NCBI GenBank assembly: GCA_013360295.1
Contig: JABWCL010000007.1
Location: 1 to 64,000, forward strand
Length of the DNA: 64,000 bases
Direction of reading: 5' to 3'
Source of the DNA: Ignavibacteriaceae bacterium
Lineage (GTDB): Bacteria > Bacteroidota > Ignavibacteria > Ignavibacteriales > Ignavibacteriaceae
Shown: piece after piece, positions 1 through 64,000 of the stretch
Position numbering within the stretch: the stretch's first letter is position 1
Layout: every line of letters begins with the position of its first letter
Notes under the pieces: model-generated
What the model was told of the DNA's origin: nothing
The model's input: only the letters and a program-made list of their open reading frames with translations
Database searches by the model: none
Program-made: the position numbers and the translations under genes

Positions 1-7
1 TCAAAAT

Positions 8-36
8 TTGGTTAAGTATGGTCTGATATATAACTT
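8..36 (+). promoter_or_regulatory. Possible sigma70-type promoter upstream of the first acyl-CoA dehydrogenase gene
   Basis: A TTGGTT hexamer at 8-13 lies 15 bases before TATAAC (29-34) or 17 bases before TAACTT (31-36), followed by an AT-rich leader. The gene has a good ribosome binding site (GGAGAG at 59-64) before ATG 68. The window starts here, so an upstream gene reading into it cannot be excluded. The call rests on hexamer matching alone. Confidence 0.3.
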
Positions 37-67
37 AATAATCTGAAAATATTTTTTTGGAGAGTTA

Positions 68-1237
68 ATGAATAAGTTTATTGGTGTCGATTATTATGAT
101 ACCTCAGGTCTTTTAAGCGAAGAAGAGATACTCGTTAGGGATACAGTACGGGAATTTGTCAGTGACGAAGTCATTCCGGTGATTGAAAGATACTGTAGGG
201 AAAGCACCTTCCCTATGGAAATTATCCCAAAACTTGCTGAATTAGGATTATTTGGTACAAGTCTGCCCCAAAAATACGGATGTGCTGAGATGAACAGCGT
301 GGTGTACGGATTAGTTTGCCAGGAACTGGAACGGGGAGACAGTGGAATAAGGAGTTTTGTCTCTGTTCAAAGCAGTCTCGTAATGTATCCCATATACACT
401 TTTGGCTCTGAAGCCCAGCGACAGAAATGGTTACCAGGATTGGCTAAGGGTGAGAAAATCGGCTGTTTTGGGCTGACTGAACCCGATTTCGGTTCAAACC
501 CGGGAGGAATGATCACTAGAGCCGAAAAAGTCGATGGTGGTTATGTTCTAAATGGTGCAAAAATGTGGATTACAAACGGTACTATAGCCGATGTAGCAGT
601 GGTTTGGGCAAAACTTGACGGCAAGGTTGCCGGATTCCTTGTTGAAAAAGGTTTCAAAGGTTTTGCAGCGCCTGAAATGAAAGGAAAACACTCACTAAAA
701 GCATCAGTAACCTCAGAGCTAACATTCGATAATGTATTCATCCCCGAAGAGAACAGGCTCCCGGAAGGAAATGGACTTAAATCGCCTCTGATGTGCCTTA
801 ATCAGGCGCGTTATGGTATTGCGTGGGGAGTAGTTGGCTCGATGATGGCATGTTATGATTCTGCACTGAATTATTCCAAATCAAGAATTCAGTTTGGTAA
901 ACCGATAGCGGCATTCCAGATGACCCAGGAAAAGCTGGTCTATATGCTCACCGAGATCACTAAGGCTCAGTTACTTAACCTCCAGCTTGGTAGACTAAAA
1001 GACAGTGGTAAACTCAGATTTCAACAAGTTTCAATGGCCAAAAGAAATAATTGTGAGAAGGCACTCGAAATCGCCAGGATGTCTCGTGAAGTACTTGGTG
1101 CCAATGGTATTTTGGATGAATACCCGGTAATGAGGCATGCCGCCAATCTGGAGTCAGTTAAGACTTATGAGGGCACGCATGAGATGCATACATTAATTTT
1201 GGGCGAGGATGTAACTGGAATTCCTGCATTTGAATAA
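68..1237 (+). CDS. Acyl-CoA dehydrogenase, glutaryl-CoA dehydrogenase-like
   Basis: A 389-residue FAD flavoenzyme predicted to oxidise an acyl-CoA at the alpha-beta bond and pass electrons to ETF. It has the full three-domain fold: helical N-terminus, a beta domain with the flavin motif [15 protein letters not shown] near 138-152, and a C-terminal helical bundle. The catalytic glutamate is Glu368 in TYEGTHEMH. The EGTH-x-x-H motif and the C-terminal ILGEDVTG are closer to glutaryl-CoA dehydrogenases than to short-chain enzymes, which end EGTSEIQ. If it is a true glutaryl-CoA dehydrogenase it also decarboxylates the product to crotonyl-CoA, in lysine/tryptophan or benzoate breakdown; no other gene of those pathways lies beside it, so the substrate is inferred. 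Length is normal. The start is fixed by GGAGAG at 59-64. Confidence 0.88.
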
Positions 1238-1251
1238 TCTTTGGAAATTAT

Positions 1252-2718
1252 ATGAAATCTGAAAAAATAGTTCTCGAGGGTATTACTTTCGACGACGTTC
1301 TCCTTATCCCTGGAAAATCGAAAGTTCTGCCCAGAGAAGTGGAAACTTCAACATTCCTCACCCGGGATATAAAATTAAATATCCCGATAATATCTGCTGC
1401 CATGGACACTGTGACTGAAGCAGCCCTTGCGATCGCAATAGCAAGGGAGGGAGGGATTGGCATAGTACACAAAAATCTCTCAATTGAGAAACAATGCGAG
1501 GAAGTTGATAAGGTTAAAAGATCAGAGAGCGGGATGATCAGAAATCCCGTAACTTTGACTGTGGATAGCACCGTTAATGATGCCTTAGTCTTAATGAAAA
1601 AATTCAGCATATCTGGTATTCCTATCGTTGATTCAGCGGGAAAACTTACTGGCATACTTACAAACCGTGATCTCAGGTTTCAGCCGGACAGTTCAAGGAA
1701 GGTAGCAAATATTATGACAAAGGCTCCACTGATAACCGCGCCTGTTGGAACCACTCTGGAGGAAGCAGAATTAATTCTACAAAAACACAGGATTGAGAAA
1801 TTACCGGTAGTTGATAAAGACAACGTGCTCCGGGGTTTACTTACATTTAAGGATATTCAGAAGAAAAAGAACTTTCCTCTTGCGTGTAAAGATGAGCATG
1901 GCAGATTGAGGGTTGGCGCTGCGGTTGGAATAACTAATGATACGATAGACCGCGTCGATGGCCTGGTTCGCACAGGTGCTGATGTCATCGTTATTGATAC
2001 GGCGCACGGCCATTCTGCTGGTGTGATTAAGAAAATAAAAGAAATTCGAAAAAAATATAAATATATGCAGCTAATTGCTGGTAATATAGGAACATATGAT
2101 GCTGCTCTTGAACTTAAAAATACCGGTATTGATGCTGTCAAAGTCGGTATTGGTCCTGGATCCATCTGTACGACACGCATTGTTGCCGGGGTTGGAGTAC
2201 CTCAGATAACCGCGGTAATGGAATCTCACCGTGCACTCAAGAAAAGCGGTATTCCAATCATTGCTGATGGAGGTATAAAGTTTACAGGAGACATTGCAAA
2301 AGCTATTGCTGCGGGAGCAGACTCAGTGATGATCGGCGGTATGTTCGCTGGTGTCGATGAAAGTCCGGGAGAGGTGATATTATATGAAGGTCGCAGATTT
2401 AAACTTTACCGGGGTATGGGCTCAGTCGAGGCGATGAGGCAGGGGAGCAGGGATAGGTATTTCCAGGATATGGAGGAGGAAATTTCAAAGCTGGTTCCTG
2501 AAGGAGTTGAAGGAAGAGTACCATACAAAGGTCCTTTGTCTGATACCATATACCAATTAGTCGGGGGACTGAGGGCTGCCATGGGTTATTGTGGAACAAA
2601 ATCGGTCAATGAAATGAAACAGAATGGTCGATTTGTTAAAATTACTCCGGCTGGTCTTAAAGAGAGCCACCCGCATGATGTAACCATTACTAAGGAAGCG
2701 CCAAATTACCACTTATGA
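1252..2718 (+). CDS. guaB: IMP dehydrogenase
   Basis: This 488-residue enzyme oxidises IMP to XMP with NAD+, the committed step of guanine nucleotide synthesis. The catalytic loop [15 protein letters not shown] carries nucleophile Cys306 (Cys305 in E. coli). A pair of CBS domains (about 95-205) is inserted in the TIM barrel and normally binds adenine and guanine nucleotides. The flap Arg-Tyr region ([10 protein letters not shown]) follows. Length is standard. The gene begins 14 bases after the acyl-CoA dehydrogenase, and its last four bases overlap the next start (ATGA), so it is probably translationally coupled to the peptidase. Together with purD downstream it links this operon to purine synthesis. 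Confidence 0.97.
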
Positions 2719-3779
2719 CTAATCTAGATTACCTTGGGGGCCGAATTGAGAAGTTGAGGGACCTTCTCGATCAGCAGAAACTTGATGGTGTTTTATTATC
2801 CTCACCGGAATCGCTAAATCATTTTTGTGAGATGCTAAACATTGAAGGATACTGCCTGATAACCAGGAAAAGGTTAGTGAGAATTACTGATTTCCGCTTT
2901 CAGAATGAAATTTCATCCTTAAACGGTGATTTTGAAACGTTAATGATTACCTCCGGGTTTACTGATTATATCGTATCTAATTCGGTGCTGTCAGGTATGA
3001 AGTTAGGATTTGAAGGATCTCACCTGACTTATTCATTTCTAAATGAGCTCATGAGAAAATCCGGTGCAAAATCTCTTACAGATGTCTCTGAAGAAATCGG
3101 AATACTTTTATCTGTAGCTGACGACGAAATGATTCAAAGGATGAAAAAAGCAATTTCAATAAGTGGTAAATCGTACAAAAAATTCTTAAAAAAGAAACTG
3201 ACAGGATTTAGTGAGAAACAGAGTAAATGGTTATTACTGCAGTCTTTATATGATTTGGGAGCAGAATCAGAATCCTTTCCTCTTATTCTTGCGTTTGGAT
3301 CGAATAGCAGAAATCCTCACCATGTGCCTTCATCGAAAGTGTTAAGAAAAAATGAATTGAGACTATATGATTTCGGGGTATTTTATAAAGGTTTAAGGAG
3401 TGATATCACCAGGATGGTTATTCCACGAAGTGATAATGAATCGTTGGATATTTATAATATTTTAATTGATATTCAGTCTGAGGTTGCAAAAATCGCGTCA
3501 GCAGGAGTTCCTGTAAGAGAACTTGATTTGTTAGCAAGAGATTTATTTGGCAATTATAATTTATTGGAAGGTGTGAAACACTCACTTGGTCATGGTCTGG
3601 GATATAAAGTGCATCAAAAACCAAGAATATCCTGGAAATCAGATGAGGTTCTAGCCGAGAATCAGATTATTACTCTTGAACCGGGTGTCTATTTCGGAAA
3701 TAAAGGGTTTAGGTTTGAGAATGATTATCTCGTAACCAAAAATGGGTTAATTAATCTATCAAAAAATATATCAGTTTAG
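2715..3779 (+). CDS. M24 metallopeptidase, Xaa-Pro aminopeptidase/dipeptidase type
   Basis: A cytosolic metallopeptidase of 354 residues, predicted to cleave peptides at proline. The N-terminal creatinase-like domain (about 1-125) is followed by the pita-bread catalytic domain. All five metal ligands are visible: Asp219 (YDFGV), Asp230 (SDITR), His293 (SLGHGLGYK), Glu322 (LEPGVYF) and Glu335 (RFENDY). The start overlaps the guaB stop by four bases, and the stop codon is directly followed by the ATG of the next gene. Family members of this length are generally annotated PepP or PepQ; exact specificity is not determinable. It has no signal peptide. Confidence 0.9.
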
Positions 3780-5060
3780 ATGTTTAAAGTTCTAGTTATA
3801 GCATATTACTTCCCGCCAAAGGGCTTGAGCGGCGTACAGCGAACGCTCAAATTCGTAAAGTATTTTAATAAATACAATTGGTTCCCTACGGTTGTCACCT
3901 CCGGAGAAGGTGCTTATTACGCACACGACAACACTCTCCTTGACGACCTTGAACCGGGAACATACAAACTTCATCGGGTTGAAGGTAAAGATATTAATTC
4001 GTTAACCAAACAATTAGGTACTGTCAGAATGCCCAATGAAGTGCTGCGGAAGATATTTTCTTTTTTCAGCAGTTTTTTCTTTATACCTGACAATAAAAAA
4101 TACTGGTCGAAAAAAGTCCTCAATTATTGTCGGGAATTACTGAAAAATGAAGAGTTTGACGTCATTTTTATTTCAGGTCCGCCGTTTTCTTCATTCGAAA
4201 CCGGCAGAGCGCTCAAAAAGGAATTTAATATTCCTCTGGTCTATGATTACAGGGATTTATGGTATGGGTACCACTTTGCTATTTATCCGACGATTTTTCA
4301 TCGGTTAATGATAAAGAGGATGGAATACCGGTGTCTCAAAAAAGCGGACCGGATAATAGTAACTAACAGGAAAATTAAAGAAAAGCTCGTGAAATTTTTT
4401 CCGTTCCTCGGCTTAAACAGCATCTCGATTATACCCCACGGTTTCGATCCTCAGGATATTACGGCAGCAGGAAAGCACCCAAAGGATCGTGAAAAATTGA
4501 TTTTTACTTATAGTGGTATTTTTTATGAGTTTATAACACCCAAGTATTTTTTGAAGGCATTCAAATTATTAACACAGGAAAATCCTGAAATTGCATCCAG
4601 GATCGAACTGCATTTCGCCGGATTATTGAGGAAAGAGAATGAAAAACTGATTGAGTCCCTCAAATTACAGTCTTATGTCAGATATTTTGGATATCTGGAC
4701 CATCTTGATGCAATTAAAAAATTGAATAGCAGTGATGTACTTTGGATTACGGTAGGGGAAGGCAGAAATTCTGATACCATTTCAAGTGGAAAGTTATTCG
4801 AATATTTTGGTACAGGGAAACCCGTTTTAGGATTATTAAGAGAAGGAGCTTTAAAATCTGCACTTGAAGAGTATGGATCTTCTTTTATTTGTGACCCATA
4901 TGATGTAAGAGGAATAAAGGATAAGTTTGTGGAAATTTTCTTGCTATATTCTCAAAATGCTTTACCGGCCCCCAAATCAGAGGTTATAGCCAAATATAAC
5001 CGTGAATACTTAACTGAAATCTTAACGAAAGAATTGCAATTTTTAGTGAAGGTCAGGTAA
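3780..5060 (+). CDS. Glycosyltransferase, GT4-like (GT-B fold)
   Basis: A 426-residue GT-B enzyme that should transfer a sugar from a nucleotide donor to an acceptor, likely a cell-surface glycan. The N-terminal Rossmann domain starts with VLVIAYYFPPKGLSGVQR, typical of GT4-type proteins, and the C-terminal donor-binding domain contains SGKLFEYFGTGKPVLGL, matching the usual E-x-x-A-x-G-x-P-V region. No signal peptide is seen; such enzymes are cytoplasmic or peripheral. ATG 3780 immediately follows the peptidase stop codon, and the gene ends in TAATG, overlapping purD by one base. No other glycan genes adjoin it, so donor and acceptor are unknown. Confidence 0.82.
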   Translation: MFKVLVIAYYFPPKGLSGVQRTLKFVKYFNKYNWFPTVVTSGEGAYYAHDNTLLDDLEPGTYKLHRVEGKDINSLTKQLGTVRMPNEVLRKIFSFFSSFFFIPDNKKYWSKKVLNYCRELLKNEEFDVIFISGPPFSSFETGRALKKEFNIPLVYDYRDLWYGYHFAIYPTIFHRLMIKRMEYRCLKKADRIIVTNRKIKEKLVKFFPFLGLNSISIIPHGFDPQDITAAGKHPKDREKLIFTYSGIFYEFITPKYFLKAFKLLTQENPEIASRIELHFAGLLRKENEKLIESLKLQSYVRYFGYLDHLDAIKKLNSSDVLWITVGEGRNSDTISSGKLFEYFGTGKPVLGLLREGALKSALEEYGSSFICDPYDVRGIKDKFVEIFLLYSQNALPAPKSEVIAKYNREYLTEILTKELQFLVKVR

Positions 5061-6334
5061 TGAAGGTAGGTATAATTGGCAGCGGAGGACGGGAGCACGC
5101 ATTAGCTCTAAAGTTATTTAACTCATACTCCTGCGATAAGGTATATTGTTTCCCCGGAAACCCGGGCACAGCAAGTTTCGCAAAAAATCTTAATGTATCG
5201 CCGGAAGATTTTGAGAAGTTGGCAGAGACCATCATTTTGAATGGAATTGATTTTGTGGTAATCGGTCCCGAAAAACATCTTAGTGATGGTTTAACTGATT
5301 ACCTGCAAACTAAAGGAATTAAAGTATTTGGCCCGACAAGCGCCGCCGCGAGGATTGAATCAGACAAGGCTTTTGCAAAACAATTGATGCTTTCTTATAA
5401 GATTCCAACAGCCTCGTTTCGGACATTCACCGCAGATCAGCACTCAGCAGCGTTAGAATTCTGTAACAAAATTGGTTATCCCTCCGTGATCAAGGCAAGT
5501 GGTCTGGCGGCTGGAAAAGGGGTAGTTATTGCAAATAATCCTAATGAAGCGAAATCTGCTATAGACAGCATGTTCTTTGAAAAGATGTTTGGTGAGTCGG
5601 GCGAAACCATTGTTGTAGAAGAGTTTATGACAGGTCTTGAAGCCTCGGTTTTTGCAATCTGCGACGGCAATAACTTCGTATTGTTACCTCCGGCACAGGA
5701 TCACAAACGAATCGGAGATAATGATACCGGGAAAAATACTGGTGGTATGGGTGCCTATGCTCCCGCAAAAATCGTTACTAAAGCACATCTGCAGAAAATA
5801 GAAGAACAGATTGTATCTCCGGTATTAAAGGCATTATCTGATAAAGGTTCTAAATTCGTAGGATGTTTATTCTGCGGTTTAATGATTGAAGGTGACGTAG
5901 TCAGAGTCGTTGAGTTTAATGCCAGATTTGGTGATCCTGAAACACAAGCGATATTGAACCTTTTAGAGGGTGACTTCTGCGAATTATTGTACTCTTGCGC
6001 AACCGGTGAATTAAAAAACAGAACTATCACGATTAACGGTAATGCATCAGTTTGTGTTATAGCAGCCTCAGGCGGTTATCCGGATAAATTTAATAAAGGC
6101 TTTGAAATTAAGGGATTAGATCGGGTTTCTTCAGATATTTATGTCTTTCATTCAGGCACTGCTTTGAAGGATGATAAAATAATCAGTAACGGGGGACGTG
6201 TTCTGGGGGTGACCAGTGTTGATTCAACGGGGAACCTGAAATCTGCAATCGAAATGGCGTACGAAGCAATTTCGAAGATTTCTTTTGATAAGATGTATTA
6301 TCGTAAAGATATAGGATCTAAGGGATTAAATTGA
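5060..6334 (+). CDS. purD: Phosphoribosylamine-glycine ligase (GAR synthetase)
   Basis: This ATP-grasp enzyme (424 residues) joins glycine to 5-phosphoribosylamine, the second step of de novo purine synthesis, using the product of PurF (encoded at 38244-39734). It opens with KVGIIGSGGREHALALKL, the PurD N-terminal motif. The ATP-grasp core includes VIKASGLAAGKGVVIA (about 144-159), the signature RFGDPETQA, and a C-terminal domain ending near KDIG. Length is typical for a monofunctional PurD. It overlaps the glycosyltransferase stop by one base (TAATG). Confidence 0.97.
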   Translation: MKVGIIGSGGREHALALKLFNSYSCDKVYCFPGNPGTASFAKNLNVSPEDFEKLAETIILNGIDFVVIGPEKHLSDGLTDYLQTKGIKVFGPTSAAARIESDKAFAKQLMLSYKIPTASFRTFTADQHSAALEFCNKIGYPSVIKASGLAAGKGVVIANNPNEAKSAIDSMFFEKMFGESGETIVVEEFMTGLEASVFAICDGNNFVLLPPAQDHKRIGDNDTGKNTGGMGAYAPAKIVTKAHLQKIEEQIVSPVLKALSDKGSKFVGCLFCGLMIEGDVVRVVEFNARFGDPETQAILNLLEGDFCELLYSCATGELKNRTITINGNASVCVIAASGGYPDKFNKGFEIKGLDRVSSDIYVFHSGTALKDDKIISNGGRVLGVTSVDSTGNLKSAIEMAYEAISKISFDKMYYRKDIGSKGLN

Positions 6335-6341
6335 CGGGATA

Positions 6342-7943
6342 ATGAATTCTCTCCATATCCACTCCAATTACTCAATGCTTTCGGGGGGAGCATCGGTCAA
6401 AGAACTGTGCGATAAACAATATACACATGGATATTCCTCAATAGGCCTCACCGACACCGATGGGATGTACGGATACGTGGAATTAAATAAAATTTCCAAA
6501 GAAAAGAAGCTAAAGCCTGTTTTTGGCGTCCAGCTGACCTCCGGTACCGAAGGGAAAGAGAGTTATTTAATTGTAATCGCACGTAACTTATCTGGATATA
6601 AAGAATTATGTTCGCTCATCACAAGCAGAAAGTTAAAAGATGATTTTTCACTAAAGACCGTCGTTACCGAAACAAGTAAAAATCTTACCTACATTACTCC
6701 CGATCCTGAATTGCTCCTGCTTAATGTCGGAGCACATAACATCTACGCCGAAATTAGAGCAAGTAAGTATAAAACACATCAGAATAAACATTTAATGAAT
6801 CTGATTCAGAGTTCAGGTGGTAATTACATTCTTACAAGTCCGGTCTTTTTTCTGGAAAAGGAGGACTATATTTTTCATAAAGTGCTTACTGCGATCCGGT
6901 TAAGAAAAACAGTTGACAATCTAAACGAAAACGAGGTAGTACCGGAGGATTACTATCTTAAGTCACCCAGAGAAACCAGGGATTGGGTTGCCTCATACCA
7001 GGAAGGGTATCTCAATTCAGAACAAGTACTTAGAGATTCCGTTTTCGAACCGCAGATGGGTAATTATGTGTTCCCGAAATTTTCATTACCACCCGGTGAG
7101 GATGCGTTCTCATTTTTATGGAGGATTACATTTAATGGGTTTGAAAAAAAGGTTAAAGATCCGACCGGGGAGCAAATTAAGAGACTGAGTTACGAACTTG
7201 AAGTTATTGCCGATCTTGGTTTTATAGATTATTTTCTGGTCGTTTGGGATATTGTCAGAGAAGCAAAAACCAGAGGAGTACAGGTGATCGGAAGGGGTTC
7301 TGCGGCAAACAGTCTGGTCGCCTATGCTCTGGATCTTGTAGATTTAAACCCCACGGAGCACGATTTATATTTCGAAAGATTTCTGAACCGCGGACGGATC
7401 AGCCCTCCCGACGTTGACCTGGATTTTTCCTGGAAAGAGCGCGATGAGATGATAAAATATGTCTTTAAAAAATACGGCTATCACCGTGTTGCAATGATCT
7501 CCACTACCGTAACTTTTCGGGCGCGGTCAGCATTCAGGGAAACTGCCAAGGCTTACGGTATTTCGGACCAGGAAATCTCAAAGTATAGTAAATTCATTCC
7601 CTGGACAAATGCAGCAAATTTACAGAATATTACCACCTTATTTCCTGAATCAAAAAATCTGCCTTTTAGAAATGAACCATGGGCTAGTATTATAAAAATT
7701 GCTTCCCGCCTGGCAGATACACCCAGATTTTTGGGCATTCATCCCGGAGGTATTGTAATTGCCCCGGAGAAGATCACCGATCATACGGCTCTCCAGTATT
7801 CGGGTAATAAAGGATTGGGGATAATTGTGACACAGCCTGACATGTACTCAATTGAAGATCTTGGACTTATAAAAATTGACCTCCTAAGCCAGCGCTCCCT
7901 GGGTGTTTTAAGAGATACCCTGCAGAAAATCAGAAAAAGGTAA
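6342..7943 (+). CDS. C-terminally short DnaE-family protein (PHP, palm and thumb only)
   Basis: Related to the alpha subunit of DNA polymerase III but only 533 residues, about half the family's usual 950-1200. An N-terminal PHP domain (about 1-200) starts LHIHSNYSMLSGG; its second metal motif is GLTDTD instead of the usual TDH. The palm has IGRGSAANSLVAYAL (316-330) and PPDVDLDF with Asp357 and Asp359, the two catalytic aspartates. A thumb region follows, then the second palm segment HPGGIVIAPEKITD and GLIKIDLLSQRSL carrying Asp513, the third catalytic aspartate. The protein ends 20 residues later, where the fingers should start; fingers, helix-hairpin-helix, OB and tau-binding regions are all absent. 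All three acidic residues remain, so this does not look like random decay. It lies seven bases before dinB, so a joint role in translesion synthesis or its control is inferred; catalysis without fingers is doubtful. Confidence 0.85.
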   Translation: MNSLHIHSNYSMLSGGASVKELCDKQYTHGYSSIGLTDTDGMYGYVELNKISKEKKLKPVFGVQLTSGTEGKESYLIVIARNLSGYKELCSLITSRKLKDDFSLKTVVTETSKNLTYITPDPELLLLNVGAHNIYAEIRASKYKTHQNKHLMNLIQSSGGNYILTSPVFFLEKEDYIFHKVLTAIRLRKTVDNLNENEVVPEDYYLKSPRETRDWVASYQEGYLNSEQVLRDSVFEPQMGNYVFPKFSLPPGEDAFSFLWRITFNGFEKKVKDPTGEQIKRLSYELEVIADLGFIDYFLVVWDIVREAKTRGVQVIGRGSAANSLVAYALDLVDLNPTEHDLYFERFLNRGRISPPDVDLDFSWKERDEMIKYVFKKYGYHRVAMISTTVTFRARSAFRETAKAYGISDQEISKYSKFIPWTNAANLQNITTLFPESKNLPFRNEPWASIIKIASRLADTPRFLGIHPGGIVIAPEKITDHTALQYSGNKGLGIIVTQPDMYSIEDLGLIKIDLLSQRSLGVLRDTLQKIRKR

Positions 7944-7950
7944 GGGCAAT

Positions 7951-9141
7951 TTGGCAGTTATTTTTCATTTGGATTTAGATTCATTTTTTGTAGCAGTTGA
8001 AAGAATACTTAATCCTGAGTTAATAGGAAAAGCTGTCATTGTTGGTGGGAATCCCACAGGGCGGGGTGTCGTTGCAGCATGTTCATACGAGGCGAGGAAA
8101 TATGGCCTACAGTCAGGAATGCCGATCAGACAGGCTTATCAACTTTGCCCCAAAGGAATGTACGTGCACGGACATTATGAAGAATATGAAAGATATTCGG
8201 ATCTGGTCCGTCAGATACTCTCTGCTCACACTCCGCACCTTGAACAAGCTTCTATTGATGAGTTTTATATGGATTTCTCTTTACCCGCACTTACGCTGTT
8301 CGGATTACTCAATAAATCACTTGAAATAAAATCCCAATTACAAAATGAACTGGACCTGCCTTGTTCAATTGGTATAGCGCCAAATAAACTATTGGCAAAG
8401 ATCTGTTCTGATTTTAACAAACCAAATGGTATGACAATCGTTGTTGAAGGGAAAGAAAGAGAATTCCTTGAGACCATGCCCATCAAATTTATGCCAGGTA
8501 TCGGACCTGTTCTTCAAAAAGATTTGACTGATAAGGGAATAAAATTCATTGGCGATATTTGTCGTATGCCTGTAGAGTTCTTCACTGGAAGATATGGAAA
8601 AGTGGGGCTTGATTTATGGAAAAAAGCTCACGGTGAGGGTTCAACTTTAATATTCGGCCACCCTGAACAAAAAAGTATTTCAAAGGAGACAACTTTTCAG
8701 AAAGACATTCTGTCAATTGAAGCATTAGAAGAAGTCTTGCTGGCTCTGGTTGGGCGTGTTTCTCATAAGCTAAGGGATGATTGTCTTACTGCATCAACCA
8801 TTACTTTGAAACTACGCTATTCTGACTTCGTAACTTTAAGCCGTTCAAAGACAATAGCGCCTACCCAGGATGATTTTATTATTTATAATATCGCACGCGG
8901 ACTGCTGCGAACTGCTTTTAAAAGAAGGATAGGTGTAAGGCTTATCGGAATAAAACTTGAAAAATTCAATAAACCTTACTTTCAGGATTATCTCTTTGAA
9001 CCTGAGAGCAGTAAAAGAGAGAAGCTCTTCGATGCAATCGGACGGATCAGATTAAAACATGGTTATGACGCGATTAATATTGGAGCATCCAAAAATACTC
9101 CCGGCGCTAAAGGGAAAATCAGCCAGGAGGCCAGTTCATAG
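7951..9141 (+). CDS. dinB: Y-family DNA polymerase IV
   Basis: A complete 396-residue translesion polymerase without proofreading. Catalytic residues are Asp8 (HLDLDSFF) and Asp103-Glu104 (SIDEFYMD). The palm, fingers and thumb are followed by a little finger domain. QDYLF near the C-terminus fits the Q-x-x-L-F beta-clamp binding motif, so it should load on the clamp by itself. The start is TTG at 7951 after the purine-rich GGTAAGGG that also carries the preceding stop codon, seven bases after the DnaE-like gene; the two are certainly cotranscribed. The 3' end overlaps the opposing HIT gene by 23 bases. Confidence 0.95.
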   Translation: MAVIFHLDLDSFFVAVERILNPELIGKAVIVGGNPTGRGVVAACSYEARKYGLQSGMPIRQAYQLCPKGMYVHGHYEEYERYSDLVRQILSAHTPHLEQASIDEFYMDFSLPALTLFGLLNKSLEIKSQLQNELDLPCSIGIAPNKLLAKICSDFNKPNGMTIVVEGKEREFLETMPIKFMPGIGPVLQKDLTDKGIKFIGDICRMPVEFFTGRYGKVGLDLWKKAHGEGSTLIFGHPEQKSISKETTFQKDILSIEALEEVLLALVGRVSHKLRDDCLTASTITLKLRYSDFVTLSRSKTIAPTQDDFIIYNIARGLLRTAFKRRIGVRLIGIKLEKFNKPYFQDYLFEPESSKREKLFDAIGRIRLKHGYDAINIGASKNTPGAKGKISQEASS

Positions 9142-9466
9142 TGCGTCCTCCCAGAAGATGAAGATGAAGGTGGTCAACTTCCTGTCCTGCGCTCCGTCCG
9201 TTATTAATTACAATCCTAAAGCCCGTATCGGTACATCCCTTTAAATCAGCAACTTTGTTTACAGCATCGAATAATTTCCCAAGCAGGGGGGAGTTAGCAC
9301 TGCCGTTAATGTTATAAATATTACTAAATTCAATTTTAGGTATAATCAGAACATGCACCGGGGCTTTTGGATTGATATCATCGATAGCAATTACAGAGTC
9401 ATCTTCATAGACGATTTTTGCAGGTATTTCGCGTTTTATGATCTTTATAAAAATTGAATCAGCCAT
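9119..9466 (-). CDS. HIT family nucleotide-binding protein (HinT-like)
   Basis: A 115-residue histidine triad protein; the family hydrolyses nucleoside phosphoramidates and similar AMP conjugates. The triad is His99-Leu-His101-Leu-His103 in VDHLHLHLLGG. The N-terminal FIKIIKREIPAKIVYEDD matches HinT proteins. ATG 9466 directly abuts the TAG stop of the upstream sigma54 regulator, and its ribosome binding site (GGAGAA) lies inside the end of that gene, so the two are coupled. Its 3' end overlaps dinB on the other strand. It is the last gene of the minus-strand operon. Confidence 0.93.
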   Translation of the reverse strand: MADSIFIKIIKREIPAKIVYEDDSVIAIDDINPKAPVHVLIIPKIEFSNIYNINGSANSPLLGKLFDAVNKVADLKGCTDTGFRIVINNGRSAGQEVDHLHLHLLGGRTMNWPPG

Positions 9467-10822
9467 CTATTCTCCTTTCTCTATTCCATACTTCTTAATT
9501 TTGTTATATAAGTGACTCCGCTGAATATTCAGATCTTCTGCTGTTTTGCTGATATTCCAGTGGTTTACTTCGAGTTGTTTTAAAATGAATGCACGCTCAG
9601 CCTTTTCTTTAAATTCCTGGAAGGAGTTTGTCTCTTCGATTATATCCTCAATCCTGATTTTCTCCAGTGGAACAAGGAAATCAATATCATAACGTGAGAT
9701 CTCCTTCTTATTGACTAGAATGATAATCCTTTCCACAATGTTGCGCAGTTCCCGAATATTGCCGGGCCAGGAGAGGTTCCGGAGTAATTCAATCGCGTCA
9801 GGTGCAAAAACCACAAGTGGTTTTTTATGCTTTTCACATACATCCTTGATAAAATGATTAACAAGCGCAGGTATGTCCTCCCGTCTTTCCCTGAGAGTTG
9901 GGACTTCAACCGGTATGACATTGAGACGATGATATAAGTCTTCTCTGAAATTTCCTTTTTGAATTTCTTCTTTTAGATTCTTGTTTGTGGCAGAAATAAT
10001 ACGCACATCAACACTGATTTGCTTTGTTCCGCCAACACGCATAATTTTCCCTTCTTCGATTACCCTGAGTACTTTTGCTTGTGCCTGAAGGCTCATGTCA
10101 CCAATTTCATCGAGAAAAAGAGTCCCTTTATTTGCTAATTCAAATTTTCCAGTGCGGTTCTGTATGGCACCAGTAAACGATCCTTTTTCATGCCCGAATA
10201 ATTCTGATTCGATTAATTCATTCGGAATAGCAGCGCAATTCACTTCCACAAACGGACCTTCTTTTCGTAGGCTGTTTTCATGTATAGACCGCGCAACAAG
10301 TTCTTTGCCAGTTCCGTTCTCTCCGGTGATTAGCACACGCACATCCGCCTCGCCAACCCTCGATATCAGCTCTTTTATTTTCTTTGTTTTTGGGCCATCG
10401 CCTATGATTTGAGTTGTACCGTGAAGAGTTCTTTTAATCTCGGCATTTTCTTTAATTAACTGAGATTGTTCGCAGGAATTTCTGACGCTGATCAGTAGTT
10501 TATCCCTGTCGATAGGTTTCTCCAGGAAGTCAAAGGCTCCAAGTTTAGTAGCTTTAATAGCATTCTGGATGGTGCCATAAGCTGAGATCATTATTACGTT
10601 AATGAATCTGTTAAACTTTTTGATACGCTGCAGCAGGTCAAATCCATTAGCGTCTCCAATCTGAATATCCAGTAAAACTGTGTCCGGAGGATTTGCAATA
10701 AGCTTAGAGAATCCGTCTTCACCTCCGGTTGAGTACTCAACAGAATAGTTCTCATACTCGAGGATAAGTTTTATACTTTCACAAATTTCAATTTCGTCAT
10801 CAATTATTAATACGTTGTTCAT
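9467..10822 (-). CDS. Sigma54-dependent response regulator, NtrC family
   Basis: A three-domain transcription activator of 451 residues. The receiver domain (1-120) has the acidic pocket Asp8-Asp9, phospho-acceptor Asp52 and Lys in FLEKPID. The AAA+ domain (about 140-370) has Walker A GENGTGKE, and KGSFTGAIQ, which is the GAFTGA loop that contacts sigma54 with Ser replacing Ala. The C-terminal Fis-type helix-turn-helix (NHWNISKTAEDLNIQRSHLY) binds enhancers. No histidine kinase is encoded next to it. It overlaps the upstream unknown gene by four bases and is directly followed by the HIT gene. Targets cannot be told from the window. Confidence 0.95.
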   Translation of the reverse strand: MNNVLIIDDEIEICESIKLILEYENYSVEYSTGGEDGFSKLIANPPDTVLLDIQIGDANGFDLLQRIKKFNRFINVIMISAYGTIQNAIKATKLGAFDFLEKPIDRDKLLISVRNSCEQSQLIKENAEIKRTLHGTTQIIGDGPKTKKIKELISRVGEADVRVLITGENGTGKELVARSIHENSLRKEGPFVEVNCAAIPNELIESELFGHEKGSFTGAIQNRTGKFELANKGTLFLDEIGDMSLQAQAKVLRVIEEGKIMRVGGTKQISVDVRIISATNKNLKEEIQKGNFREDLYHRLNVIPVEVPTLRERREDIPALVNHFIKDVCEKHKKPLVVFAPDAIELLRNLSWPGNIRELRNIVERIIILVNKKEISRYDIDFLVPLEKIRIEDIIEETNSFQEFKEKAERAFILKQLEVNHWNISKTAEDLNIQRSHLYNKIKKYGIEKGE

Positions 10823-11496
10823 CCGGATTTCAGTAAAAAATGTTTAAGGTTGTGTAAAATTATATAAGAAGAAGGTAATTCGGAAACTTCTTTTTGTAAT
10901 TGTTTGCCAAAATGATACCCCAGGATATTAATACTCAGATCCCTGACATCAAAGGAATTATTTTCAATAAATAGATCCTCGAACCCTTCAATATAAAAAC
11001 CGATTAAAAGGGAAATAAAGCCCAAACCGTTGTAGGATAAATATGCTGAACCGAAAAAATGTGCAAGTTTATCTCTGTCATCTGAATTTGTGAACTTTGA
11101 ATCAAATAAGAAGAATGAGGGAATATTTTTATTTTTTTTATCAAACAAGTGGCTTGAAGGACTCAGGAGAGGATAATTCAAAGAAAAGGGAGTGAACGGT
11201 ATTCTGAGAGGTACCATTCTGTACTGAATTGTAGTGAACATAAGCGTGTAGAGTGCTTCACTTTTGTCACTCTCGCTGATTCTCAGCGCTTCAATATAGA
11301 GAGAATCGATCAGAGCAAGAGCGTGTTTTGATTCAGAAAAACCAGAGAAGCTATCCCGCGAAAGATACTCTGAAAGCAACTCCACCCTCAGGCTAAGTTT
11401 GCTCCTCTGCGAATGAATGTCTGAAAAACACGAAGCAATAATTACTAAAGTGAAATAAAAAGTAATTTTCAGGTCAGGTCTGAAAGACGCCAACAT
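10819..11496 (-). CDS. Uncharacterised protein with N-terminal hydrophobic signal, possibly DUF2279-like
   Basis: I do not recognise this firmly. The N-terminus (LKITFYFTLVIIASCFSDIHS) looks like a signal peptide or anchor. The second half contains DKLAHFFGSAYLSYNGLGF and a hydrophobic stretch FISLLIGFYIEGFEDLF, a pattern seen in DUF2279/YfiM-like envelope proteins (D-K-x-x-H-F-x-x-S). About 225 residues. ATG 11496 is taken as start; a TTG 12 bases upstream is also in frame. Either start overlaps the carboxylase gene (23 or 35 bases), and the stop overlaps the sigma54 regulator by four bases, so translation is coupled to both. Confidence 0.65.
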   Translation of the reverse strand: MLASFRPDLKITFYFTLVIIASCFSDIHSQRSKLSLRVELLSEYLSRDSFSGFSESKHALALIDSLYIEALRISESDKSEALYTLMFTTIQYRMVPLRIPFTPFSLNYPLLSPSSHLFDKKNKNIPSFFLFDSKFTNSDDRDKLAHFFGSAYLSYNGLGFISLLIGFYIEGFEDLFIENNSFDVRDLSINILGYHFGKQLQKEVSELPSSYIILHNLKHFLLKSG

Positions 11497-13123
11497 TGAA
11501 TTTATCAAAATTCGGATTGTTATTTGCGATCTCTATACATCTTGAAACGTATTCTCTGGTTTTCAGTGGATCGAGTATATCATCAACCCATAACCGGGAG
11601 GCAGCGTGGTAAGGTGAACTCGTTTCTTCGTATGATTTCAACACATCTCCGAGAAGTTTTGCCTTTTCTTCTTCACTGAATTTTTTACCCTGTTTTTCAG
11701 CTTGTTTTATCTTGATATCTGTTAGTACTGAACTTGCCTGTGCGCCTCCCATAACAGCAATTTTCGCCCTTGGGTACATAACTATAAACCTTGGGTCGTA
11801 GGCCTTACCGCACATCGCATAATTGCCTGCTCCGAAACTGTTGCCTACGATAATAGTAATTTTCGGTACGATTGAGTTAGCAACCGCGTTAACCATTTTT
11901 GCCCCGTCTTTTATAATACCTCCATGCTCTGCACGGCTGCCAACCATAAACCCGGTAACATCCTGAAGAAATAAAAGTGGAATTCTACGCTGATTACAGT
12001 TCATAATGAATCTCGCAGCTTTATCAGCGCTATCGGAGTAAATCACACCACCAAATTGTACTTCACCTTTCTCTGTCTTAATAACTTCACGCTGATTGGC
12101 AATAATTCCAACAGCCCAGCCATCAATCCTGGCATAGGCGGTAACAAGAGTTTTTCCATAACCGGCTTTGTATTCATCAATTTCGGAACTATCTACTATT
12201 CTGGCCAGGAGGTCATAGGTGTTGTAAGTTTTCAGAGTATCTTCGGGCAAAATACCATAGATTTCTTTTATTGGAAATTTTGGAAGAACGGATTTCTGCC
12301 TGTTGAAATCGGCAGGGGAGGGGAGATGGAATTTTGAAACCAGGTTTCTGATTCTTTGTATACACTCTTCGTCATCCTCACAAACATAATCCGTTACACC
12401 AGAAACATTTGATTGAACCACTGCGCCTCCGAGGCTTTCATTGTCTATCACCTCACCAATTGCTGCTTTAACCAAATGAGACCCTGCAAGAAATACGGAT
12501 CCTTCTCCTTTTACAATCAGTGCCTCATCGCTCATGATGGGCAGGTAAGCGCCTCCCGCGACGCAAGGTCCCATTATCGCCGCTATCTGAGGAATTCCCA
12601 TCGAAGATATTCTTGCGTTGTTTCTGAAAATTCTGCCAAAGTGTTCCTTGTCCGGAAATATCTCTTCCTGCAGCGGGAGAAAAACTCCGGCACTGTCGAC
12701 AAGGTAAATGAGTGGCAGATTATTTTCAATCGCAATTTCTTGTGCTCTCAGGTTTTTTTTACATGTGAGAGGAAACCAGGCACCGGCTTTGACGGTTGCG
12801 TCATTTGCCACTATCATACAGTCGCGGCTATGTATTTTTCCCACGCCCGTAACAACACCTGCTCCGGGAGCGCCGCCATAATTTGCATACATACCAAAAG
12901 CGGCAAAGGAATTAAGTTCAAAAAGGTGAGTGCCAGGATCAATTAGCAGACTTATTCTTTCCCGGGCGGTCAGTTTACCTTTGGCTTTGTGTGCGTTTAT
13001 TGCACTTTCTCCACCACCGAGTCTGATCTTTTCATTATGAGCATTTAATATTCTGACCAGATTTTTTTGATAATCCTCTCTTTCCAGAAAAGACTTGGAT
13101 TCTTTTAATTCTTTTCCGATCAT
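11474..13123 (-). CDS. Acyl-CoA carboxylase beta (carboxyltransferase) subunit
   Basis: The carboxyltransferase half of a biotin-dependent acyl-CoA carboxylase, about 549 residues with N- and C-terminal crotonase-like domains. GGAPGAGVVTGVG and ANDATVKAGAWFP lie in the N-terminal domain; GPCVAGGAYLPIM is an acyl-CoA oxyanion site; GNSFGAGNYAMCGKAYDPR is the C-terminal counterpart. It is closest in style to methylcrotonyl-CoA carboxylase beta, though propionyl- or geranyl-CoA is possible. No biotin carboxylase or biotin carrier gene is nearby, so the partner subunit must be elsewhere. ATG 13123 is preferred because GAGGAA sits just ahead of it; the frame stays open to a TTG at 13159 that would overlap the dehydrogenase. 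Confidence 0.93.
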   Translation of the reverse strand: MIGKELKESKSFLEREDYQKNLVRILNAHNEKIRLGGGESAINAHKAKGKLTARERISLLIDPGTHLFELNSFAAFGMYANYGGAPGAGVVTGVGKIHSRDCMIVANDATVKAGAWFPLTCKKNLRAQEIAIENNLPLIYLVDSAGVFLPLQEEIFPDKEHFGRIFRNNARISSMGIPQIAAIMGPCVAGGAYLPIMSDEALIVKGEGSVFLAGSHLVKAAIGEVIDNESLGGAVVQSNVSGVTDYVCEDDEECIQRIRNLVSKFHLPSPADFNRQKSVLPKFPIKEIYGILPEDTLKTYNTYDLLARIVDSSEIDEYKAGYGKTLVTAYARIDGWAVGIIANQREVIKTEKGEVQFGGVIYSDSADKAARFIMNCNQRRIPLLFLQDVTGFMVGSRAEHGGIIKDGAKMVNAVANSIVPKITIIVGNSFGAGNYAMCGKAYDPRFIVMYPRAKIAVMGGAQASSVLTDIKIKQAEKQGKKFSEEEKAKLLGDVLKSYEETSSPYHAASRLWVDDILDPLKTREYVSRCIEIANNNPNFDKFNVGVFQT

Positions 13124-13130
13124 GGTTTCC

Positions 13131-14297
13131 TCAGTATTCTTTAAGCAATTGTCTTGCAATCACCAGTCTTTGAATTTCTGAGGTGCCTTCACCAATAGTC
13201 AGTAGTTTGACGTCCCGGTAAAGTTTTTCAACAGGAAATTCCTTAATGAAACCATAACCACCAAATATCTGGACTGCTTCAGAGGCTGCTTTCTCCGCAA
13301 TCTCACTTGAAAATAATTTTGCCATGGCAGCTTCATTCTGTGTAAGTTCATTTTTGTCTTTCTTAAAAGCAGCTTTGTATGTCATCAGTCTTGCTGCGTC
13401 GATGTTTACAGCCATATCTGCCAGTTTAAATTGAATTGCCTGGAATGCATTCAATGACTTATTAAATTGTTTTCTTTCAGTTGAGTATTGTATTGATGCT
13501 TCGAGTGCACCCATTGCCAGACCACAACTCAGGGCGGCGATTGAGATTCTCCCACCCTCAAGCACCTTCATTGCCTGAATGAATCCTTCACCTTCTTTTC
13601 CAAGCAGATTTTGTTGCGGTATCATACAGTCCTCGAAAGTTAGCTGAGTCGTATCACTCGCCCGCATCCCGAGTTTATTTTCCTTCTTACCAAGGACCAA
13701 TCCGTGAAACCCTTTTTCAAGTATAAATGCGGAGACTCCCTTTTTCCCAAGTGATTTATTTGTAATAGCGAGTATGGTGTATGTACCTCCGACTGTGCCG
13801 TGCGTAGTGAACATCTTGCTGCCATTAAGCAGATAATGATCGCCCTCTTTAACGGCGTAGCTTTTCAGCGCAGCAGAATCGCTTCCGGAACCGGGCTCAG
13901 TCAATCCCCAGGCGCCAATATTCCTTCCTGAACAAAGATCAGGCAGATACTTCATTCTTTGCTCCTCCGTACCAAACATATATATATGGTTTGTACACAA
14001 TCCATTATGAGCCGCAACGGTTAAGGCGATAGACGGATCCACTTTTGCCAGTTCTTCAATAATTATTACAAACTCGGTGTAACCTAATCCCGCTCCGCCA
14101 TATTTCTCGGGGATCAAAACTCCCAAAAATCCCATTCCGCTAAGTTCCTGCACTATCGAGTATGGGAACTCCTGGGTTTCATCTAGTTTCAGTACCTCAG
14201 GCTTGATTCGTTGTTCAGCGAAATCTCTCACTATATTCTTTATCTGATTCTGTTCTTCAGTAAGAGAAATATCGAATGGTGTATTTTCAGGATTCAT
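13131..14297 (-). CDS. Acyl-CoA dehydrogenase, short/medium-chain type
   Basis: An ETF-linked FAD enzyme of 388 residues. The flavin signature is GAWGLTEPGSGSDSAAL and the catalytic base is Glu370 in IGEGTSEIQ. Isovaleryl-CoA and long-chain enzymes have no glutamate at this position, so despite its place next to a methylcrotonyl-CoA-carboxylase-like gene it resembles butyryl-type or 2-methyl-branched-chain dehydrogenases. GAGG before ATG 14297 is a good ribosome binding site. It sits between meaB and the carboxylase subunit with gaps of 3 and 7 bases, which indicates one catabolic operon for short or branched acyl-CoA. Confidence 0.93.
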   Translation of the reverse strand: MNPENTPFDISLTEEQNQIKNIVRDFAEQRIKPEVLKLDETQEFPYSIVQELSGMGFLGVLIPEKYGGAGLGYTEFVIIIEELAKVDPSIALTVAAHNGLCTNHIYMFGTEEQRMKYLPDLCSGRNIGAWGLTEPGSGSDSAALKSYAVKEGDHYLLNGSKMFTTHGTVGGTYTILAITNKSLGKKGVSAFILEKGFHGLVLGKKENKLGMRASDTTQLTFEDCMIPQQNLLGKEGEGFIQAMKVLEGGRISIAALSCGLAMGALEASIQYSTERKQFNKSLNAFQAIQFKLADMAVNIDAARLMTYKAAFKKDKNELTQNEAAMAKLFSSEIAEKAASEAVQIFGGYGFIKEFPVEKLYRDVKLLTIGEGTSEIQRLVIARQLLKEY

Positions 14298-14300
14298 TTA

Positions 14301-15257
14301 TTACCTCGCTTTTATGTGGGACTTGTATTCTGTTATTAGTTTTTCCGCAGACTGATAGGGTGGAACCGGAATGGAAGAGGAACTGATTTCACTCTCAAAA
14401 TTTGTAAAAATATTTGTCCATATTTCCGACATCAGTTTCGTTTCTACAATCTTTCTTACCCGCTGCAGGTGCCTTTCTTTTCTTTTTTCGACCAAAGTGT
14501 TTGTTCTTTCCGAGAAACCTCTATGGGAGTCTATCGCAATAAGAAGTTCGTTAATTCCCCGGTTTTCAGTTCCGATAGTTTTGACGATTTCCGGGATCCA
14601 TGTTTTTTCATCATGGTCACGGAAGGAAAGCATTGTTTTCAAAGCGGCTATCGCCTGATCTGCACCAGGCCGGTCAGACTTGTTCATTACGAAAATATCA
14701 GCTATTTCCATCAAGCCTGCTTTCATCGCCTGTATTGAGTCTCCTGATTCAGGAACAATAATAACAACTGTTGAATCTGCTGTTTTTACGATTTCCAACT
14801 CAGACTGTCCGACACCAACAGTTTCAAAAATAATAAAATCATATCCTGCGGAATCGAGAACATCTGCAATATCTGAGGCTTTCTCATTAAGGCCTCCGAG
14901 GGAGCCTCTTGAAGCCATACTTCTGATAAACACATTTTTATTATTAGCAAGGTCGGACATACGGATACGGTCACCCAATAGTGCGCCACCTGTAAATGGA
15001 CTAGTCGGATCGACCGCAATAATCCCAACCGTTTTTCCGTGGGTTGTAATCAGCTTTGCCAACTGATTTGTGACAGTGCTCTTACCTGCACCTGGGGGGC
15101 CGGTAATTCCAATACGGTACGCATTTGACGTGTGAGGGAAAATCTGGTCTAAAAGGTGCTCGTGCCCAGCGCTTTCAGTTTCGATTATACTGATAGCCCT
15201 GGCAATTATCCTTTTATCTTTATTTCTTAATCCTGCTAAGTAATCTGTGCTTTTCAA
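14301..15257 (-). CDS. meaB: Methylmalonyl-CoA mutase-associated GTPase MeaB
   Basis: A G3E-family GTPase (318 residues) that protects and reloads the B12-dependent methylmalonyl-CoA mutase. The P-loop is GPPGAGKS (53-60); VDPTSPFTGGALLGDRIRM is the family's Mg/switch region; NKSDRPGAD supplies the guanine-specificity NKxD motif. Length is normal. The mutase itself is not in the window. The gene overlaps nadD by four bases and is followed by the acyl-CoA dehydrogenase and carboxylase genes, which fits propionyl/methylmalonyl-CoA or branched-chain amino acid breakdown. Confidence 0.95.
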   Translation of the reverse strand: MKSTDYLAGLRNKDKRIIARAISIIETESAGHEHLLDQIFPHTSNAYRIGITGPPGAGKSTVTNQLAKLITTHGKTVGIIAVDPTSPFTGGALLGDRIRMSDLANNKNVFIRSMASRGSLGGLNEKASDIADVLDSAGYDFIIFETVGVGQSELEIVKTADSTVVIIVPESGDSIQAMKAGLMEIADIFVMNKSDRPGADQAIAALKTMLSFRDHDEKTWIPEIVKTIGTENRGINELLIAIDSHRGFSERTNTLVEKRKERHLQRVRKIVETKLMSEIWTNIFTNFESEISSSSIPVPPYQSAEKLITEYKSHIKAR

Positions 15258-15826
15258 TCTTTGTACAATTTATTATTAATTATGTATTTTTCAACTTCTT
15301 CAGGCACGAGTCCTTTAATCGATTCGGATTGTTTAATTTTCCGTCTTATTTCAGAAGATGAAATTTTGATTTTAGGTGAATTCAGAAAAATCGCTTTTTC
15401 AAAATACTTATTCTTTTTGAAACCAGATTCATCTCCTCTTGATAAAATTATCAAATTTACTTTTGTTATAAGATCATCCGGCTTATACCATTGATCAAAC
15501 ACAATCAGATTATCCATTCCAATTATCAGATCGATGTAACGGTATTCCTTCCGGAAATAGTCAATCGTGTCAATTGTGTAAGAGATGCCCTCACGTCGAA
15601 TTTCAATATCACTCAAATCAAATTGAGCTTTTCCCTGTAAAGCAAGTCTGATCATATTCAAGCGGTGTCTAGGTGCGATGAAGCTATGGCTTGTCTTCAA
15701 TGGAGAGATAAAAGCAGGGATGAAAATTATTTTGTCCAGGGAGCGTTCATGTAATGCGTATTCAGCAGTTTTTATATGTCCAACGTGAACAGGATTGAAC
15801 GATCCGCCAAATAATCCAATCCTCAT
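15254..15826 (-). CDS. nadD: Nicotinate-nucleotide adenylyltransferase
   Basis: This enzyme transfers AMP from ATP to nicotinate mononucleotide, making deamido-NAD. At 190 residues it has the nucleotidyltransferase motif GLFGGSFNPVHVGH (4-17) and the C-terminal SSSEIRRKI, which corresponds to the ISSTxxR signature. It starts four bases inside the end of the upstream unknown gene and overlaps meaB by four bases. NadB, an earlier enzyme of the same pathway, is encoded at 33129-34748. Confidence 0.95.
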   Translation of the reverse strand: MRIGLFGGSFNPVHVGHIKTAEYALHERSLDKIIFIPAFISPLKTSHSFIAPRHRLNMIRLALQGKAQFDLSDIEIRREGISYTIDTIDYFRKEYRYIDLIIGMDNLIVFDQWYKPDDLITKVNLIILSRGDESGFKKNKYFEKAIFLNSPKIKISSSEIRRKIKQSESIKGLVPEEVEKYIINNKLYKD

Positions 15827-16506
15827 ATAGATAGAATTTCTTTATGTTCAATAAAAAGGAGGTTCAACTCTTTGTGATTAGAGGGATCTGAGAAAAGACT
15901 GTTTTTCCTGTCAGACATTAATCTGTAAAGTTTTCCTGCATTACAAGCTGATTGAATCGGGTTCTTTGTTATAAGTCTGTCAATTTTAAAAGGGAGCAAC
16001 AAAACACTTTTAAGAAAATTATCGTATTCTAAATGATCGGTGATATTAATACCGTAGATACTTTTATCCCAGGTATTCGATGCAAATAAGGCCACTCTCG
16101 AATCCGAATCCAGCACATATATCCCGTTTTCTTCATCCCTGTCCAGGACATTTAGCGCGTTCTCAATATCTTCAGCTAAAAGCCCAAGAGTGCAAAGCGA
16201 CACAAAGAGGATGAGGTTTCCCTCAGTAATTATCTCCGGGTTTGAATCGACAATCGAATTGAAACTAACGTATTTATTGATTCTTTTTTCTTTTGACAAT
16301 TCCTCAGTCAGACCATTTGAAACGGTGGTAAGTACCAGCACCTTTCCGGTGGCATTGTTAACCGGGAGAACGTCAATCAGATTTTTTAACAAAACCTTCC
16401 GGAATTTATCTGTGTCTTCGTCGGTTATTACTCCCTGTACGTTTGCTTTGAAATGAGGGATAAAAGTGTCGAAAATAACTATGAAATATTTCTTTGGTAA
16501 TAACAT
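15823..16506 (-). CDS. Uncharacterised protein, possibly a degenerate DUF2064-type (GT-A fold) nucleotidyl/glycosyl transferase
   Basis: First gene of the minus-strand operon, 227 residues, no signal peptide or membrane segment. I do not recognise it with confidence. The segment IENALNVLDRDEENGIYVL followed by DSRVALFASNTWDKSIYG resembles the pattern in DUF2064/CofC-like proteins (a leucine-rich helix, then D-G-G-Y-Y-L-I-G, then L-F-x-x-x-x-W), but the DGGYY motif is altered to ENGIY and the N-terminal motifs are weak. If related, it may have lost catalysis. The frame is well supported because it overlaps nadD by four bases. Confidence 0.6.
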   Translation of the reverse strand: MLLPKKYFIVIFDTFIPHFKANVQGVITDEDTDKFRKVLLKNLIDVLPVNNATGKVLVLTTVSNGLTEELSKEKRINKYVSFNSIVDSNPEIITEGNLILFVSLCTLGLLAEDIENALNVLDRDEENGIYVLDSDSRVALFASNTWDKSIYGINITDHLEYDNFLKSVLLLPFKIDRLITKNPIQSACNAGKLYRLMSDRKNSLFSDPSNHKELNLLFIEHKEILSI

Positions 16507-16530
16507 AAAGGAAATATCTTTAATTTTTAT

Positions 16531-16701
16531 TTAATTATCAAAGATTCGTGCAGAGCGATAGGTCTTTTTGAGAGGGGGAATTCCGCGAACCACTAAGGCA
16601 TATTTCCGGTTCTGTGCATCCGCCAGGGAAACGTAAAATATAAGCTCAAATGCTGAACTTAATCCGAAATGCTGAGAGTTGATTTTTTTGTAAAAAAACA
16701 A
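16531..16701 (-). other. Start-less minus-strand open frame, possible dispersed repeat or gene remnant
   Basis: The gap 16507-16721 contains a minus-strand frame of 56 codons ending in TAA at 16531-16533, with no ATG or GTG and only TTG 16699-16701 as a possible start. Its translation has balanced, protein-like composition and ends RKYALVVRGIPPLKKTYRSA, then RIFDN. The segment is richer in G+C than typical spacers here. It overlaps the predicted yceD promoter and has no clear ribosome binding site. It could be a small gene, the remnant of one, or a copy of a dispersed intergenic repeat. The window holds no second copy that I noticed. Confidence 0.3.
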
Positions 16702-16707
16702 TAATTT
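16679..16707 (+). promoter_or_regulatory. Probable sigma70-type promoter for the yceD-rpmF-plsX-fab operon
   Basis: TTGATT (16679-16684) and TAATTT (16702-16707) are separated by exactly 17 bases. The predicted transcription start is near 16714, which leaves a leader of only about eight bases before ATG 16722 and no Shine-Dalgarno sequence, so yceD may be translated from an almost leaderless message. Confidence 0.4.
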
Positions 16708-16721
16708 ATTAAATTACTTGG

Positions 16722-17234
16722 ATGAACTTAAAAATCTCTGGCTTAGGCCATGGAATTCATTACTTTGATTTTTCCGGTCCGGTTGAAGAGTTAGACCTGG
16801 ACGAACTATTTGTGGGGACGTATAAACTGGATCTTAAATTAGATCGTTCAGTAGCCCAGATTTTATTGACCACAAAGCTAGCGCTTACAGGCAAATTTTT
16901 TTGTGACAGGTGTGGGCAGGAGTATTTAAGAGAAGTTTTGACCGAGTTTAAAACAGCGTTCCATTTTACCAGACCAAATGAGATCGGGGATGACGATGAA
17001 GATTATAAGCTCCTAAATTTTGATGCGGATAAGATAGATATCTCCCAGGAGCTAAAAGACTATAGCAGTCTGGCAATACCATTAAAGAATCTTTGTTCGG
17101 AAGAATGTCAGGGATTATGCCCAAAATGCGGTAAAAATTTGAATGTTGAAAAATGTGACTGCGTGATTGAAAACATCAATCCGATCTGGTCTCCATTAGC
17201 AGAATTGAAAGAAAAATTTAATAATAATAAATGA
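16722..17234 (+). CDS. yceD: YceD/DUF177 family protein, 23S rRNA accumulation protein
   Basis: A 170-residue DUF177 protein, the family almost always encoded directly before rpmF and implicated in 23S rRNA accumulation or 50S assembly. Two Cys motifs are seen: CDRCGQEY (about 67-74) and CSEECQGLCPKCGKNLN followed by CDC near 125-150, the usual zinc-binding-like arrangement. The rpmF start is 11 bases after its stop, the classic order yceD-rpmF-plsX-fab. It has no Shine-Dalgarno sequence, and a promoter lies just upstream. Confidence 0.93.
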   Translation: MNLKISGLGHGIHYFDFSGPVEELDLDELFVGTYKLDLKLDRSVAQILLTTKLALTGKFFCDRCGQEYLREVLTEFKTAFHFTRPNEIGDDDEDYKLLNFDADKIDISQELKDYSSLAIPLKNLCSEECQGLCPKCGKNLNVEKCDCVIENINPIWSPLAELKEKFNNNK

Positions 17235-17245
17235 AAGAATAATCA

Positions 17246-17425
17246 ATGCCAAATCCAAAACGTAAAATGTCAAAGACTCGCAGAGATAAAAGGCGTACGC
17301 ACTATAAAGCGACCGCTCCGACACTCTCAAAATGTTCAAATTGCGGTGAATTAAAGTTAGCTCATCACGTTTGTCCTTCGTGCGGTTATTTCGCCGGCCG
17401 TTCAATGTTTATTCCTAAGAATTAA
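17246..17425 (+). CDS. rpmF: Large ribosomal subunit protein bL32
   Basis: A 59-residue basic ribosomal protein that starts [20 protein letters not shown]. The zinc ribbon has both cysteine pairs (CSNCGELK and CPSCGYF), so it is the zinc-binding form rather than the Cys-free paralogue that some bacteria make under zinc limitation. It lies between yceD and plsX, whose TTG start is two bases after its stop. The product ends SMFIPKN. Confidence 0.97.
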
Positions 17426-17427
17426 GC

Positions 17428-18459
17428 TTGATTTCCCAGACCTTGGAACAGCCAATTAGAATCGTTGTCGACGCTATGGGGGGAGATTTTTCCCCCACAA
17501 ATGACGTCCTTGGAGCAGTCCAGGCGGCTGTTGCCGATCCTGAGATACAGGTAATACTGGTCGGGCAAGAAGATAAGATTAACGAAGTTTTTCAAAAACA
17601 TAACGTAGATCCAAAGGTTCTGACCGTTATTCATGCCAGCGAAGTCATAAGAATGACCGATTCGCCGGCGTCTTCTGTGAGAAGCAAGCAGGATTCATCT
17701 ATTGTCGTCGGTTGTAAAATGGTTCGTGAAGGAAAGGCAGATGCATTTGTAAGCGCCGGAAACACCGGTGCTGTTGCTACGTCTGCAACTTTCAATATTG
17801 GAAGGCTTAAAGGAGTAGAAAGACCAACTATGGGTACATTCCTGCCCAATGAAGCAGGCATTACCACTCTGTTTGACGTAGGCGCCTTTGTTGATTCTAA
17901 ACCTTCCCATTTGCTTGGTTTTGCAACGATGGCTTCGGTCTATGTTGAGAACATATATGGGATAATTAATCCGACAGTTGCTCTTTTAACCGTTGGCGAG
18001 GAAGACGAAAAGGGTGGAAAGACAGTCAAGGAAACTGCTGAACTTCTGCGCCAATCCGGATTGAATTTTATTGGTAATGTTGAGGGGAGGGATATCCTTA
18101 AAGGCAAATCTCATATTGTTATTTGTGATGGGTTTACAGGAAACATTGTATTGAAATTTGGTGAAAGTTTCCCCAAGTTTATGCGGCACATGCTCATTGA
18201 ATATAGTAAAAAAGGTTTCATAAATAAACTCAAAGTATTGTTGGCAAAGGGAGTACTCAAGCAAGCCTTAAAACCCCTCGACTATCAGGAGTACGGCGGG
18301 GTGCCTTTGCTTGGGGTAAACGGAGTATGCATCATCGGGCATGGTTCAAGTACCCCCTATGCTATTGCTAATATGGTCAAGCGTGCTAAAAATATGGTCA
18401 GGACAAATATTAATGGGAAAATTGAAGAACGGCTCAAAGTAATTCAGACAAAAGCTTAA
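17428..18459 (+). CDS. plsX: Phosphate acyltransferase PlsX
   Basis: PlsX converts acyl-ACP to acyl-phosphate, the donor used by PlsY in phospholipid synthesis, and is a peripheral membrane enzyme. This 343-residue protein has IRIVVDAMGGDFSP near the start, AFVSAGNTGA in the active-site region, VICDGFTGNIVLK, and GVPLLGVNGVCIIGHGSS near the C-terminus. No ATG precedes the conserved VDAMGG motif, so TTG 17428 (or TTG 17443) is the start. It follows rpmF by two bases and precedes fabH. Confidence 0.96.
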   Translation: MISQTLEQPIRIVVDAMGGDFSPTNDVLGAVQAAVADPEIQVILVGQEDKINEVFQKHNVDPKVLTVIHASEVIRMTDSPASSVRSKQDSSIVVGCKMVREGKADAFVSAGNTGAVATSATFNIGRLKGVERPTMGTFLPNEAGITTLFDVGAFVDSKPSHLLGFATMASVYVENIYGIINPTVALLTVGEEDEKGGKTVKETAELLRQSGLNFIGNVEGRDILKGKSHIVICDGFTGNIVLKFGESFPKFMRHMLIEYSKKGFINKLKVLLAKGVLKQALKPLDYQEYGGVPLLGVNGVCIIGHGSSTPYAIANMVKRAKNMVRTNINGKIEERLKVIQTKA

Positions 18460-18475
18460 TTTAATTATAAACTAA

Positions 18476-19474
18476 ATGAATAAAAAAATAAATGCTTTGA
18501 TCACTGGCGTTGGGATGTATGTTCCAGAAAAAGTGATGGATAATAAGTACTTCGAAAGTATTATTGATACTACAGATGAGTGGATAGTGTCACGAACTGG
18601 AATAAAAGAACGCAGGAAACTTGAAAATGGCGCAACGAGCGATCTTGCTACCGGTGCCGTTAAAGATCTGATGAATACAACAGGATTAAGACCTGAAGAA
18701 ATTGATTGTATTATTGTCTGCACAGTTACTCCCGATATGCTTTTCCCGGCAACAGCATGTATAGTACAAAACAATGTAGGTGCTTCAAACGCTTGGGGAT
18801 TTGACCTTTCTGCTGCTTGTTCAGGTTTCTTATTTGGCTTCCAGGTAGGGGCTTCGCTAATTGAATCCGGACTTTATAAAAAAGTTGTTGTTGTGGGGGC
18901 CGATAAAATGAGTTCAATAATAGATTACACTGACCGTAATACGTGTATCCTTTTTGGCGATGCTGCTTCAGCAGTGTTACTTGAACCTAATGAAGATACA
19001 TCCGTCGGACTAAAAGACAGCATCCTGCGTGTTGATGGAAGCGGAAGAGAAGCTCTTAACATGAAAGGCGGCGGAAGTTATTTGCCTCCTTCGCATGATA
19101 CTGTTGATAAAAAGTTACATTACATTTATCAGGACGGTAAAGCTGTATTTAAGGTTGCTGTGGTTGGTATGGCGGATACCTCTTACGAAATCATGAAGAA
19201 AAATAACCTTACTTCTGATGATATTAAGTACCTTGTTCCTCATCAGGCGAATCTGAGAATAATCGATGCCACTGCCAGCAGAATGGGAATTGGCAGGGAC
19301 AAAGTTATGATAAACATTGATAAATATGGAAATACAACTGCCGCAACGATTCCGCTCTGTCTGACTGAATACTACCGTGCTGGAAAAGTTAAAAAGGGAG
19401 ATAACCTGGTTTTAGCTGCCTTTGGAGCCGGTTTTACCTGGGGAGCAACCTGGTATGTCTGGGGTATCGACTAA
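18476..19474 (+). CDS. fabH: Beta-ketoacyl-ACP synthase III
   Basis: KAS III starts fatty acid chains by condensing an acyl-CoA (acetyl- or branched-chain) with malonyl-ACP. The triad is complete: Cys115 in SAACSGFLFG, His256 in PHQANLRI and Asn286 in NTTAAT. The length of 332 residues is typical, as is ITGVGMYVPEKVMDN at the N-terminus. It ends in TAATG, overlapping fabD by one base. Confidence 0.97.
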   Translation: MNKKINALITGVGMYVPEKVMDNKYFESIIDTTDEWIVSRTGIKERRKLENGATSDLATGAVKDLMNTTGLRPEEIDCIIVCTVTPDMLFPATACIVQNNVGASNAWGFDLSAACSGFLFGFQVGASLIESGLYKKVVVVGADKMSSIIDYTDRNTCILFGDAASAVLLEPNEDTSVGLKDSILRVDGSGREALNMKGGGSYLPPSHDTVDKKLHYIYQDGKAVFKVAVVGMADTSYEIMKKNNLTSDDIKYLVPHQANLRIIDATASRMGIGRDKVMINIDKYGNTTAATIPLCLTEYYRAGKVKKGDNLVLAAFGAGFTWGATWYVWGID

Positions 19475-20388
19475 TGGGTAAGAGAGCACTACTTTTCCCG
19501 GGGCAGGGCGCTCAGTTTGTTGGAATGGCCAAAGACCTTTATGATAACTCGGTCGAAGTCAGAGAAATGATCAAAACGGCGGATTCAATCCTTAGTATTA
19601 ATTTATCCCAGATTATGTTTTACGGCCCGGAGGAAGAACTTAAGCAAACCGAGTTTACTCAGCCGGCTATATTTTTGCACTCAATTGCTGCTGCCAGTAT
19701 ACTTAGGAGACTTGATTTTGACGCCGCAGCCGGGCATTCACTAGGTGAATATTCTGCGCTTACCATTTGCGGAGCAATGCAGTTCCACGAAGCTATAAAG
19801 TTAGTCCGGGCGAGGGGAGCCGCTATGCAGATGGCAGGGACAAAGAATCCAGGAACAATGGCTGCTGTTATGGGAATCAATTCTGATAAATTAATTGATA
19901 TCTGCGGCGAAGCTTCTTCTTCCGGAGTAGTTCAGTGTGCCAATTTTAATTCGCCGGGACAGATTGTAATTTCCGGTTCAAAGGAGGGCGTATACAAAGC
20001 GATGGAGTTGTGTAAGGCTTCCGGCGCAAAGCTTGTTAAGGAACTTGTTGTAAGTGGTGCTTTCCACTCACCTCTGATGCAACCGGCTGAAGATTTATTA
20101 GATGAGGCACTGTCAGAAACAAATATCTATGATGCGCGAAAACCAGTTTACTCAAATGTTACTGCAGAACCTGTAACAAGTCGTGATGAGATTAAGGATC
20201 TGTTGCTGAGACAACTTTTATCACCAGTCCGTTGGGAAGAAATAATAAACAATTTTGTACGTGATGGCTATACCGAATTCGTTGAGGTGGGACCCGGAAA
20301 GGTGCTGCAGGGACTATGTAAACGGATTAATCCTTCGGTTACCTGTACCGGCATCGAAAAGTATTCCGATCTGGAGAAATACCTTTAA
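19474..20388 (+). CDS. fabD: Malonyl-CoA:ACP transacylase
   Basis: Loads malonyl groups from CoA onto acyl carrier protein. The nucleophile is Ser89 in GHSLGEYSAL and the partner is His198 in GAFHSPLM; LFPGQGAQFVGM is the N-terminal oxyanion motif. 304 residues, standard for a stand-alone FabD. It is coupled by one-base overlaps (TAATG) to fabH before it and to the DUF3109 gene after it. Confidence 0.97.
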   Translation: MGKRALLFPGQGAQFVGMAKDLYDNSVEVREMIKTADSILSINLSQIMFYGPEEELKQTEFTQPAIFLHSIAAASILRRLDFDAAAGHSLGEYSALTICGAMQFHEAIKLVRARGAAMQMAGTKNPGTMAAVMGINSDKLIDICGEASSSGVVQCANFNSPGQIVISGSKEGVYKAMELCKASGAKLVKELVVSGAFHSPLMQPAEDLLDEALSETNIYDARKPVYSNVTAEPVTSRDEIKDLLLRQLLSPVRWEEIINNFVRDGYTEFVEVGPGKVLQGLCKRINPSVTCTGIEKYSDLEKYL

Positions 20389-20960
20389 TGAGCGAAAATC
20401 AACAATACAAAATAAATGGTCTTAAAATTGATCCGGTAGTATTCACCTCGAAATTCAGGTGTAACTGCCGTGGCGAATGCTGTAACTACGGCGTATATAC
20501 AGATTTTGCAGAACACCAGCACATTATGTCTCTCAAGGACGAACTTATTCCCCTAATGGATGAGACCCAGACTAGAGATTTCAGACAATGGTTTGAGGAA
20601 CCTGAAGAGGATCCGGATTTCCAGTCAGGGATCGCTGTCGGAACTGAAATTCATCAGGGCAAATGTGTATTTCTTGATAAACAAGGTTTGTGTGTTATTC
20701 AAAAAAATTCCATGTTGAGAGGGCGTCATAAGTGGGCGGATAAACCTCTTTACTGCATTCTTTTTCCATTCACCATTTTTGAGGGCAGCCTCACAATTGA
20801 TGATGAACATATCGAGAGATTGAGTTCTTGTAACAGGGAAGGGGGAGAAACCTATATAATGGATTTCTGCAATGAAGAACTGATCCACTTCCTGGGTGAA
20901 GAGGGATATAAGCAACTAACGGAATATCGGCAAGAATATCTTAGTAAAACCGGAAAATAA
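20388..20960 (+). CDS. DUF3109 family cysteine-rich protein
   Basis: A 190-residue cytoplasmic protein of unknown function, recognised as DUF3109 (related to YkgJ-type zinc/iron-binding proteins). Visible cysteine motifs are CNCRGECCNYG near residues 25-35, GKCVFLDKQGLCVIQ, and later Cys residues in LYCILFPF, SSCNRE and DFCNEE; such spacing suggests a bound metal or Fe-S cluster. It has one-base overlaps with both fabD and fabG, so it is a stable member of the fatty acid operon rather than an intruder. A role in lipid synthesis is only suggested by this position. Confidence 0.85.
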   Translation: MSENQQYKINGLKIDPVVFTSKFRCNCRGECCNYGVYTDFAEHQHIMSLKDELIPLMDETQTRDFRQWFEEPEEDPDFQSGIAVGTEIHQGKCVFLDKQGLCVIQKNSMLRGRHKWADKPLYCILFPFTIFEGSLTIDDEHIERLSSCNREGGETYIMDFCNEELIHFLGEEGYKQLTEYRQEYLSKTGK

Positions 20961-21703
20961 TGGTAAATCAAACTAAAACAATATTAGTAACCGGCGGTAC
21001 ACGCGGAATCGGACGGGCGATCGTAAAAGAGTTCGCTAAAGAAGGATTTAATATAGTGTTCACTTATAATGCTTCGGATGAATTGGCGCAAGATCTTTGC
21101 AGAGAAATTGATTCCTCAGGTTCGAAAGCCGTTGCATTTAAGGCGGATGCTTCAGATATGAATTCAGCCGAAGAGGTTATTAATAAAACCTTGGAAAAAT
21201 TCGGAAGAATTGATATTTTAGTTAATAACGCTGGAATTACAAAAGATACCCTGATCCTTCGGATGACGGGAGACGATTTCGACAAAGTTATCAGTGCAAA
21301 TTTGAAGAGTACGTTTAATTATACTAAATTTGCAATCAAAAGTATGATTAATCAGAAATGGGGAAGGATTATTAATATAAGTTCAGTAGTTGCATTAATA
21401 GGTAATCCCGGACAAAGCAATTATGTAGCTAGCAAGGCGGGTATGATTGGATTTTCGAAATCTATCGCGAAAGAAGTAGCTACGCGTAACATAACAGTTA
21501 ACGTTATCGCCCCCGGTTTTATAGAAAGCGATATGACTGCCAAACTGAACGAAAAGCAAAAAGAGGCAATATTAAATCAGATTCCTCAGAGAAAGATCGG
21601 ATTACCTGAAGATATCGCCCGAACAGTAAAATTTTTATCCTCCGAAGACGCTTCGTATATTACCGGACAGGTAATCGCTGTTGACGGCGGAATGACAATG
21701 TAA
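20960..21703 (+). CDS. fabG: 3-oxoacyl-ACP reductase
   Basis: A 247-residue short-chain dehydrogenase that reduces 3-ketoacyl-ACP with NADPH. TGGTRGIGRAI is the cofactor glycine motif, NNAG follows, the catalytic Ser is in NISSVVALIG, and Tyr/Lys are in NYVASKAG. The C-terminal ITGQVIAVDGGMTM is diagnostic for FabG. It starts by a one-base overlap with the DUF3109 gene and is followed by acpP after 39 bases. Confidence 0.97.
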   Translation: MVNQTKTILVTGGTRGIGRAIVKEFAKEGFNIVFTYNASDELAQDLCREIDSSGSKAVAFKADASDMNSAEEVINKTLEKFGRIDILVNNAGITKDTLILRMTGDDFDKVISANLKSTFNYTKFAIKSMINQKWGRIINISSVVALIGNPGQSNYVASKAGMIGFSKSIAKEVATRNITVNVIAPGFIESDMTAKLNEKQKEAILNQIPQRKIGLPEDIARTVKFLSSEDASYITGQVIAVDGGMTM

Positions 21704-21742
21704 TTAAATCACTGTACACAAATAAATTAAAGGAGTTCTAGA

Positions 21743-21976
21743 ATGAACGTTGAAGCAAAAGTTAAAGAAATCATTATGGATAAATTAGGAGTTGAAGAAT
21801 CACAGATTACTCCTGAAGCATCCTTCACAAATGATCTGGGTGCAGATTCTCTCGATATCGTTGAACTCATCATGGGTTTTGAGAGTGCTTTCAATATATC
21901 CATCCCCGACGATCAGGCTGAAAAAATCGGAACTGTCGGCGACGCCATTAAGTTTTTAACCGAAAAAGTCGGCTAA
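21743..21976 (+). CDS. acpP: Acyl carrier protein
   Basis: A 77-residue acidic four-helix protein. Ser36 in [12 protein letters not shown] is the attachment site for 4'-phosphopantetheine. It has the best ribosome binding site of the operon (AAAGGAG at 21729-21735, about seven bases from ATG) and a hairpin just downstream, which together suit the high ACP level a cell needs. Flanked by fabG and fabF. Confidence 0.98.
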
Positions 21977-21986
21977 GATTACTTCC

Positions 21987-22028
21987 GGAAAAAGTCTTTG
22001 CTGATCTCTGATCTGCAAAGACTTTTCC
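21987..22028 (+). terminator. Strong stem-loop between acpP and fabF (partial terminator or mRNA stabiliser)
   Basis: The arms GGAAAAAGTCTTTGC (21987-22001) and GCAAAGACTTTTCC (22015-22028) pair over 12 continuous bases plus GG/CC beyond one bulged A, with a 13-base loop. The descending arm is U-rich but is followed by CCTCCC rather than a clean T run. FabF starts 25 bases later with no Shine-Dalgarno site, so this looks like an attenuator or processing/stability hairpin rather than the end of the operon. Confidence 0.55.
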
Positions 22029-22052
22029 TCCCATTTCACTATCTTCCCATAT

Positions 22053-23297
22053 ATGATGCACAGAGTAGTTATTACAGGCATGGGGTGTGTTACACCCATA
22101 GGTAACAGTCTGGATGACTTCTGGAACGCGCTTCTGTGTGGTGAGAACGGAGTGGCTCCTATCACTCATTTCGATGCTTCAAAATATGATACGCAGTTCG
22201 CTGCTGAAATCAAAAATTTCGACCCGCTCAATCACATTGATAAAAAGACCCTAAAGAGAATAGATCCTTTCACCATTTATGCATTATCTGCTGTTGATAT
22301 GGCGGTGAAAAATTCTCAGCTTGATTTTAGTAATCTTGACCAAGACAGGGCTGGTGTTATATTTGGCAGCGGGATCGGAGGGATCAAAACTCTTCAGTCA
22401 CAGACAAAAGCTCTTCTTGAAACAGGTGATCCTAAAACAGTCAGTCCATTCTTCGTCACAATGATGATTGCCGATATTGTGGCAGGCTATATATCCATCC
22501 ACTACGGATTGAAAGGTCCTAATTATTGTACGACGTCCGCCTGTGCAACCTCAAGTCACTCTATCGCTGATGCTTTTATGCTGATACAGAGAGGTACATC
22601 TGATGTGATGATCTGTGGTGGTTCTGAAGCGAGTATAACAGAACTGGGGATTGCCGGTTTTAATGCAATGAGGGCGATCTCAACATGGAATGACAGATAC
22701 CTTGAAGCCTCAAGACCCTTCGATAAAGACAGAAATGGTTTCGTCATGGGTGAAGGGAGTGGCGCTTTGGTACTTGAAGAAATGAATCACGCAATAAACA
22801 GAGGGGCAAATATCTATGCTGAAATCGCGGGTATCGGTTTGACTGCTGATGCATTTCATATTACAGCCCCTGATCCTGAGGGGAGGGGTGCACAGAAGGC
22901 CATGAAGAACTCGATTTATGAAGCGAACATTTCTCTAAATGACATTGATTATATCAATGCGCACGGTACGTCTACACCACTTAATGATGTAACTGAGACG
23001 AAAGCTATCAAAAGCGTCTTCGGGGATCACGCGAAGAAACTGACGGTTTCCTCAATTAAATCAATGACTGGCCATCTCCTTGGTGCTGCCGGAGGAGTGG
23101 AGGCGATCGCAACCGTTTTAAGCATTAAAAATGATATAATTCCGCCTACTATAAACCTGACGAACCCGGATCCTGAGTGTGACCTGGATTATTCTGCTAA
23201 CACTCCGACAAAGCGAATTGTAAACGCTGCTATCAGCAATACTTTTGGTTTTGGTGGTCATAATGCATCACTATTATTTAAGAAGTTTACGCCGTGA
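22053..23297 (+). CDS. fabF: Beta-ketoacyl-ACP synthase II
   Basis: The elongating ketosynthase of fatty acid synthesis, 414 residues. The Cys-His-His triad is Cys164 in TSACATSSHS, His304 in NAHGTSTP and His341 in MTGHLLGAAGG; NTFGFGGHN near the C-terminus is also conserved. Two consecutive ATG codons (22053, 22056) are possible starts and neither has a Shine-Dalgarno match. It lies downstream of a hairpin that may lower its expression relative to acpP, and overlaps rnc by four bases (GTGA). Confidence 0.97.
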   Translation: MMHRVVITGMGCVTPIGNSLDDFWNALLCGENGVAPITHFDASKYDTQFAAEIKNFDPLNHIDKKTLKRIDPFTIYALSAVDMAVKNSQLDFSNLDQDRAGVIFGSGIGGIKTLQSQTKALLETGDPKTVSPFFVTMMIADIVAGYISIHYGLKGPNYCTTSACATSSHSIADAFMLIQRGTSDVMICGGSEASITELGIAGFNAMRAISTWNDRYLEASRPFDKDRNGFVMGEGSGALVLEEMNHAINRGANIYAEIAGIGLTADAFHITAPDPEGRGAQKAMKNSIYEANISLNDIDYINAHGTSTPLNDVTETKAIKSVFGDHAKKLTVSSIKSMTGHLLGAAGGVEAIATVLSIKNDIIPPTINLTNPDPECDLDYSANTPTKRIVNAAISNTFGFGGHNASLLFKKFTP

Positions 23298-24067
23298 GAC
23301 TATTTCGTTTTTTATTTAAGTTTTTCTCTTCCAAGATTGAGAAACCCCTAATACTCAAACAGAAGGCGAAAATAGAACAATTAATAGACCATGAAATTTC
23401 TAATCCTGAGATATTTATTGAGGCACTGACTCACCGTTCTTATTTAGATCAGAAAACTTTTATTAAATCTAATGAAAGACTTGAATTCCTTGGTGATTCT
23501 TTTTTAGGGTTCGTTATCGCCCGAGAGCTCTACAGTAAATTTCAGGACAGGGATGAAGGATTCCTCACAAAAGTAAGGTCTAATTTTGTTAACAGGAACA
23601 CCCTCGCTGAAGCTGCCAAAAAAATTAACCTTATGGACTTTATGTATATCTCCCCGGAATTGCTTTCCCCATCAAATCCTGGTCTAAGAACACTTCTTGG
23701 TGATGTGATGGAATCTTTTATTGGGGCAATTTATCTTGATTGTGGTGGAGAAACAGCTGAAAAGTTTATAATTACTCATCTCTTTACTCCATACATAAAT
23801 TCAGGTCTACACCTTATTGATGACAATTACAAAAGCCAGTTGCTCGAAATCATACAATCACTGAAATTAGAACTTCCCAAGTATTATGTAATCAAGGAGA
23901 CGGGTCCTGAACATGACCGTATATTTACTGTTGAGGTCAGAATTGGGAATGAAGTTCTGGGTGAGGGAATGGGAAGAAATAAAAAATCCGCGGAGCAGGA
24001 GGCAGCTAAAAAAGGACTCCAAAAAATATCCTCAATTGTTGCGAATAAAATCGCTTCTCAGAAATAA
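23294..24067 (+). CDS. rnc: Ribonuclease III
   Basis: Cuts double-stranded RNA, including the rRNA precursor. The nuclease signature ERLEFLGDSFLG (61-72) carries acidic metal ligands, followed by LLGDVMESFIGAIYLD with the remaining ones. A C-terminal double-stranded RNA-binding domain starts near 185 and ends GRNKKSAEQEAAKKGL. 257 residues with a basic N-terminal extension (RLFRFLFKFF). GTG start inside the fabF stop. The order acpP-fabF-rnc is widely conserved. Confidence 0.97.
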   Translation: MRLFRFLFKFFSSKIEKPLILKQKAKIEQLIDHEISNPEIFIEALTHRSYLDQKTFIKSNERLEFLGDSFLGFVIARELYSKFQDRDEGFLTKVRSNFVNRNTLAEAAKKINLMDFMYISPELLSPSNPGLRTLLGDVMESFIGAIYLDCGGETAEKFIITHLFTPYINSGLHLIDDNYKSQLLEIIQSLKLELPKYYVIKETGPEHDRIFTVEVRIGNEVLGEGMGRNKKSAEQEAAKKGLQKISSIVANKIASQK

Positions 24068-24167
24068 TCTTTTAATTCAAGCCATTCTTCAATAATTCCC
24101 TTACAAATTTGAGGGTATTTACTTAAATTTCAGTTTCCATTTTAAAATAAAATAATAATAGAATAAT

Positions 24168-27059
24168 ATGAACCATCCGGATCAATTTGTTAACAGACAC
24201 ATTGGTGTTTCCCAGAGCGAACTAAACGAAATGTTTAACAACATCGGGGTAAAGTCACTAGATGAATTAATAGACAAAACTGTCCCCAGTAAAATAAGGC
24301 TCAATAAAGAACTTGAAATGGATGAGCCGGTAAGCGAATACGATTTTCTGAATTATATCAGAACCCTGAGCGAGAAAAATGTTATAGCTAAATCTTATAT
24401 CGGCAGGGGGTACAATCCCACTATAATCCCACCTGTGATTCAAAGGAACATTCTTGAAAATCCCGGTTGGTATACACAATATACTCCGTATCAGGCTGAG
24501 ATTTCGCAGGGAAGACTTGAAGCTTTAATGAATTACCAGACTATGGTTACTGACCTTTGCGGTTTGCCGATTGCGAACGCCTCATTATTGGATGAAGGTA
24601 CTGCAGCTGCTGAGGCCATGATAATGCTTTATCATTATATTCAGGGGGTACGGAAAAATGCGAATAAAATGTTTATTTACAATGATGTTTTCGACCATAC
24701 GGTGGATGTTCTTAAAGTCAGGGCATTACCTCTGGGTATCGAAATTGAAACTGGTGATATTGCCTCTTTCGAAGGATCTGAGGACTACTTCGCGGTTCTG
24801 GTACAATATCCTGCTGCAAGTGGTGAAATTGTCGATTTTGAACCCATCATAAACAGGTTGAAATCGAAAAAAATATACACGATCATAGCAGCGGATCTGC
24901 TGGCATTGACTCTCATCAGAGAACCCGGAGCAATGGGAGCAGATGTGGTTGTGGGTTCGAGTCAACGATTTGGAGTCCCTATGGGATTTGGTGGGCCTCA
25001 TGCAGCGTTTTTTGCAACAAAAGAGGAGTTTAAGAGACTGATCCCGGGCCGAATTATCGGAGCATCTGTAGATAACGAAGGAAACACAGCTTTCAGAATG
25101 GCTCTTCAAACGCGTGAACAGCATATCAGAAGGGATAAGGCCACCAGTAATATTTGTACTGCTCAGGTTCTTCTAGCAATTATGGCATCAATGTATGCGG
25201 TTTATCATGGGCCGGAGGGATTAAGAAAGATTGCTCTCCGGATTCATTCCTTGACTAATACTTTATATAATGCTGCTATTTCCCTTGGAATTAAAGTGAT
25301 GAATAAGTCTTACTTCGATACATTAACACTTGAGTTCTCTGATCTAGACACACGCCAGGCGGTGATAAGAGAACTTACTGCAAAGGGAATAAATGTATAT
25401 TGCCATGATAATTTGATGGTAGGATTCACTTTTAATGAACTTACTAACATTAATGATATTAATGAGTTAATTAGCGTAATATCGAGTATTGTTAATGTCA
25501 ATAACCCGGGAAAGTCATTAAATACTTATGTAGATTCGACAGGAATTCCGGTAGCACTCAAAAGGTTATCAGATTTTCTCACACATATAAATTTTAATAA
25601 ATATCATTCTGAAACGAAGTTTCTTAGATACGTTAAGTATTTGGAATCAAAGGACTTATCACTCACTTATTCAATGATCCCGCTCGGTTCCTGTACAATG
25701 AAACTGAACGCAACTTCTGAGTTGATGGGAATAACTTTACCTGGCTTTTGTAATATACATCCATTCGCGCCCGAAAGCCAGTGGAAAGGGTACAGTGAAA
25801 TCATTGAAGAGCTTTCCGCCGCTCTCAGTAAGATTACCGGATTCGAGGGGGTATCACTTCAACCCAATTCTGGAGCACAGGGAGAATATGCTGGGTTAAT
25901 GGTAATAAAGCAATATCATCTTAGCCGGGGAAACACAAACCGGAACATTGTTCTGATTCCCTCTTCAGCGCACGGCACAAATCCCGCAAGCGCGGTAATG
26001 GCTGGAATGAAGGTAGTCGTGGTAAATTGCGATGATAAGGGAAATATTGACTTAAACGACTTGCGCAATAAAGCTGAACAATATAAAAATGATCTTTCTG
26101 CTCTGATGGTCACTTACCCTTCTACCCATGGTGTTTTTGAGGAAGATATAATGGATATCTGTAAAATAGTCCATGAAAACGGGGGACAGGTGTATATGGA
26201 TGGAGCGAATATGAATGCCCAGGTTGGATTGACAAGTCCCGCTGCAATTGGGGCAGATGTTTGTCATTTGAATCTCCATAAGACCTTTGCAATACCCCAC
26301 GGAGGCGGCGGACCTGGTGTTGGCCCGATTTGTGTGGCTGATCATTTAGTCCCATTCCTGCCTTCACATAAATTTCTTATGAATTACTCTGATCACAAAC
26401 TCGGTCCGGTGTCAGCAGCTCCCTTTGGAAGCGCACTGATTCTTCTCATCTCACTTGGCTATATAAAAATGCTCGGTGGAAAGGGGATAACAGATTCTAC
26501 CAGGTATGCGGTTCTTAACGCGAATTATCTGAAAGCAAAGCTGGAAAATTATTATAAAGTACTTTATACCGGGAAAAATGGAACAGTCGCACACGAGCTT
26601 ATCTTCGATTTCCGTGATTTTAAGAAAGATCTGAATATTGAAGTGGAAGATATCGCGAAGCGATTGATGGACTATGGCTTCCATGCTCCGACAGTTTCAT
26701 TCCCCGTCCCGGGGACTATCATGGTTGAACCAACCGAAAGTGAAAGTAAGGAAGAGCTGGATAGATTTGTGGAAGCAATGATCTCCATCAAAGGAGAGTT
26801 AGATAGTATCAGGAGCGGGAAGTATCCTCAGGATGATAATCCTCTGAAAAATGCACCGCATACGATGCAGACACTTACGACGGATAACTGGACAAAGCCG
26901 TACTCACGAGAAGAAGCAGTTTTTCCGACTAAGTGGACGAAAAAGCATAAATTCTGGCCGTCAGTTGCCCGAATCAACAACACGGCTGGTGACAGGAATC
27001 TGGTCTGCAGTTGTAATCCCATCTCAGATTATTTCGAGAATCTTGTAGAGGTAAACTGA
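24168..27059 (+). CDS. gcvP: Glycine dehydrogenase (decarboxylating), P-protein
   Basis: The PLP enzyme of the glycine cleavage system, decarboxylating glycine and passing the aminomethyl group to lipoylated H-protein. At 963 residues it is the single-chain form, with the two halves fused. Lys705 in NLHKTFAIPHGGGGPG binds PLP. The N-terminus RHIGVSQSELNEMFNNIG is typical. The gcvT and gcvH genes are absent from the window. A 100-base AT-rich gap after rnc suggests a separate promoter; I saw no glycine riboswitch there. It overlaps the CoA-binding gene by one base (TGATG). Confidence 0.97.
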   Translation: MNHPDQFVNRHIGVSQSELNEMFNNIGVKSLDELIDKTVPSKIRLNKELEMDEPVSEYDFLNYIRTLSEKNVIAKSYIGRGYNPTIIPPVIQRNILENPGWYTQYTPYQAEISQGRLEALMNYQTMVTDLCGLPIANASLLDEGTAAAEAMIMLYHYIQGVRKNANKMFIYNDVFDHTVDVLKVRALPLGIEIETGDIASFEGSEDYFAVLVQYPAASGEIVDFEPIINRLKSKKIYTIIAADLLALTLIREPGAMGADVVVGSSQRFGVPMGFGGPHAAFFATKEEFKRLIPGRIIGASVDNEGNTAFRMALQTREQHIRRDKATSNICTAQVLLAIMASMYAVYHGPEGLRKIALRIHSLTNTLYNAAISLGIKVMNKSYFDTLTLEFSDLDTRQAVIRELTAKGINVYCHDNLMVGFTFNELTNINDINELISVISSIVNVNNPGKSLNTYVDSTGIPVALKRLSDFLTHINFNKYHSETKFLRYVKYLESKDLSLTYSMIPLGSCTMKLNATSELMGITLPGFCNIHPFAPESQWKGYSEIIEELSAALSKITGFEGVSLQPNSGAQGEYAGLMVIKQYHLSRGNTNRNIVLIPSSAHGTNPASAVMAGMKVVVVNCDDKGNIDLNDLRNKAEQYKNDLSALMVTYPSTHGVFEEDIMDICKIVHENGGQVYMDGANMNAQVGLTSPAAIGADVCHLNLHKTFAIPHGGGGPGVGPICVADHLVPFLPSHKFLMNYSDHKLGPVSAAPFGSALILLISLGYIKMLGGKGITDSTRYAVLNANYLKAKLENYYKVLYTGKNGTVAHELIFDFRDFKKDLNIEVEDIAKRLMDYGFHAPTVSFPVPGTIMVEPTESESKEELDRFVEAMISIKGELDSIRSGKYPQDDNPLKNAPHTMQTLTTDNWTKPYSREEAVFPTKWTKKHKFWPSVARINNTAGDRNLVCSCNPISDYFENLVEVN

Positions 27060-27454
27060 TGCAGAGTATTGAGACTATTCTCAGAAGTACAAAGACCATT
27101 GCTGTTGTTGGTATATCCGACAAACCTGACCGCGACAGCGGGCGTATTGCTGTTTTCCTCCGTGACCGCGGTTATGATGTGGTAGGTGTCCACCCTATTC
27201 TTAAAGAAGTATTTGGGATACCTGTTTATAAATCATTAAAAGATATCCCGCATTCAATAGACCTTGTTGACGTTTTTATGGGTTCGCAAAAAGTTGGTAG
27301 CATTACTTCGGATCTTTTAGTGATAAAACCCCGTTTTGTTTGGTATCAATTGGGGATCAGGAATGATGAGGAAGCGTCGAAACTCGAAGAAGACGGGATA
27401 CAGGTTATTCAAGACCATTGTATCGCTGTTGAGTACAGGCATTTGATTTCTTAA
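27059..27454 (+). CDS. CoA-binding domain protein (YccU-like)
   Basis: A 131-residue Rossmann-fold protein that is just a CoA-binding domain of the type found at the N-terminus of ADP-forming acyl-CoA synthetases. TIAVVGISDKPDRDSGRI is the nucleotide-binding loop, VVGVHPILKEVFGIPVYKSL the second strand and loop, and ends VIQDHCIAVEY. Stand-alone versions are widespread and of unknown function, possibly CoA sensing. Coupled by one-base overlaps to gcvP and to the outer membrane protein gene. Confidence 0.9.
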   Translation: MQSIETILRSTKTIAVVGISDKPDRDSGRIAVFLRDRGYDVVGVHPILKEVFGIPVYKSLKDIPHSIDLVDVFMGSQKVGSITSDLLVIKPRFVWYQLGIRNDEEASKLEEDGIQVIQDHCIAVEYRHLIS

Positions 27455-28791
27455 TGCTAATCGCCGGAGTGCTTATAAACAGAGCTAACTATATCTTGTT
27501 TTTTTGGATATTTCTTTTTGTTGAATTTTCTCTAAGCCAGTCTCACTATGATGCGGGAAAATTCAGAGTCGACTCGATTTACATAACGGGGAATAAGGTT
27601 ACCAAGGATTTTGTGATCCTCAGAGAGCTGTCTTTTCTGAAGGGTGATTCTATCGACAATACCGTACTGAGGTTTAACAGGGAGAGGATTTATAGCCTCG
27701 GTATTTTCAACACTGTAGACCTGATTAGAACGGAAACTGATCGTTTCAATACCGTGCAGATCGCCCTGGAGGAGGGGTGGTATTTATGGCCTATTCCTTT
27801 TGTTGACTTCAAAGACAATGACTTTAACAAAATCTCCGTAGGAATGGACTTAAGACTTGAAAATTTTCAGGGAATAAATGATGATCTTCGTGTAAGATTT
27901 GGCTTCGGGTATAATCCGGAAATCACAATCAGTTATATCTTACCATATATCTGGACTCATCCGGACATTTCATTTGAATCAGCAACTGCTTACGGACGCT
28001 ATAAAAATCTCAACAAGGATTTTGAAGAATATCTTGGTCATTCTTTCGACCAAAAGACAGTACGCCAGAGTTTGGGATTTGGATACAGGCTTAATCTGTT
28101 CAGCAGAATTTATTATTATACCGAATTCATCTATAATGAACTTCCGTCTGCTCTTGCGCCCATAACTGAGAATAATTATACAACATACAGATTATTCAGC
28201 AATGCGATAAAATACTGGTACGACAGCAGGGATCTTAAACAATATCCAAAATCCGGAAATTCTATCCTTTTTGAGTATTATTATAAATTTTCTACAAAAA
28301 ATGAGATTCACTATTCGACGGTTGTAGGTGATTTGAGATTCTACAAACCATTGCCTGTTGGGTTCAATTATAGAATGAGGCTATTCACACGACAGTCCAT
28401 AGGGAATATCATTCCTTCATTTGATCTGGCATATATCGGCTTTACGGATTATGTTCGCGGGAATTATAAAAAAAAGCTATTGGGCAGAAATTCCTACCTT
28501 TCCTCGATTGAACTGACTCACGATATAGTACCCGAATTAATAATCAATTACGATTTACCTTACATTCCTAAAGCACTTCAGACATTCAGGACGCAGATAG
28601 TTTTTGAAGCTTTTTTTGATGCCGGTACTACCGCCAACTCGAACAAGGATGTTTTTAATTCACCGTATCAGACCGGCCTTGGGTTTGGAATTGTATTTTT
28701 GGCTTTACCTTATGATCTTTTAAGAATTGAGTACGCCTTTGACAGGAACTTTAAACCGGAATTTAAGATAGACCTTGGATTATCTTTCTAA
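27454..28791 (+). CDS. Omp85-superfamily outer membrane protein with a single POTRA domain
   Basis: 445 residues: signal peptide (hydrophobic YILFFWIFLFVEFSLSQS, about 13-30), one POTRA-like domain (about 37-110, beginning VDSIYITGNKVTKDFVIL), then a C-terminal beta barrel of the surface antigen (bacterial surface antigen/BamA) type ending in Phe (IDLGLSF), as outer membrane proteins do. FVEAFFDAG and YDLLRIEYAF-like motifs are typical of the barrel. It is far shorter than BamA (about 800 with five POTRAs), so it is not the main assembly factor; TamA- or FhaC-like roles are guesses. It overlaps rsmE by 17 bases. Confidence 0.85.
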   Translation: MLIAGVLINRANYILFFWIFLFVEFSLSQSHYDAGKFRVDSIYITGNKVTKDFVILRELSFLKGDSIDNTVLRFNRERIYSLGIFNTVDLIRTETDRFNTVQIALEEGWYLWPIPFVDFKDNDFNKISVGMDLRLENFQGINDDLRVRFGFGYNPEITISYILPYIWTHPDISFESATAYGRYKNLNKDFEEYLGHSFDQKTVRQSLGFGYRLNLFSRIYYYTEFIYNELPSALAPITENNYTTYRLFSNAIKYWYDSRDLKQYPKSGNSILFEYYYKFSTKNEIHYSTVVGDLRFYKPLPVGFNYRMRLFTRQSIGNIIPSFDLAYIGFTDYVRGNYKKKLLGRNSYLSSIELTHDIVPELIINYDLPYIPKALQTFRTQIVFEAFFDAGTTANSNKDVFNSPYQTGLGFGIVFLALPYDLLRIEYAFDRNFKPEFKIDLGLSF

Positions 28792-29485
28792 TACTTCACT
28801 TTTTTACTCAGCCGCTGAGCCAACATCGGGTTTCCTGACAATTTCCGGTGAAGAGTACCATCACATCGTGCAGGTACTGAGGTTAAAAAGAGGTAGCATT
28901 ATCAATATTACAGACGGGGTTGGGAGTATATACAGCGGAGAAATCCATAAAATTGGTAACAGGAGTCTTGAAGTTTCAATTACCAGACGTGAATACTACG
29001 AAGAACTGCTGAAAAATGTTACTCTGGTTATCCCAGTACTTAAAAGTCACGACAGACTGGAATTCGCGCTCGAGAAGTGCACTGAATTGGGGATAACCCG
29101 TTTTACTATATATTATCCGCTAAATAGCCTCAAGACAAAGATTAGAATTGACCGTGTTTCCAGAGTTCTGATTGCAGCAATGAAACAGAGTCTCAGGCCA
29201 TATTTACCTGGCTATAGTATCATCGGGTCATTATCAGAATTGGAGAAAGGATCCCACAATATAATTCTTGATCAGAAAGGTGAGAGGGTAATCGGGGATT
29301 TTATTTGCGAAAACGAAAATCGCTATAATCTCATCATTGGTCCGGAGTATGGCTTTGATGAGAAAGAACTTTCAGAAATTTCACCCTTCAGGACGTACCG
29401 TTTGAATCCGGCAAGGTTGAGAACCGAGACTGCTGCCGTCTCGGCGGCGGCTTTCCTAAATTCGTTGGTTCAGAATGTTGATTAA
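28775..29485 (+). CDS. rsmE: 16S rRNA m3U1498 methyltransferase
   Basis: A SPOUT methyltransferase of 236 residues that methylates N3 of U1498 in 16S rRNA. The N-terminal PUA-like domain contains EEYHHIVQVLRLKRGS; the SPOUT knot contains IIGPEYGFDEKE and the final RLNPARLRTETAAVSA, diagnostic for RsmE. TTG 28775 is used because no ATG precedes the conserved N-terminal SLFYSAAEP; it overlaps the preceding gene by 17 bases. Confidence 0.94.
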   Translation: MDYLSNTSLFYSAAEPTSGFLTISGEEYHHIVQVLRLKRGSIINITDGVGSIYSGEIHKIGNRSLEVSITRREYYEELLKNVTLVIPVLKSHDRLEFALEKCTELGITRFTIYYPLNSLKTKIRIDRVSRVLIAAMKQSLRPYLPGYSIIGSLSELEKGSHNIILDQKGERVIGDFICENENRYNLIIGPEYGFDEKELSEISPFRTYRLNPARLRTETAAVSAAAFLNSLVQNVD

Positions 29486-29538
29486 CAACTTTTCTAAGCT
29501 TATTTTAAGTTGAATTTCAATAATATTTACAAAATGTT

Positions 29539-30216
29539 ATGGTATTAAAATATTTTTCACATTCGGCTTTCCAGATTACGACTAATGACAAAAAAGTGAT
29601 TTTGATTGATCCGTTTCTCGACGGGAATCCAACATCACCGGTCAAGTCCGATCACGTAAATGCAGATTACATTATCCTCACTCATGGACATGGTGACCAT
29701 ATTGGGGATGCTTTCAAGATCGCGAAAAGATGCAATCCATTGTTCATTGCCGTAAACGAACTGGCGAACTATTGCATATCTCACGGATTCAGAGCCCATA
29801 ATATGCATATCGGCGGGGCTTTCAATTTCGATTTCGGGAGGGTGAAATTTACAATAGCGCACCATGGGTCCATGACCCCTGATAATTATTATGCCGGAGA
29901 ACCATCGGGTGTGCTCATCACTATTGAGGGAAAAACGATCTACCATACAGGTGACACAGGGTTGTTTTACGATATGAAATTAATAGGGGAGATGAATAAA
30001 ATTGATTACATGCTGCTGCCTATCGGGGATAATTTCACTATGGGAATAGATGATGCTGTTAGAGCGGTCGAACTGGCCAGTCCTTCGGTTGCGATCCCGA
30101 TTCATTACAATACCTTCCCTATGATCACTGCCGATCCTATGGAGTTTAAAGACAAATTGCAAAAACTAAACCGGAATTGCGTAGTTATGAATTTCGGCTC
30201 AGAAATATCTATTTAG
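29539..30216 (+). CDS. UPF0173-type metal-dependent hydrolase (metallo-beta-lactamase fold)
   Basis: A 225-residue cytosolic protein. The metal motif is THGHGDHIGDA near 50-60, with additional His ligands in TIAHHGSM and YHTGDTG and a final IHYNTFP. The family (UlaG-like, UPF0173) is annotated as a hydrolase but its substrate is usually unknown. It follows rsmE by 53 bases and precedes parA by 22. Confidence 0.92.
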   Translation: MVLKYFSHSAFQITTNDKKVILIDPFLDGNPTSPVKSDHVNADYIILTHGHGDHIGDAFKIAKRCNPLFIAVNELANYCISHGFRAHNMHIGGAFNFDFGRVKFTIAHHGSMTPDNYYAGEPSGVLITIEGKTIYHTGDTGLFYDMKLIGEMNKIDYMLLPIGDNFTMGIDDAVRAVELASPSVAIPIHYNTFPMITADPMEFKDKLQKLNRNCVVMNFGSEISI

Positions 30217-30238
30217 CGAGAGGAATTTTTTTAGATAA

Positions 30239-31012
30239 ATGCCGGCAAAAATTATCGCGATTGCTAATCAAAAAGGCGGAGTTGGAAAGACTACTACTGC
30301 GATCAACATTGCTGCCTCGGTAGCAGCTGCTGAGAAAAGAATATTACTGGTGGATATAGATCCCCAGGCAAATTCCACATCAGGTGTGGGTGTCTTTGAT
30401 ACACCGGTTACTATTTATGAAGTCCTTGTTGGAATAAAGGATACTAAGGAATCTATTATCAAGACAGGGATGCCGTATCTGGACATAATTGCATCTCATA
30501 TTAACCTTGTAGGTGCGGAAGTTGAGTTACTTGGATTTGAGAAAAGAGAGTATATACTCAGATCAAGCCTTAACACCATACGTGATTTGTACGATTATAT
30601 ATTCATCGATTGTCCTCCGTCCCTGGGAATTCTTACGCTTAATGCCTTGACTGCGGCTGATTCCGTTTTGATTCCGGTTCAATGTGAATACTTCGCACTC
30701 GAGGGGCTAGGGAAACTTCTTAATACAATCAATATTGTTCGCCAGAACTATAATCCTTCGCTTGCGCTTGAGGGTGTTTTATTGACGATGTATGATTCCA
30801 GATTGCGTCTTTCTGCCCAGATTGTTGAAGAGGTAGAAAAATATTTTGGTGACAAGCTGTATAAAACTATCATTCATAGAAACGTTCGAATTTCCGAATC
30901 ACCAAGCCATGGAAAACCGATAATACTCTACGATGCTCTCTCAGTAGGAGCGAAGAATTATATCGCTCTTGCACAGGAGTTTCTGGAGCGGAACAGGACG
31001 GATAGCCGATGA
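30239..31012 (+). CDS. parA: Chromosome partitioning ATPase ParA/Soj
   Basis: A 257-residue MinD/ParA-type ATPase that segregates replicated origins together with ParB. It has the deviant Walker [17 protein letters not shown] (about 9-24), [12 protein letters not shown], and Walker [12 protein letters not shown]. No N-terminal helix-turn-helix, so it is the chromosomal Soj form. It overlaps parB by four bases (ATGA). Chromosomal parAB usually lies near the replication origin, but no origin signature is recognisable here. Confidence 0.96.
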
Positions 31013-31947
31013 GTAAAGGTAAACAGGTTCTCGGAAGAGGTCTTGATGCACTGCTTGGACGAATGGAAATCAAGGATGGTGAACCGTTCCCCAATAAAAC
31101 TTCAGAGTCTGAATCACCCGGCACTTCGGAAGTGTTCCGGAAAATTGACGTTGATAAAATATCCCCCAATCCTTTTCAGCCAAGAACACACTTCGAACCA
31201 AAACCTCTCGAAGAACTTCGTGACTCTATTCTGAAAAACGGTCTCATTCAGCCCATTACAGTCCGAAAAACAGAAAATGGCAGATTTCAGCTTATTTCTG
31301 GTGAAAGAAGGTTAAAAGCTTTCAAGGAAATTGGTTACCGCGAAATTCCCGCATACATCATTGAAGTTGAGTCGAATGAGATGATGCTCGCAATGGCTTT
31401 GATTGAAAATCTGCAGCGAGAGAAATTAAATCCCATTGAAGAAGCTTATGCTTACAAGCGATTAATGGAAGAATGTTCACTCACTCAGGAAATGATAGCC
31501 ACAAGAGTAGGGAAGGACCGCACAACAATAGCAAATGTCATCAGGTTATTAAAACTTCCTCCTGAATTACGCGATGCATTGGTAAAAGATGAAATATCAA
31601 TGGGGCATGCGAGAGCTTTAATCAATCTGGATTCGGTCTCCGCACAGATCCAGATACTTAAAAAAATTAAATCTTCAAACTTGTCAGTGAGAAATGTTGA
31701 AAACTTAGTGAAAGATTACATCACTAGGGGAAATGCTCAAAAAAAGAGAAAGCATCAATTAAATCTGGGAAGTTCCAGTCCGGAACTTAGGGAGATAGAA
31801 GATAAACTCAGGAGACTATTAGGGACAAAAGTACAATGTAAATTAGGAGTGAACGGCCGGGGAGAAATTATTATTGATTTCTATTCTCAGGATGAGTTCG
31901 AAAGACTGCTTGAATTATTAAATGCGATTGACAATACTATCCATTAG
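31009..31947 (+). CDS. parB: Chromosome partitioning protein ParB
   Basis: A 312-residue CTP-dependent DNA clamp. It starts with the usual [10 protein letters not shown]; the CTP-binding domain contains [33 protein letters not shown] and [14 protein letters not shown]; a helix-turn-helix follows ([20 protein letters not shown]), and the C-terminal dimerisation part ends near [10 protein letters not shown]. No 16-base parS palindrome was noticed nearby. It overlaps the next gene by 26 bases. Confidence 0.96.
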
Positions 31948-32419
31948 TTTTTATTTTGTTTTACTCTTTACCCTCAATTTGTATGGGGAGAGCAGCAATA
32001 TAAATCCCGGTGACGAGATAGAACAGGATACCTCACTGTATGTTCCGACTAAATCTCCCTGGGGGGCAGTTTTGCGCAGCGCGGTTTTACCGGGTTGGGG
32101 GCAGGTTTATAACGAATCATATTGGAAAGTGCCGGTCTTTCTTGGTATCGGAGGGTGGTTCGTTTATAACTATATGTGGAATGACGACAGGTACCAGGAA
32201 AACCGACTGGGCTACATCCAAACAAATAATCTCGTTGATAAATCTCAGCGTGATTTTTACAGGGATCAGCGGGATGAATTCGCGATTTATCTTGGCTTAA
32301 CTTATTTGGCAATGCTTGTAGATTCTTATGTTGACGCGCAACTCTACGATTTTTCAGTCGATGAGGATGATATTATAAATAACAGGCAATACCGGCTGAA
32401 TATAAAAATTATGTTTTAA
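31922..32419 (+). CDS. DUF5683 domain membrane/exported protein
   Basis: 165 residues. The N-terminal hydrophobic stretch ([20 protein letters not shown]) is probably a signal peptide. The DUF5683 core, KSPWGAVLRSAVLPGWGQVYNESYWKVPVF, is split here by its features: a KSPxxA motif, the proline-glycine pair before GQVYN, and YWKVP, followed by hydrophobic helices. The family is common in the Bacteroidetes/Chlorobi group and its function is unknown. ATG 31922 lies inside parB (26-base overlap), so it is coupled to chromosome partitioning genes by position only. Confidence 0.85.
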   Translation: MRLTILSISFYFVLLFTLNLYGESSNINPGDEIEQDTSLYVPTKSPWGAVLRSAVLPGWGQVYNESYWKVPVFLGIGGWFVYNYMWNDDRYQENRLGYIQTNNLVDKSQRDFYRDQRDEFAIYLGLTYLAMLVDSYVDAQLYDFSVDEDDIINNRQYRLNIKIMF

Positions 32420-32425
32420 TTACTA

Positions 32426-33139
32426 ATGAATTGTCCCTCCTGCAAAACTGCTAACCCGATCTATCTATCAGTCTGCAAGCGCTGTAAAAGTATCCTGCGC
32501 AACCGGGTTCCCAATATTGATCTTGGAGATACTGTGCTAAGTCTACTCCATGAACCAAGATATGCATTTCTGAATGTTTTACAATCTGAAAAAAAGAATT
32601 ACAGTACTGTGTTTTTTATTTTTTCAGCATTTAAGATTCTTGCTTTGAATTATATCCTTTTAGCTTTTTTTTACAAAACATCCTTCAACTTTTCTTCAGG
32701 ATTTATTCTTAATCTGAGTCTCCTGTTTCTTCTGTTCATCATCTTTGCTTTACTGATACTCTTGCTTCTTAAAAGAAATAATACGGAGCTCAGATTCAGG
32801 GATCTATATGCGTTATATGCATTCTCTGCTTTACCCTCTATCATCTTTGTGGTACTCTTCCTGCCTCTGGAAGTGATCGTTTTTGGTGAGTTCCTGTTTA
32901 CTTTTGATCCGTCACCATTTCTCATTAATCCGTTTTTTGCCTGGTTCTTTCTGGTAATCGAGATTATTGTGCTTCTCTGGCAAATAGTACTCTTCGGTGT
33001 TGGGATAAATATTTTACTTACATCAAGGATTAAAAGTTCTATCATTGCACTTATTTTTTCAGCTCTATTACATTCTTCAACCTTTTTCTTATTTGCCTAT
33101 CTTATCGAAGTTAACAGGAGGATTATAAGTGGAACTTAA
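32426..33139 (+). CDS. Zinc-ribbon membrane protein, Yip1-like
   Basis: 237 residues. A short N-terminal zinc ribbon (CPSC at 3-6 and CKRC about 17-20) is followed by a soluble linker and about five hydrophobic helices from residue 60 onward, an arrangement found in Yip1-domain proteins of this phylum. No enzymatic motif. It is six bases after the DUF5683 gene and overlaps nadB by 11 bases. Function unknown. Confidence 0.75.
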   Translation: MNCPSCKTANPIYLSVCKRCKSILRNRVPNIDLGDTVLSLLHEPRYAFLNVLQSEKKNYSTVFFIFSAFKILALNYILLAFFYKTSFNFSSGFILNLSLLFLLFIIFALLILLLLKRNNTELRFRDLYALYAFSALPSIIFVVLFLPLEVIVFGEFLFTFDPSPFLINPFFAWFFLVIEIIVLLWQIVLFGVGINILLTSRIKSSIIALIFSALLHSSTFFLFAYLIEVNRRIISGT

Positions 33140-34748
33140 GGCTGATGTACTGATCATCGGTAGCGGGATCGCCGGACTATTTGCCGCTATTAAAATATCT
33201 GAATTCGCAGATGTGATACTCGTTACCAAGAAGGAAAAAAATGAATCCAATACAAACTATGCGCAAGGGGGGATTGCCGCTGTAATTTCCGGTGATGACA
33301 GCTTTGAAAAGCACATTACCGATACTTTAGTCGCCGGCGCGGGATTATGTAATGAGGAATCAGTCAGGGGTCTGGTAAGCGATGGCCCTGCATGTATTAA
33401 TGAGCTAATAAATATGGGTACTCGATTTACACTCGAGGCAGATAGACTTCATTTACTGAGAGAAGGGGGGCACTCTAAAAACCGGATCGTTCATGCCCGC
33501 GACCTGACTGGAAAGGAAGTTGAACGTGCCCTGATTGATCGCGTCAATTCAATACCTAATATTCTCCTGCTTGAGAATTGTTTTGCTATTGACCTGATCA
33601 CGGAACATAATCTGCAGAAATATAAACACTCCCCAATTAATTCAAGGCACTGCTGGGGCGCTTATGTTCATAATTCCCTGACTAATCAGGTGAAAAAAAT
33701 TATAAGTAAAGTAACAATTCTCGCGACCGGCGGAGTCGGTCAGGTGTATCTTCATACAACTAATCCGGCAATTGCAACCGGAGATGGATTAGCTATGGCA
33801 TACAGAGCAGGAGCGAAAGTTGGAAACCTTGAATTCATTCAGTTCCATCCCACAGCGTTGTATCAGGATCTTACGGGGAGTTCAAAGCACTCTTTTCTGA
33901 TCTCTGAAGCAGTGAGAGGTTTCGGCGGTATTCTTAAGAATAACAATGGGGAAGAGTTTATGAATAAATATGATCAGCGGCGTGAACTCGCACCGAGAGA
34001 TATTGTTGCCAGAGCAATAGATAATGAATTGAAGAAGAGAGGAGATGATTTTGTTCTGCTGGATGTGACCCATAAATCCGCTGACCAGATTATCGAGCAT
34101 TTCCCGAATATTTATAATCATTGCCTCACTCAGAATATTGATATTACCAGACAACCTATTCCTGTTGTGCCCGCCGCGCATTATGTTTGTGGTGGAATAG
34201 TAGTGGACAATAACGGTAGAACCTCGCTTGATGGGTTATTAGCAATCGGAGAGGTAGCCCTGACAGGAGTTCACGGAGCAAATCGCCTGGCAAGTAATTC
34301 GCTCCTCGAAGCAGTAGTTTATGCCAGAAGAGCTGCGGAATATCTCAGGGGTTCAATCGGTGAACGGATTTATTCAAAATATGAAATCCCGGACTGGGAT
34401 GATAAGGGGACGTTAACAGCAGATGAAAAAATTCTCATTACTCACAGTCAGAAAGAACTCAAGCAGTTAATGTGGGATTATGTCGGAATTGTACGATCTG
34501 ACCTCCGTTTGCTTTTTGCTTCACGAAGAGTACATAATTTGTTTACTGAAGTTGAAGAATTCTACAAAAAAACAAAAATATTTGATTCTTTGCTTGAACT
34601 GAGAAACCTTGTTACTTGTTCGTATCTGATCATTAAATGCGCGCAGCTCAGAAAGGAAAGCAGGGGATTGCACTATACAATTGATTATCCTGTGCAGAAT
34701 GAGACGGCGAAAGATATAATCATTCAAAATACTTACCAGCGTTCATAG
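33129..34748 (+). CDS. nadB: L-aspartate oxidase
   Basis: Flavoenzyme that oxidises L-aspartate to iminoaspartate, the first step of de novo NAD synthesis. 539 residues. It has the FAD-binding dinucleotide motif ADVLIIGSGIAGLFAAI (about 5-21), the succinate dehydrogenase-like signature NYAQGGIAAV, active-site region LREGGHSKNRIVHARDLTG, HPTALY, GRE-like RRELAPRDIVARAI, and GVHGANRLASNSLLE. GTG start with a clear AGGAGG site at 33116-33121. NadD is also in the window; nadA and nadC are not. The 3' end overlaps the opposing ppx gene by 29 bases. Confidence 0.96.
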   Translation: MELKADVLIIGSGIAGLFAAIKISEFADVILVTKKEKNESNTNYAQGGIAAVISGDDSFEKHITDTLVAGAGLCNEESVRGLVSDGPACINELINMGTRFTLEADRLHLLREGGHSKNRIVHARDLTGKEVERALIDRVNSIPNILLLENCFAIDLITEHNLQKYKHSPINSRHCWGAYVHNSLTNQVKKIISKVTILATGGVGQVYLHTTNPAIATGDGLAMAYRAGAKVGNLEFIQFHPTALYQDLTGSSKHSFLISEAVRGFGGILKNNNGEEFMNKYDQRRELAPRDIVARAIDNELKKRGDDFVLLDVTHKSADQIIEHFPNIYNHCLTQNIDITRQPIPVVPAAHYVCGGIVVDNNGRTSLDGLLAIGEVALTGVHGANRLASNSLLEAVVYARRAAEYLRGSIGERIYSKYEIPDWDDKGTLTADEKILITHSQKELKQLMWDYVGIVRSDLRLLFASRRVHNLFTEVEEFYKKTKIFDSLLELRNLVTCSYLIIKCAQLRKESRGLHYTIDYPVQNETAKDIIIQNTYQRS

Positions 34749-35652
34749 TAACGTAATATCTGATTGCTCCGTAACGCAAACCGTAAGCACTTACCCGTAC
34801 AAAATCCGCGGAAATTTTTTTCAATATCTCTGAGAGAATCAGTGTGCCTGCGAGTATCACATCTTCACGTCCTTTTGAAACGGAGTATTTCATTAGTAAT
34901 TTTTCAGGGGTTAGTAGTGAGAATTGATCAGCGAAATCATCAATCTCTGCAGTATAAAGTCTTGTGTTATGTACTTTTTCCTCCTCCAGGTCACTCACGC
35001 CAGCCTTCAGGCTGGCTAGGGTAGTAGGTGTTCCGGCAATGGCATATACGTTGGAAATAGCTTTGATCTCTGACAAAAAATTGTTGATAACACTTCCGAC
35101 GTATTTCCTCATACCGTGGATCTTTTCAGTTGACACCGGATATGATTCAATAAATTTCTCTGTAAGTTCTACTACACCCAGTTGAAAACTCTGCAAAGCG
35201 ATTATTTCTTTTCCTTCTCCGAGGATTACTTCAGTACTGCCTCCGCCAATATCTATAACAAGGTTTTTGTAAGAATCAGCCTCCCCTACAACTCCAAGAT
35301 AGGAGAAGAGAGCTTCATCCAAAGGCTCAATAACTGATATTTTAACACCTGTAACTTTATAAACTTGACTGATAATTTCAGAAGAATTTAATGCCAGCCT
35401 GAAAGCATTTGTCCCTGAGGCTAATATTGCCGAACAACCCTCATTTTTCGCATAAACAGAATAATCCCTCAGGATCTCAATGAGTTCATCGATTTTATCC
35501 CTACCAATTTTCCATGATTTTGCCACATCTTTTCCTATCCTTGGGATCCTGATCAAATTCTTTAGTGGTAAAATCCTGTTGCCGGAATAATCATATTCTG
35601 CAATCAGCATCAAAATAGTATTTGTACCAATATCTATGGAAGCTATTTTCAT
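34720..35652 (-). CDS. Exopolyphosphatase / pppGpp phosphohydrolase family (Ppx/GppA)
   Basis: A 310-residue ASKHA-fold phosphatase. The N-terminal phosphate loop is ASIDIGTNTILMLIAEY, the second DIGGGSTEVILGEG, and VYAIAGTPTTLASL corresponds to the third nucleotide-binding motif. This short form lacks the C-terminal HD-like domain of E. coli Ppx (about 510 residues), matching the two-domain enzymes common outside gammaproteobacteria. Substrate (polyphosphate or pppGpp) is not decided by sequence. A perfect 18-base palindrome lies in its coding region. Confidence 0.92.
   Translation of the reverse strand: MKIASIDIGTNTILMLIAEYDYSGNRILPLKNLIRIPRIGKDVAKSWKIGRDKIDELIEILRDYSVYAKNEGCSAILASGTNAFRLALNSSEIISQVYKVTGVKISVIEPLDEALFSYLGVVGEADSYKNLVIDIGGGSTEVILGEGKEIIALQSFQLGVVELTEKFIESYPVSTEKIHGMRKYVGSVINNFLSEIKAISNVYAIAGTPTTLASLKAGVSDLEEEKVHNTRLYTAEIDDFADQFSLLTPEKLLMKYSVSKGREDVILAGTLILSEILKKISADFVRVSAYGLRYGAIRYYVTMNAGKYFE
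34999..35016. repeat. GC-rich perfect palindrome inside ppx
   Basis: GCCAGCC (34999-35005), loop TTCA, GGCTGGC (35010-35016). Seven perfectly paired G/C-rich bases with a four-base loop inside a gene of about 40% G+C, encoding the ASLKAG part of the phosphatase. It has the shape of a REP-type palindrome but may be chance coding sequence. Confidence 0.4.
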
Positions 35653-35690
35653 TTTTTTTAGTATTTTTTAATATTATAATTACAAAATAT

Positions 35691-36224
35691 ATGCCAAAAT
35701 TAAAATCATCTTACAAAATTTTTATTTTTCTGACAGCAGTAGCCGCTGCAATCTGGCTAGGTAGTTATGTCTCCAGATTTTCAGCATTTTATAATATTTT
35801 TGCCGGTCCTGAACTTGATATTCGAGGCGACTTGAATCCAGAGTCCATTCGCGGGATCTTCTTCGGGCTGCTGTCACCTTTGAGCACGAGTATTTTTTCA
35901 TATTTTTCTTTCCTGGTTTTCTTTTATCTGAGTGTAATTTTCTCAGGTTTGAACATTAAACGCCACGGGTGGTTATTTATTTCACTGTTGATGGTAACAC
36001 TAACTGCTCCATTCGAGATATTTCTCATCTGGAAATATGACATTGAGATGCTCTATCAGATATTATCATCGCAATTCGATTCATTAGAGCTTGTAAGTTT
36101 CTATATTGACCGGATTAAAATGTTTAGTTTTATGCCTTTTGTTATGGTGCTTACTATCATCACGTTATTCGGTCTATTCATTTTCCGTCCCTTTGAGATG
36201 AAGAACGATCAAAATGAAGCTTAA
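35691..36224 (+). CDS. Uncharacterised membrane protein
   Basis: About 177 residues and not recognised. Four hydrophobic segments can be seen: IFIFLTAVAAAIWLGSYV near the N-terminus, FSYFSFLVFFYLSVIFSGL, GWLFISLLMVTLTAPFEIFL, and FMPFVMVLTIITLFGLFIF, with a short charged C-terminus. ATG 35691 is preferred over an upstream in-frame non-ATG codon at 35622, because that would run into the divergent ppx gene. The stop overlaps the next gene by 11 bases, followed by further overlaps into aroQ, so it belongs to that operon. Confidence 0.75.
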   Translation: MPKLKSSYKIFIFLTAVAAAIWLGSYVSRFSAFYNIFAGPELDIRGDLNPESIRGIFFGLLSPLSTSIFSYFSFLVFFYLSVIFSGLNIKRHGWLFISLLMVTLTAPFEIFLIWKYDIEMLYQILSSQFDSLELVSFYIDRIKMFSFMPFVMVLTIITLFGLFIFRPFEMKNDQNEA

Positions 36225-36492
36225 AGAAAAAGAATTTGAAGAAATTACGCAGGAATTGAAAGAGCTTGCTGTTCAGTTAGGGGCAACCGTGCGTTTTGAG
36301 AAAGGCGATTTTAAGGGGGGATACTGCATCGTAAAAGAATCCAGGGTTATTGTGATAAATAAACTTGCTAATACGCAGCGTAAAGCGATTATTCTTGCGA
36401 CGGCATTAAAGGAACTGGGCGTTGATAATATTTATCTTACGCCTAAGACTAGGGAACTCATAAATGAACTTGTTGAGGTTGAGGATAAATGA
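36214..36492 (+). CDS. Small uncharacterised protein
   Basis: 92 residues, highly charged at both ends, without signal or membrane segment. A predicted N-terminal amphipathic helix (EKEFEEITQELKELAVQLG) is followed by a beta-rich middle (VRFEKGDFKGGYCIVKESRV) and a C-terminal helix. No family recognised, though the overlap with both neighbours (11 and 4 bases) and coding-like composition support it as real. Being coupled to aroQ it may be co-regulated with aromatic amino acid synthesis; nothing more can be said. Confidence 0.75.
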   Translation: MKLKEKEFEEITQELKELAVQLGATVRFEKGDFKGGYCIVKESRVIVINKLANTQRKAIILATALKELGVDNIYLTPKTRELINELVEVEDK

Positions 36493-36923
36493 AAATTATC
36501 GTGATCAACGGACCTAATCTTGACAAAATGGGAGTAAGAGATCCAAAGCTATATGGAAGTTTTTCCCTTGAAAAATTAGCTGATTTAATAGGGGGGGAAT
36601 TTCCGGAGCATAGATTTGATTTTTTTCAATCCGGACTTGAGGGTGAGCTTATACAGAAATTACATAATGCGCCGGCCAATTATGATGGAGTAATAATAAA
36701 CCCTGGTGGCTATGCTCACACATCTGTTGCTTTAAGGGATGCTATTGAGATCATAAACATTCCGGTAGTTGAAGTACATATGTCAAATTTATCATCAAGA
36801 GAAAACTTTAGACAATCACTATTAACTGCTTCTGTATGCTTAGGATATATATCGGGATTTAAAGAATATTCTTATATCGCAGGAATTTATTTACTAACAA
36901 AAATTATTAAACAAAATGATTAA
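36489..36923 (+). CDS. aroQ: 3-dehydroquinate dehydratase, type II
   Basis: Third enzyme of the shikimate pathway, type II (dodecameric) form, 144 residues. INGPNLDKMGVRDPKLYG contains the flexible-loop Arg17 and catalytic Tyr22; NPGGYAHTSVALRDAI has the substrate-binding Asn and His; EVHMSNLSSRE carries the second catalytic His. The usual N-L-L after NGPNL is changed to D-K-M. It overlaps the preceding gene by four bases and the HAD gene by eight. Confidence 0.95.
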   Translation: MKIIVINGPNLDKMGVRDPKLYGSFSLEKLADLIGGEFPEHRFDFFQSGLEGELIQKLHNAPANYDGVIINPGGYAHTSVALRDAIEIINIPVVEVHMSNLSSRENFRQSLLTASVCLGYISGFKEYSYIAGIYLLTKIIKQND

Positions 36924-37599
36924 AGCCGTTGTGTTCGATCTCGACAACACACTTATGGATTTTATGAAGATGAAGCATAATTCGGTCGAAGCCGCAGTTT
37001 ATGCTATGATTGATGCAGGATTGGCAATCACTTACCAGGAAGCCATAAACCATATAAATTCCATTTATAAGGAGCAGGGAATTGAATACCAGCAAGTTTT
37101 CGATTTATTTTTACAGCAAACCCTGGGCAGGCTTGACCATAAAATTATGGCTGCAGGAATAGTTGCTTACAGACGAGCAAGGGAAGCCGCTTTGATTCCT
37201 TATCCTCATGTCTATTCGACCCTGATGACTTTGACGAAAAATGGTATAAAAATGGGTATAGTCAGCGATGCTCCCGTAAAAGAAGCCTGGTTGCGCCTGT
37301 CTTACCTCAATTTCCATCATATTTTCGATCAGGTTGTGACTTTTGATGAGACCGGTGAGAGAAAACCTTCACCCGCACCGTTCCGTTTAATACTGAAAAA
37401 ACTATCTGTAGCACCGGAAAATGCCCTGATGGTGGGGGATTGGGCAGAGAGAGATATCGTGGGAGCAAAAAATATCGGCATGAAAACCGCATTCGCCCGA
37501 TACGGTGACACCTTCAATACCCAAAATCACAATGCAGATTTTGAGCTATCCGATATTAAGGACTTAATAGATATCCTACAAAAGGAGAATAACTTATAA
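36916..37599 (+). CDS. HAD-superfamily phosphatase
   Basis: A 227-residue haloacid dehalogenase-like hydrolase with an alpha-helical cap. Motif I is VFDLDNTLMD (nucleophile Asp8), motif II SDAPVKE, motif III Lys in GERKPSPAPF, motif IV MVGDWAERDIVGAKNIG. Such subfamily I proteins dephosphorylate small phosphometabolites; the substrate is not determinable. It overlaps aroQ by eight bases and ends that operon. Confidence 0.9.
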   Translation: MIKAVVFDLDNTLMDFMKMKHNSVEAAVYAMIDAGLAITYQEAINHINSIYKEQGIEYQQVFDLFLQQTLGRLDHKIMAAGIVAYRRAREAALIPYPHVYSTLMTLTKNGIKMGIVSDAPVKEAWLRLSYLNFHHIFDQVVTFDETGERKPSPAPFRLILKKLSVAPENALMVGDWAERDIVGAKNIGMKTAFARYGDTFNTQNHNADFELSDIKDLIDILQKENNL

Positions 37600-37636
37600 T
37601 TGTTCATTAAAGAAGAAAATAATTTAATCTTACTAA

Positions 37637-37665
37637 TTGCTTTTTAAATAGGAATTAATTAAATT
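37637..37665 (+). promoter_or_regulatory. Possible promoter for the MerR-type gene
   Basis: TTGCTT (37637-37642) and TAAATT (37660-37665) are spaced 17 bases apart in the 90-base gap after the HAD gene. The predicted start near 37672 leaves a short leader with AAGG (37677-37680) ahead of ATG 37690. Based on hexamer match only. Confidence 0.35.
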
Positions 37666-37689
37666 TCATCTGATATAAGGAATTATCTG

Positions 37690-38085
37690 ATGAGAGATTT
37701 CAACATAAAGAAACTTTATTACTCAATAAGCGAAGTTAGTAAAATAACTGAGGTTGAGCAGTATGTCCTGAGGTATTGGGAGACAGAGTTTGATGAACTC
37801 AAACCTCAAAAGAACAGAGCGGGAAATCGGGTTTATACGAATAAGGATATTCAGGTGATACTTACAATTAAGTATTTATTAAGGGATAAAAAGTTTACTA
37901 TTGAGGGAGCAAAGAAGAATTTACGTGATTACATTACCGCCAACCGTACGAATGAAGAAAGCAAGCAATCGGCTACTGTTACACAGGAGGTTGCCGGTGA
38001 TGAGAAAGTTGTTCTTGATGATAAACTGAAGACTGATTTGAAAAAGATCAGGACTTTTCTGGAATTTCTAATTTCCAAGATGTAA
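37690..38085 (+). CDS. MerR-family transcriptional regulator
   Basis: 131 residues. The N-terminal winged helix-turn-helix reads YYSISEVSKITEVEQYVLRY, then WETEFDELKP and RAGNRVYTNKDIQVIL, typical of the MerR-like regulators present in most Bacteroidetes/Chlorobi genomes. No metal- or drug-binding C-terminal motif; instead a polar linker and a final helix (LKKIRTFLEFLISKM). Its targets are unknown. It is a single gene, followed three bases later by tRNA-Pro. Confidence 0.9.
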   Translation: MRDFNIKKLYYSISEVSKITEVEQYVLRYWETEFDELKPQKNRAGNRVYTNKDIQVILTIKYLLRDKKFTIEGAKKNLRDYITANRTNEESKQSATVTQEVAGDEKVVLDDKLKTDLKKIRTFLEFLISKM

Positions 38086-38087
38086 TA

Positions 38088-38161
<74 letters not shown>

Positions 38162-38166
38162 CATAG

Positions 38167-38193
38167 AAGGTACTTACTAAAGTACCTTTTTTT
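38167..38193 (+). terminator. Rho-independent terminator after tRNA-Pro
   Basis: AAGGTACTT (38167-38175) pairs perfectly with AAGTACCTT (38180-38188) around the four-base loop ACTA, followed by a T run to 38193. It ends the MerR/tRNA transcript ahead of purF. Confidence 0.85.
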
Positions 38194-38243
38194 ATTTTAT
38201 GATGTGTTAGTAAATTAAGTTTTAACTCAATCAAATCCTTTGT

Positions 38244-39734
38244 ATGTCATATAATATAATAGAGAGTAAACCGAAAAGCTATTGCGGAATATTTGGGATT
38301 TTCGGCTCAGAAACTGCATCAATTGACACTTATTATGGTTTGCATGCTTTGCAACACAGGGGGCAGGAAGCCTCAGGTATTATTACACTTTCGAAGAACG
38401 GAGACTCGAGGAAAACCCTTAATGTTATCCGGGGCGAAGGATTAGTCTCTGAAGTATTCAGCGATTTCACAATCCTTTCCAAAACACTTCAGGGCAACAT
38501 CGCGATCGGACACAACCGTTACTCTACAACAGGTGCTTCGCATTCCAGAAAAAATATTCAGCCGTTTTTTGTCAATTACAGAATGGGAAACCTGGCAATA
38601 GCCCATAACGGTAATCTTACCAACGAACGCAGGTTGAGGACCCAACTTGTTGAAGACGGAGCAATTTTCCAGACCTCAAGTGATACCGAAGTTATACTTC
38701 ACCTGATTGCGCGCAGCAGAAAGAATACACCACTTGAACAGATTCGTGATGCTCTAAGCCAAATTGAGGGAGCATACTGCCTGCTGATTCTTACAGATCA
38801 GGGATTATTTGCCGCACGTGACCCATACGGCTTCAGGCCATTATCTTTAGGGAAAAAGGGTTCCAGTTTAATGGTTGCCTCTGAAACCTGTGCCTTCGAC
38901 ATCAACAAGGGAGAGTATATTAGGGAGATCAGACCCGGCGAAATTATTTTAATTGATGATCAGTCTGTTGCCTCCGGAGCGCCCTTTTCTTTCGACCTGA
39001 CTGACAATTTTCCAGTGAAGAAGCAATGTATTTTTGAATTCATTTATTTTTCCCGTCCTGACAGCAAAATCTTTGGTCATAATGTGGATAAAGTCAGAAG
39101 ACGTCTTGGAAAAATCCTGGCGAGGAATTACCCTGTTACGGATCCGGATGGAGAGAAAGTAATTGTTATTTCCGTGCCGGATAGCTCAAACACTGCCGCA
39201 ATCGGTTATGCAAGTGAGCTGGAAAAGAATGGTATCTCATCCAAGTTTGAGCTCGGACTTATAAGATCTCATTATATTGGCAGGACTTTTATTGCACCCG
39301 GCCAGCAGAAGAGGGAGATGGATGTAAGGATCAAATTTAATGTTGTAAAGGGGGTGCTTGAAAACCGGACTGTTGTTGTAATCGATGATTCCATCGTCCG
39401 AGGGACAACTTCTTTACAACTTATCCAACTTATTAATGAAGCTAAACCAAAGTCTGTTCATCTTCGAATCTCGTCACCACCTATAATGTTCCCTTGCTAT
39501 TATGGTATGGATTTCCCGTCACATCAGGAATTGATTGCCCATAAGGTAAACGGTGATATCGAAAAGATCAGAGAATATCTTAATGTAGATTCACTTAAGT
39601 ACCTTAATACAAATGAGATGCTTGAAGCTATTTATGAAGAATCTCCGGATGATTTCTGCATCTCCTGTTTTCAGGGGCAGTATCCGACTGATGTGGATTT
39701 TACTTTCAAAAAAGAGGTTTATGAAAATAGGTAA
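38244..39734 (+). CDS. purF: Amidophosphoribosyltransferase
   Basis: First enzyme of purine synthesis; makes phosphoribosylamine from PRPP and glutamine. 496 residues. An N-terminal propeptide of 13 residues precedes Cys14 (SYCGIFGIFG), the Ntn glutaminase nucleophile, so self-processing is expected. The PRPP-binding motif is VVVIDDSIVRGTTS. Four cysteines in positions fitting the 4Fe-4S cluster of the Bacillus-type enzyme are seen (KKQCIFEF, MFPCYYG, DFCISCFQ), so the protein should be oxygen-sensitive. It overlaps the following protease gene by 14 bases. Confidence 0.97.
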   Translation: MSYNIIESKPKSYCGIFGIFGSETASIDTYYGLHALQHRGQEASGIITLSKNGDSRKTLNVIRGEGLVSEVFSDFTILSKTLQGNIAIGHNRYSTTGASHSRKNIQPFFVNYRMGNLAIAHNGNLTNERRLRTQLVEDGAIFQTSSDTEVILHLIARSRKNTPLEQIRDALSQIEGAYCLLILTDQGLFAARDPYGFRPLSLGKKGSSLMVASETCAFDINKGEYIREIRPGEIILIDDQSVASGAPFSFDLTDNFPVKKQCIFEFIYFSRPDSKIFGHNVDKVRRRLGKILARNYPVTDPDGEKVIVISVPDSSNTAAIGYASELEKNGISSKFELGLIRSHYIGRTFIAPGQQKREMDVRIKFNVVKGVLENRTVVVIDDSIVRGTTSLQLIQLINEAKPKSVHLRISSPPIMFPCYYGMDFPSHQELIAHKVNGDIEKIREYLNVDSLKYLNTNEMLEAIYEESPDDFCISCFQGQYPTDVDFTFKKEVYENR

Positions 39735-42700
39735 TATTAAGTTTATTTTACTTTTTCTTTTTCTAACATTAACGATTAATGCACAAACGACAATCTTTGT
39801 CAAATTCCGGGAGGGTGTAAGCCGGCAGAGAATTGAGAATTTTACATTAAACCGTACAAGCGAAACGCTTAATAACGAAGTACTTTTAAAAGCAAATAAA
39901 AGTAATTTGTGGCGGGGATTTCAGGATCCGGATATCGGACTTGATAGGATAGTCCGGATTGAAATTGCCGGCACAAATAGTGATGCACTTGAGAATTATC
40001 TTCTCGGAATAGGTGACATAGAATATGTACAAAAGGGCACCGTTTACCAGGTTCACGGTGGAGTAAATGATTCACTTTTTGCATCGCAATGGGCACTAGC
40101 AAAAGTTGGTGCTATTCAGGCGTGGGATATCACAAAGGGAGAGGATACCGTTATCGTAGGGGTCATTGATACGGGAGTAGATTATCTTCACCCGGACCTG
40201 AAGAACAAATTATTTTTCAACCCGGGTGAAAACGGAACAGATAATCTTGGCAGGGATAAGAAATCAAACGGGGTTGACGATGATGGAAATGGCTATATAG
40301 ATGACTATTTTGGATGGGATTTTACTGATAGGGTTGGTTTTCCTTTCGATTCCACAGGAGGAGACTACCTCGACTGGGATAATGATCCACTTGATCAGAA
40401 TGTATTTTCTCACGGTACTGCTGTTTCCGGGATAATCGCGGCCGAGACTAATAATCTTATCGGAATAGCAGGATTGGCGCCAAAAGTCAGGATCCTCAAC
40501 CTTCGGGCCTTTGACCCGGATGGTTTCGGTGAAGAGGATGATGTCGCATCTGCAATATTATATGCGGTTACGATGGGTGTGAAAGTTATCAATATGAGTT
40601 TTGGGGATTATTCTTTCTCTTATGTCCTTCGGGATGTAATCCGATACGCCTATTCCAAAGGAGTTGTGCTGGTTGCCAGCAGTGGTAACTCAAACTCGAA
40701 TGCTCCTCATTATCCTTCGGGATATTCTGAAGTAATATCTGTTGGGAATTCTACACCAGAGGACTATGTCGCAGGTTCTTCCAATTATGGCTCCACTCTG
40801 GATTTGGTAGCCCCAGGAACCTCTGTACTTACTACTATTAAAAATGGTAAATATGCCGAATTTAATGGTACTTCTGCTGCAGCTCCCTTTGTTTCCGGCG
40901 CCGCTGCCTTGTTGCTGTCATTGCAAAATTTTACTAACGAAGAAGTTAAGCAGATAATTAAATCCACTGCAGATGACGTCGGAGCAAGCGGATGGGATCT
41001 TAGAAGCGGAGCAGGACGGCTGAATTTATACCGTTCCCTCAGAGTGCTTGGTCCGGCAGCTATAAAATTTGATTCACCGCAACAGGATTACGCTACCGAC
41101 AAGGATACAATCAAAATACAGGCTACTTGCTTATCGCCTTATTTTAAAACAGCAAGCCTCTATTATGGTTTAGGTGCGAATCCGCAGCAATGGAATACTT
41201 TAATTGACAACATTCAAAATCAATTTTCGAATACATTTATTCATTCTTTGCTAACTATAAATATACCCGATACTGTGATTACACTTCGGTTACTGGTTAC
41301 TCTTACAAATTCAGGAACCCTCGAAGAGAGGGTGAATATTCACATAATGAGGAATACAGTAAACGCTTCTATTGTATCATTATTCCCGGCATTATATGGC
41401 TCGAGTCCGACGATTATTGCTTCCGCATTCTCGGAGACTCCAGCACTCTTCAGGATGTTTTATCGTGAGTCCGGGAGCACGAATTTTAATTTTATAACGC
41501 TTGACGGATTTGCAATAAATAACCAGTTCGTAAAGAATCTGCATTTCGGATTTATACCGAAAGGGATACTTAAATATGATGCAAATTATGACCTTTATTT
41601 TGAGGCGGAAGGGCTTAACGGAAAGGTTCGTACTCTTAAAAATGGCAGCAATTATTTTACTGTAAAGACTTTACCTCTCTTCACCCTGTGGCCTGCATTC
41701 CAGACAGATGAAAAAACGTCACCTGGGATTGTCTATAAGGATCCTGTGCAGATAGGGGGGAGCAGCGATTATTACATTATTAAAAGTCCTCTCGATAATT
41801 CTCGTTTGAATTACTTTTATAGGTATGCAAACGGTACGTTTACTCTATCCGACTCGCTCACTGAAAGAATTCCACGGGATTATGGGGATTTTAATTCAAA
41901 TGGTAAATACGACATTTTAGCAAACTGGGGCCGAAATACCTATTTTCTTGAGCAGAAGAGTGCCGGTTCAACAGAATTTGTTACGGTTACAGAGTATGGT
42001 GATTCAAAGTACTGGCCTGTGTTTGTCAGAGACTTCAAAAATGACGGAACCAAACAACTTCTGACGGTCCGGAATGATTCGACACTTGGTTTATATGATG
42101 TTCAAAATAACCTCTCACTAAGTAACGAGAGACTAATTCCAAGTTTTACTCCATCAAAACTTCTGGACGAGTATACCGGAGTATTTTATGACTTTATGAG
42201 TTTTGATTTTCCTGCTGCAGAATTTACTGACTTGAATAACGACGGAATTAACGAAATCTGGATTGCTGACGGCGACGGAGATATTCTATGTTATAACGTT
42301 GCACCGGGCGGCAGTTTAGTCCCTGACACTAACCGCTCTTTCAGGACAGGGTTCTTCAGTTCAGCGGGGTATCTGGCAGCGGGAGATTTTAATGGAGATA
42401 ACATTAAAGATCTTGCAATATTATTGCATTCTGTCGAAAATGTTGATATCGCGGACTATCACAGGCTAATCGTAGTCAGCTTCTCTGGAAATAAACCAAT
42501 CATAATTTTTGATCAGGCATTTCTTGATCCGGCTACCGAGTTCAGTATTTTTACTAAAAGGACATATAACTCTATTCGATTTGCCAGTCTTTATCCTCAG
42601 CCCGGAGAACAATTAATAGTCTCGCTTTTCCCATACGCTTATGTCTTCGAATACAGTTCCGGGACAGGCAAGGTTATTTATTACGATGAAAATGTCAATT

Positions 42701-43971
42701 CAAATTCCGTGTTTGTTTATAATAATCCGTCAGTGGGATTACCCAAATTCGGTATATCCACCAGCAGTGAGTTTAGGCTGATTCAGTTAAATAAAACATC
42801 ATCAATTAACACTCCTTCCATCAGAGGTGGTTTTAGTATAGATTCTTCACGTATAAAGATTGAATGGGATTCACCATACAACGAGTTTTCTATTTTCAGA
42901 GGGACAGACAAGGACAACCTGCAGCTGATCTCAGTCACTACGCAAAAATATTATTTAGATAGCGGCCTTGAACTTGGTAAAGAGTATTATTATTCTGTTT
43001 TAGCATTTTCAGGGACACTTAATTCAGCGAAATCGCAGCCTTTCAAGGTGTTTCATCATAGACCGGCAAAATTTTCTGTCGTGAGCGTTAATAATGCGTC
43101 TTCATTGAAGGTGAGTTTTACAGAAAAAATGTCAAATGTGATAACAAATTTACGAGCGCTATACCTTCTCGATAGTTCATCGGAGAAGATTTTTCCGAAT
43201 TCTATAGCCTCGATTGATCAGTTTTCATATCTAGTGGCATTTCGTGGCAATCTCACACCCGGAAGCTATCGAATTACTTCTGACGGATTAACAGACCTCT
43301 ACGGATCACCTGTACTTCCCGATACTTTACTTTTCGATGTTTCTTCAGTTTCTGCGAAGAATGAGTTTTACATAACATCTTTTGAGATAAAAAATCCATA
43401 TACTATCTCCATTCGATTCAATCTGGAGGCAGATCCTGTAACGGCGCTTCAAAAAATTAACTACAGGTTCAGTCCAGACAATTCGATTAATTCTATATCG
43501 ATAAATCCATCTGACCCGAAAGAAATCTTTCTGGACCTGCAGGGCGGGAAACCTGTTGGTGCAATCGGCAGGGAATACACCCTTAACCTTGAAAATATTT
43601 ATTCTTCAAGTTCGACAGGTAATGTCAGAATAAATACCGGCGCCGGTAGTTCTCTGGTTTTAACAGCTAATGCTTCCGGTACGAGTGACGTTTTTGTTTA
43701 TCCTTCTCCTGTTAAATTTATTGATGGAAGGGAAAAAATTGTTACATTTGCAAACCTGCCAAGATACGCAAGGATTTCTGTGTGGAATCTTACCGGTGAT
43801 CGTATAATTGATTTAGAAGAGAGAGACGGCAACGGGGGAGTAACGTGGAACCTTTTGGACAGTAAAGGCAAGGAAATTGCGACCGGAGTTTATTATTACA
43901 GAGTAACAATGCTCAACGAGACCGGCGAAGAAATTGAAAATAAATTAGGAAAATTTGCGGTAATACGGTGA
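39721..43971 (+). CDS. Large secreted subtilisin-family (S8) serine protease with FG-GAP-like, Fn3-like and C-terminal sorting-type domains
   Basis: About 1416 residues. A signal peptide (FILLFLFLTLTINAQ) precedes a propeptide-like region, then the S8 domain with catalytic Asp150 (VIDTGVDYLHPDL), His231 (SHGTAVSGI), Ser385 (FNGTSAAAPF) and oxyanion Asn323. The middle contains repeats with Ca-binding-like loops of the VCBS/FG-GAP kind (DFNSNGKYD, DFKNDGTKQ, DLNNDGINE, DFNGDNIKD), a fibronectin III-like segment (EYYYSVLAFSG) and Ig-like segments. The end, FVYPSPVKFIDGREKIV through GVYYYRVTM, resembles FlgD-Ig or type IX sorting domains, suggesting export to the cell surface. ATG 39721 is chosen: AGAGG precedes it and the signal peptide follows. 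Confidence 0.92.
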   Translation: MKIGNIKFILLFLFLTLTINAQTTIFVKFREGVSRQRIENFTLNRTSETLNNEVLLKANKSNLWRGFQDPDIGLDRIVRIEIAGTNSDALENYLLGIGDIEYVQKGTVYQVHGGVNDSLFASQWALAKVGAIQAWDITKGEDTVIVGVIDTGVDYLHPDLKNKLFFNPGENGTDNLGRDKKSNGVDDDGNGYIDDYFGWDFTDRVGFPFDSTGGDYLDWDNDPLDQNVFSHGTAVSGIIAAETNNLIGIAGLAPKVRILNLRAFDPDGFGEEDDVASAILYAVTMGVKVINMSFGDYSFSYVLRDVIRYAYSKGVVLVASSGNSNSNAPHYPSGYSEVISVGNSTPEDYVAGSSNYGSTLDLVAPGTSVLTTIKNGKYAEFNGTSAAAPFVSGAAALLLSLQNFTNEEVKQIIKSTADDVGASGWDLRSGAGRLNLYRSLRVLGPAAIKFDSPQQDYATDKDTIKIQATCLSPYFKTASLYYGLGANPQQWNTLIDNIQNQFSNTFIHSLLTINIPDTVITLRLLVTLTNSGTLEERVNIHIMRNTVNASIVSLFPALYGSSPTIIASAFSETPALFRMFYRESGSTNFNFITLDGFAINNQFVKNLHFGFIPKGILKYDANYDLYFEAEGLNGKVRTLKNGSNYFTVKTLPLFTLWPAFQTDEKTSPGIVYKDPVQIGGSSDYYIIKSPLDNSRLNYFYRYANGTFTLSDSLTERIPRDYGDFNSNGKYDILANWGRNTYFLEQKSAGSTEFVTVTEYGDSKYWPVFVRDFKNDGTKQLLTVRNDSTLGLYDVQNNLSLSNERLIPSFTPSKLLDEYTGVFYDFMSFDFPAAEFTDLNNDGINEIWIADGDGDILCYNVAPGGSLVPDTNRSFRTGFFSSAGYLAAGDFNGDNIKDLAILLHSVENVDIADYHRLIVVSFSGNKPIIIFDQAFLDPATEFSIFTKRTYNSIRFASLYPQPGEQLIVSLFPYAYVFEYSSGTGKVIYYDENVNSNSVFVYNNPSVGLPKFGISTSSEFRLIQLNKTSSINTPSIRGGFSIDSSRIKIEWDSPYNEFSIFRGTDKDNLQLISVTTQKYYLDSGLELGKEYYYSVLAFSGTLNSAKSQPFKVFHHRPAKFSVVSVNNASSLKVSFTEKMSNVITNLRALYLLDSSSEKIFPNSIASIDQFSYLVAFRGNLTPGSYRITSDGLTDLYGSPVLPDTLLFDVSSVSAKNEFYITSFEIKNPYTISIRFNLEADPVTALQKINYRFSPDNSINSISINPSDPKEIFLDLQGGKPVGAIGREYTLNLENIYSSSSTGNVRINTGAGSSLVLTANASGTSDVFVYPSPVKFIDGREKIVTFANLPRYARISVWNLTGDRIIDLEERDGNGGVTWNLLDSKGKEIATGVYYYRVTMLNETGEEIENKLGKFAVIR

Positions 43972-44540
43972 TTATCAAAGTCAGTGAAATTTTTACACTA
44001 TCAAATTTATTAAGCTTCCTGAGGGTTTTTATGGCGATACCGTTTTGGTATCTTCTTGCCCATATTGATGAAGGGAGCAATCGAACCATAATGATCGTAC
44101 TATGTCTCCTGGCAGGCGTAACGGATATACTTGACGGTTATCTGGCTAGAAAGTTAAACCAGATAACCGAATTGGGCAAGGTTATTGATCCCTTGGCAGA
44201 TAAGATCTGTGTGGCGATCATCATTCTTCAGATGTACCTTACCGGTATGATCGATGCCACACTGTTCTACATGATTGTGGGAAGAGACAGCCTCATATTC
44301 ATAGGCGGAGTATTTGTTTCTAAAAAACTGGGTAAGGTTTTACCATCAAACCTAATGGGAAAACTTACTGTTCTTATCGTTTGTTTTTACATACTGTATG
44401 TTTTATTCGGGCTTTCTAAAGATACAATGCTTCACCAGGGATTTTACGTTATTATCATCCTGATGCTTATAATTTCATTCATTGCTTATTTCATCCGCGC
44501 TATTGAATTCCTGAGGTCAAAAAGAAATGAGTCTGTTTAA
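43968..44540 (+). CDS. pgsA: CDP-diacylglycerol-glycerol-3-phosphate 3-phosphatidyltransferase
   Basis: A 190-residue membrane enzyme that makes phosphatidylglycerol phosphate. The CDP-alcohol phosphatidyltransferase motif D-G-x2-A-R-x8-G-x3-D-x3-D is complete in DILDGYLARKLNQITELG followed by KVIDPLADK. About five transmembrane segments. GTG start overlapping the protease stop (GTGA). Assignment to PgsA over other CDP-alcohol transferases rests on the N-terminal TLSNLLSFLRVFMAIPFWYL and overall length. Confidence 0.88.
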   Translation: MIIKVSEIFTLSNLLSFLRVFMAIPFWYLLAHIDEGSNRTIMIVLCLLAGVTDILDGYLARKLNQITELGKVIDPLADKICVAIIILQMYLTGMIDATLFYMIVGRDSLIFIGGVFVSKKLGKVLPSNLMGKLTVLIVCFYILYVLFGLSKDTMLHQGFYVIIILMLIISFIAYFIRAIEFLRSKRNESV

Positions 44541-45480
44541 GAATTTTAACTTCAATCGGCTGAAGGAGGGGCTAAAAAAGAGCAGCGATAAACTGGTCGG
44601 TAAGATAAATGAAGCATTAACCGGACGTGCGGTAATTGACGAAACTTTCTTTGAAAATCTTGAGGAAAGTCTGGTTACTGCTGATATCAGCTATGAAACG
44701 GTAACACAAATACTGGACGAGACACGCAAGCAGTTAAAGAATGAAAGTGACAGGACTCCCGCCATTGTGCTGAAAGTTCTTAAAACAGTACTGATCAACA
44801 ATCTTATAACGATAGATCCTGCCCGGTTCGAACAAAGAATTACAGTAAACAAACCTTATGTTATTCTTATCGTCGGAGTGAACGGTGCAGGGAAGACCAC
44901 TACGATCGGTAAACTGGCAAATAATTTTAGAAATTCCGGGTTAAACGTGCTTATAGGTGCAGCGGATACTTTCAGGGCTGCAGCAAACGAACAACTCGAG
45001 GTGTGGGCCAATCGTTCCGGAGTCAGGATATTCCAAAAATCGATGGGTTCTGATCCCTCCTCTGTTGTGTATGAAACAATCCGTGAAGCCATTGAAACAA
45101 AAACAGATATTGTTCTGGTCGATACTGCTGGCCGGCTTCACACTAAACTCAATCTGATGGAGGAACTGGAGAAAATCAGACGGGTCGCAGGGAAACTAAT
45201 TCCAGACGCCCCACATGAAACTTTCCTTGTTCTGGATGGAAACGCCGGACAAAATGCCATCAAACAGATGGAGGAATTTCAAAAGATATGTGACATTACC
45301 GGAATTATCGTGACAAAACTCGATGGAACAGCAAAAGGTGGGAGCATCTTCCAAATCGGCAGAAATTCGGGGACTCCTATAAGGTATATTGGAGTAGGTG
45401 AGGGAATAGATGATCTTCAGGATTTTGATCCCGTTCAATTTGTTGAAGCGATTATTTCTTCAGAAAAGATAATCAACTGA
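44527..45480 (+). CDS. ftsY: Signal recognition particle receptor FtsY
   Basis: SRP-family GTPase that docks ribosome-nascent chain complexes on the membrane. 317 residues: N domain (1-95), then G domain with the P-loop GVNGAGKTTTIGKLA, ADTFRAAANEQL (insertion box), DTAGRLHTKLNLMEEL and TKLDGTAKGG, and C-terminal IGVGEGIDDLQDFDP. No long acidic A domain, as usual outside Proteobacteria. It overlaps pgsA by 14 bases. Confidence 0.96.
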   Translation: MSLFKNFNFNRLKEGLKKSSDKLVGKINEALTGRAVIDETFFENLEESLVTADISYETVTQILDETRKQLKNESDRTPAIVLKVLKTVLINNLITIDPARFEQRITVNKPYVILIVGVNGAGKTTTIGKLANNFRNSGLNVLIGAADTFRAAANEQLEVWANRSGVRIFQKSMGSDPSSVVYETIREAIETKTDIVLVDTAGRLHTKLNLMEELEKIRRVAGKLIPDAPHETFLVLDGNAGQNAIKQMEEFQKICDITGIIVTKLDGTAKGGSIFQIGRNSGTPIRYIGVGEGIDDLQDFDPVQFVEAIISSEKIIN

Positions 45481-45491
45481 ATTTTTAATTC

Positions 45492-46415
45492 ATGATACCT
45501 GACGTTTTTCAAAAGGTTATTCTTATTATTAATCCCGCCAGCGGGAAGGGTACACGAAAAAACATAATATCGGAAGCGGTTAATAAAGTTCGGATAGTCT
45601 ATCCAGAATGTGAATGCTACTACACTTCCAAAAGCGGTGATGCCAGACAATTTGCAGACAAATTAAAAGAGACTCCCGGATTGCTATTTATAGTTCTTGG
45701 TGGTGACGGAACGATTAACGAGGTTATAAATGGGCTTGGAGAAAAATCAAAAGTTATTTTTACCGTGCTCCCGATTGGTTCAGGTAATGATTTCTGCAAA
45801 ACCGCAGGCTACTCACGCGACATTGACCAACTAATTGAAAGGATTAGTAATCCTGTAATTCGCCCTATTGATTCCGGCCTTTTACAATTTACATCTAAAT
45901 CTCAACAGTTTAGCTTAAACCGTTATTTTGTAAGCAGTTCCGGACTCGGATTTGACGGATTAGTCGCAAAAATTAGTAATCGAAAAAGCATTCTTAAAGG
46001 AATCCTCCTTTATTTATCATCCGTAATTGTTGCCTTAGGCCGTTTCAAACCTGTGGAAATTGAAGCATTAATAGATGAGGAGACTATCAGAGGTAAAAAA
46101 TTTTTGGTATCTTTGGGTAATGGTAAAACGAGCGGTGGTGGTTTTTTATTAACACCCGAGGCTGAACTTGATGATGGTTTACTTGACGTCTGTATAGCTG
46201 ACGACATATCAAATTTCAGAGTGTTTACATTGCTCCCAAAAGCTATCAATGGATCTCATATACGTGAGAAAGAAATCTATTACGCCAAGTTTTCAAAAAT
46301 GGAATTAAAAATAAAAACCGGATTCATAATCCATTACGATGGGGAAGTAATGGAATGTGAACCCGGAATATTAAAAGTTGAGAACAAATACAAAGTACTA
46401 AAGATCCTTAGGTGA
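45492..46415 (+). CDS. Diacylglycerol/lipid kinase family protein
   Basis: A 307-residue DAGK-catalytic-domain protein, homologous to YegS/DgkB. It contains IINPASGKGT, the catalytic LGGDGTINEVINGL and LPIGSGNDFCKTAGY; the C-terminal beta domain contains the second ATP/Mg region (ELDDGLLDVCIADD). Likely phosphorylates diacylglycerol or a related lipid, returning it to phospholipid synthesis, in line with pgsA two genes upstream. It starts 11 bases after ftsY. Confidence 0.9.
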   Translation: MIPDVFQKVILIINPASGKGTRKNIISEAVNKVRIVYPECECYYTSKSGDARQFADKLKETPGLLFIVLGGDGTINEVINGLGEKSKVIFTVLPIGSGNDFCKTAGYSRDIDQLIERISNPVIRPIDSGLLQFTSKSQQFSLNRYFVSSSGLGFDGLVAKISNRKSILKGILLYLSSVIVALGRFKPVEIEALIDEETIRGKKFLVSLGNGKTSGGGFLLTPEAELDDGLLDVCIADDISNFRVFTLLPKAINGSHIREKEIYYAKFSKMELKIKTGFIIHYDGEVMECEPGILKVENKYKVLKILR

Positions 46416-46433
46416 CGACTCTTAATAGTTTAC

Positions 46434-46461
46434 ATAATATACATTATCAGTAATATATTAT
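46434..46461. terminator. Possible AT-rich bidirectional hairpin between convergent genes
   Basis: ATAATAT-ACATTA (46434-46446) and TAATATATTAT (46451-46461) pair imperfectly (two bulged bases) around the loop TCAG in the 76-base gap between the lipid kinase and the opposing dehydrogenase. The stem is only A/T, so termination is uncertain. Confidence 0.3.
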
Positions 46462-46491
46462 GCAAATTAAGCCCTTTTAAGGATGTTTATA

Positions 46492-47340
46492 TCAATATTT
46501 ATAGAATCCTTCGCCGCTCTTTCTTCCTAATTTATTAGCTGCAACCATCTTTTTCAGCAATGGACAAGGTCTGTATTTTGAATCCTGAAAACCATCATAT
46601 AGAACATTCATTATAGCCAGACACACATCTAATCCGATAAAGTCTGCAAGTGTCAATGGTCCCATAGGATGATTCATACCAAGTTTCATGACACTGTCAA
46701 TATCCTCTGCCTTAGCTACCCCTTCCATAAGAGTATAGATAGCCTCATTTATCATTGGCATAAGAATACGGTTTGAGATAAATCCCGGGTAATCTGAGAC
46801 TTCAACCGGCACTTTATCAAGAATAACAGTCAGATCCCGGATCAGGCTATATGTCTTATCTGAAGTAGAATATCCTCGAATGATTTCAACAAGTTTCATA
46901 ACAGGAACTGGATTCATAAAGTGCATCCCGATAAAGCTATCCGGTCGGCCTGTGTTAGCCAATTCAGTTATCGATATGGATGAAGTATTTGAGGCAAAGA
47001 TACATTCAGGTTTAACAACTTTATCTAATATATTGAATATATTAAGCTTAGCTTCTTTATCCTCGTAAATTGCTTCAATAACGAGATCTGTTTGACTCGA
47101 AACTGATTCAGGTCCGATGCATCTGCTAATATTCGATAAAGCGCCGCTTTTAGCATCCTCGGATATTGTGCCTTTTTTAAGCATTCTATCGAGATTAGAT
47201 GTAATGTTAACCAATGCCTTAGAATAAGCTTCTTCATTGACCTCGACCAACTGAACCTTGTAATTTTTTAGGGCAAACACGGTGGCAATACCATTCCCCA
47301 TTGTACCTCCGCCTACCACGGCTACAAGACTAATACTCAT
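46492..47340 (-). CDS. 3-hydroxyacyl-CoA dehydrogenase (3-hydroxybutyryl-CoA dehydrogenase type)
   Basis: A 282-residue NAD(P)-dependent enzyme of beta-oxidation or butanoate metabolism. The N-terminal Rossmann motif is VAVVGGGTMGNGIATVFA; the catalytic His is in GMHFMNPVPVMKLVEII; Asn and the C-terminal dimerisation segment (NHPMGPLTLADFIGLD) are conserved, ending GEGFYKY. Length matches stand-alone Hbd/PaaH. AGAAAGGAAAG upstream is a good ribosome binding site; the gene stands alone between two gaps. Confidence 0.94.
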   Translation of the reverse strand: MSISLVAVVGGGTMGNGIATVFALKNYKVQLVEVNEEAYSKALVNITSNLDRMLKKGTISEDAKSGALSNISRCIGPESVSSQTDLVIEAIYEDKEAKLNIFNILDKVVKPECIFASNTSSISITELANTGRPDSFIGMHFMNPVPVMKLVEIIRGYSTSDKTYSLIRDLTVILDKVPVEVSDYPGFISNRILMPMINEAIYTLMEGVAKAEDIDSVMKLGMNHPMGPLTLADFIGLDVCLAIMNVLYDGFQDSKYRPCPLLKKMVAANKLGRKSGEGFYKY

Positions 47341-47450
47341 AAAACTTTCCTTTCTGTGGAATAGAATTAATTATTAAAAAAAAGTATAAAAAACCGGAGC
47401 ACGCTCTAAACCAATTATGGAATTTGAAATAATGCAAAGGTATTAAACAA

Positions 47451-48602
47451 TTAATTGATTTCATATCCGGTTAAACCTGAATACAAATAATTAATATCAG
47501 CTAAAGCATAGATCAGATTGAAAATAAGAATGGAGAGATTGACATTCGTTTTATCTGCTATTCTTTTGTAATTCTCCAATTTGGACTGAAGTACCCGGAC
47601 ATTCATCTTATTATAGCGGTTTCTGAATTTTTCCATCGGAACTGCAAATTCAGCAAAATAGAGTTCCTGACCGGAAGTTTTACTTCTCTCCACGTCCCGG
47701 AACCAGATAGTAAGCAACTCTAGCAGAAACAAAAAATTATCAGGCTCGTTCTCACAGAATTCGTCTACCATTTTAAACGCGGAATTAAATTTGCCGGTAA
47801 GAATGAACCTTAATAGCTCAATGATTAGGTTGCGCACATCACCGCTTGAATGCCCGATAATATCCAGCAAGTGAGTCACTGAACCTTTTGATAATGGGAG
47901 AAAATCCTTGTAACTATTATAATCAAGTTCAAAATAGTGGTTTATAACGCCTGTTATTTCATCCTCAGAGAGAGTCCCAAAATTTACTGTCCAACTCCGA
48001 GAGAGGATCGTTTCTTTAAGTGAATTAACAGATGATGTGGTAAGGATAAATGTTGTATTATCAGGCGGTTCCTCTAATATCTTTAAAAGCGAGTTCTGGG
48101 CCGGTTCATTCATTAAATCAGCTTCAAGAATGATTACTACTACCCTTTCTCCTTTACCGCGATTCAGGGAGAGAATACGTACGATTTCACGAATGCTGTT
48201 AATCTTTATTTGGTTTGCTCCCGGTATCAGGATTTCGGAATAAGGATTAAGAATTTTCTGTTTTTGCTGTTCTTTAATAAGCTCGATTTCTTTTGCGGTA
48301 AGTTTTTCCAGAGGATGGTCATCTTGATCTTCATTTTTCCCTCTCGGCAATGCGTAGGTTAAAATGATTGAGCCCCGTCCGATAAGCGATTCAATATCCA
48401 GCCAGGACTCCCCTTTTGATTCACGGCCCAGGCTGATAAAATTTTCTGCAAACTTATAGGCTGCACAGTCTTTACCGACGCCTGAATAGCCGCTAAAGAT
48501 CAGTGACTGGGGAATAGTTTGAGAATTTAGTAAAATTTCAAGGAAATATTTGACCTGGTTTTGACCGTAAAATCCTTGCCAATTCACACTGCTGCCAGGC
48601 AC
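47451..48602 (-). CDS. holB: DNA polymerase III delta-prime-like clamp loader subunit
   Basis: 383 residues, AAA+ clamp-loader family. It starts with FYGQNQVKYFLEILLNSQTI and LIFSGYSGVGKDCAAYKFAE; the Walker A lysine is present but is followed by Asp rather than Thr/Ser. The signature LMNEPAQNSLLKILEEPPDNTTFIL and ILSRSWTVNFGTL (SRC-like arginine motif) are clear. The zinc-binding cysteine cluster usual between the Walker motifs is absent; the region has a charged insertion instead. GTG start. It is nine bases downstream of the DUF2795 gene. Confidence 0.87.
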   Translation of the reverse strand: MPGSSVNWQGFYGQNQVKYFLEILLNSQTIPQSLIFSGYSGVGKDCAAYKFAENFISLGRESKGESWLDIESLIGRGSIILTYALPRGKNEDQDDHPLEKLTAKEIELIKEQQKQKILNPYSEILIPGANQIKINSIREIVRILSLNRGKGERVVVIILEADLMNEPAQNSLLKILEEPPDNTTFILTTSSVNSLKETILSRSWTVNFGTLSEDEITGVINHYFELDYNSYKDFLPLSKGSVTHLLDIIGHSSGDVRNLIIELLRFILTGKFNSAFKMVDEFCENEPDNFLFLLELLTIWFRDVERSKTSGQELYFAEFAVPMEKFRNRYNKMNVRVLQSKLENYKRIADKTNVNLSILIFNLIYALADINYLYSGLTGYEIN

Positions 48603-48610
48603 AGGATAAA

Positions 48611-48832
48611 TTAAAGTTCGTCTTCGTTAAAAAAGTAGTCATCATCTGTCGGGAAGTCCGGCCAGATATCTTCAATTGATTCGTAGGGTTCATCGGAATC
48701 TTCGAGTTCCCTGAGATTTTCAATTACTTCAAGAGGTGCACCGATTCTTTCAGCATAGTCAATCAATTCTTCTTTTGTTGCAGGCCAGGGTGCGTCGTCA
48801 AGATAAGATGCAAGTTCGATTGTCCAAATCAT
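48611..48832 (-). CDS. Small acidic DUF2795 family protein
   Basis: A 73-residue very acidic protein that begins MIWTIELASYLDDAPWPATK and ends with a run rich in Asp, Glu, Tyr and Phe. It belongs to DUF2795, found through the Bacteroidetes/Chlorobi group, function unknown. ATG 48832 lies four bases after the M23 peptidase stop; the frame continues upstream but only inside that gene. Placed between the peptidase and holB genes. Confidence 0.85.
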   Translation of the reverse strand: MIWTIELASYLDDAPWPATKEELIDYAERIGAPLEVIENLRELEDSDEPYESIEDIWPDFPTDDDYFFNEDEL

Positions 48833-48836
48833 TTCG

Positions 48837-49775
48837 TTAGTTCGGTTTTTTTTCGCTATTGTCTTTGGTGAATAACTGAGTATCTTCGAAGAAAAATCCT
48901 TCAGGGTCAACGTGGATACCATTATGTTTTACTTCGTAATGCAGATGCGGACCGACTGACAGACCTGTACTACCTGTTTTCGCGACCAAATCTCCTCTTT
49001 TTACGGATTGCCCTTCCTGGACTTTGATATCTGAAAGGTGCGCATACATTGTGGAGTAACCAAATCCATGATCAATTTCCAGTGTTTTACCGAATCCCCC
49101 CCTGGTACCGGCAAAGACCACAATTCCATCACCGGGGGCTATTACAGGAGTCCCAACATCGGTAATGATATCGATACCCTCGTGCATCCGGTATACATTA
49201 TATATAGGGTGCAGTCTCATCCCAAAGCCCTGGGTTCCAAGAGTCCCCTCGCATGGTTTGAGCGCCGGAATAGCTTTATATAGGCCTTTATTTTTATTCA
49301 AAGTACGTGAAATCTGATGAAGGTAGTTTTTCTCGTATTCAAACTGGTGTGTGATCTCGTCAATATATTCGATAGATTTTGAAAGGTCCCAGGATTTACC
49401 GAGTCTCAGGTAATTCAGAATATTACCAACTGCGCCGCCAGTAGCCGGGTTACCGGGAGCTACGATTCTTGGTGGAAGGTTTGCAGCCACTCTCAACTGG
49501 TCGTTAGCAGAGGCTAGAGTATCAATTTCCAGTTCAAGCCTCTTAAAGTCGTCGGTGATATTCTGGAGTTTACTCCTTAAATACTGGTTCTCCTGCTGAA
49601 GAGCACTGAGGTTCTTCGGAGGATTGATTATAGAATTGTAAAGATAAACACCGCCCGTTATTATCCCGGCTGTAACCAGGATAATAATAGTCGTATATAA
49701 CGCCATATAGGCTTTATAATTTTTTATCTCTACAAAATTAAGTTTTGATTTTGAAAAGAAATAAATATTTTTCAT
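48837..49775 (-). CDS. M23 family (LytM) peptidoglycan endopeptidase
   Basis: A 312-residue inner-membrane-anchored protein: one transmembrane helix (ALYTTIIILVTAGIITGGVYL, about 25-45), a coiled coil (about 57-92), then the LytM domain with zinc ligands in MHEGIDI (His and Asp) and HLHYEVK. All ligands are present, so it is probably active against peptide crosslinks, unlike EnvC/NlpD activators. Its place with ctpA, dacB and Wzi-like genes in the same strand run fits cell envelope maintenance. Confidence 0.92.
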   Translation of the reverse strand: MKNIYFFSKSKLNFVEIKNYKAYMALYTTIIILVTAGIITGGVYLYNSIINPPKNLSALQQENQYLRSKLQNITDDFKRLELEIDTLASANDQLRVAANLPPRIVAPGNPATGGAVGNILNYLRLGKSWDLSKSIEYIDEITHQFEYEKNYLHQISRTLNKNKGLYKAIPALKPCEGTLGTQGFGMRLHPIYNVYRMHEGIDIITDVGTPVIAPGDGIVVFAGTRGGFGKTLEIDHGFGYSTMYAHLSDIKVQEGQSVKRGDLVAKTGSTGLSVGPHLHYEVKHNGIHVDPEGFFFEDTQLFTKDNSEKKPN

Positions 49776-49810
49776 ACGAGTCGCAAAATATAAAAAATAT
49801 TAGAAGCTTA

Positions 49811-49838
49811 CAAGAAAAATTTACCCTTTTTAAAGGGT
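49811..49838 (-). terminator. Rho-independent terminator downstream of hprK
   Basis: Read on the minus strand, ACCCTTT/AAAGGGT (49823-49829 and 49832-49838 in plus coordinates) form a seven-base stem whose innermost bases probably open to a four-base loop. A T-rich run (AAATTTTT) follows at about 49822-49815. It falls 16 bases after the hprK stop codon and before the promoter region of the M23 gene. Confidence 0.6.
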
Positions 49839-49853
49839 TATTTTATCCCCGGA

Positions 49854-50867
49854 TTATTCGAAATCGTGCTCGAAATAGTTGACTCCACGCTCCAATTTCG
49901 TGGTTTTTTCGCGGATTTTTGATGCAATTGATGTTGTAAAGATTTTAGCGGAATCGTATCCATAATGCTTTAGAAGGTACTGCAAGGCAATGACCTCTGA
50001 TATAACCGTAATATTCTTACCGGGGAGTATCGGGAGTTTTATATACGGTATATCGACATCAAGGATTGAAGTATTGGTGTCGTCCAATCCGGTACGGGTA
50101 TATTCGTGCCCCTCTACCCAGTGTTCGAGTTCAACAATTACTTCAAGTCTTTTTTGATAGCGGATCGCTCTGATCCCGAACATCTTTTCAATATTCAGGA
50201 ACCCGAGTCCGCGTATCTCCATAAAGTGTTTAACTAACTCTGTCCCAGAGCCCATAAGTATGTTGGCACCCTTTTTCGTCAGAATTATTATGTCATCCGC
50301 GACCAGGCGATGACCCCTTTCTACCAGGTCGAGAGCGACTTCACTTTTTCCAATACCTGATTTACCAACAAAAAGAATTCCCACGCCATAGACATCGACA
50401 AAGGAACCATGGATTGACGCCCGGGGTGCAAACTGGTCATCAAGGAAATCTCCAATCAGGTATGTTAATTTAGTGGTGGACAACGAAGTAGAAAATAACG
50501 GAATATTAAATTCGTTTGCCAGATCAATCATTTCCTTAAAGGGAGAGTTATTATCCGTAAGGATTATGCAGGGTATCTGAAATTCGAATAGCCTCCTGAT
50601 ACTCTGGGAACGTTCGGATTCGGAAAGGTGGGTCAGATATCTCATCTCAGTGTTCCCCATGATCTGTACACGGGTATAAGAGAACAATTCAACAAAGCCG
50701 GCCAGGGCTAACCCCGGCCGGTGTAAATTCTGATCAAATATTTTTCTTGACAGACCGGATTCATCAGATAACAAATTAAGATTAAAGCGGTTTTTAACGT
50801 TATCGTAAAAGAACCTTATATCAATAAATTCTTTCTTGGTTATCGATTTCTTATCTATCTTGATCAT
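49854..50867 (-). CDS. hprK: HPr(Ser) kinase/phosphorylase
   Basis: A bifunctional enzyme that phosphorylates HPr on serine, 337 residues. N-terminal domain 1-135, then the kinase domain with the P-loop GKSGIGKSEVALDLVERGH, RLVADD, and the HprK signature EIRGLGFLNIEKMFG. No sugar PTS gene or HPr is in the window. It follows hpf by two bases, so stationary-phase ribosome protection and this kinase are produced together. Confidence 0.94.
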   Translation of the reverse strand: MIKIDKKSITKKEFIDIRFFYDNVKNRFNLNLLSDESGLSRKIFDQNLHRPGLALAGFVELFSYTRVQIMGNTEMRYLTHLSESERSQSIRRLFEFQIPCIILTDNNSPFKEMIDLANEFNIPLFSTSLSTTKLTYLIGDFLDDQFAPRASIHGSFVDVYGVGILFVGKSGIGKSEVALDLVERGHRLVADDIIILTKKGANILMGSGTELVKHFMEIRGLGFLNIEKMFGIRAIRYQKRLEVIVELEHWVEGHEYTRTGLDDTNTSILDVDIPYIKLPILPGKNITVISEVIALQYLLKHYGYDSAKIFTTSIASKIREKTTKLERGVNYFEHDFE

Positions 50868-50869
50868 AT

Positions 50870-51166
50870 TTAATGCTTGATTCTTTTTGTTTTTCTTTTC
50901 TTTAACTGGGTAATTATTTTTTCAGTACACTTGCGGACAGACGGCTCAAAGTCCTCACTCTCACAAGTGGCGGTAAGAGTGTGCTCAGGAACGCGGATAA
51001 TTAATTCAGCAATTTTCACGCTTTCCTTTTGATTCTGAAAACTGAGTATAACTTCTGCCTCAATTATATCATCAGCGAATCGCTCGAGAGCACTCACTTC
51101 ATCTTTAATAAATTCCTTAAGAGTATCTCTGGCTTTAAATTTACGGGCAGTTATATTGATTTTCAT
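50870..51166 (-). CDS. hpf: Ribosome hibernation promoting factor, short form
   Basis: A 98-residue YfiA/HPF-type protein that binds the 30S decoding channel to inactivate ribosomes. The beta-alpha-beta-beta-beta-alpha pattern, INITARKFKARDTLKEFI and the basic C-terminal tail (KKRKTKRIKH) fit. The long form's C-terminal dimerisation domain is missing. A strong GGAGTTCTT ribosome binding site precedes ATG 51166. Confidence 0.92.
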   Translation of the reverse strand: MKINITARKFKARDTLKEFIKDEVSALERFADDIIEAEVILSFQNQKESVKIAELIIRVPEHTLTATCESEDFEPSVRKCTEKIITQLKKRKTKRIKH

Positions 51167-51179
51167 AAGAACTCCTTAA

Positions 51180-52070
51180 TTATGATTTAGGATGAGTTTT
51201 TTTATAAACAGACTTAAGCCTTTCGATGCTTACTCTGGTATAAACTTGCGTTGTGGATAGGTCACTGTGACCCAGTATCTCTTTTATTGCAATAAGATCA
51301 GCTCCGTTATCGAGCATATGGGTCGCTGAACTATGCCTCAGTATATGGGGGCTTTTCTTTTTGAGTTCTGTGGTTTGTGACAAAAACTTGTTAACGTAGT
51401 TATAAAGACTCTTCTGGCTCAATTTCTTATCTTCCTTTGTAATCAGATAAGCTTTTGAATTTGTTTTCAGTACTGGTTCCTGCTGAAGGTAATCTGAAAA
51501 TAATTTTTGACTTTTTGCGCCAAGTGGTACAATCCTTGTCTTACTTCCCTTTCCAAGAACACGGATGGTAGATTTCTCCCAGTTTATATCGCTGATTTTC
51601 ACCGACAATGCCTCGATACTACGAAGTGAACATCCATATAGTAATTCAAATATTACTTTGAATTTCATCGAATCTCTTTTGGTTATACGGCAAAAATTAT
51701 CAATCCTCTCGAAGATAATATCATAATGAGCCTGATTAATAACCTGAGGCAGCCTCTTCTCCAGTTTTGGGTTCCTAATTCCAGTCAAAGGATTAGCGGT
51801 AATCAGATTCTGCCTGAGCAGATATCTGTAAAAGCCTCTCAAGGTGGAAAGGTGTCTCGTTACACTCCTCTTTGAAACACCCTCTTTATCAAGGAAGTCA
51901 ATATATCTTCTGATTATTCGTTTGGAAACCTTGGAGATATCGTAACCGAATCCGGTGCAGTAGGAGTTATATTTATCCAGATCTTCTGAATAAGCGCGTA
52001 CAGTATTTGAAGAGAAGCGCCTTACCGAGGACAATTTATCCAGGAATTCAGAGATGACGGGATTATTCAT
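51180..52070 (-). CDS. Tyrosine recombinase XerC/XerD
   Basis: A 296-residue site-specific recombinase, the size of chromosome-dimer-resolving Xer proteins. N-terminal SAM-like DNA-binding domain (about 5-90), catalytic domain with Arg150 (GCSLRSIEA), Lys174 (GKGSKTR), His242 and Arg245 (HILRHS), His268 (LGHSDL) and Tyr277 (TQVYTR). It overlaps the topA stop (TGATG), a widely conserved order. XerC versus XerD is not resolvable here. Confidence 0.93.
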   Translation of the reverse strand: MNNPVISEFLDKLSSVRRFSSNTVRAYSEDLDKYNSYCTGFGYDISKVSKRIIRRYIDFLDKEGVSKRSVTRHLSTLRGFYRYLLRQNLITANPLTGIRNPKLEKRLPQVINQAHYDIIFERIDNFCRITKRDSMKFKVIFELLYGCSLRSIEALSVKISDINWEKSTIRVLGKGSKTRIVPLGAKSQKLFSDYLQQEPVLKTNSKAYLITKEDKKLSQKSLYNYVNKFLSQTTELKKKSPHILRHSSATHMLDNGADLIAIKEILGHSDLSTTQVYTRVSIERLKSVYKKTHPKS

Positions 52071-54385
52071 CACTCATCCAGGTCTTCGGAATACTCAGTA
52101 ACTATCTCGTGTGAGCATGCCGGACACTTCAGATAATTTCCTTTCTTTTTTGCGTAGCGCTCCTCAAGATAGTTATTTGCACATTCAGGACAGGAATCAT
52201 TGACAGGTTTATACCAGGCAACGAAATCACACTTCGGGTAATTTGAACATCCATAGAACATTTTTCCCTTTCTGGATTTCCTGATTATCACTTCTCCTGT
52301 TTGACATTTAGGACAACTTAAATTCAGTGATATATTTTTAACAAAATCACAGTCGGGGTATTTTTCACAGCCGATGAATTTTCCATAACGACTATTCCTA
52401 TAAACGGTCCGGTTGCCGCATTTTTCGCAAGTTTCGCCGGTATATTCAACTTCGGTTGCTTTCCCCGATACCTCCTTGAGTGATTTAATATTAGAGCACT
52501 CAGGGTAGTTATTGCACGCAAGGAATCTGCCAAAGCGTCCCATCTTCATGTCCATTTCCCCTCCGCATTTCTCGCAAATAATCTTTTCGATATTTGCTTC
52601 AACCTGTTTTAAGGCATCCGAAAACGGAATGTAAAAATCGCTCAGCACTTCTACGTAGCCATTTTCGGACTGGGCGATCTGATCCAGTTCTGCCTCCATT
52701 CGCGCAGTAAAACCAACATCCACAATATTAGGGAAATTCCTCACGAGAATTGAATTTATTTTGAGTCCCAGATCTGTTGGAAACAGTGTCCGGTCCTTTA
52801 TAGTTACATATTCCCTGTCAATTATTGTACTGAGAATTGAGGAGTATGTACTCGGTCGTCCGATACCCTTACTTTCAAGCTCTTTGATCAAGGAACTCTC
52901 CGTATAACGCGGTGGTGGTTTTGTAAAATGCTGTGTAAGTTTCAGGTCTTCAATGTACATTTTCTGTTTTATTTCAAGGCCTGCAGGCAGGATTTCATTC
53001 TTCGCTTCAGCTTTGTCTTCCTCTTTACCGGAAGGCTCCTGCTGCTCGGAATATAATTTCATATATCCCTCAAATATAAGCGCCTGACCGTAAGCCTTGA
53101 ATAAGAATTTGCCTGCGTTGATCTCCACAACGGTTGTCTCTAAAACAGCATTCTTCATCTGAGAGGCCAGGAAACGATTCCATATCAGCGAATATAATTT
53201 GTATATATTATCATCTACGAATGGTTTAACCACTTCCGGAGGATATTGCAGTGATGTAGGCCGGATTGCCTCATGAGCGTCCTGGGCTGTGGGATTTTTA
53301 CTCTTGTTATAATAGTTCGGACTCTCAGGAACAAAATCATTACCATATTTCTCACCAATAAAATTCCTCGCGTCGTCTACTATTTCCTTGCTTAGTCTGG
53401 TGGAATCGGTTCTCATATATGTTATAAGTCCAACCCTGCCCGAATTTCCTATCTCAAGACCCTCATATAGTTTCTGCGCCAGGGTCATTGTTTGTCTTGC
53501 CCTGAATCTAAGAACCTTGGAGGCCTCTGACTGCAATGTGCTCGTTATAAAAGGTGCCGCAGGATTACGGCGGATAGTGCGTTTTGAAATGTTTGAAATA
53601 AGGAAGTCTTTTTCCTCCTTGATTTCATTATAATATTTCCGGGTGGTTGCCTCATCCGGAAGTTCAATGTGGTTCTGCAAAAACTCGACATATCTGGGGT
53701 CATTCTTATCATGTGTAAAAAGTTTTACCTCTCTACCATCGATGGAATAAAGTTTAGCCTTAAAGGTTCCTCCCAGATGGTTATCAAAAATTCCCCAGAT
53801 CGACCAATACTCATTGATCCTGAACCTGCTAATCTCTTCCTCTTTCTCACATATCAGTCTGAGGGCAACAGACTGAACCCTGCCGGCAGACAGGGGGGTT
53901 TGAGATTCTTCGATCGCTGCTTTCCATAGGAATGGGCTTATTTTATACCCGATAATTCTGTCCATCACCCTTCTTGCTCTCTGCGAAGAGACTAGCGGCA
54001 AATGGATTTCCCTTGGTGAATCCATTCCCCGTTTAATTCCATTCTGGGTTATTTCATTGAAGAGTACACGATACACGTTCTTCTGTCCTGCCGGGAGTAT
54101 GTCGGCAATATCCTGTGCTATTGCCTCACCTTCACGGTCAGGATCTGTGGCTATGTAAACACTTTTTGCTTTGGCTGCGATAGTTTTGATTCTTTTGATG
54201 ATTTCCCCTTTACCTCTGATAGTAACGAACTGTGGGGTGAAGTTATCAAAATCAATTCCAATCTTACTTTTAGGTAAATTTTTAAAGTGACCGACCGTTG
54301 CCTCAACTATATAGTTCTTCCCTAAATATTTATTGATCGTCTTGGCTTTTGCGGGAGATTCCACTATTACAAGATTCTTACTCAT
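52070..54385 (-). CDS. topA: DNA topoisomerase I
   Basis: Type IA topoisomerase (771 residues) that relaxes negative supercoils. Toprim domain: SKNLVIVESPAKAKTI and ATDPDREGEAIA; active-site Tyr323 in GLITYMRTDSTRLS. The C-terminus has four zinc ribbons (CEKCGG/CNNYPEC, CEKCGN/CEKYPDC, CPKC/CSNYPKC, CPEC/CPAC). ATG 54385 is chosen, as the MSKNLVIVESP start is conserved; the frame extends to 54445 with unrelated residues. It overlaps xer by one base. Confidence 0.97.
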   Translation of the reverse strand: MSKNLVIVESPAKAKTINKYLGKNYIVEATVGHFKNLPKSKIGIDFDNFTPQFVTIRGKGEIIKRIKTIAAKAKSVYIATDPDREGEAIAQDIADILPAGQKNVYRVLFNEITQNGIKRGMDSPREIHLPLVSSQRARRVMDRIIGYKISPFLWKAAIEESQTPLSAGRVQSVALRLICEKEEEISRFRINEYWSIWGIFDNHLGGTFKAKLYSIDGREVKLFTHDKNDPRYVEFLQNHIELPDEATTRKYYNEIKEEKDFLISNISKRTIRRNPAAPFITSTLQSEASKVLRFRARQTMTLAQKLYEGLEIGNSGRVGLITYMRTDSTRLSKEIVDDARNFIGEKYGNDFVPESPNYYNKSKNPTAQDAHEAIRPTSLQYPPEVVKPFVDDNIYKLYSLIWNRFLASQMKNAVLETTVVEINAGKFLFKAYGQALIFEGYMKLYSEQQEPSGKEEDKAEAKNEILPAGLEIKQKMYIEDLKLTQHFTKPPPRYTESSLIKELESKGIGRPSTYSSILSTIIDREYVTIKDRTLFPTDLGLKINSILVRNFPNIVDVGFTARMEAELDQIAQSENGYVEVLSDFYIPFSDALKQVEANIEKIICEKCGGEMDMKMGRFGRFLACNNYPECSNIKSLKEVSGKATEVEYTGETCEKCGNRTVYRNSRYGKFIGCEKYPDCDFVKNISLNLSCPKCQTGEVIIRKSRKGKMFYGCSNYPKCDFVAWYKPVNDSCPECANNYLEERYAKKKGNYLKCPACSHEIVTEYSEDLDE

Positions 54386-54483
54386 TAACTGGATGTGACC
54401 TGCTTTCGTATGATAAATAAAATTATCTCGACTGCAAATAAACACTTTTTTTATTATAAGTCAAATCTGCAGTGTGACGAAGT

Positions 54484-54909
54484 TCAACTATTTGGTGAAA
54501 ATTTCACCAAAAGTTCATTTTCTTTCCGTTTCATTTTTTTCTTTTTATAGGCTGTTTTATCATCAAATCCCATAATGTGAAGGATTCCATGAATAATCAG
54601 CCGGAATATTTCCTGGTTTACTGGCACTTTGTACTTACCAGCATTTATCTCTGCAACTTCAGAACAAATGTAGATTTCTGCCTCAATTGGTTCCCCGGTA
54701 CCGGAATACGCAAAAGTAATGATATCTGTCGGATAATTATGTTTAAGATACTCTTTATTGATTTTGTGTATTGTTGATTCGGTTACAAAGACGAATTCCA
54801 GTGATTTAAGTGAAAAACCAAATTCATTTTTGAGAGAACTTACAAGTTCGATTACGGACTTCTTCTTGATTTTAAGCCCCTGTTCGGCGGAAATCTTAAG
54901 ATTTTTCAT
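54484..54909 (-). CDS. ybeY: Endoribonuclease YbeY
   Basis: A 141-residue UPF0054 single-strand RNA nuclease involved in 16S rRNA 3' end maturation. The metal motif is IIHGILHIMGFDD (His107, His111) with Asp117 where most bacteria have the third His (GYDH). Bacteroidetes proteins often have a substitution at this position, so it is probably lineage-typical rather than inactivating. It overlaps the gamma carbonic anhydrase gene by 14 bases. A 21-base palindrome covers the last codons. Confidence 0.92.
   Translation of the reverse strand: MKNLKISAEQGLKIKKKSVIELVSSLKNEFGFSLKSLEFVFVTESTIHKINKEYLKHNYPTDIITFAYSGTGEPIEAEIYICSEVAEINAGKYKVPVNQEIFRLIIHGILHIMGFDDKTAYKKKKMKRKENELLVKFSPNS
54491..54511. 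repeat. 21-base perfect palindrome at the 3' end of ybeY
   Basis: TTTGGTGAAA (54491-54500), central A, TTTCACCAAA (54502-54511). As RNA it can fold into an eight-base stem with a five-base loop but has no T run, so it is not a classical terminator. It overlaps the last sense codons of ybeY. Confidence 0.5.
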
Positions 54910-55468
54910 TTTGGACCTTATAAAGAGATGTGATAGTTTTTTTTGAATATTCGAAATAATTAAGGGCGGACTTATGGAAATAGTTCAGTTCATCCTGAGA
55001 TAAATCTCTGATTATTTTAGCTGGAACACCACCAACCAACTTGCCTGAGGGAACTTCAAAGCCCTGCTTAACTAAGGAGCCTGCGGCAACCATTGACTTC
55101 TCTCTTACTATGGCTCCATCAAGAACTGTACTACCCATTCCTATGAGCGTAAGATCTTCGATTTTACAACTATGTAAAACCGCAGCGTGTCCTACTGTAA
55201 CATAATTACCGATAATCAAGGGATTAGGTCCGGCGCTTACGTGAAGGACGCTTCCGTCCTGAATGTTAGTGAACTCCCCTATCCTGACATAATTGACATC
55301 ACCTCTCAGGACTGAGTTAAACCACACATTGCTGTAAGACCCTATGACTATGTCCCCTATCACTTTTACGCCGGGCGCAATAAAAACTTCAGGTTTTATT
55401 ATGGGAATTTTCTCTTCAAAAGGAAAAATATCGCCAAAAATTGTTTTTATGCCCGCGGTGGTTTCCAT
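54896..55468 (-). CDS. Gamma-class carbonic anhydrase / hexapeptide-repeat protein
   Basis: A left-handed beta-helix protein of about 190 residues. Hexapeptide turns run from IAPGVKVIGDIVIG onward; metal ligand His residues are in GSVLHVSAG, TVGHAAVLHSC; NSVLRGD and NIQDGSVLH match gamma carbonic anhydrases and PaaY/YrdA proteins. Catalysis is unproven for most members. ATG 55468 (preceded by GAAGAGAG) is preferred over ATG 55483, which lacks a ribosome binding site. It overlaps the DUF3108 gene by 22 bases. Confidence 0.9.
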   Translation of the reverse strand: METTAGIKTIFGDIFPFEEKIPIIKPEVFIAPGVKVIGDIVIGSYSNVWFNSVLRGDVNYVRIGEFTNIQDGSVLHVSAGPNPLIIGNYVTVGHAAVLHSCKIEDLTLIGMGSTVLDGAIVREKSMVAAGSLVKQGFEVPSGKLVGGVPAKIIRDLSQDELNYFHKSALNYFEYSKKTITSLYKVQNEKS

Positions 55469-56274
55469 CCGTCTCTCTTCCATTTAATGAGTTCCACGGT
55501 AACTCTTCCAATAATAACATTGAGCTTGGCAATAATTGGAATAGCGGCTTTATCATTTGAAAACCAGCCCTCAAAATATCCGGTAAGCCCGAATACACTG
55601 ATAAAATCCGTTGATCCATCGAGTCTCACACATGCTACATCGTAACCGGCAGCGGGCAATTCAATTCTGTCAACCTTATTATAAAAATTGATTTTGGTGA
55701 AGACTTTTTTCTCATTTACCAGGCACGGCACTGATACGGATCTTTTTTGCCCGGTATACATTCGGGCGAAATAAAAAATCGAAAGTCCGTCCTGGAACAT
55801 TGTTTCCGCGATCCCTGTGGAATCGGTCCATAATTGATAAGGAGAGACTTTACCTTTTCTGACTTTGACCTTATCGTTTTTATAATCGAAATAGTATTCT
55901 GTAAAGGTTGTATATTCGGTTTTCTTAACAGTGCCTCTAAAGAAGTCACTGAAATAAGCATTATTTACTTTGCTCTCATAGATTTGATGCAGATTAACAA
56001 AAGGTATCCCGGAATAAGAATCAATGTAGGCAATAGTATTATACTGGAATTTGCCGCCTATCTCTTTCCTTGATACAATTTTTAGTCGAATCTCTCCAAG
56101 TTCAATAAAACCATAACGAACCAAATAAGTAATGTCTTCTCCCACCTTCATTTCCTTATTTGTTTCCCACTGGAATGAATAACTCTGCGATCCGGCATGG
56201 GAAGAAATCCCGGTGTAACCACTGAATAAATTCAGAAAAGCTGAGATAATCAGAGGAAAAATTTGCACTATCAT
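55447..56274 (-). CDS. DUF3108 family exported protein
   Basis: 275 residues with an N-terminal hydrophobic signal (MIVQIFPLIISAFLNLFSG). The body is the DUF3108 domain: VGEDITYLVRYGFIELGE, QDGLSIFYFARMY, and the terminal KLNVIIGRVTVELIKW. Members are periplasmic beta-rich proteins of unknown function, found in envelope contexts. It overlaps ctpA upstream by four bases and the carbonic anhydrase downstream by 22. Confidence 0.88.
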   Translation of the reverse strand: MIVQIFPLIISAFLNLFSGYTGISSHAGSQSYSFQWETNKEMKVGEDITYLVRYGFIELGEIRLKIVSRKEIGGKFQYNTIAYIDSYSGIPFVNLHQIYESKVNNAYFSDFFRGTVKKTEYTTFTEYYFDYKNDKVKVRKGKVSPYQLWTDSTGIAETMFQDGLSIFYFARMYTGQKRSVSVPCLVNEKKVFTKINFYNKVDRIELPAAGYDVACVRLDGSTDFISVFGLTGYFEGWFSNDKAAIPIIAKLNVIIGRVTVELIKWKRDGWKPPRA

Positions 56275-57875
56275 TTTAAGCCGGCAATCTCTTTTGCTTT
56301 ATCAAACAAAGTCAGAGCCTTGGTTACCTGTTTATCACCTTTTAATAGTACAGTGTACCAGCCTTCATTTTTCCAATAATTCCTTGCCAACTGACCCTTT
56401 AATCTTAAGAAGATGTAATCTTTCTCCTGATCAAAATCCGTCTGATCAAACTTAGCGCCTTTCTCAGCTGCAAATTCCACGAAATCTTTCTCATCTTTTT
56501 GTGAGAATCTAAATTCTGAATCAAATTTCTTCAGATTATTTCCATATTTATCGGCAATTGCCTTCCCGTTGACATCAATATATTTTAAGGCGAAAAGATA
56601 AAATACATTCTGTCTGAGTAGTGAAGTGGTATAACCTGTCAGTTTGTCATTTTTCACCAGGTAGTCAGGGGTAATTCCCCCTCCGCCGTAAACCTTCCTT
56701 CCTTTATTTGTAGTGAAGGTCGGTCTGCTGGAATCCTGTTCCGATTTATGGTCGAGATTCTCGCCTTCGGTTTCCTCTCTCTCCATAAGATCTTCGTAAT
56801 ACTTCTTCTTATCAGAATACTTCCTCTGAATAAGGCGGCCGGATGGCGTGAAATATTCAGAGATTGTCAGCCTGACAGCACTTCCGTCATTAAGCGAGAA
56901 CTGTCTCTGAACCAATCCTTTCCCGAAGGATGTCTCACCGATAATTAAACCTCGGTCCCAATCCTGCACGGCACCTGAGACAATCTCGCTAGCCGACGCA
57001 CTTCCCCTGTTAATAAGAATTATTAAAGGAACTTTCTCATACAGAGATTCAGTACTGGCATAATAATCTTCATTGAATTCTGAGCGTCTTCCCCTTGTAT
57101 AGACAAGTTTTTTGTTACCGTCAATAAAGAGATCAGATATCATAAACGCCTGATTCAGGAAACCACCTGCGTTATTCCGCAAGTCGAGGACCAGTTGTTT
57201 CATTCCTCGCTTATCCAGATCTGCCAAGGCATCAAGCAGTTCATCTGTTGTCTTTTCCGCGAAACGGGAAATACTAACATAACCCGTTTTGGAGTCAAGC
57301 ATTGTGTGGGCATCAACGGAGTACAATGGAATCTTATCACGGGTAATGACGTACTCAATTCCCTCTTTGACCCCGGTTCTGAGTATAACTACTTTGACTT
57401 TGGTTCCTGATGGACCCCGCAGCCTTTTCCTGACATCATCATTGGTAATACCTATGGAACTCTCCCCGTCAATTTTTATAATCCGGTCTCCCGAAAGAAT
57501 ACCGAGGGCCTCGCTCGGCCCGCCCGTAATAGGAGAGACGACAGTCAAAGTATCATTGACGATCTGGAACTCAATTCCAATACCCTCGAAATTTCCTTTG
57601 AACTCTTCTTCAACCGTCTGCATCTGCTTTGCAGGTATATAAACCGAGTGCGGATCCAACTCATTCAGCATTCCCTTGATGGCGGATTCAACCAGTTTCT
57701 GAGAATCCGTCTCATCAACGTAATACCTCTGTGTATAGGTTAGAACATCATTAAACTTCCTCAGATTCTCAAGAAGATTATCACTCCCGAAAACTTTATC
57801 TATCTGTGTCCCAAGGAATATTCCTACAGACAACAACACTACAGCCAAAACAAACTTAAATTTTTCAAACCTCAT
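56271..57875 (-). CDS. ctpA: C-terminal processing peptidase (S41), PDZ-containing
   Basis: A 534-residue periplasmic serine protease. N-terminal signal or anchor (VLAVVLLSVGIFLGTQI), PDZ domain (about 85-180, with GIGIEFQIVNDTLTV), then the S41 domain with LDLRNNAGG, nucleophile Ser in GSASASEI (291-298) and Lys319 in SFGKGLVQ. It cleaves C-termini of envelope or misfolded proteins. It lies between the Wzi-like and DUF3108 genes and probably shares their transcript. Confidence 0.93.
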   Translation of the reverse strand: MRFEKFKFVLAVVLLSVGIFLGTQIDKVFGSDNLLENLRKFNDVLTYTQRYYVDETDSQKLVESAIKGMLNELDPHSVYIPAKQMQTVEEEFKGNFEGIGIEFQIVNDTLTVVSPITGGPSEALGILSGDRIIKIDGESSIGITNDDVRKRLRGPSGTKVKVVILRTGVKEGIEYVITRDKIPLYSVDAHTMLDSKTGYVSISRFAEKTTDELLDALADLDKRGMKQLVLDLRNNAGGFLNQAFMISDLFIDGNKKLVYTRGRRSEFNEDYYASTESLYEKVPLIILINRGSASASEIVSGAVQDWDRGLIIGETSFGKGLVQRQFSLNDGSAVRLTISEYFTPSGRLIQRKYSDKKKYYEDLMEREETEGENLDHKSEQDSSRPTFTTNKGRKVYGGGGITPDYLVKNDKLTGYTTSLLRQNVFYLFALKYIDVNGKAIADKYGNNLKKFDSEFRFSQKDEKDFVEFAAEKGAKFDQTDFDQEKDYIFLRLKGQLARNYWKNEGWYTVLLKGDKQVTKALTLFDKAKEIAGLK

Positions 57876-57883
57876 ACACGACC

Positions 57884-59515
57884 TTAAAATTTTATCATAA
57901 TTCTTATGTGATTAAATAATTCTTGTGTTATTAAATTTTTAGATTTTTTCTCATTATAATCAATACCAAAAGTTAGCCTGAAATTACGAATAAATTCCCA
58001 CATTAGTTCAAACCGGATATTATGTGAGTGTTCTATCTCACCTTCACCAAAATGGATAACATCAGGATCTGAAACTCTCTTTCCTTCATTAATATTCCCC
58101 CCTGCATTAAACACAAGGTTCCCATTGAGATCATAAATATTCGTCCCGTGTGAAAAATAAAGATAACTCAGGGCAATATTAAGTCTGGGAGAAATAAACA
58201 ACCTGCCTGAGACAGCATAATTATAAGAGTTCGGAATAATTCTCGATGCCAATCCTGCACCATTTTCAGCATAATTATTCCTCCGGATTCTGTGAGAAAA
58301 TACGTACGGTTCAACCCGCATCCAGTCCGCGTTTATGTCAAACGGGTAATTTCCTGCATATGTATGCAACCAGAAACCGGCATTATAGATAACCTGATTC
58401 CCCCACCATCCCGTTCCCATTTTTGAAAAGTCAATATCATCAAGGAGGACTAATCCGTAGGGTTGGAAACCTCTTCCCGAATTAAAAATAAAATCCATGA
58501 ACAGGATTGAATTATCCCTGTCCCTGTTATTATGCTCAATAGACTTATAAAAGGAGAAAGGATTAAGATAACTTATATCAAGCCCGCGGCCTGAGTAGAT
58601 AACAAATTCACCGAAGCCAAGAATAAGACTATTAAAAAGATTAATGGAAAATCTGTGATATGCCAGGTGCTTATCTTCGGAATAATTGACAGGCCCGCTT
58701 ATCGAATCCTGGGTCACTACTATCCTGTCAAGAAGTTTTGCGTGCAAATGACTGTAAGTAAAGAATTCTGTCTGTACCTGGACAGAAAGCATATCTAACG
58801 GTAGACCGGAATTGTCAAGTAAGGGAAAATTTGCGCTATGTCCCAGACGAACATAATCCCGTCCAATTTTTATTTCCAGGTTCTTGTTTGTATAGCTGAG
58901 AAACCCGTGAGTCTCATCAAAAAATGAACTCTCGGCGCTCTCATTATATTTATAATTCCCACGGAATCTGCTATCACCCGAATAAACATTTTTATCACCG
59001 AAGCTCTTACCGTTAGTGGCGAAAAAGTAATAATTAAAATTATCAATCTTTCCGCCGAGTATCATACCCGCCCTTATATACGAGGAATTTTTTTGATTAT
59101 CAATATCTGTAGTAAAGTCAGTCTCGAAGACTCCATTCATAAAAAAGGAGTAGTCTGAGGTTTTATCGGAAAAGAAAAAGTTATAATTATCATTCCTGTA
59201 AACAGAAGACGGATCGTCAGTGGTAGTATTATAACCATCGAAATTGTCTTCAAGATCGTAATTATACTTTTGAAGAATATTTTCGTAGTACGGAGATTCA
59301 GCGAAGGATGATTCGGCACTGATTTTACTAAAGCTCCTGGTATCATCGATTAGAAACAATACGGGACGAATCTTGTAAAAATTATCCCGGAAACGCCCGT
59401 GACCAAAAGAATTAATACGCTGATTAAATTGAAGCGCGTAATTATCCTCAACGGTTCTCATTTGCTGCGGGAATGAAATTGCTAGTAAGAAGAGGGATAT
59501 AATAATTGGTTTCAA
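57884..59515 (-). CDS. Outer membrane beta-barrel protein, Wzi-like
   Basis: 543 residues: a short signal sequence (KPIIISLFLLAISFPQQ) and a long, aromatic-rich body with alternating hydrophobicity ending in Phe, typical for outer membrane barrels. Several segments (KIGRDYVRLGHSANFPLL, EFVIYSGRGLDISYLNPF, FSHRI) follow the style of Wzi-family capsule assembly proteins. I infer a surface polysaccharide role from the adjacent glycosyltransferase; there is no other capsule gene in the window. The TTG start overlaps the GT2 stop (TTGA). Confidence 0.72.
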   Translation of the reverse strand: MKPIIISLFLLAISFPQQMRTVEDNYALQFNQRINSFGHGRFRDNFYKIRPVLFLIDDTRSFSKISAESSFAESPYYENILQKYNYDLEDNFDGYNTTTDDPSSVYRNDNYNFFFSDKTSDYSFFMNGVFETDFTTDIDNQKNSSYIRAGMILGGKIDNFNYYFFATNGKSFGDKNVYSGDSRFRGNYKYNESAESSFFDETHGFLSYTNKNLEIKIGRDYVRLGHSANFPLLDNSGLPLDMLSVQVQTEFFTYSHLHAKLLDRIVVTQDSISGPVNYSEDKHLAYHRFSINLFNSLILGFGEFVIYSGRGLDISYLNPFSFYKSIEHNNRDRDNSILFMDFIFNSGRGFQPYGLVLLDDIDFSKMGTGWWGNQVIYNAGFWLHTYAGNYPFDINADWMRVEPYVFSHRIRRNNYAENGAGLASRIIPNSYNYAVSGRLFISPRLNIALSYLYFSHGTNIYDLNGNLVFNAGGNINEGKRVSDPDVIHFGEGEIEHSHNIRFELMWEFIRNFRLTFGIDYNEKKSKNLITQELFNHIRIMIKF

Positions 59516-60240
59516 CGAACCTGCTCCCAGACTTTGGAGATGGACCTGTTCCTAACGATGATCGCGAGTGCATTTTTGAGCCATTCCAAAGTAATAGCAG
59601 AGTATCCGTATTTTCGGAAACGGCGCGGAGATTCATATACTGTCAGGCTCAGCTCAAACAGAATTTTTCCTTTACGTTTTAGCCGTTTAAAAAGATCAAA
59701 ATCTTCCCCCGCGATTAATTCAGGATTATACCCGTTAACCATTTCAAAAAACTCCCGTTTAACGACCTGGCATTCACCTCTTCCCATTCCGTATGATAGC
59801 TTATTGAGGAGGAAAAAGTAGTAATTGTAGAAACCGTGGAAAATCTTATCTGTGAGAATTTCTTCTTCCGGGAAAATTTTTACTTTTGTGGTCATTGCAA
59901 TATTTTCTGAATCGCGAAAACTTTCATCCAAAAAACGAAAAAACCTGAATATATCTTCAAACAGAATATCAGCATTTACAAACACTAATATCTCGCCGCT
60001 TGAAACCCGTGCGCCATTATTTCTGCCAGAGGATATGGAATTCTTCGTATTAATTTCACGGCCAATAATTTTATCCGCTCTATTAACGGCGAGTAACAGG
60101 GTACCGTCAATACTTCCGCCATCGGAGATAACAATTTCAATCTCAAATTCCCCTGATTCCTTAACCTGCTTGAGTTGATTCAACAGGTTCGGCAATAGCT
60201 TCTCTTCGTTAAGAGTAGGAATAATGATACTATATTTCAA
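59512..60240 (-). CDS. Family 2 glycosyltransferase
   Basis: A 242-residue GT-A fold enzyme. SIIIPTLNEEKLLPNLL is the N-terminal motif, ISDGGSIDGT the first Asp-binding site, VNADILFEDI the D-x-D-like motif, and SYGMGRGECQVVKREFFE the acceptor region. No transmembrane helix is seen except possibly in the final part. TTG start after AAGAG. Coupled to the Wzi-like gene downstream, which suggests they act on the same glycan. Confidence 0.88.
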   Translation of the reverse strand: MKYSIIIPTLNEEKLLPNLLNQLKQVKESGEFEIEIVISDGGSIDGTLLLAVNRADKIIGREINTKNSISSGRNNGARVSSGEILVFVNADILFEDIFRFFRFLDESFRDSENIAMTTKVKIFPEEEILTDKIFHGFYNYYFFLLNKLSYGMGRGECQVVKREFFEMVNGYNPELIAGEDFDLFKRLKRKGKILFELSLTVYESPRRFRKYGYSAITLEWLKNALAIIVRNRSISKVWEQVR

Positions 60241-60293
60241 CGCTCTTTGGATCCATATTTTTCAATAATGAAACTTCTACTGTGTGAGTTTGC

Positions 60294-61799
60294 TCAGGCT
60301 TCCCGTTTCATTTGTGGAAAAAAGATCACATCTTTTATCGAAGTTTGATTCGTCAGAAGCATAACCAACCTGTCAATACCGATACCAAGACCGGCAGTAG
60401 GAGGCATTCCGTATTCCAGTGCTCTGATGAAATCCTCGTCAAGCTGCTGCGCTTCGTCGTCGCCTTTTTCTTTCGCCTTCACCTGTTCAAGGAATCTATT
60501 CATCTGATCAAAAGGATCATTTAATTCCGAAAATGCATTACAAATCTCTCGTCCGGCAACGAAACCTTCAAATCTTTCCACTATTCCGGGTTTACTGCGG
60601 TGTTTTTTTGCCAAAGGAGAAGTTTCAATTGGGTAATCTATGAGGAATGTCGGCTGCTGTAATTCGTTTTGAACGAGGATCTCAAACATTTCATCAATTA
60701 CCTTACCCCTGCTTTTGTGGACGATGTCCTCAATCCCGATTTCTCTCGCTTTTGCAAACAGCACTGCATCATCAGCACAGAGAACATCTAACCCGGTTTT
60801 TGCAGCGATCGATTCAATCATTGAAATTCTTTGCCATTTAGGAGCAAAATCTATTTCTTTGTCATCAAATGTGAATTTAGTTGTACCAAATACATTCATG
60901 CAAATCTCCCTGATCATCTCTTCCACAAAGTCCATCATCCAATTATAGTCCTTATAAGCAACGTAGACTTCCATCATCGTAAATTCGGGATTATGGGTTT
61001 TATCCATACCTTCATTTCTGAAATCCTTGGAAATCTCATATACTCCTTCATAGCCACCGACAATTAATCTTTTCAGGTATAACTCATCTGCTATTCTCAA
61101 GTAGAAGTCCACATCAAGAGTGTTATGATGAGTAATGAATGGCCGGGCATTTGCACCTCCGTATAGCGGCTGAAGTATCGGTGTTTCAACTTCCAGTATT
61201 CCGTGCTTATCTAAGTAGGATCTGATGGATGAAATGATTCTCGATCTTTTTCTGAAAACATCTTTCACGTCGGGGTTTACGATAAGGTCAAGGTACCTTT
61301 GCCTGTAACGAAGTTCAATATCAGAGAACTGATCATATACGACCTTATTCCCCTGCTCATCAGTAACTTCCTTGGGAATAGGTATTGGACGGACGGATTT
61401 TGTGAGCAGTGTGAGCTTTTCGCAATGTACGGATATTTCCCCGGTTTTAGTCCTGAATACAAAACCGTTAACACCAATTATATCGCCAATATCCATCAGC
61501 TTGAAATTATCATAACTATCGCCAAGTTCATCTCTCTTTAAATAGATCTGAATTCTGCCGAATTCATCCTGGATATGCGCGAATGAAGCTTTCCCCATTC
61601 TTCGCATAGTCATTATCCTTCCCGCGATTGCAACGTGCCTCCTTTCTTCTTCATTAAAATTATTTTTAATATCAATCGAATCGGAACTGACATCAAAGTT
61701 GTATTCAAACGGATTTACACCTTTCGTACGTAGTTCTTCCAACTCCTCGATTCTTCTTTTAATCAGTACATTTAAATCTTCAATGTGAACGTTTTCCAA
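60294..61799 (-). CDS. lysS: Lysyl-tRNA synthetase, class II
   Basis: 501 residues. An N-terminal OB-fold anticodon-binding domain (about 55-160, starting [18 protein letters not shown]) precedes the class II catalytic core: motif 1 around [14 protein letters not shown], motif 2 [20 protein letters not shown], and motif 3 [16 protein letters not shown] start at 61799 with AAGGA upstream. Separated by 53 bases from the GT2 gene and 9 from dacB. Confidence 0.97.
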
Positions 61800-61808
61800 T
61801 TTATATCC

Positions 61809-63299
61809 TTATTTTCTTTTAAAATTTGCTAATCTGATACATACCATATCCTGAATATTATCCGCCAATACCACCGGTATGTTGAAGTTATTCGCGATCA
61901 TTGAAAAAGCCAGCAACTCTCCGTCACCAGTGCGAATGTAACCTGACAGGCTGCGGACGTTACCAAGAAATCCGGTTTTTGCCCTTACGTTATCCTGTGC
62001 ACGGGTTTTGACCATTCTTCGCGCCAGCGTCCCGTCCTTCCCCGCTACAGGTAACGAATTATAAAAATCTTCGAAAAGATGAGACTTTGAATAATACTCT
62101 AACAATCTCACAATGTGCTGTGGTGTGACGAGATTTAGCCTCGATAAACCTGAGCCATCAGCTACTATTAAACCTTCAGGATTGATTCCAACCTGTACAA
62201 GAAAATCTTTCGATGCATTAAACCCGTTATCAGCACTTCCTAATTTGAACTTTTCATATCCGATCGTCTTCAGTAATTGTTCCGCAAAAAAATTCTGGCT
62301 GGATTTGTTTATTACTCTGACAATATCCCTCAGTGGTACTGAATTGTGTGTTAATAAGAGCTGACATTCTTTATAATTTACCCCTATATCCAGGTCGTCC
62401 ACATCCAACGCGAAGCCTGTAACCTTTATTCCCTTCTTTTCTAACACTTCTTTTAGTGAAATGACAAAGTATTGAGTCGGATTGTTTATCGTTGAGTAAA
62501 TCTTCTGTGGCTGACTGCTGTACTTTATTGTGCCTGAAATCCTAACAATGTTTGTTCCCCTGTCCCGGGTTAGATCAATCTTTGACGAAGAATCATCCTT
62601 CACGGTGAAAACATCGTTCACGATAACTACATATCTTGTTGAGGGAAGAACTGAGAGATTAGCGCGTTCACCAATATCGGTAGGTTCGACACTGATATCC
62701 ACGCAGTTATCATTAAAGCTGAGAGCTGACGCAGGAGCGCTATACCAATACGATTCGTAGTCCCAAGACCACCCGTCTCCAAGCCCAACGTCATCAAAGG
62801 CATTATCGTCCCCGATAATATTTCCCCGGATCTCATCAACCCCCATTTCAAGAAGGGAATCCGCCCAGTCCTTGAAGATTTTTAATGCATCATCTTTATA
62901 AAATCTTCCGGAAATTGCAGGGTCACCAAATCCCTTTACGATCAGGTTCCCCTTCAAAACAGTTCCGTCAATTTTACCACTAGTCCAGATTTCAGTTTTG
63001 AATTTATAATCACTTCCGAGAATGCTCAAGCCTGCTCCCGTGGTAAACAGTTTCATGTTTGATGCAGGCACAAATAATTTATTCTCGTTCCGCTTGTAGA
63101 TGAATTCACCTGTCTCGAGAGACTGAATCACTACTCCCCAGTGTGCGTTCGAAAATCCAGGATCCTCGAATATTTCATTTATTTGCTGACTGATCTCCGC
63201 GACTGTTGAATACGAATATCTTGACGAATCAATTTTACTTGTCTGTGCGTATACATTAAAAAAGAAGAAGACCGAAATAAAGAGATATTTTCTACTCAT
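61809..63299 (-). CDS. dacB: D-alanyl-D-alanine carboxypeptidase/endopeptidase (PBP4-like)
   Basis: A 496-residue S13-family penicillin-binding protein. Signal peptide (YLFISVFFFFNVYAQ), then SxxK in PASNMKLFTTGA (Ser80-Lys83), SxN in SSQNFFAEQ, and KTG in RAKTGFLGNVRSLSGYI. The large insertion between the SxxK and SxN motifs is typical of PBP4. Acts on peptidoglycan in the periplasm. It overlaps the pseudouridine synthase gene by eight bases and sits next to lysS. Confidence 0.94.
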   Translation of the reverse strand: MSRKYLFISVFFFFNVYAQTSKIDSSRYSYSTVAEISQQINEIFEDPGFSNAHWGVVIQSLETGEFIYKRNENKLFVPASNMKLFTTGAGLSILGSDYKFKTEIWTSGKIDGTVLKGNLIVKGFGDPAISGRFYKDDALKIFKDWADSLLEMGVDEIRGNIIGDDNAFDDVGLGDGWSWDYESYWYSAPASALSFNDNCVDISVEPTDIGERANLSVLPSTRYVVIVNDVFTVKDDSSSKIDLTRDRGTNIVRISGTIKYSSQPQKIYSTINNPTQYFVISLKEVLEKKGIKVTGFALDVDDLDIGVNYKECQLLLTHNSVPLRDIVRVINKSSQNFFAEQLLKTIGYEKFKLGSADNGFNASKDFLVQVGINPEGLIVADGSGLSRLNLVTPQHIVRLLEYYSKSHLFEDFYNSLPVAGKDGTLARRMVKTRAQDNVRAKTGFLGNVRSLSGYIRTGDGELLAFSMIANNFNIPVVLADNIQDMVCIRLANFKRK

Positions 63300-63999
63300 T
63301 CCATTTAACCACTTTTTTTAGCTCTTTCTCATCAATTTCAATATATTTTCCGACAGGAATTGCATCTGCGCTGAATCCGGCAATGCTGATCCGGTGCAGT
63401 TCGGTTACCCTGTAACCTATTTTCGCGAACATTCTTTTAACAAAATGATTTCTTCCTTCATTTGTCTTCACTGCCCATACCAAAAATGATTTATCTTTAG
63501 CCATAACACTTTGGAATCTGCTGTTTTTACCATCCAGTTTGATCCCTTTGGTTAATAAGGTCTTATCGTTTGATTCGAGTGGCCGGTTTAGTTTGACCTT
63601 ATATTCTTTTGTGACAAAATTTGAGGGATGAGTGAGGTAATTCGAAAAATCACCATCATTTGTCAGAAAAAGAATACCTGTTGTGTCATAGTCCAGCCTA
63701 CCGACGGGGAATATTTTTTCTTTCGTCTTGATCAGGTCAACAACAGTTTTCCTGGCTCTCTCATCATCGGTAGTTGTGATTACTCCCTTAGGTTTATGAA
63801 GGATAAAATAGAGATGGCGTTTTGGTTTAATTTTTTCACCGTCAACCATTACTGTATCCTTTTCAGGATCAACCTGTGTAGCAAGTGAAAGTATAGTAGT
63901 GTTATTAACTTCCACCCTGCCTTCCAGGATTAATTCCTCGACTTTGCGACGGGAGGCAAATCCGGAATCGGCAATAAATTTATTGATTCTGACTTTCAC
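63292..63999 (-). CDS. Pseudouridine synthase, RsuA/RluB/E/F family
   Basis: 235 residues up to a GTG codon at 63999, one base from the window edge; the true start may lie outside. The N-terminal S4 RNA-binding domain (VRINKFIADSGFASRRKV) precedes the catalytic domain with VGRLDYDTTGILFLTNDGD, whose Asp is the catalytic residue. Members modify 23S or 16S rRNA; the target is not decided. It is the first visible gene of a minus-strand group with dacB and lysS. Confidence 0.9.
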   Translation of the reverse strand: MKVRINKFIADSGFASRRKVEELILEGRVEVNNTTILSLATQVDPEKDTVMVDGEKIKPKRHLYFILHKPKGVITTTDDERARKTVVDLIKTKEKIFPVGRLDYDTTGILFLTNDGDFSNYLTHPSNFVTKEYKVKLNRPLESNDKTLLTKGIKLDGKNSRFQSVMAKDKSFLVWAVKTNEGRNHFVKRMFAKIGYRVTELHRISIAGFSADAIPVGKYIEIDEKELKKVVKWNE

Positions 64000-64000
64000 C

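Follow-up and report, generated by a model that had tools for sequence, protein, structure and literature searches.

C-family DNA polymerases are the bacterial replicases and are treated as one-chain enzymes, in which the roles of the palm, the fingers and the HhH/OB region are known from DnaE structures. In some archaea, the core of a family-B polymerase is split over two chains. According to PMC3919608, cyanobacterial DnaE is split by an intein, and one Ignavibacteria genome is tabulated there as carrying DnaE1 and DnaE2. Among the known systems closest to the locus described here is DnaE2B-PolY-RecA, a putative mutasome of Bacteroidetes (PMC12926913), with a system of this type described from Cellulophaga algicola (PMC6511836). 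No split DnaE is mentioned in the portion of the PMC12926913 account available, and literature searches of titles and abstract openings found no description of a split, intein-less C-family polymerase.

The window, the whole stretch of DNA analysed, comprises 64,000 nucleotides of contig JABWCL010000007.1 of an Ignavibacteriaceae genome. It contains a gene for the N-terminal half of a DnaE relative (N-half) directly in front of dinB.

Results

The N-half gene

The features of the locus are as follows.

5060–6334, plus strand: gene immediately preceding the N-half, from which 7 nt separate it; its relatives occupy this position in many related loci
6342–7943, plus strand: dnaE N-half, 533 aa, ATG start; degenerate PHP, palm and thumb, all three catalytic Asp
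7410–7418, plus strand: codons of Asp357 (7410–7412) and Asp359 (7416–7418), in PPDVDLDF
7878–7880, plus strand: codon of the third catalytic Asp, Asp513, in KIDLLSQR
7884–7943, plus strand: split point, the last palm helix of the N-half, from the junction alignment; the C-half gene resumes here
7951–9141, plus strand: dinB, 396 aa from a TTG start, a Y-family polymerase that retains its HLDLD and SIDE motifs
8983–8997, plus strand: QDYLF, aa 345–349 of DinB, a putative clamp-binding motif by its sequence pattern
9013–9084, plus strand: RecA-NT-like C-terminal stretch of DinB, aa 355–378, by eye against the N-terminal end of the RecA encoded in this genome

A sequence-only reading of the window had described a 533-residue DnaE relative with PHP, thumb and the three aspartates, and both the ORF and Pfam agree with it. 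Pfam places PHP at residues 4–102 (E 3e-18) and DNA_pol3_alpha at 259–515 (E 4e-76), and the scan of the N-half matched no other family. The protein ends 20 residues beyond Asp513. The start of dinB follows at the distance first reported, with the stop TAA, seven nucleotides (GGGCAAT) and then TTG at 7951. The upstream gene at 5060–6334 resembles purD in its sequence. The predicted structure of the N-half (m50894cddf248) matches E. coli DnaE 2hqa with a Z of 29.9 and an rmsd of 3.6 (506 aligned), and its pLDDT block means are only 33–55 over residues 461–533, the proposed interface.

The C-half gene

It had also been stated that no remainder comes after the stop. This is correct, but the genome does contain the remainder, as a separate gene on another contig. 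The fingers-HhH-OB half (C-half) is encoded outside the window by a separate 567-aa gene at G000:C92:34397–36100, minus strand (as a locus, L063:8398–10101, minus strand); the N-half lies on contig C89. It was matched with E 4e-210, as a 567-aa ORF without stops. Of the options first put forward, a polymerase divided in two, with its fingers in another gene, is the one supported by the presence of a fingers/HhH/OB gene in the same genome.

In the Pfam scan of the C-half, the finger and HHH_6 domains score above their cut-offs, and OB reaches 26.6 bits against a cut-off of 27. On Thermus (Taq) DnaE, the profile of the N-half covers 8–638 and that of the C-half 643–1121. The DnaE domain order of PHP, palm-thumb, fingers, HhH and OB is present, distributed over two genes, with OB just below the Pfam cut-off. 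The C-half match ends at Taq 1121, or E. coli 1057, and no domain follows OB, as in the error-prone DnaE2. Structure models of N and C each match DnaE chains in the PDB; their chain ranges in VIA-align overlap, so that it is the sequence profiles that carry the tiling.

The C-halves bear 45–86 residues before GCFYIE, an N-terminal extra sequence absent from the full-length relatives. The model of the C-half has low confidence over residues 522–567. A short stretch ending in LF occurs in 30/31 C-halves near the SLF of the genome's own DnaE1, the copy in this genome being QYDLF at aa 375–379. As a clamp motif it was rejected and is a weak lead only, its first residue being mostly not Gln and the stretch being absent from close full-length relatives.

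Distribution and gene arrangement

Among the matches listed for 96 sampled genomes of the order, the N-half is found in 66 and the C-half in 68: both halves in 63, N only in 3, C only in 5 and neither in 25. Both halves thus occur in 63 of the 71 genomes with either one (Fisher p 5e-15 for co-occurrence, the genomes not being independent). Pieces and contig-end matches were counted as present (for example N in G202, G192, G227 and G220, and C in G066, G149 and G214), and one place per genome was taken, also for the pair and neighbour distances. Some genomes are present under two handles, G058/G135 and, by like coordinates, G169/G136 and G195/G119. The split form extends across the order and into a family of the same class outside it (f12).

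The sequence-only reading had proposed a search of related genomes for DnaE homologues of 500–560 residues next to dinB. Of the 28 N-half relatives found in the genome_contigs database, 26 are ORFs of 529–561 aa, none is full-length, and the remaining two are partial (L059 at a contig end, L056 as a 311-aa ORF). A full-length DnaE at this locus, named beforehand as the contrary case, was seen at none of the 28 loci; full-length relatives do occur elsewhere in the class, in other families. Of the 28 genomes with these loci, 25 hold most of the C-half as a separate gene, including G140, whose C-half is cut by a contig end, and G137, with a stop near the start. One further genome has a C-half piece at a contig end.

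Among the matches listed, 21 N-C pairs lie within 5 kb, of which 12 are divergent, 4 tandem N>C, 3 convergent and 2 tandem C>N. In six further listed pairs on one contig, 40 kb to 3.3 Mb separate the halves, and other pairs are on different contigs. With all four orientations, and distances of at least 40 kb or separate contigs, readthrough can not yield one chain.

In searches at E up to 10, the C-half was not detected in G132 (CP070637, a 2.8 Mb single-contig chromosome) and in three other assemblies with the N-half, G136 (a genome also present as G169), G167 and G202. The five C-only genomes among the matches listed are perhaps in part due to contig ends; in G106, which has a C-half without an N-half match, the C-half is 628 b from the contig end.

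Selection and trees

Trees and the conservation alignment cover sequences of this class only, with 31 genomes having both halves. Left out were L038, L046 and L050 (no full C-half), L056 and L059 (partial N), G066, G011, G031 and G060 (pieces), and G058 (C-half coordinates equal to those of G135). Asp357, Asp359 and Asp513 are present in 31/31 split and 15/15 full-length rows. Positions invariant in the 15 full-length rows are kept in at least 90% of the split rows at 45/51 sites in N and 45/47 in C. Both halves are under purifying selection at a dN/dS of 0.05–0.14, with 0.056–0.106 in seven N pairs and 0.052–0.137 in eight C pairs, values which are rough because most N and C dS values exceed 1. 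The earlier argument for a selected form rather than decay is sustained by the invariant aspartates, the dN/dS of the N-halves and the spread over the order and f12.

In both trees, the split rows fall on one side of a branch, with an SH-aLRT of 94 for N and 79 for C. A single C-half clade is weakly supported at this value, and the f12 C-halves sit at an open fork. Long branches were flagged by the tree program in N and C trees alike. Patristic distances of N and C correlate moderately (r 0.54), as shared species history would lead one to expect.

DinB and its linkage to the halves

Pfam and the motifs identify IMS, HhH and IMS_C domains with the catalytic acidic residues in DinB, which scores 292 bits against NCBIfam PRK02406 (cut-off 256). 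The putative clamp motif follows the consensus QxxLF given in PMC12926913, and a RecA-NT motif is described in PMC6511836. A Y-family profile search of the window's genome gave no match besides dinB. An inactive, ImuB-type Y-family partner was rejected on this result, the only match having active-site motifs. A PF00154 search of the genome gave a single match, the RecA gene; a diverged ImuA could escape such a search.

Among the matches listed, a Y-family gene lies at most 5 kb from N or C in 28/71 genomes; all 28 genes are on the N-half strand, 23 upstream and 5 downstream. In 43/71 genomes with a half, none is listed within 5 kb, and in 6/71 none was found in the genome. HLD(L/M)D, S(I/V)DE and QxxLF are present in 10/10 Y-family proteins examined, eight near a split half and two beside a full-length relative.

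Full-length relatives

The nearest full-length relatives (L016, L017, L019–L028, L030 and L031) belong to the same class, show 34–41% identity over the matched part, and are single chains of 1028–1065 aa where complete. A Y-family gene with both catalytic motifs stands beside L030/L031. The layout of L136 is DinB-DUF72-DnaE and that of L137 is alike (DUF72 identified in L136); in L133 and L134, DnaE is adjoined by a C25-peptidase gene instead. A canonical imuA-imuB operon was not seen around full-length relatives in the loci examined.

Against NCBIfam PRK05672 (DnaE2, cut-off 939 bits), the halves score 327 and 247, being too short to reach it. Three of the nearest full-length relatives, those scanned, score 595–617, the DnaE2-like L029 of the class 866, and the genome's own DnaE1 (1067 of its residues) 620. 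NCBIfam assigns the split pair to neither DnaE1 nor DnaE2.

Discussion

Alternative explanations

The two proteins might no longer form one polymerase, the N-half being a scaffold or regulator of DinB and the C-half a DNA-binding factor of its own. The genomes with a single half (G132 and a few more with N, five with C) fit such separate roles, as do the 28 genomes with a Y-family gene near a half, in some of which, as here, the second half is found on another contig. Scaffolding, however, should not need the metal-binding aspartates or the conserved C-half positions, and the joint presence of both halves speaks against separate roles; we regard this explanation as unlikely. Of the earlier proposal of a DinB partner or regulator, the link to DinB is real, and such a role is not needed in place of a polymerase. 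It had also been proposed that the N-half is a nuclease for DinB, and an active PHP nuclease or phosphatase would agree with the retained PHP fold of the model, with the first His pair (27/31 and 30/31 split rows) and with Asp38 (31/31). Against it, four residues of the genome's own DnaE1 are replaced in 31/31 split rows: the His that follows Asp38, the Glu that comes next, and the last Asp and His. These four mapped ligand positions are part of the nine-position published PHP motif HHDHEH[C/H]DH. Judged by these residues, the PHP metal site is degenerate, as in the error-prone DnaE2, and the nuclease proposal is very improbable.

A trans-splicing split intein, as in cyanobacteria, would likewise give two genes for one DnaE, and the extra residues before GCFYIE could fit a short intein C-part. 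But the N-halves end 17–49 residues after the third Asp (30/31 parsed), too short a tail to hold an intein N-part, and no intein family was matched when two N-halves and two C-halves were scanned with Pfam. The split point also differs from the cyanobacterial one, and we give splicing an extremely small chance. A broken DnaE2 gene, by decay or assembly artefact, could be suspected from G081 (another family), where N and C are in place with one in-frame TAG between them, from G164, where the matches are 2 nt apart, and from the few census matches containing a stop. Yet the same architecture recurs over the order and f12, dN/dS is far below 1, the gene order is shuffled and extra sequence stands at the break, so that the chance of such an artefact is practically nil. 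A single deletion or decay was rejected on the dN/dS and the census.

Proposed mechanism

We consider it quite probable that the gene encodes the N-half of an intein-less, two-subunit C-family polymerase, which assembles where palm and fingers meet and takes part in translesion synthesis together with active DinB and RecA. Computation demonstrated that the genes are two and separate, that their domains are complementary, that they are inherited jointly and under purifying selection, and that they are linked to dinB. We infer that the halves assemble physically, that the product is active as a polymerase, and that it forms a complex with DinB, RecA and the clamp in translesion synthesis.

The N-half (inactive PHP, palm and thumb) and the C-half (fingers, HhH and OB) would associate non-covalently into one active site. 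The palm would supply the catalytic metals, the fingers would contact the incoming nucleotide and the template, and HhH/OB would bind duplex and single strand. The N-terminal extension of the C-half is a candidate docking element. The rebuilt enzyme would be an accessory, non-proofreading polymerase beside DnaE1. Its partner would most likely be the active DinB, bringing the clamp motif and the RecA-NT-like motif, in a complex for translesion synthesis that is linked to RecA and resembles DnaE2B-PolY-RecA in type.

More tentatively, the polymerase might be an obligate two-subunit enzyme assembled on demand, its halves uniting only at damaged forks on a platform of RecA, DinB and the clamp. The palm half would come from an operon of the purine gene and DinB and the fingers half from a distant, separately controlled gene, and the split would be a safety switch of a mutagenic polymerase.

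A widely conserved, intein-less palm/fingers split would show that the C-family active site can form from two proteins. It would be a naturally occurring separation-of-function tool for this family, and the known mutasomes would gain a split form. Real enzymes can be overlooked in surveys where 'truncated' or fragmentary polymerases are discarded or rejoined, as PMC3919608 and PMC12926913 describe.

Comparison with known systems

The C-family norm of a single catalytic polypeptide does not apply here, the halves being separate genes on C89 and C92 and separate matches in 63/96 genomes among the matches listed. The full-length DnaE clade of the class holds the nearest relatives, but as one chain. 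The archaeal family-B polymerases likewise have their core on two chains, but belong to another family and are split in another way. Cyanobacterial split DnaE resembles the present pair in making one DnaE from two genes; here, in contrast, no intein was found, the split lies at the palm/fingers border, and the enzyme would be accessory rather than replicative.

With the ImuA-ImuB-DnaE2 mutasome, the pair shares DnaE-type and Y-family-type partners for which action at the clamp is presumed. It differs in that DnaE is split and the Y-family partner has retained its catalytic motifs; a second Y-family gene (ImuB) was not found. The DnaE2B-PolY-RecA system has in common with the pair an accessory DnaE whose PHP is degenerate, in linkage with an active Y-family polymerase bearing clamp and RecA-NT-like motifs. 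It differs in that DnaE here is two proteins from two genes, and the nearest full-length relatives score below the NCBIfam DnaE2 cut-off. On the best reading, the pair represents the published DnaE2B-PolY-RecA type in a split form.

A probable DnaE polymerase encoded by two genes

A probable DnaE polymerase of this genome is encoded by two separate genes with complementary domains, which are inherited together, are under selection and are linked to dinB. The N-terminal half (N-half) and the C-terminal half (C-half) are located as follows.

Window 6342-7943, plus strand: N-half, short dnaE gene, ORF of 533 residues
Contig C92 of the same genome (G000), 34397-36100, equivalent to 8398-10101 of locus L063, minus strand: C-half, 567 residues (ORF and Pfam)

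Pfam recognises PHP and DnaE palm/thumb domains in the N-half. It keeps Asp357, Asp359 and Asp513, its chain ends 20 residues past Asp513, and dinB starts with TTG 7 bases after its stop. The sequence-only reading had described the gene and this junction correctly in the numbers checked. It had also considered that the fingers might be encoded elsewhere, and a gene for fingers, HhH and OB was found in the same genome. Nine of the first 60 loci have a separate ORF matching the C-terminal half of full-length DnaE, some on the opposite strand and some before the short gene. With the separate C-half of another locus as query, the match on contig C92 has an E value of 4e-210. Pfam assigns it the finger domain (E 9e-36) and HHH_6 (E 3e-22); OB scores 26.6 bits (E 6e-6), below the cut-off of 27. 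Apart from the N-half, the genome yields a single palm-domain match, a DnaE1 with an open frame of 1156 residues.

Profile alignments to solved structures place the halves on Thermus DnaE without overlap, the N-half at 8-638 and the C-half at 643-1121. Alignment with full-length, one-chain relatives places the break in the helix after the third aspartate. The distance from this aspartate to the N-half end is 17-49 residues, and that from the C-half start to the GCFYIE motif is 45-86 (each 30 of 31 parsed); these lengths are upper bounds, because start codons were set at the first possible position. N-half tail and C-half head together sum to 63-126 residues in 29 pairs, against about 49 in 11 full-length relatives. 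Extra sequence is thus present at the break, chiefly in the C-half, where it is a possible docking piece. The N-terminus of the L063 C-half carries a recurring pattern near LIDMxxYxLP (consensus) that is absent from full-length relatives. The three C-halves from f12, a family of the class outside the order, have less N-terminal sequence (45-50 residues before GCFYIE versus 60-86).

Distribution and arrangement of the halves

The split DnaE is a conserved two-gene form. The short homologues that the earlier reading suggested seeking in related genomes are present: a genome contig search gave ORFs of 529-561 residues for 26 of 28 relatives, the other two being partial. In 25 of these 28 genomes most of the C-half is present as a separate gene; these include G140, where a contig end cuts it, and G137, where it has a stop near its start. 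One more has a C-half piece at a contig end, and G132 and G136 gave none, even when E values up to 10 were allowed. In a class sample of 119 genomes, the N-half is separate in 13 and the C-half in the same 13, several counted from pieces; G106 has a C-half, near a contig end, without an N-half. Among 96 genomes of the order, 66 have the N-half, 68 the C-half, 63 both, three N only, five C only and 25 neither (Fisher p 5e-15, which overstates independence because the genomes are related).

In 21 genomes the two genes are no more than 5 kb apart: 12 of these pairs are divergent, four are tandem with N first, three are convergent and two are tandem with C first. Six further pairs on one contig lie 40 kb to 3.3 Mb apart by contig coordinates, and the remaining halves are on separate contigs. 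This shuffled arrangement excludes readthrough, frameshifting and sequencing error as a general source of one chain.

In L018 (G081:C70), from a genome of another family, both halves lie in place, separated at this split point by a single in-frame TAG (junction near 1477-1504). The TAG may mark the split at an early stage or be a nonsense change that arose by chance. In G132 (L046, CP070637.1, a 2.8 Mb single-contig chromosome) the N-half palm motifs are intact. Its lone N-half and the five C-half-only genomes represent either true exceptions or gaps in the assemblies; given such exceptions, a second, single-half function may exist.

Selection, conserved residues and trees

The earlier reading had argued for a selected form. 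By our own NG86 script, dN/dS is 0.056-0.106 for the N-half (7 pairs) and 0.052-0.137 for the C-half (8 pairs), ratios that are rough because dS is high. When the window gene and its neighbours in function are set against the nearest relative, dS proves saturated for both the N-half and dinB, and dN/dS for the C-half is 0.066. Identity to the nearest relative, G119 (L124), is 86% for the C-half, versus 71% for both N-half and DinB; the latter two therefore evolve at a similar, faster pace.

Conservation was compared between 31 split rows and 15 full-length rows (one DnaE1, two grouping as DnaE2 and twelve close relatives, the interrupted L018 among them). Of 51 N-half positions invariant in the full-length rows, 45 are conserved in 90% or more of the split rows and 35 in all, including the three aspartates and the GRGS motif. 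The corresponding C-half numbers are 45 of 47, and 37 in all. The first His pair of the PHP domain is kept in 27 and 30 of the 31 split rows and Asp38 in every one; four other positions (His, Glu, Asp and His, mapped on the genome's DnaE1) are replaced in all 31. Replaced PHP positions are likewise reported for DnaE2 in a portion of PMC12926913.

Split rows fall on one side of a branch with SH-aLRT 94 (N tree) and 79 (C tree), long branches being flagged. The two trees agree in 15 of 28 bipartitions, and the correlation between N and C distances is r 0.54; this shows joint inheritance of the halves, not contact.

Association with Y-family polymerases

The dinB gene is the only Y-family match in the window's genome. 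Of the 71 order-sample genomes with a half, 28 have a Y-family gene no more than 5 kb from the N-half or the C-half, always on the N-half strand (23 upstream, 5 downstream); a chance neighbour is expected in well under one genome (estimated from 10 kb of about 4 Mb). High-scoring Y-family genes (at least 147 bits, a cut set after the data were seen) are present in 64 of the 71 genomes that have a half and in 7 of the 25 that lack both. The order sample seems divided between this kind, mostly found with the split polymerase, and another that scores lower, is longer in most cases and is mostly found where the split polymerase is missing.

The sequences of ten Y-family proteins were examined, of which eight are encoded close to a split half and two next to full-length relatives. 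HLD(L/M)D, S(I/V)DE and QxxLF are present in all ten, and in most the stretch past QxxLF resembles the RecA N-terminus, as compared by eye with the genome's own RecA start. Genes beside some Y-family or C-half genes are listed here.

L136 10677-11378: DUF72 gene between the Y-family gene and a full-length DnaE, all in one direction
L140 9103-9726: NYN-domain (nuclease-type) gene, 207 residues, between the C-half gene and dinB of G113
L138 8670-9275: comparably sized gene (201 residues or more, cut by the contig end) beside the G106 C-half

L136 belongs to f11, another family of the class, and has the order DinB-DUF72-DnaE. As DinB stands beside a full-length DnaE there, the Y-family tie may predate the split. 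In L137 the layout is alike, with a gene of like size at the position of the DUF72 gene.

Proposed working and known systems

The N-half model (mean pLDDT 75.6) matches E. coli DnaE 2hqa with Z 29.9 and rmsd 3.6 over 506 residues, and the C-half model (75.7) matches M. tuberculosis DNA polymerase III alpha 7pu7 with Z 20.3 and rmsd 5.0 over 483. Low confidence at N-half residues 461-533 would fit an interface requiring a partner; a thin alignment explains it as well. In the working that we propose, the two halves would bind each other and rebuild one active site, the rebuilt polymerase would extend primers without proofreading, and DinB would recruit the halves to the clamp and RecA.

Literature searches found no paper describing a C-family polymerase that is split without an intein. 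In an excerpt of PMC3919608, one Ignavibacteria genome is entered as DnaE1 plus DnaE2, and fragments were reconstructed or removed. The stem "ignavibacter" is absent from the main text of PMC12926913, and the mycobacterial mutasome is the subject of PMC10421592, by an excerpt of that paper. DnaE2 proper, as a label for the split polymerase, is unsupported by NCBIfam scores. The nearest known scheme to the proposed working, as portions of PMC12926913 and PMC6511836 describe it, is the DnaE2B-PolY-RecA module of Bacteroidetes.
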